Below, one piece after another: positions 1 to 15,474 of a stretch of 15,474 nt of DNA. A model generated the notes under the pieces. That model was given only the letters and a program-made list of their open reading frames with translations. It ran no database searches and was not told the origin of the DNA. Within the stretch, counting starts at the first letter, position 1, and every line of letters begins with the position of its first letter. The stretch spans positions 1 to 15,474 of the forward strand of contig CALEDJ010000040.1 of NCBI GenBank assembly GCA_937951485.1, read 5' to 3'. The translations under genes were made by a program, and so were the position numbers. The stretch comes from an uncultured bacterium. Its GTDB lineage: Bacteria > Hydrogenedentota > Hydrogenedentia > Hydrogenedentales > CAILVY01.

Positions 1-1
1 G

Positions 2-145
2 GTGGAGATGGTGATGCCGGGGGACAACGTCCGGATCACGGCGGAACTGATCACGCCGATAGCGATGACCGAGGAGTTGCGGTTTGCGGTGCGCGAAGGC
101 GGGCGCACGGTCGGCGCGGGCGTCGTTACAAAAATTATCGAGTGA
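2..145 (+). CDS. tuf: Elongation factor Tu, C-terminal fragment (left edge)
   Basis: Only the last 47 codons are inside the window; the gene begins to the left. The visible piece belongs to the C-terminal beta-barrel domain 3, which helps bind aminoacyl-tRNA. It contains the segments [15 protein letters not shown] and [15 protein letters not shown], which are near-invariant in bacterial EF-Tu, and it ends in the usual IIE followed by TGA. EF-Tu delivers aminoacyl-tRNA to the ribosome as a GTP complex in the cytoplasm. rpmG starts 7 bases after the stop, as in the common tuf-rpmG-trnW-secE-nusG order, so the two are probably co-transcribed. The identity is very safe; nothing can be said about the start or promoter. 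Confidence 0.96.
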
Positions 146-152
146 GATTATT

Positions 153-302
153 ATGCGCGAACAAGTGACTTTACAGTGCAATGAATGCAAGCGCCGCAAT
201 TATACGGCGATGCGCGACAAGCGCAAGAAGCCGGAGCGGCTGGAACTGAAGAAATATTGCAGGTTTGACCGCAAGCACACGGTGCATCGTGAGGTGCGCT
301 AG
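153..302 (+). CDS. rpmG: 50S ribosomal protein L33
   Basis: This 49-residue protein has the usual L33 length and the family core: VTLQCNECKRRNYTAMRDKR near the N-terminus and LELKKYCRFDRKHTVHRE at the end. L33 is a small protein of the large ribosomal subunit near the E site. The ATG at 153 is chosen because it gives the family N-terminus (MREQV) and sits 7 bases after tuf; longer in-frame starts would overlap tuf. The zinc-ribbon positions are Cys9, Cys12, Cys36 and then Asp39 where many homologues have a fourth Cys, so it is a C-minus-like or weakened zinc site. L33 proteins that have lost zinc ligands are known in many lineages. Confidence 0.93.
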   Translation: MREQVTLQCNECKRRNYTAMRDKRKKPERLELKKYCRFDRKHTVHREVR

Positions 303-460
303 TTGCGTGTCGCGACATACCGCGGTGCGTTCAGGGTGTGGCGTATTTGCTTTTTTCGTGGCGCATGCGCTATGGTATGACGACGGGCGGCGCCGGAAGG
401 CGACAGCGCATCCCCAAGCGCAACAGGCGGCCGGGGCGGTGCGTGGCGGCGTTTTTCTGC
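303..460 (+). other. Spacer between rpmG and tRNA-Trp
   Basis: No convincing gene. It holds a 10-bp perfect palindrome TGTCGCGACA at 308-317 just after rpmG, and a possible promoter at 347-376 (listed separately). Short open frames here overlap the tRNA and have no family look. Confidence 0.5.
347..376 (+). promoter_or_regulatory. Possible sigma70-type promoter before tRNA-Trp/secE
   Basis: TTGCTT (347-352) and TATGGT (371-376) are 18 bases apart, matching 4 of 6 bases at each box. It would start transcription near 383, about 80 bases before tRNA-Trp, allowing the tRNA-secE-nusG-rplK-rplA run to be expressed apart from tuf. It is only a sequence match. Confidence 0.3.
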
Positions 461-537
461 AGGCCTGTAGCACAATCGGCTAGTGCAGCGGCCTCCAAAG
501 CCGAAGGTTGGGGGTTCGAGTCCCTCCAGGCCTGCCA
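461..537 (+). tRNA. trnW: tRNA-Trp (anticodon CCA)
   Basis: A full cloverleaf can be drawn. The acceptor stem is 461-467 with 527-533, seven pairs. The D stem GCAC/GTGC is 470-473 with 483-486. The anticodon loop is 493-499 with anticodon CCA at 495-497. The T stem is 510-514 with 522-526 around the loop TTCGAGT. The discriminator base is G534, usual for tRNA-Trp, and the 3' CCA (535-537) is encoded. The first pair of the anticodon stem (488-504) is a G/A mismatch. A tRNA-Trp gene between rpmG and secE is a common bacterial arrangement and supports the call. Confidence 0.95.
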
Positions 538-573
538 TATTTATCCGAAAATATCAGCCTACACGAGGAGCGC

Positions 574-810
574 ATGTTAAAGCAGTCGAACGCAGTGGAA
601 TCCAAGCCTGGCGTGGTGCAGCGAGTGACGACCTACTTGCAGGAGGTGCAGGTGGAGTTGGGGAAGGTGACTTGGCCCAGCAGGGAAGACCTCAAGGTGT
701 CCACGAAGGTGACGATGATGATGCTTGGCATCATGGCGGGCATCATATTTGTGTACGACGTGTTCTTCGGGCAGGTGGTTGTGTGGCTTCTGAACCTGGC
801 GTTTTTCTGA
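574..810 (+). CDS. secE: Preprotein translocase subunit SecE
   Basis: A 78-residue inner-membrane protein that clamps SecY in the SecYEG protein-export channel. It has the short single-span bacterial form. The amphipathic helix carries the family signature ELGKVTWPSREDL at about residues 29-41, followed by one hydrophobic segment at about 45-76 (MMMLGIMAGIIFVY and onward). The ATG at 574 is preceded by GAGGAG at 565-570, 3 bases away, and a longer in-frame start at 508 would lie inside tRNA-Trp. nusG follows at once, the usual secE-nusG pair. Confidence 0.94.
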   Translation: MLKQSNAVESKPGVVQRVTTYLQEVQVELGKVTWPSREDLKVSTKVTMMMLGIMAGIIFVYDVFFGQVVVWLLNLAFF

Positions 811-822
811 GGAGTGAGTCGG

Positions 823-1476
823 GTGACCGAAAATACCCAAAGCGGACATGACGCGTCGGCGGACGAGATGGGTGCGGACGCCGCCGCGGAATCGGAGGGG
901 ACGCTGCAATTGCGGCCGCTTCCTGATGACGGCATCCGGCGGCGCTGGTATGCGCTGCATGCGCATTCCGGCCAGGAGGCCAGTGTGTGCAAGATGCTGA
1001 CGCAGGGCGCGGCAAACATCGGTTTAGGCGACCTGATCTCCAATGTGTTCGTGCCGATGGAAAAGGTGACGGAATACCGTTCCGGAAGGAAAACGACCGC
1101 CCGGCACAAGTTCTTTCCAGGCTATGTGCTGGTGCAGTTGCCGGAGCATCCGGAAAAACATCCGGAATTATGGCATCTGATCAAGGAGACGCCCGGTGTA
1201 ACCGGTTTTATCGGTTCGCGCACCGCCCCGGTGCCGCTCGAAGACGAAGAGGTCAACGCGCTGGTGCAGGTGATTCGCGGCGAGCGGGAGCGGCCCAAGC
1301 CCAAGGTGGCGTTTGAGCCGGGCGAGCGTGTGAAGATCGTGGACGGCCCCTTCGCGAATTTCCTGGGCAAGATAGACGAAATCAACGTGGAACGGGGCAC
1401 GATGAAAGTGATGGTGGAAATTTTCGAGCGCCTGACCAGCATCGAAGTGGAGTTCTGGCAGGTGGAACAGGTGTGA
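823..1476 (+). CDS. nusG: Transcription termination/antitermination protein NusG
   Basis: NusG binds the RNA polymerase clamp, suppresses pausing, and links polymerase to Rho or the ribosome. The protein of about 217 residues has an acidic, poorly conserved N-terminal extension of about 35 residues. The NGN domain follows, with RRWYALHAHSGQE and the typical FFPGYVLVQ, then VTGFIG. A C-terminal KOW domain begins at FEPGERVKIVDGPFANFLG, and the protein ends EFWQVEQV. GTG at 823 is favoured because GAGGAG (809-814) sits 8 bases upstream; the in-frame GTG at 814 would overlap that ribosome site. It is 12 bases after secE and followed by rplK. Confidence 0.94.
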   Translation: MTENTQSGHDASADEMGADAAAESEGTLQLRPLPDDGIRRRWYALHAHSGQEASVCKMLTQGAANIGLGDLISNVFVPMEKVTEYRSGRKTTARHKFFPGYVLVQLPEHPEKHPELWHLIKETPGVTGFIGSRTAPVPLEDEEVNALVQVIRGERERPKPKVAFEPGERVKIVDGPFANFLGKIDEINVERGTMKVMVEIFERLTSIEVEFWQVEQV

Positions 1477-1529
1477 ACCCGGCATGGACCGGGGCATGGC
1501 GGCACGACGCCGTCCGGGAGAATTGAGGC

Positions 1530-1961
1530 ATGCCTCCGAAGAAGAAAGTCAAAACGCAGGTGCGTTTGCAGGTGGCCGCGGGCGCAGCGACACCCGCCCC
1601 GCCGGTGGGTCCGGCGCTGGGTCAGCATGGCCTGAACATCATGGACTTCTGCAAGCAGTTCAATGAGCGCACCAAGGACCAGCAGGGTCTGGTGATTCCA
1701 GTGGTGATCACGGTCTATGACGACCGGAGTTTCACGTTCATCACCAAAACGCCGCCGGCACCGGTGCTGCTGAAGCGCGCGGCGAAACTGGCCAAGGCGT
1801 CCGCCGAGCCGAACAAGACCAAAGTGGGTTCGGTCACTGAGGCGCAGGTGGAGGAAATCGCGAAGTTGAAGATGCCTGATCTGAACGCGGCGAGCCTGGA
1901 GGCGGCCAAGCGGATGATCAAGGGCACGGCGCGCAGCATGGGGCTGCTCGTGGAGGGCTGA
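1530..1961 (+). CDS. rplK: 50S ribosomal protein L11
   Basis: L11 forms the GTPase-associated centre of the large subunit with L10/L12 and 23S rRNA. The 143-residue length is typical. Seen in order: the N-terminal domain with [22 protein letters not shown], the flexible linker, then the rRNA-binding C-terminal domain with [14 protein letters not shown] and an ending close to [17 protein letters not shown] at 1530 follows GGGAG (1516-1520) by 9 bases. It lies 53 bases after nusG and 109 bases before rplA, with an L1-site-like RNA between rplK and rplA. Confidence 0.97.
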
Positions 1962-1997
1962 TCGCCCCGGAGCGCTGTGAACAGGAAAGTCTTTTTC

Positions 1998-2060
1998 GGC
2001 TCCGATGGAGCCGTACAACCGCGTGGGAGGGCTGGAAAAGCCCGTTATCAACCACAGGAG
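1998..2060 (+). promoter_or_regulatory. Predicted L1-binding translational operator before rplA
   Basis: The rplK-rplA spacer contains the two sequence strands of the L1 site in 23S rRNA: GATGGAGCCG (2004-2013) and GTGGGAGGGCT (2023-2033). The 3' part folds as GTGG 2023-2026 with CCAC 2052-2055, an asymmetric internal loop, then GGGCT 2029-2033 with AGCCC 2039-2043 closed by a five-base loop. A second hairpin, GGCTCC/GGAGCC, is at 1998-2012. The rplA ribosome site AGGAG (2056-2060) touches the base of the stem, so L1 binding could block rplA initiation. L1 autoregulation through an rRNA mimic is established for L11-L1 operons; its placement here is inferred from sequence. Confidence 0.6.
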
Positions 2061-2070
2061 ATTCGAACAC

Positions 2071-2778
2071 ATGGCCAAGTTGAGCAAACGCATGCATGCG
2101 CTCCGGCAGAAAGTGGAGCGCGGCCGTTTCTACACCCTTCAAGAATGCGCAAGACTGGTCAAGGAATGCGCGACCGCCAAATTCGATGAGACTGTCGAAC
2201 TGGCTTTCTTTCTTGGCGTTGACCCGCGCCACGCCGAGCAGATGGTGCGGGGTTCGGTGTCGCTCCCGCACGGTACCGGCAAGCCGGTGCGCGTGGTGGT
2301 CTTCTGCAAGCAGGACGACCAGATACGGGCGGCGCAGGCCGCCGGGGCGGAAGCCGTGGGCGCGGAAGACCTCGTGGAGCGCATCCAGGGCGGCTGGACC
2401 GATTTTGACGCCGCGGTAGCCGCGCCCGACATGATGGGACAGGTCGGCCGTTTGGGGAAGATTCTGGGACCGCGCGGCCTGATGCCCAGTCCGAAGGCGG
2501 GCACCGTCACCCCGAACGTAGGCGAGGCAGTGGCGGAAATCAAGCGCGGCAAAATCGAGTTCCGCGTGGACAAGAACGCGAACATTCACGTGCCCATCGG
2601 AAAGACTTCATTTGATCCCCAGCAGATTGAAGAAAACGCCGCAGCGGTCATTGCTGCGATCGTGAAGGCCCGCCCCGCCGCATGCAAGGGGCAATATCTT
2701 AAGGTGTGCTGCATGAGCAGCACGATGGGACCGGGCCTGAAAATGGACCCGGCCGCCTTGACAGCGCAATTCCGGTAG
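2071..2778 (+). CDS. rplA: 50S ribosomal protein L1
   Basis: The 235-residue protein matches the usual L1 length. L1 forms the mobile stalk at the E site and, in many bacteria, represses its own mRNA. Family motifs seen: a start like MAKLSKRM, the region [21 protein letters not shown] with LPHGTGK, the conserved [20 protein letters not shown] followed by KAGTVT, and the RNA-contact segment [20 protein letters not shown] with [11 protein letters not shown] near the end. ATG 2071 follows AGGAG (2056-2060). In most bacteria rplJ-rplL-rpoB-rpoC would follow; here metK does. Confidence 0.97.
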
Positions 2779-2839
2779 GCGCGCGATACCTTTCCGGATG
2801 GAGCGCGACTATCGCAGGACAGGAGCAGGAGATCATTTC

Positions 2840-4006
2840 ATGAGCAAGGAAAAGGGCATTTTGTTCACGTCTGAATCCGTGACTTCGGGGCATCCCGACA
2901 AACTGGCCGACAACATCTCCGACGCCATCCTGGATGCGATGCTCGCCCAAGACCCCCTAAGCCGGGTGGCCTGCGAAACCCTCGTGACTACAGGCGTGTG
3001 CGTCATCGCCGGGGAGGTGACCACAAAGGCCGTGGTGGATATTCCTGCCGTTGCGCGTGAAACCATCGCCGATATCGGCTATGTCGGCGGCGAATCCGGT
3101 TTCGACGCCTACACGTGCGCCGTTCTAATCGCGCTGGACAAGCAATCCCCCGACATCGCCATGGGCGTTGACGCCACCGATGACCACGAACAGGGCGCGG
3201 GCGACCAGGGTATGATGTTCGGCTACGCAGTCAATGAAACCCCCGAACTGATGCCGCTGCCCATTCTCCTGGCGCATAAAATCGGCCTGCAACTGGCCAC
3301 CTTGCGTAAACTGAACCAGGTCCCTTGGCTGCTGCCTGACGGCAAATCGCAGGTGACGGTCGAATATGTGGACGGCAAACCCCGGCGCATCCACACCATT
3401 GTCGTCTCCAATCAGCACTCGGCCAGCGTGCTCAACAGCGTGATCCGCGAGACCATCATCGAGCAGGCCATCAAACCCATCCTCCCCCCCGAGTATGTTG
3501 ATGGCGACATCATCTATCACATCAACCCCACCGGCCGCTTTGTTGTCGGCGGTCCCTGCGGCGATTGCGGCCTCACCGGACGCAAGATCATTGTGGACAC
3601 TTACGGCGGCATGGGACGCCACGGCGGCGGCGCGTTCAGCGGCAAAGACCCCTCGAAAGTGGATCGCAGCGCCACCTACATGGCGCGATATATCGCCAAG
3701 AATGTAGTGGCCGCCGGTCTGGCCGAAAAATGCGAGGTGCAACTCGCCTACGCCATTGGCGTGGCGCATCCCGTTTCGCTCAACGCCACCACCTATGGCA
3801 CGGGAAAACTCGACGATCGCGCCCTCAGTCAATTGCTTAAGGAACACTTCGACTGCCGGCCCGCCGCCATCATCGAACTGCTCGACCTGCGCAAGCCCAT
3901 CTACCGCAAGACGGCTGGCTACGGGCACTTTGGCCGGGAGGATCAGGGGTTCCGCTGGGAGGATACGGACCAAGTGGAAGCCCTGCGTAACAAAGCGGGC
4001 CTTTGA
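2840..4006 (+). CDS. metK: S-adenosylmethionine synthetase (methionine adenosyltransferase)
   Basis: MetK makes S-adenosylmethionine from methionine and ATP, releasing phosphate and pyrophosphate, in the cytoplasm. At 388 residues it is of family length. Signatures seen: [20 protein letters not shown] at the N-terminus (Mg/ATP binding), [20 protein letters not shown] (the GAGDQG signature), the methionine-site region with [20 protein letters not shown], and the glycine-rich [19 protein letters not shown] loop. The C-terminus has [12 protein letters not shown] 2840 follows AGGAG (2827-2831) by 8 bases. It begins 61 bases after rplA, too close for a SAM riboswitch, and may be read from the ribosomal operon. 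It is followed by a weak hairpin and then the carB promoter. Confidence 0.97.
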
Positions 4007-4008
4007 AC

Positions 4009-4042
4009 GCGCTTCCACGACCAGCGCAGTGTGGAAGTGCGC
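4009..4042 (+). terminator. Hairpin after metK, possible terminator
   Basis: CTTCCAC (4012-4018) pairs with GTGGAAG (4031-4037), extended by GCG/CGC across a two-base bulge, with a 12-base loop. It starts 3 bases after the metK stop. There is no T-run after it, so it may be a weak terminator or an RNA-stabilising hairpin. Confidence 0.35.
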
Positions 4043-4104
4043 CCTGTTGTCGGAATATTAGCCGCCTCTGCCGGTATCGTGCCGTTCGCGGCGGAGATTG
4101 TGCC

Positions 4105-4134
4105 TTGAAATCCGGCGACCGAATACGGTTTAAT
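4105..4134 (+). promoter_or_regulatory. Predicted sigma70-type promoter of carB
   Basis: TTGAAA (4105-4110) and TTTAAT (4129-4134) are 18 bases apart, with five of six consensus bases at the -10 box. Transcription would begin near 4141, leaving a leader of about 95 bases before carB. It is the best promoter match in the 229-base metK-carB spacer, which otherwise shows nothing clear. Confidence 0.55.
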
Positions 4135-4235
4135 GTGCACAGGTTTTGGGGCTTTCCGGGCCAATCGCATCCTTGGGGCTGTGACATTGCGTCCGCTCCG
4201 CGTCCAATGGAATCATGTGCTTGAAAGGGAGAACC

Positions 4236-7200
4236 ATGCCGAGGCGCGATGACATCCACAAAATAATGATCATCGGTTCCGGGCCGATTGTGATTGGGCA
4301 GGCCTGCGAGTTCGATTATTCCGGTACGCAGGCCTGCAAGGCGCTGCGCAAACTGGGCTACGAGACGGTGCTGGTGAATTCCAATCCCGCCACGATTATG
4401 ACGGACCCCGGTATGGCGGACTACACCTATGTCGAGCCGCTGAACGTGGAGACCCTCGCCAAGATCATCGAAAAGGAGCGCCCGGAAGCGCTATTGCCCA
4501 ATCTCGGCGGGCAGTCGGGGTTGAATCTCTCCTCGGAACTGGCCAAGGCCGGTGTGTTGGCCCAATACGGCGTAAGAGTGATCGGCGTGGAGTTGGACGC
4601 CATCGAGCGCGGCGAAGACCGGCGCGCCTTCAAGGAAACAATGGAACGCCTGGGCATTGAAATGCCGCGCAGCGAATTGGCCTACAGCGTGGAGGAGGCC
4701 GAGGAAATCGCCTCGAGATTGGGCTATCCGGTGGTCATTCGTCCAGCCTACACCCTGGGCGGCACGGGCGGAGGGCTGGTGTACAACGTGCAGGAGTTGC
4801 AGACGGTGGCGGCGCGGGGTATTTCAGCGAGCCTGGTGGGGCAGGTGCTGGTGGAGGAATCGGTGCTGGGCTGGGAGGAGTTGGAACTGGAGGTGGTGCG
4901 CGACGCCAAGAACCAGATGATCACCGTCTGTTTCATCGAAAATGTGGACGCGATGGGCGTGCACACGGGAGATTCCTTCTGCACTGCGCCGATGCTGACC
5001 ATATCGCAGGAGTTGCAGGAGCGGCTCCAGCGGTATTCCTACGCCATCGTCGAGGCGATTCACGTCATTGGCGGCACAAACATCCAGTTCGCGCACGATC
5101 CGGACACCGGGCGCGTGGTCGTGATCGAAATCAACCCGCGCACCTCGCGGTCCAGCGCGCTTGCTTCCAAGGCGACCGGTTTCCCCATCGCGATGGTGTC
5201 GGCCATGCTTGCCGCCGGCCTTACATTGGACGAAATTCCCTACTGGCGCGACGGCACGCTGGAGAAATACACGCCATCCGGCGACTATGTCGTGGTGAAG
5301 TTCGCACGCTGGGCTTTTGAGAAATTCCGGGGCATCGAGGACAAACTGGGCACCCAGATGCGCGCGGTCGGCGAAGTGATGAGTATCGGCCGCAATTACA
5401 AGGAGGCCCTCCAAAAGGCAATCCGGTCGCTGGAGACGGGCCGCTACGGACTGGGATTCGCGAAAGATTTCAACCAGTTGCCGCTGGACGAACTGCTGCG
5501 TCGCATCAGCACCCCGACCAGCGAACGGCAGTTCCAGATCTATGAAGCGCTGCGCAAGGGCGCCGACATCGAAGAGGTCTATCGCCGCACGCACATCAAA
5601 CGGTGGTTCCTGGAACAGATGAAGGAACTGGTAGCGCTCGAGGAGGAAATCCTGGCCTGCAAGGGACGGGAATTGCCCGATGAATTGCTGGTGCGCGCCA
5701 AACGCGACGGCTTCGCCGACAAGTATCTCGCCAAGTTGCTGGGCATCCCCGAAACGGAAATCCGGCGACGGCGGACCGAACTGGGCGTGGTCGAACAGTG
5801 GGAGCCCGTGCCGGTGAGCGGCGTCGAAAATGCCGCCTATTACTACTCCACTTACAACGCGCCGGCCGGCGCGCCGGACAAGGCTACAGCAAGCAGCGGG
5901 AAAAAGGTGATGGTGCTCGGCGGCGGACCGAACCGCATCGGACAGGGCATCGAGTTCGACTACTGCTGCGTCCACGCCGCGTTCTCCCTGCGCGATATGG
6001 GCTACGAGTCCATCATGGTCAACTGTAATCCGGAGACGGTCTCCACGGACTACGACACGTCAAGCAAACTGTATTTCGAGCCGCTGACCGTCGAAGACGT
6101 GCTCAGCATCTACGAGAAGGAAAAGCCGCTCGGCGTAATCGTGCAGTTCGGCGGGCAGACCCCGCTGAACATCGCGGGCGAACTCGAAGCGGCGGGCGTG
6201 AAAATCCTCGGCACCTCTGTCGAAACCATTGACCTGGCCGAGGACCGCGACCGGTTCCGGAAGATGATGCAGAAACTGGGCATCCCGCAGCCGGAATCAG
6301 GCATGGCGAGCACGCTGGAGGAGGCGCTCGAAATCGCGGCGAAGATCGGCTATCCACTCATGGTGCGGCCCTCCTATGTGCTGGGCGGACGCGGCATGGA
6401 AGTCGTGCACGACGAAGGCATGCTGCGGCGCTATGTCGCGGCGGCGGTCGAGGTCACCCCGGAACGCCCCATCCTCATTGACAAATTCCTCGTGAATGCC
6501 ATCGAGGTGGAGGCGGACGCCATCGCCGACGGCGAGACCGCGTTTGTTCCGGCGATCATGGAGCACATCGAACTGGCGGGCGTGCATTCCGGAGATTCCG
6601 CCTGCGTCATCCCTCCGATCAGCGTGCCGCCCAGGCATATCGAGACCATCAACGAATACACCCGGCGCATCGCGGTGGCCCTGCACGTCTCCGGCCTGAT
6701 GAACATCCAGTACGCCATCGCCGATGATGTCGTCTACATCCTCGAAGCAAACCCGCGCGCCTCGCGCACCGTGCCCATCGTCTCCAAGGTCTGCAACATC
6801 CCCATGGCGGCCATCGCCACCCGTGTCATGCTCGGCGCCAAACTCGCCGACATGGACCTCAAGCAGAAGCCCATCCCGCATTTCGGCGTGAAGGAAGCCG
6901 TTTTCCCCTTCAATATGTTCCCGGAAGTGGACCCGCTCCTCGGCCCCGAAATGCGGTCCACCGGCGAAGTGCTCGGCATGGCCGACTCTTTCGGCATGGC
7001 CTACTACAAGGCGCAGGAAGCGACGCAACTGCGCTTGCCCACCGAAGGCGCCGTATTGATCACCGTCGCCGACGCCGACAAGCCCGCCGCGCTCGAAACC
7101 GCCCGCCTCCTGGCCGCCTTGGGATTCAAGATTCGCGCCACCCGGGGCACCGCCGCATTTTTCGGCGAAAACGGCATCCCCTGCGAACCCATCCTCAAAA

Positions 7201-7448
7201 TGCACGAGGGACGCCCGCATATTGTGGACGAGATTAAAAACCGACGCATCCACCTCATCATCAACACCCCGAACAGCGCCGACAGCCAGCACGACGACTC
7301 CTACATCCGCAAGGCCGCCATCAAATACAAAATTCCCTACATCACCACTACCGCCGCCGCCATCGCCGCCGCCCGCGGCATCGCCGCCGCCCGCCAAACC
7401 GGTTCCGAGGTCAAAGCCCTCCAGCGTTACCACGCCGAAATCGGCTGA
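4236..7448 (+). CDS. carB: Carbamoyl-phosphate synthase large subunit
   Basis: CarB uses ammonia passed from CarA, bicarbonate and two ATP to make carbamoyl phosphate for arginine and pyrimidine synthesis. The 1070 residues show the family's duplicated plan. The first half has IIGSGPIVIGQACEFDYSG near residue 12, an ATP-grasp domain with RPAYTLGGTGGG, and EINPRTSRSSALASKATGFP. The second half starts near residue 556 with MVLGGGPNRIGQGIEFDYCC and has its own ATP-grasp domain with RPSYVLGGRGM. From about residue 937 comes the MGS-like allosteric domain, ending in an Ala-rich tail. ATG 4236 follows GGGAG (4227-4231). carA is not adjacent. Codon endings shift from G-rich early in the gene to C-rich at the end. 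Confidence 0.97.
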   Translation: MPRRDDIHKIMIIGSGPIVIGQACEFDYSGTQACKALRKLGYETVLVNSNPATIMTDPGMADYTYVEPLNVETLAKIIEKERPEALLPNLGGQSGLNLSSELAKAGVLAQYGVRVIGVELDAIERGEDRRAFKETMERLGIEMPRSELAYSVEEAEEIASRLGYPVVIRPAYTLGGTGGGLVYNVQELQTVAARGISASLVGQVLVEESVLGWEELELEVVRDAKNQMITVCFIENVDAMGVHTGDSFCTAPMLTISQELQERLQRYSYAIVEAIHVIGGTNIQFAHDPDTGRVVVIEINPRTSRSSALASKATGFPIAMVSAMLAAGLTLDEIPYWRDGTLEKYTPSGDYVVVKFARWAFEKFRGIEDKLGTQMRAVGEVMSIGRNYKEALQKAIRSLETGRYGLGFAKDFNQLPLDELLRRISTPTSERQFQIYEALRKGADIEEVYRRTHIKRWFLEQMKELVALEEEILACKGRELPDELLVRAKRDGFADKYLAKLLGIPETEIRRRRTELGVVEQWEPVPVSGVENAAYYYSTYNAPAGAPDKATASSGKKVMVLGGGPNRIGQGIEFDYCCVHAAFSLRDMGYESIMVNCNPETVSTDYDTSSKLYFEPLTVEDVLSIYEKEKPLGVIVQFGGQTPLNIAGELEAAGVKILGTSVETIDLAEDRDRFRKMMQKLGIPQPESGMASTLEEALEIAAKIGYPLMVRPSYVLGGRGMEVVHDEGMLRRYVAAAVEVTPERPILIDKFLVNAIEVEADAIADGETAFVPAIMEHIELAGVHSGDSACVIPPISVPPRHIETINEYTRRIAVALHVSGLMNIQYAIADDVVYILEANPRASRTVPIVSKVCNIPMAAIATRVMLGAKLADMDLKQKPIPHFGVKEAVFPFNMFPEVDPLLGPEMRSTGEVLGMADSFGMAYYKAQEATQLRLPTEGAVLITVADADKPAALETARLLAALGFKIRATRGTAAFFGENGIPCEPILKMHEGRPHIVDEIKNRRIHLIINTPNSADSQHDDSYIRKAAIKYKIPYITTTAAAIAAARGIAAARQTGSEVKALQRYHAEIG

Positions 7449-7689
7449 ACGCCGGAACGCATGAATGGACCCGGTGGTGTTGAAGAATCCCAATATCGGC
7501 ACTCAAGCGGAACATACGAGACCGGACGGGATTCATGGGGAGACTGCACCGGAAATCGCGAAATATGTGTAATATATGAAGAAGAGGATGTTGTCTCCAA
7601 GCCTCGGCGTTTTTACATGGATCAGCCCGCAGATACGTCATGAACTCGGATTAAAGCACCCAAGGGATGCCTGATTTGCGTTTCACCGA

Positions 7690-7735
7690 TGAGACACGAC
7701 AGGGCTTGCGTCTCAAAAATTGAAACATATGAGAC
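7690..7735. promoter_or_regulatory. Phased TGAGAC operator array before fic
   Basis: TGAGAC at 7690-7695, its inverse GTCTCA at 7710-7715 and TGAGAC again at 7730-7735 begin exactly 20 bases apart, each separated by 14 bases. They form two overlapping inverted repeats. The last two sites bracket the -35 box of the predicted fic promoter, and the third falls in the promoter spacer, an ideal place for a repressor. The same half-site recurs just after fic. The bound protein is unknown; the winged-helix domain of the Fic protein is the obvious candidate. Confidence 0.5.
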
Positions 7736-7749
7736 AAAAAAGAGATAAT
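7720..7749 (+). promoter_or_regulatory. Predicted sigma70-type promoter of fic
   Basis: TTGAAA (7720-7725) and GATAAT (7744-7749) are 18 bases apart, with five of six consensus bases at the -10 box. The start would be near 7756, about 100 bases before the fic ATG. TGAGAC half-sites flank and overlap it. Confidence 0.5.
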
Positions 7750-7859
7750 AATGCAATAATGAGAGCAGGCAATCATCAGCGAACCTTGACTGTTGGCTGA
7801 ATAGAGAAGCCCAAGGTCGTGCCGGAAAGATACAGATTTTTTGAAGGGAGACTCCGGAT

Positions 7860-8987
7860 ATGTCCACCGTACCAGTCTCTTATCACCTGCATAAATTCCC
7901 TCCCAGGAACCTTGATTTGAACCGGCTGATCCCCTTGATTGGTCCGGCCAATGCCGCCCTTGGCCGTTATGATGGGTTGCTTTCTGCAATCCCCAATTCC
8001 CAAGTGCTACTCTCGCCGCTGACCACGCAGGAAGCGGTGCTGTCTTCAAAAATAGAAGGGACGCAGGTCACCATCAGTGAAGTGCTGGAAGTGGAGGCTG
8101 GGGGAGATTCAGAGGCCATTACGCAACCCAAACGAGAGGATGCGCTGGAGGTGATCAATTACCGGAGAGCAATGCGGGCATGTGTTACGGAACTAAAGAA
8201 TAGACCGCTTTCCCAGTACGTCTTGCGAACGGCACACCGCCTGTTGATGGAAGGTGTTCGTGGGCAGGATAAAGCCCCAGGATACTACCGGCAAGACCAG
8301 AACTGGATTGGTCGGAAAGGTTGCAGTATAGAAGAAGCCGATTTCATCCCGGTGTCGCCACAACACCTCCAATACGGCATGGACATGTGGGAACGATACA
8401 TGATGAGCACTTCGGAGCCGGACCCGCTGGTTCAACTTGCCATCGTTCATGTTGAATTTGAGGCACTCCATCCCTTTAGAGATGGGAACGGCAGATTGGG
8501 GCGAATGCTGATTCCGCTGTTCCTTTATCAGCGTAAACTCCTGGCCAGTCCGGACTTCTATATGAGCGGCTATCTGGAAGCAAACCGGGAGACTTATCTG
8601 GAACGGCTGCGCGCGGTTTCAAGGGATGACGATTGGACAGGGTGGTGCGCTTTTTTCCTTCATGGAATTCGCGAACAGGCGGAGGAAAACGAGCGTAAGG
8701 CCCGCGCCATACTTGCACTCTATGACCGCATCAAGGCCCAGATGGCCGACCTGACTCATTCACAACATTCAATCCGGGCCGTTGATTTCATTTTTCAGGA
8801 ACCCGTCTTTAATGCCCCTTCGTTCACGGAGAACTCGAAAATACCCAAGCCTACGGCGAACCGGATTCTGAATGTTTTGCGAGAACAGGGAATCTTGCGG
8901 ACGCTTCGTAAAGGAAAAGGACGGCGTCCCGGTATTTTTGCATTTCGCGAAGTGCTCAATATTGCAGAAGGCAAGGAGGTGTTTTGA
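7860..8987 (+). CDS. Fic-family protein adenylyltransferase with C-terminal winged helix
   Basis: Fic proteins usually transfer AMP from ATP to a hydroxyl side chain of a target protein. The 375-residue protein has the complete catalytic motif at 204-215, HPFRDGNGRLGR, with catalytic His204 and the anion-binding GNGR. The N-terminal region (about 1-110) contains Ser62-x3-Glu66-Gly67, fitting the (S/T)xxxE(G/N) inhibitory helix, which in this class sits before the Fic core and keeps the enzyme off. Residues of about 290-365 look like a winged helix-turn-helix (KIPKPTANRILNVLREQGIL followed by a basic wing). This is the layout of the Shewanella SoFic type. ATG 7860 follows AAGGGAG (7844-7850). 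It stands alone with no antitoxin gene; the target is unknown. GC is lower than in neighbouring genes, suggesting acquisition. Confidence 0.9.
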   Translation: MSTVPVSYHLHKFPPRNLDLNRLIPLIGPANAALGRYDGLLSAIPNSQVLLSPLTTQEAVLSSKIEGTQVTISEVLEVEAGGDSEAITQPKREDALEVINYRRAMRACVTELKNRPLSQYVLRTAHRLLMEGVRGQDKAPGYYRQDQNWIGRKGCSIEEADFIPVSPQHLQYGMDMWERYMMSTSEPDPLVQLAIVHVEFEALHPFRDGNGRLGRMLIPLFLYQRKLLASPDFYMSGYLEANRETYLERLRAVSRDDDWTGWCAFFLHGIREQAEENERKARAILALYDRIKAQMADLTHSQHSIRAVDFIFQEPVFNAPSFTENSKIPKPTANRILNVLREQGILRTLRKGKGRRPGIFAFREVLNIAEGKEVF

Positions 8988-9009
8988 GTCTCTTTTATTG
9001 AACCTAAGG

Positions 9010-9051
9010 CCTCTTTTGTCTCAAGGAAAGCAAAAAACGAGACACAAGAGG
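9010..9051. promoter_or_regulatory. Inverted repeat after fic with the same TGAGAC half-sites
   Basis: CCTCTTTTGTCTC (9010-9022) and GAGACACAAGAGG (9039-9051) are inverted copies with 12 of 13 matches around a 16-base centre. The GTCTCA and CGAGAC cores start at 9018 and 9038, again 20 bases apart as upstream of the gene. It could be a second operator or act as a hairpin at the end of the fic transcript, but it is not followed by a T-run. It begins 22 bases after the fic stop. Confidence 0.45.
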
Positions 9052-9221
9052 TTTTCAGTCTGTCGAAAATGAAAACTGGACCCCTGCACCGCCGTTTTTG
9101 AATACAGGCTTTCGCCTGTGTCTGGAATGCAGGCCGGATGGCTGTGTTACAACATCCCACCCCCCAAACGTTATGGAGCCAACCTGAATCTGACGATGGC
9201 GGCTGTATTCCGGCACAGGGG

Positions 9222-9252
9222 GTGCAATTACCGGTCTCGGCTTTTGTATAAT
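9222..9252 (+). promoter_or_regulatory. Predicted promoter of the hisH-hisF-amidotransferase operon
   Basis: A perfect TATAAT -10 box lies at 9247-9252 with a preceding TG-like context. The -35 region is weak (around 9222-9228). Transcription would begin near 9258, about 48 bases before the first gene. Confidence 0.4.
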
Positions 9253-9305
9253 GGGCGACATGTTGGCATGGCGTCTTCTGCGGTGGACGTGAGGCATTTA
9301 TTCAA

Positions 9306-9932
9306 ATGATCGCCATTGTGAATTACGACATGGGAAATCTGGAGTCGGTGGCACGGGCGTTCCGCCATTGCGGTGCGGAAGCGCTGTTAACGTCGAATCC
9401 AGAGGAAATTGCGCGCGCGGCGGGCGTGGTGCTGCCTGGAGTGGGTTTTTTCGATGAGGCGATGCGTAACCTGAAGGCGCGCGGGTTGGACGCGCTGCTG
9501 ACGCGCCGGGCGCTGAAGGACCGTGTGCCGTTCCTGGGCATCTGTCTCGGCTTTCAGATGTTTACGAAGCACAGCGAGGAGGGTGATGCGGCGGGGCTGG
9601 GATGGATTGACGGTATTACCCGACGTTTCCGCTTCGATGACCTCGAAAAACCCTTGAAGGTGCCGCACATGGGCTGGAATGCGTTGAGGACGAGGAAGGA
9701 TTCGCCCTTGCTGGCGGGCATAGGCGCTGATTCCTGTTTCTATTTCGCCCATTCCTATTACGTATCCTGCACCGAGGAGGATGCCGTGCTGGCGACGACA
9801 TCCTATGGGACGGAATTCGTAGCGGCGGTGGCGCGCAACAACCTCTTCGGCGTGCAGTTTCACCCGGAAAAAAGCCACCGGGCGGGCTTGCAGATGATCG
9901 CCAATTTCATCGGGATGACCCGCCATGCTTAA
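9306..9932 (+). CDS. HisH-like glutamine amidotransferase, sugar-amidation paralogue
   Basis: A class I glutaminase of 208 residues that splits glutamine and passes ammonia to a HisF partner. It starts MIAIVNYDMGNLESVARAF and has the nucleophile Cys80 in GICLGFQMF, plus His186 and Glu188 in VQFHPEKS, so the catalytic triad is intact. HisH proteins normally pair with HisF for histidine synthesis. Here the partner lacks a key HisF residue and is followed by a sugar amidotransferase, as in HisH2-HisF2-WbpG of Pseudomonas O-antigen synthesis. The sequence of this subunit alone does not separate the two roles. The ribosome site is weak (GAGG near 9290). Its last 8 bases overlap the next gene. Confidence 0.88.
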   Translation: MIAIVNYDMGNLESVARAFRHCGAEALLTSNPEEIARAAGVVLPGVGFFDEAMRNLKARGLDALLTRRALKDRVPFLGICLGFQMFTKHSEEGDAAGLGWIDGITRRFRFDDLEKPLKVPHMGWNALRTRKDSPLLAGIGADSCFYFAHSYYVSCTEEDAVLATTSYGTEFVAAVARNNLFGVQFHPEKSHRAGLQMIANFIGMTRHA

Positions 9933-10746
9933 GGTGCGCGTGATTCCGGTGCTGTTGCTGCGCGGATGGGGATTGGAAAAGAGCATCCGCTTCGACACGC
10001 CCAAGTACGTGGGATGTCCCATCAACGCGGCCCGGGTCTTCAATGGCAAAAACGTGGACGAACTGATGCTGCTCGACATTGTCGCCACCAGGGAGGACCG
10101 GGGGCCGCAGTTGGACGTGGTGCGGCAGATTGCGGAAGAGTCTTTCATGCCGTTCACGGCGGGCGGCGGCATCCGCTCCGTGGACATGATGTGGGAACTG
10201 CTCCAGGCCGGGGCGGACCGCGTGGTGATTAACACGGCGGCCATTGAACGCCCGGAACTGGTGCGCGAAGGCGCGGCCCGTTTCGGCAGCCAGTGCATCG
10301 TGGTTTCGATTGACGCGCGGGCGCGCCGCGACGGCGGATATGAGGTTTATACCCGCGCAGGAACCCGGGCCACGGGATTGGACCCGGCGGATGTCGCGCT
10401 GCACATGCAGGAAATGGGGGCGGGTGAAATCCTTCTGACCTCGATAGATCGCGATGGTACCATGGAAGGCTACGACATTCCCCTGATTCGATACGTTGCC
10501 GACGCATTGCGTATCCCGGTGATTGCCTGTGGCGGCGCGGGCAGTGTGAACCACCTGGCCCAGGCCGTTTATGAGGGACACGCCGCCGCCGTCGCAGGGG
10601 GCGCCTTTTTCCTGTTCTATGGCCCCCGACGAACCGTACTTATCACCTATCCCACGGACGAGGAACTGCTGCGCGTGTTCCGTCCCGAACATGTGCGAAT
10701 CAAAGACCTTGCCCCCGTGGTGGACCGCGCCCAGGCGCGACTGTAA
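9925..10746 (+). CDS. HisF-like ammonia-channel subunit, not canonical HisF
   Basis: A (beta/alpha)8-barrel protein of 273 residues. Alignment to HisF is clear throughout: it begins MLKVRVIPVLLL, has the phosphate-loop segments FTAGGGIRS and CGGAGS, and contains VVSIDAR (Asp130) and LLTSIDRDGTMEGYD. True HisF has CLDV with catalytic Asp11; here position 11 is Leu, while Asp130 is kept. Segments such as KSIRFDTPKYVGCPINAARVF resemble the HisF2 paralogues of surface-polysaccharide clusters. The likely job is to receive ammonia from the HisH-like subunit and channel it to the following amidotransferase. ATG overlaps the previous stop (ATGCTTAA), which suggests translational coupling. Automatic annotation would probably call it hisF. 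Confidence 0.88.
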   Translation: MLKVRVIPVLLLRGWGLEKSIRFDTPKYVGCPINAARVFNGKNVDELMLLDIVATREDRGPQLDVVRQIAEESFMPFTAGGGIRSVDMMWELLQAGADRVVINTAAIERPELVREGAARFGSQCIVVSIDARARRDGGYEVYTRAGTRATGLDPADVALHMQEMGAGEILLTSIDRDGTMEGYDIPLIRYVADALRIPVIACGGAGSVNHLAQAVYEGHAAAVAGGAFFLFYGPRRTVLITYPTDEELLRVFRPEHVRIKDLAPVVDRAQARL

Positions 10747-10759
10747 AATGGGCAACCCT

Positions 10760-11905
10760 ATGACTGAACCAACACTGAAACGTTGCACGCGCTGCGTGAT
10801 GGACGCGGGCGTTCCCGGCATTCGCTTTGATCATGCGGGCGTGTGCAACTATTGTCACATGCACGACAAGTTGGAGGCCATGTTCCCCCACGGCGGGGAG
10901 GGTGAGCGTATCCTGCGCGAACTCGCCGTGAAAATCCGTCGTGACGGCCATGGCGGGAAATACGACTGCGTGGTGGGCGTCAGCGGCGGCCGCGACACGT
11001 CCTATTGTCTGTATTACGTCAAGGAGAAAATGGGACTGCGCCCGCTCGCGGTGCATTTCGACAACGGCTGGGATTCCGACGTGGCCAAGGCGAATCTGGC
11101 GCGTCTATGCGACGCGCTCGGGGTGGAACTGCACACCATTATTATGGACTGGCCCGACTCCCGCGAACTCACCAATTGCACCATCCGCGCCTGTGTGCCT
11201 TATATTGACCTCACGGACGACGTTGGGATTGCCGGCGCCCTCTACCGCACCGCCGCAAAGGAAAATGTGCGCTACATCATACTCAGCCACTCCTTCCGCG
11301 AAGAAGGGATTACGCCCCTTAAATGGAACTACATTGACGCGCGGTACACCCGCGCCCTCATAAAACGGTTCGCACGCACAAAACTGGAACATTTCCAAAA
11401 TGTGGACATCCACCACATGCTTTACTGGATGTTCATCAAACGCATTCGTGTCGTCAACATTACCAACTATTATGATGATACCGGGGAAAAGATAGAGGAT
11501 TTTCTTACCAGACACTTCGGCTGGACGGACACCGGCCAGCACCACATGGACAACGAAATGTTCGCGCTGGTCTATAACTATGCGCGCCGCAAATTCGGAT
11601 TCGACTGGCGCGTGGTCGAACTTTCCGCCAAGGTCCGCACGGGGGTTATCACCCGGGAAGAAGCCTTGCGCGCGCTGGACACCGTGCCCTATTTCGAAAA
11701 CGAGGCACTGGTGGACTATTGCCTGAAAAAGCAAGGCATCTCCCGCGAGGAATATGAAGCGATTATTTGCGCTCCAAACAAATACTTCACGGATTATCCC
11801 TCGTATTACCCGTTATTGAGGCTTTTCCGGCTTCCCATCAAGGGGCTCTGCCGCCTGCACTATCTTCCCGCACACACCTACGAGAAATTCTTTGAAGCCA
11901 TTTGA
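10760..11905 (+). CDS. N-acetyl sugar amidotransferase (WbpG/PseA/LegX-like)
   Basis: A PP-loop ATP pyrophosphatase of 381 residues. The N-terminus carries a likely zinc site: Cys9, Cys12, Cys29 and Cys32 in RCTRCVMD and GVCNYC. The PP-loop nucleotide motif is VSGGRDTSY at about residues 74-82. Relatives (WbpG in Pseudomonas, PseA/LegX in flagellar sugars) activate an N-acetyl group with ATP and use ammonia to make an acetamidino group. The HisH-like and HisF-like genes just upstream would supply the ammonia. ATG 10760 gives the usual MTEPTLKRC start; ATG 10748, one base after the hisF-like stop, is also possible (385 residues). Neither has a strong ribosome site, so it is probably coupled. 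The actual sugar is unknown. Confidence 0.87.
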   Translation: MTEPTLKRCTRCVMDAGVPGIRFDHAGVCNYCHMHDKLEAMFPHGGEGERILRELAVKIRRDGHGGKYDCVVGVSGGRDTSYCLYYVKEKMGLRPLAVHFDNGWDSDVAKANLARLCDALGVELHTIIMDWPDSRELTNCTIRACVPYIDLTDDVGIAGALYRTAAKENVRYIILSHSFREEGITPLKWNYIDARYTRALIKRFARTKLEHFQNVDIHHMLYWMFIKRIRVVNITNYYDDTGEKIEDFLTRHFGWTDTGQHHMDNEMFALVYNYARRKFGFDWRVVELSAKVRTGVITREEALRALDTVPYFENEALVDYCLKKQGISREEYEAIICAPNKYFTDYPSYYPLLRLFRLPIKGLCRLHYLPAHTYEKFFEAI

Positions 11906-11919
11906 AGCATCCCGGCAAC

Positions 11920-12143
11920 CTCAGTACTCCCCAGTTTTATGCAGGCAACGCCTGTAACGCGGCGAATGCGTCCTTGAGCGAAGATCGGTGCAATTGCACG
12001 AAGCGGTTCCCAATCCGCGCCAGGTTCATGACCCGCCCGGCCCTGGTATTGGCGTTGAGTTTTTGTGCGATATCAAATGTCGCCCCGGCGTATCCCCAGT
12101 TCCTCGAGCGTGCCCATGCAACTGAAAACTGGGGATCACTGAG
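11920..12143. repeat. Imperfect 19-bp inverted repeat pair between amidotransferase and tRNA-Asn
   Basis: CTCAGTACTCCCCAGTTTT (11920-11938) and AAAACTGGGGATCACTGAG (12125-12143) are inverted copies with 17 of 19 matches, bounding 224 bases. A shorter copy of the core, TCCCCAGTT, lies at 12093-12101. The bounded segment could be a small non-autonomous mobile element or a leftover of one. Confidence 0.4.
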
Positions 12144-12197
12144 CCCTGCAACTTGAAAAGTCCCGCCATCTTTGGCAGAATACGAAGGCTTGTTTTC
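11937..12197 (-). pseudogene. Remnant of a minus-strand gene, perhaps DUF294 C-terminus
   Basis: A minus-strand frame with no stop runs from the edge of tRNA-Asn to a TAA at 11937-11939, about 86 codons, but has no start at its 5' end. Its last part reads like a protein: LNANTRAGRVMNLARIGNRF, then VQLHRSSLKDAFAALQALPA. The RAGR and LKDAFAAL spacing resembles the end of DUF294-type nucleotidyltransferase C-terminal domains, from memory only. The N-terminal part of any such gene is missing; it would have been cut at or before the tRNA. It could also be a chance open frame. Confidence 0.3.
12153..12181 (+). promoter_or_regulatory. Predicted promoter of tRNA-Asn
   Basis: TTGAAA (12153-12158) and CAGAAT (12176-12181) are 17 bases apart. 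A start near 12188 would put the tRNA only about 12 bases downstream, a normal arrangement for a single tRNA gene. Confidence 0.4.
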
Positions 12198-12199
12198 AT

Positions 12200-12275
12200 T
12201 CCGCGATAGCTCAGTCGGTAGAGCGGGTGGCTGTTAACCACTAGGTCGCAGGTTCGAGTCCTGCTCGCGGAGCCA
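12200..12275 (+). tRNA. trnN: tRNA-Asn (anticodon GUU)
   Basis: The acceptor stem is 12200-12206 with 12265-12271, seven pairs. The anticodon stem is 12226-12230 with 12238-12242, and the loop CTGTTAA has anticodon GTT at 12233-12235. The T arm is GGTTCGAGTCC-like, the discriminator is G, and CCA (12273-12275) is encoded. A strong hairpin terminator follows about 40 bases later. Its 3' end borders the accessory region, a classic place for island integration. Confidence 0.95.
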
Positions 12276-12623
12276 GTTATTTCCCGCGTGATTTTCGCGG
12301 TTGATTTGTTGACGCAACGCCCCGGAGAGTGTCCCTCTCCGGGGCGTCGTCATTTTCGGCCAATATTCACGGCCTTTCTCGCAATCCCTCCATTATTCTC
12401 TCCCGCTCTCTACTCTCCACATTAACCGGCAGGTCGGCTGTTCCCTGCCGGGTTGCGACCGTTGAACCGGAGTTTTCCGGCACGGAATCTCTGACCCTCT
12501 GGTTGCCAACCCCCATTTTGTTAACGCAACCGTTGCTTCCGCTCGCCCCAGACCGAATCACATCACATAAATCGTTCCGGTAGATACCATCAGACGGTCT
12601 AGCCGACACCCCGGAGACGAGTG
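12276..12623 (+). other. Non-coding boundary region of the island
   Basis: Apart from the terminator this 348-base stretch has no gene. It contains a pyrimidine-rich tract (about 12370-12420) and a cluster of short dyads: CCGGCAG/CTGCCGG (12426-12451), CCGGA-GTTT-TCCGG (12467-12480), GGTTGCCAACC (12501-12511) and GCAAC-C-GTTGC (12526-12536). These may be regulatory or recombination sites for the island; no att repeat of the tRNA end is seen in the window. Confidence 0.4.
12317..12347 (+). terminator. Intrinsic-type terminator after tRNA-Asn
   Basis: ACGCCCCGGAGAG (12317-12329) and CTCTCCGGGGCGT (12335-12347) pair perfectly over 13 bp with a five-base loop. A short CATTTTC follows at 12351. 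The stem is the strongest hairpin in the window, but the T-run is short. Confidence 0.65.
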
Positions 12624-12830
12624 ATGAATACCTACCGAGACCCTGCGGAAATGACGCCCGACGAGCGCCTGAACGAAGTGGCCGCTATCTTTGCCGCAGG
12701 GCTTCTCCGCATGCGCAAAAGCCCTGTCAACAAAGGCGTCGGCGCATGTGCGAAGGCCGAAGAAATGACTGGATTTCCGGTGGGGAAAGAAGCATTCATG
12801 GTCACGCCCGCGCAGGGAAACAGAGAGTAG
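12624..12830 (+). CDS. Small unknown protein of the DUF2924/recombinase module
   Basis: This 68-residue protein has no function that I can name. It starts MNTYRDPAEMTPDERLNEVA, includes a short predicted helix AAIFAAGLLRMRK, and ends in a polar tail. Small proteins with a similar opening (R-D-P-x-E-M-T-P-D-E-R-L) are often found just before DUF2924 and recombinase genes in integrated elements, from memory. ATG 12624 follows GGAG (12613-12616) by 7 bases. Only 21 bases separate it from the DUF2924 gene, so they probably form one operon. Confidence 0.7.
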   Translation: MNTYRDPAEMTPDERLNEVAAIFAAGLLRMRKSPVNKGVGACAKAEEMTGFPVGKEAFMVTPAQGNRE

Positions 12831-12851
12831 GAACTACGGAGAAAACTGAGC

Positions 12852-13348
12852 ATGAACCGAGACGTACACGAGGAGATACGAAGACTGCGGGATGCCGGCG
12901 TGGCGGAACTTCAACGGCGTTACCGGGAAGTCTTCAACGAGGAGCCGCGGTCGCGCCACCGGACATTCCTTTGGAAGCGCATTGCATGGCGTCTCCAGGC
13001 CCTCTCGGAAGGCGACCTGAGCGAGCGGGCGCGCCGGCGCGCAAAGGAGCTGGCGAACGATGCCGACATCCGTCTTCGCCCGCCGAGAGAGATGATTCAG
13101 CAGTTCGCGCCTGCGCCGCCGGTCACCACGGCCACGCAGATCTCTCACAACCTTGATCCACGCCTCCCCATGCCCGGAACGCTCTTGAGGCGTGAATTCC
13201 GGGGACGCCAGGTTTCCGTGATGGTGTTGCAGGACGGCTTCGAGTGGCAGGGAAGGGTGTATAAGACCCTGAGCGCGGTCGCCAAGGCCATCACCGGCAC
13301 GCAATGGAACGGCTACGACTTCTTCGGCCTTCGCAAGGAAGCGAGTTG

Positions 13349-13349
<1 letters not shown>
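12852..13349 (+). CDS. DUF2924 family protein
   Basis: A 165-residue basic protein. The first half is helical and rich in Arg ([20 protein letters not shown], then [20 protein letters not shown] and [21 protein letters not shown]). The second half has the family-like [20 protein letters not shown], then [20 protein letters not shown] and [12 protein letters not shown]. The latter part suggests a small beta-rich fold with a DNA-binding look. DUF2924 genes are typically placed directly before a large serine recombinase, as here, with a 1-base stop/start overlap (TGATG at 13347-13351). The role is unknown; an accessory factor for the recombinase is a reasonable inference. Confidence 0.85.
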
Positions 13350-13858
<509 letters not shown>

Positions 13859-15474
13859 TGTCCATGAGTTCCTCGGGCGTCCGCGTATCCACGACCGGCT
13901 TCTTGTTCGGGTTGACCGCCTTGAGGTCGTAGACGGCGTCCTCGATCTCCTTGGCCTTGGCGGCGAGGTCCCTCGACTCGCGGGTCAGTTCCTTGACCTT
14001 GGCTTCGGCCTCCTCGATGGCGGCTTCGTCGCGGGGCTTGGCCTTCTTGAGGTCGGCCAGTCGCTGTGTCCACTGGGCCGCTTGCTGCCCCTTCGCCGCG
14101 GCCTGGTCCTTCAAGGGCTGGGCTTCCTCGGCGGCCAGGCGCTTCCGCTCGTCCATGTCCACGGTCCAGGACAACTCGCTGTCTGAGCGCTGCGGCAGCA
14201 GCCGCATGAAGTCCTCGAAGTGCTTGAGCGTCAGCGGCGTCTTCTTGCGTACCTTGATATCCGTCAGGTCGTAGTACCAGATCTGCCGCGTGGGCTGGCC
14301 CTTGGTGAAGAAGAGCAGGTTCGTCTTCACGCCCGCCCCGGCGGCGGTGAACACACCGGCGGGCAGACTCACCACGCACCATAGATCGCATTCGTCCAGC
14401 AGTTTCCGCTTGGTCTTGGTGAAAGCATCCTGATTGGTGCGGAACAGCAATCCTTCATCAAGCACGATGCCGCAGCGCCCGCCGTCGCGCAGGGATCGGA
14501 TGACGTGCTGGAGAAACAGCACCTGCGTGGCGCTGGTTTTGTAGTCGAAGTTGGTCTGGGCTTCCTTGCCTTCCTTACCGCCGAAGGGCGGGTTGGTCAG
14601 GATCACATCGAATGTCTGCGGCGCGCCGTCGAACAGCCCGCCGTAGGTCTCCCGGCCGGTCAGCGTGTTGCCGTGCCAGAGGTTCGGCTTGTCGATCCCG
14701 TGCAGGACGAGGTTTGCCAGGGCGATGGGGTAGATGAGGTTTTCCTTCTCGCGGCCCCAGAAGGTCCGCTGCTTGAGCGTCTCCAACTGCTCGGCCGTGG
14801 CGTCGTTGCCCAGGCTGGCTTTGATGTGCTCGAAACTCTGGGCCAGGAAGCCGCCCGTGCCGCAGCCGGGGTCATAGACGGTCTCGTCGATCTTCGGCTC
14901 GATCACCTGCACCATCGCCCTGATCACCTGGCGCGGCGTGAAGAACTGGCCGCCGTCGTTGCCCTTCTCGCCCATCTTCAGCAGCAGCCCTTCGTAAACC
15001 TGCGAGAGCGTGAAGACGTGCGTCGGGTCAACGGCCTCGGTCGAAAGTTGGTGCACCTTGTCCAGCACATCGAGGAAGTTCCGCTCGGTATCGATGCGGA
15101 CACGCTCGACGCCGGTCATGATCTCGCTGATGACCTTCTGGCGTGGCGTGGCGTCGGGCCGGTTCTTCAGGGCCTTCAGGTGCGGCAGCAACTCCGTGTT
15201 GATGAAGTTGAACAAGGCGTTCTGCGGCGCGTTCTGCAGATCGACGCGCTTATTGGTCTGGCCCTCGGGCAAGGCCTCCGGCGGGCAGCCCCAGTCGCGC
15301 CAGCGATACGGCGGTTCCAGCGACGGCCGGAACGGAACGCCCAGCGCCTCGGCCTCCTGCTCCTCGCGCTCTTCCTTCTCGTCGAGGATGCGCAGGAAGA
15401 GAATCCAGGTGAGTTCCGGCACGTACTGCATCGCGCCGGCGCAGTTGCCGCGCCGCATGATGTCGCAGATGCTC

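Follow-up and report, generated by a model that had tools for sequence, protein, structure and literature searches.

A phased array of inverted half-sites over a fic promoter as a probable operator for Fic's own winged helix, with a putative link to restriction genes in relatives

Which protein reads the three TGAGAC hexamers in front of a fic gene, and which genes would it control? The hexamers are located at 7690–7695 (plus strand), 7710–7715 (minus strand) and 7730–7735 (plus strand) of the window, by which the whole analysed stretch of 15,474 nucleotides is meant. A preliminary description had placed them exactly so, in alternating orientation, and had proposed an autorepressed Fic protein which may be its own regulator or have a regulator recognising these sites. 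The hexamer as such is found five times in the window, with 5.8 occurrences expected, so that lone matches are meaningless and only their arrangement can be informative. As a generic palindrome score for the window was low (z = 1.3), a specific grammar was required.

Scanning 84,980 species genomes for Fic homologues yielded 80 loci, many of them from metagenome assemblies. Comparison of the upstream regions by eye indicated that the half-site letters differ between loci and that the spacing is constant. The array consists of 10-bp half-sites (TGNNNNNCAA) in alternating orientation, arranged as <- N4 -> N6 <- N14/15 -> N6 <- N4 -> over about 94 bp. In the 300 bp upstream of fic the spacing peaks were convergent gaps of 4 (31 pairs), 14 (13 pairs) and 15 (8 pairs) and a divergent gap of 6 (30 pairs), whereas 200 dinucleotide shuffles gave peaks of 3 and 2 at most. 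A scan of 1 kb on each side of fic at 81 loci gave 84 array matches compared with none on the reversed sequence. With a lower threshold an array was recognised at 68 of 80 fic loci, 5' and/or 3' of the gene, and in none of the reversed controls. Twelve of the 80 loci had no recognisable array even at the lowest threshold, and the nine loci of more distant Fic homologues with 35–38% identity (L084 and L086–L093) had none.

When the grammar obtained from the other loci was applied to the window, it matched once in 15,474 bases at a score of 5 or higher, starting at 7676 with a score of 8.5, and not once in the reversed window. No match with a score of 8.5 occurred in 290 kb of reversed flanks plus 994 kb of reversed viral DNA (~1.28 Mb). 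The TGAGAC trio occupies slots b, c, and d in an array of greater extent, which spans 7676–7739, or 7676–7769 if its weak end is included. Slot a (written TGAAACGCAA or TTGCGTTTCA; 7676–7685, minus strand), four bases upstream of slot b, was found by the grammar scan with 5/5 framework matches, as was slot c (TGAGACGCAA; 7706–7715, minus strand), and slots b (TGAGACACGA; 7690–7699, plus strand) and d (TGAGACAAAA; 7730–7739, plus strand) have 4/5 each. The position of slot e is unrecognisable in the window (TGCATTATTA; 7746–7755, minus strand, 3/5), and slot f is weak (TGAGAGCAGG; 7760–7769, plus strand, 2/5). The three-site array of the preliminary description is real but incomplete, the half-site at 7676–7685 and the weak one at 7760 having been missed. 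Its exact 20-bp phasing applies to the starts of the 6-mers but proved to be a by-product of 10-bp half-sites which alternate with N6 and N14 gaps and have their centres 16 and 24 bp apart.

The best promoter of fic, previously described as a good one with its -35 box between the last two sites, was recovered as such. It consists of TTGAAA (-35; 7720–7725, plus strand) and GATAAT (-10; 7744–7749, plus strand) with an 18-nucleotide spacer and a promoter score of 10/12. The -35 box falls within the N14 spacer of slots c and d and is bracketed by them. As judged from the sequence, this position would be compatible with repression, roadblock or activation, and the bracketing of the -35 box suits repression. 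The TCTCA-N14-TGAGA core occurs once in the 4.55-Mb genome, a uniqueness which is weak as proof since about four chance occurrences are expected for ten fixed bases, and a looser 14-base pattern has two genome matches, one of which is the window array. A strict weight matrix with low pseudocount yielded 1.3 for the window as compared to a background mean of -59 and a background maximum of -1.7; the slot-count score was used in its place.

The usual place of the array is on the opposite side of fic, directly past its stop codon, where blind pattern searches of genomes also met arrays. It is found 3' of fic at 57 of 79 loci and 5' at 24 of 77, the window being among the 5' cases, and slot a, the first one, includes the stop codon TGA of fic in one fixed register in 30 of the 44 3' arrays that were scored. 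All of the nine relatives with 71–77% identity have two to four TGAGAC within 110 bp past the fic stop codon, and one of them has a single TGAGAC match upstream of fic. The expectation that the sites would be conserved upstream of orthologues did not hold for the nearest relatives (70–77% identical), which lack an upstream TGAGAC array and carry the sites 3' of fic instead. As the sites lie there, a search of orthologues for upstream TGAGAC only would refute the array wrongly. In the window a degenerate copy spanning 8984–9047 (plus strand) sits where relatives have intact 3' arrays. Its slots a (8984–8993), c (9014–9023), and d (9038–9047) can be recognised in the sequence, with N14 between c and d, slot a overlapping the fic stop codon TGA, and a scan score below 5.

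Arrays on both sides of fic were found at 13 loci with a threshold of 6. At one of the loci with two arrays (L045) the array 5' of fic is repeated almost identically and in direct orientation on the 3' side, flanking bases included, and at another (L038) the slot scores are equal for both arrays; these pairs suggest a duplication of the array-fic unit. Tandem arrays occur at L025, L066, and the G616 locus, where three consecutive palindromic arrays within approximately 500 bp (L217–L225, G616:C21:95822-96331) have fic beside them. A different repeat set, in which GTATAC occurs several times, partly 10 bp apart, is located about 60 bp upstream of fic at L015, where the usual array is on the 3' side of the gene.

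What lies behind the array in the relatives points to restriction genes. A restriction-modification homologue is present in the flanks of 38 of 80 loci, a count which was obtained with a limited query set and includes the distant hsdM-like gene of the window. Pfam searches assigned downstream genes to type I HsdR, type III Res, and MmeI-like enzymes, and upstream genes to HsdS, HsdM or Mod. Type I and type III loci are often ordered M-S-fic-array-R, and the R gene begins a short way past the array. The layouts seen in relatives are hsdM-hsdS-fic-array-hsdR, mod-fic-array-res, and array-fic-mmeI, the last one at several MmeI-like loci (L029, L040, L074), and irrespective of whether the array is 3' or 5' of fic it stands ahead of the nuclease-bearing transcription unit. 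Several of the nearest relatives have fic directly behind hsdS. In most of the nine the 3' TGAGAC sites are followed by a restriction-subunit gene, so that simple autorepression would be only part of the likely role. Fic and sites placed in the manner of a controller, between methylase or specificity genes and nuclease genes, are found in many relatives and not in the window, where carB precedes fic, hisH follows it, and no nuclease gene is adjacent. The type I methylase (HsdM-like) gene of the window is located at the contig end, 5.3 kb downstream of fic on the opposite strand (13770–15458, minus strand). Beside it there is a resolvase-like reading frame (13304–13858, plus strand). By analogy with C proteins we infer that Fic may act as a controller in restriction loci; a search of titles and abstract openings outside the subscription literature found no paper describing Fic as a controller of restriction.

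The fic gene of the window (7860–8987, plus strand) encodes 375 amino acids, for which the domain search and an AlphaFold2 model indicated Fic_N (Pfam PF13784, E 3.3e-25), Fic (PF02661, E 1.9e-19), and a C-terminal winged helix. The Fic motif HPFRDGNGRLGR at residues 204–215 (8469–8504, plus strand) follows the Fic pattern HxFx[D/E]GNGRxxR. The N-terminal inhibitory helix, with the pattern [S/T]xxxE[G/N], contains the motif SSKIEG at residues 62–67 (8043–8060, plus strand), in which S62, I65, and E66 are invariant in 65 homologues. The winged helix-turn-helix, already claimed in the preliminary description, was borne out by the model at residues 304–361 (8769–8942, plus strand; mean pLDDT 92.8), with helices at 304–313, 319–325, and 330–342 and strands at 347–350 and 359–361. 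The helix at residues 330–342 (KPTANRILNVLRE; 8847–8885, plus strand) is the putative recognition helix, as judged from the model and from the covariation of K330 described below. By sequence and predicted structure the protein is a putative class II AMP-transferase of the SoFic type.

Two lines of evidence bear on the reader of the array. Unbiased pattern searches in 386 and 195 genomes (with some overlap; about 570 chromosomes) yielded eight array loci, seven of which adjoin fic. The flanking genes across unrelated loci have no gene in common and no shared regulator, and a shared neighbour regulator was rejected as array reader on this ground. The second line is covariation between half-site letters and protein residues, which was judged against the other protein columns with statistics that ignore kinship among loci. 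K330 ranks first of 313 alignment columns for half-site position 5, with an adjusted eta-squared of 0.76, and is the top column for positions 4 (G) and 5 (C, A); for positions 3 and 6, P331 and N334 rank close to the top. With all letters taken together K330 ranks first or second of 304–320 columns at four redundancy cut-offs, and a few columns outside the helix (K12, A107, R103) score almost as high. A recognition helix starting with KPTA goes with the half-site TGAG[A/T]C, GRTARR with TGGCC, and PPTARR with TGATCG, and alanine in place of threonine at the third helix position goes with TGT or TGC half-sites in most cases. From these comparisons of sequences, the array is seen to accompany this Fic subfamily with half-site letters which covary with its predicted recognition helix, and the winged helix of Fic itself appears to be the likeliest reader.

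The same grammar is also found in viruses. In IMG/VR the four-slot pattern (20 fixed bases) had 96 matches with N14 and 12 with N15, and none with altered spacings. The virus contigs (L098–L205) contain 90 non-identical four-slot arrays, nearly all without fic. Fic is near the array in two of these contigs only (L107 and L150), and the same two were the only ones detected by a winged-helix profile run over 12,744 reading frames of virus contigs. When 40 whole virus records, one of L107 and L150 included, were searched, that one alone had Fic. A Fic or a Fic-type winged helix was thus rejected as the cause of the virus arrays. The genes beside the arrays are diverse phage genes, with DUF932 as the commonest, and the region around the array in the L175 contig had no match among annotated phage records. 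Since the grammar occurs in virus contigs without Fic, either a host Fic reads these arrays or another protein can do so; from their sequence they are possible decoys or operators exploiting the host Fic. Among chromosomes, L216 (G485:C15:15758-15813) is a perfect array whose half-sites are TGATCGACAA-like and which has no fic beside it; its genome contains a second array, of the TGAGAC type, adjoining fic.

It is hence conceivable that the array is the operator of another regulator, a host or mobile-element protein for which fic is just one target. The 90 virus arrays, nearly all from searched DNA with neither fic nor a detectable Fic-type winged helix, as well as L216 would agree with this, but such a regulator is unlikely in view of the blindly found chromosomal arrays which adjoin fic, the lack of a neighbour gene common to the loci, and half-site letters which follow the Fic recognition helix. 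Very unlikely is a recombination or cassette boundary, an attachment or resolution site which moves fic and other genes. While arrays on both flanks of fic, tandem arrays, a divergent N6 pair resembling a recombinase core, and the occurrence in virus contigs could be explained in this way, the genes beside the virus arrays vary widely, the 100 neighbour proteins scanned including one integrase, the placement ahead of the nuclease gene tracks gene regulation, and the covariation with the Fic winged helix would be left unexplained.

An action of the array as RNA, in the form of terminating or attenuating hairpins past fic or of a structured leader, was also considered, because neighbouring half-sites in inverted orientation could pair as hairpins with N4 and N6 loops and most arrays begin at the stop codon. 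For half-site positions 3–7 the identity is 0.44–0.69 within an array as compared to 0.36 between loci. Hairpin pairing would need adjacent arms to be alike; the opposite was mostly found, with 0.50 for slots a-b, 0.47 for b-c, 0.49 for d-e, and 0.49 for e-f as against 0.69 for c-f, 0.69 for d-f, and 0.67 for c-d. Slots c, d, and f are most alike although f adjoins neither c nor d, which favours independent protein-binding sites, and the hairpin reading was rejected on this comparison of arms. The window array furthermore spans the -35 box, so that a large part of it precedes the transcript, and the plus strand around the 5' and 3' window arrays showed no T-tract terminator, which makes a role as RNA highly improbable. 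A chance arrangement of short repeats, with which the lack of TGAGAC enrichment in the window would be compatible, has a negligible probability in view of the single grammar match at the array and the empty reversed controls.

The reading preferred here, with a probability of roughly 70%, is that the TGAGAC trio forms the core of an operator with multiple half-sites for the winged helix of Fic itself, serving autoregulation and, in relatives, restriction-gene control. A dimer of the class II Fic would bind convergent half-sites N4 or N14 apart, and neighbouring dimers may be cooperative along the array. In the window, occupation of slots c and d around the -35 box would repress fic. In relatives with a nuclease unit behind the array, Fic would probably act in a controller-like manner and set the expression of nuclease versus methylase. 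The fic gene of the window resembles a solitary descendant of such loci which may have kept the 5' operator while the 3' copy decayed. The earlier proposal of an autorepressed Fic acting as its own regulator is therefore retained as regards the operator-like array over the fic promoter and the likeliest reader, and is too narrow in that simple autorepression would be only part of the role.

Fic proteins that carry a DNA-binding tail occur widely. A conserved operator code together with a matching recognition helix would give a predicted target for each such Fic, and the code ties Fic to restriction genes, where the timing of the nuclease affects survival. The arrays in virus contigs would, if a host Fic binds them, suggest competition over this control step. 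That Fic-winged-helix enzymes form a so far overlooked class of restriction-modification controllers, with a fixed code of six half-sites, and that the phage arrays of four half-sites serve to titrate the host Fic regulator or to hijack it, is a tentative and rather doubtful extension.

Among the closest known systems is CccR of Yersinia pseudotuberculosis, a Fic protein with a C-terminal helix-turn-helix which was characterised as an autorepressor by EMSA, footprinting, ITC, and reporter assays (PMC9755527). It provides, by analogy, an experimental precedent for autorepression by Fic. Its operator consists of inverted 10-bp half-sites, AGATAATCAT-N26-ATGATAATCT, near the -35 and -10 boxes and requires the dimer (PMC9755527). 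The window, too, has a Fic with a C-terminal winged helix and inverted 10-bp half-sites over its own -35 box. However, in place of one pair at N26 there is a phased array with N4, N6, and N14/15, so that the window Fic may be said to work like CccR and not to be a CccR. CccR is a secreted toxin with FtsZ as its target, and a link to restriction genes is not reported for it in the part of PMC9755527 drawn upon, whereas the window Fic shows no hint of secretion. CccR was not recognised by name among the fold-comparison matches listed, which excludes nothing.

SoFic (SO_4266) of Shewanella oneidensis (3eqx, 3zcn) shares the full-length architecture (Z 39.0, 2.8 A over 353 residues; Foldseek E 3.5e-18, aligned over residues 2–373 of the window Fic) at only about 25% identity, and as of PMC10628234, in the part drawn upon, DNA binding by it had not been demonstrated. 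CbFic2 of Coxiella burnetii (8cil) has a winged helix which binds DNA with nanomolar affinity, with changes in AMPylation activity; according to the same part of that report the tests used random DNA only, no operator was defined, and the target is histone H3 (PMC10628234). CbFic2 shares with the window Fic the class II type and the winged helix.

C (controller) proteins are a separate helix-turn-helix protein family with no enzyme domain. In type II restriction-modification systems they are encoded together with the methylase, have their sites by their own gene and ahead of that for the nuclease, and are thought to time nuclease expression (PMC3115060). The window Fic differs from their small fold in being a 375-amino-acid enzyme with a predicted winged helix, and the Fic-linked systems are type I, type III, and MmeI-like. 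Fic in the relatives is likewise encoded with the methylase and has the putative sites before the nuclease gene.
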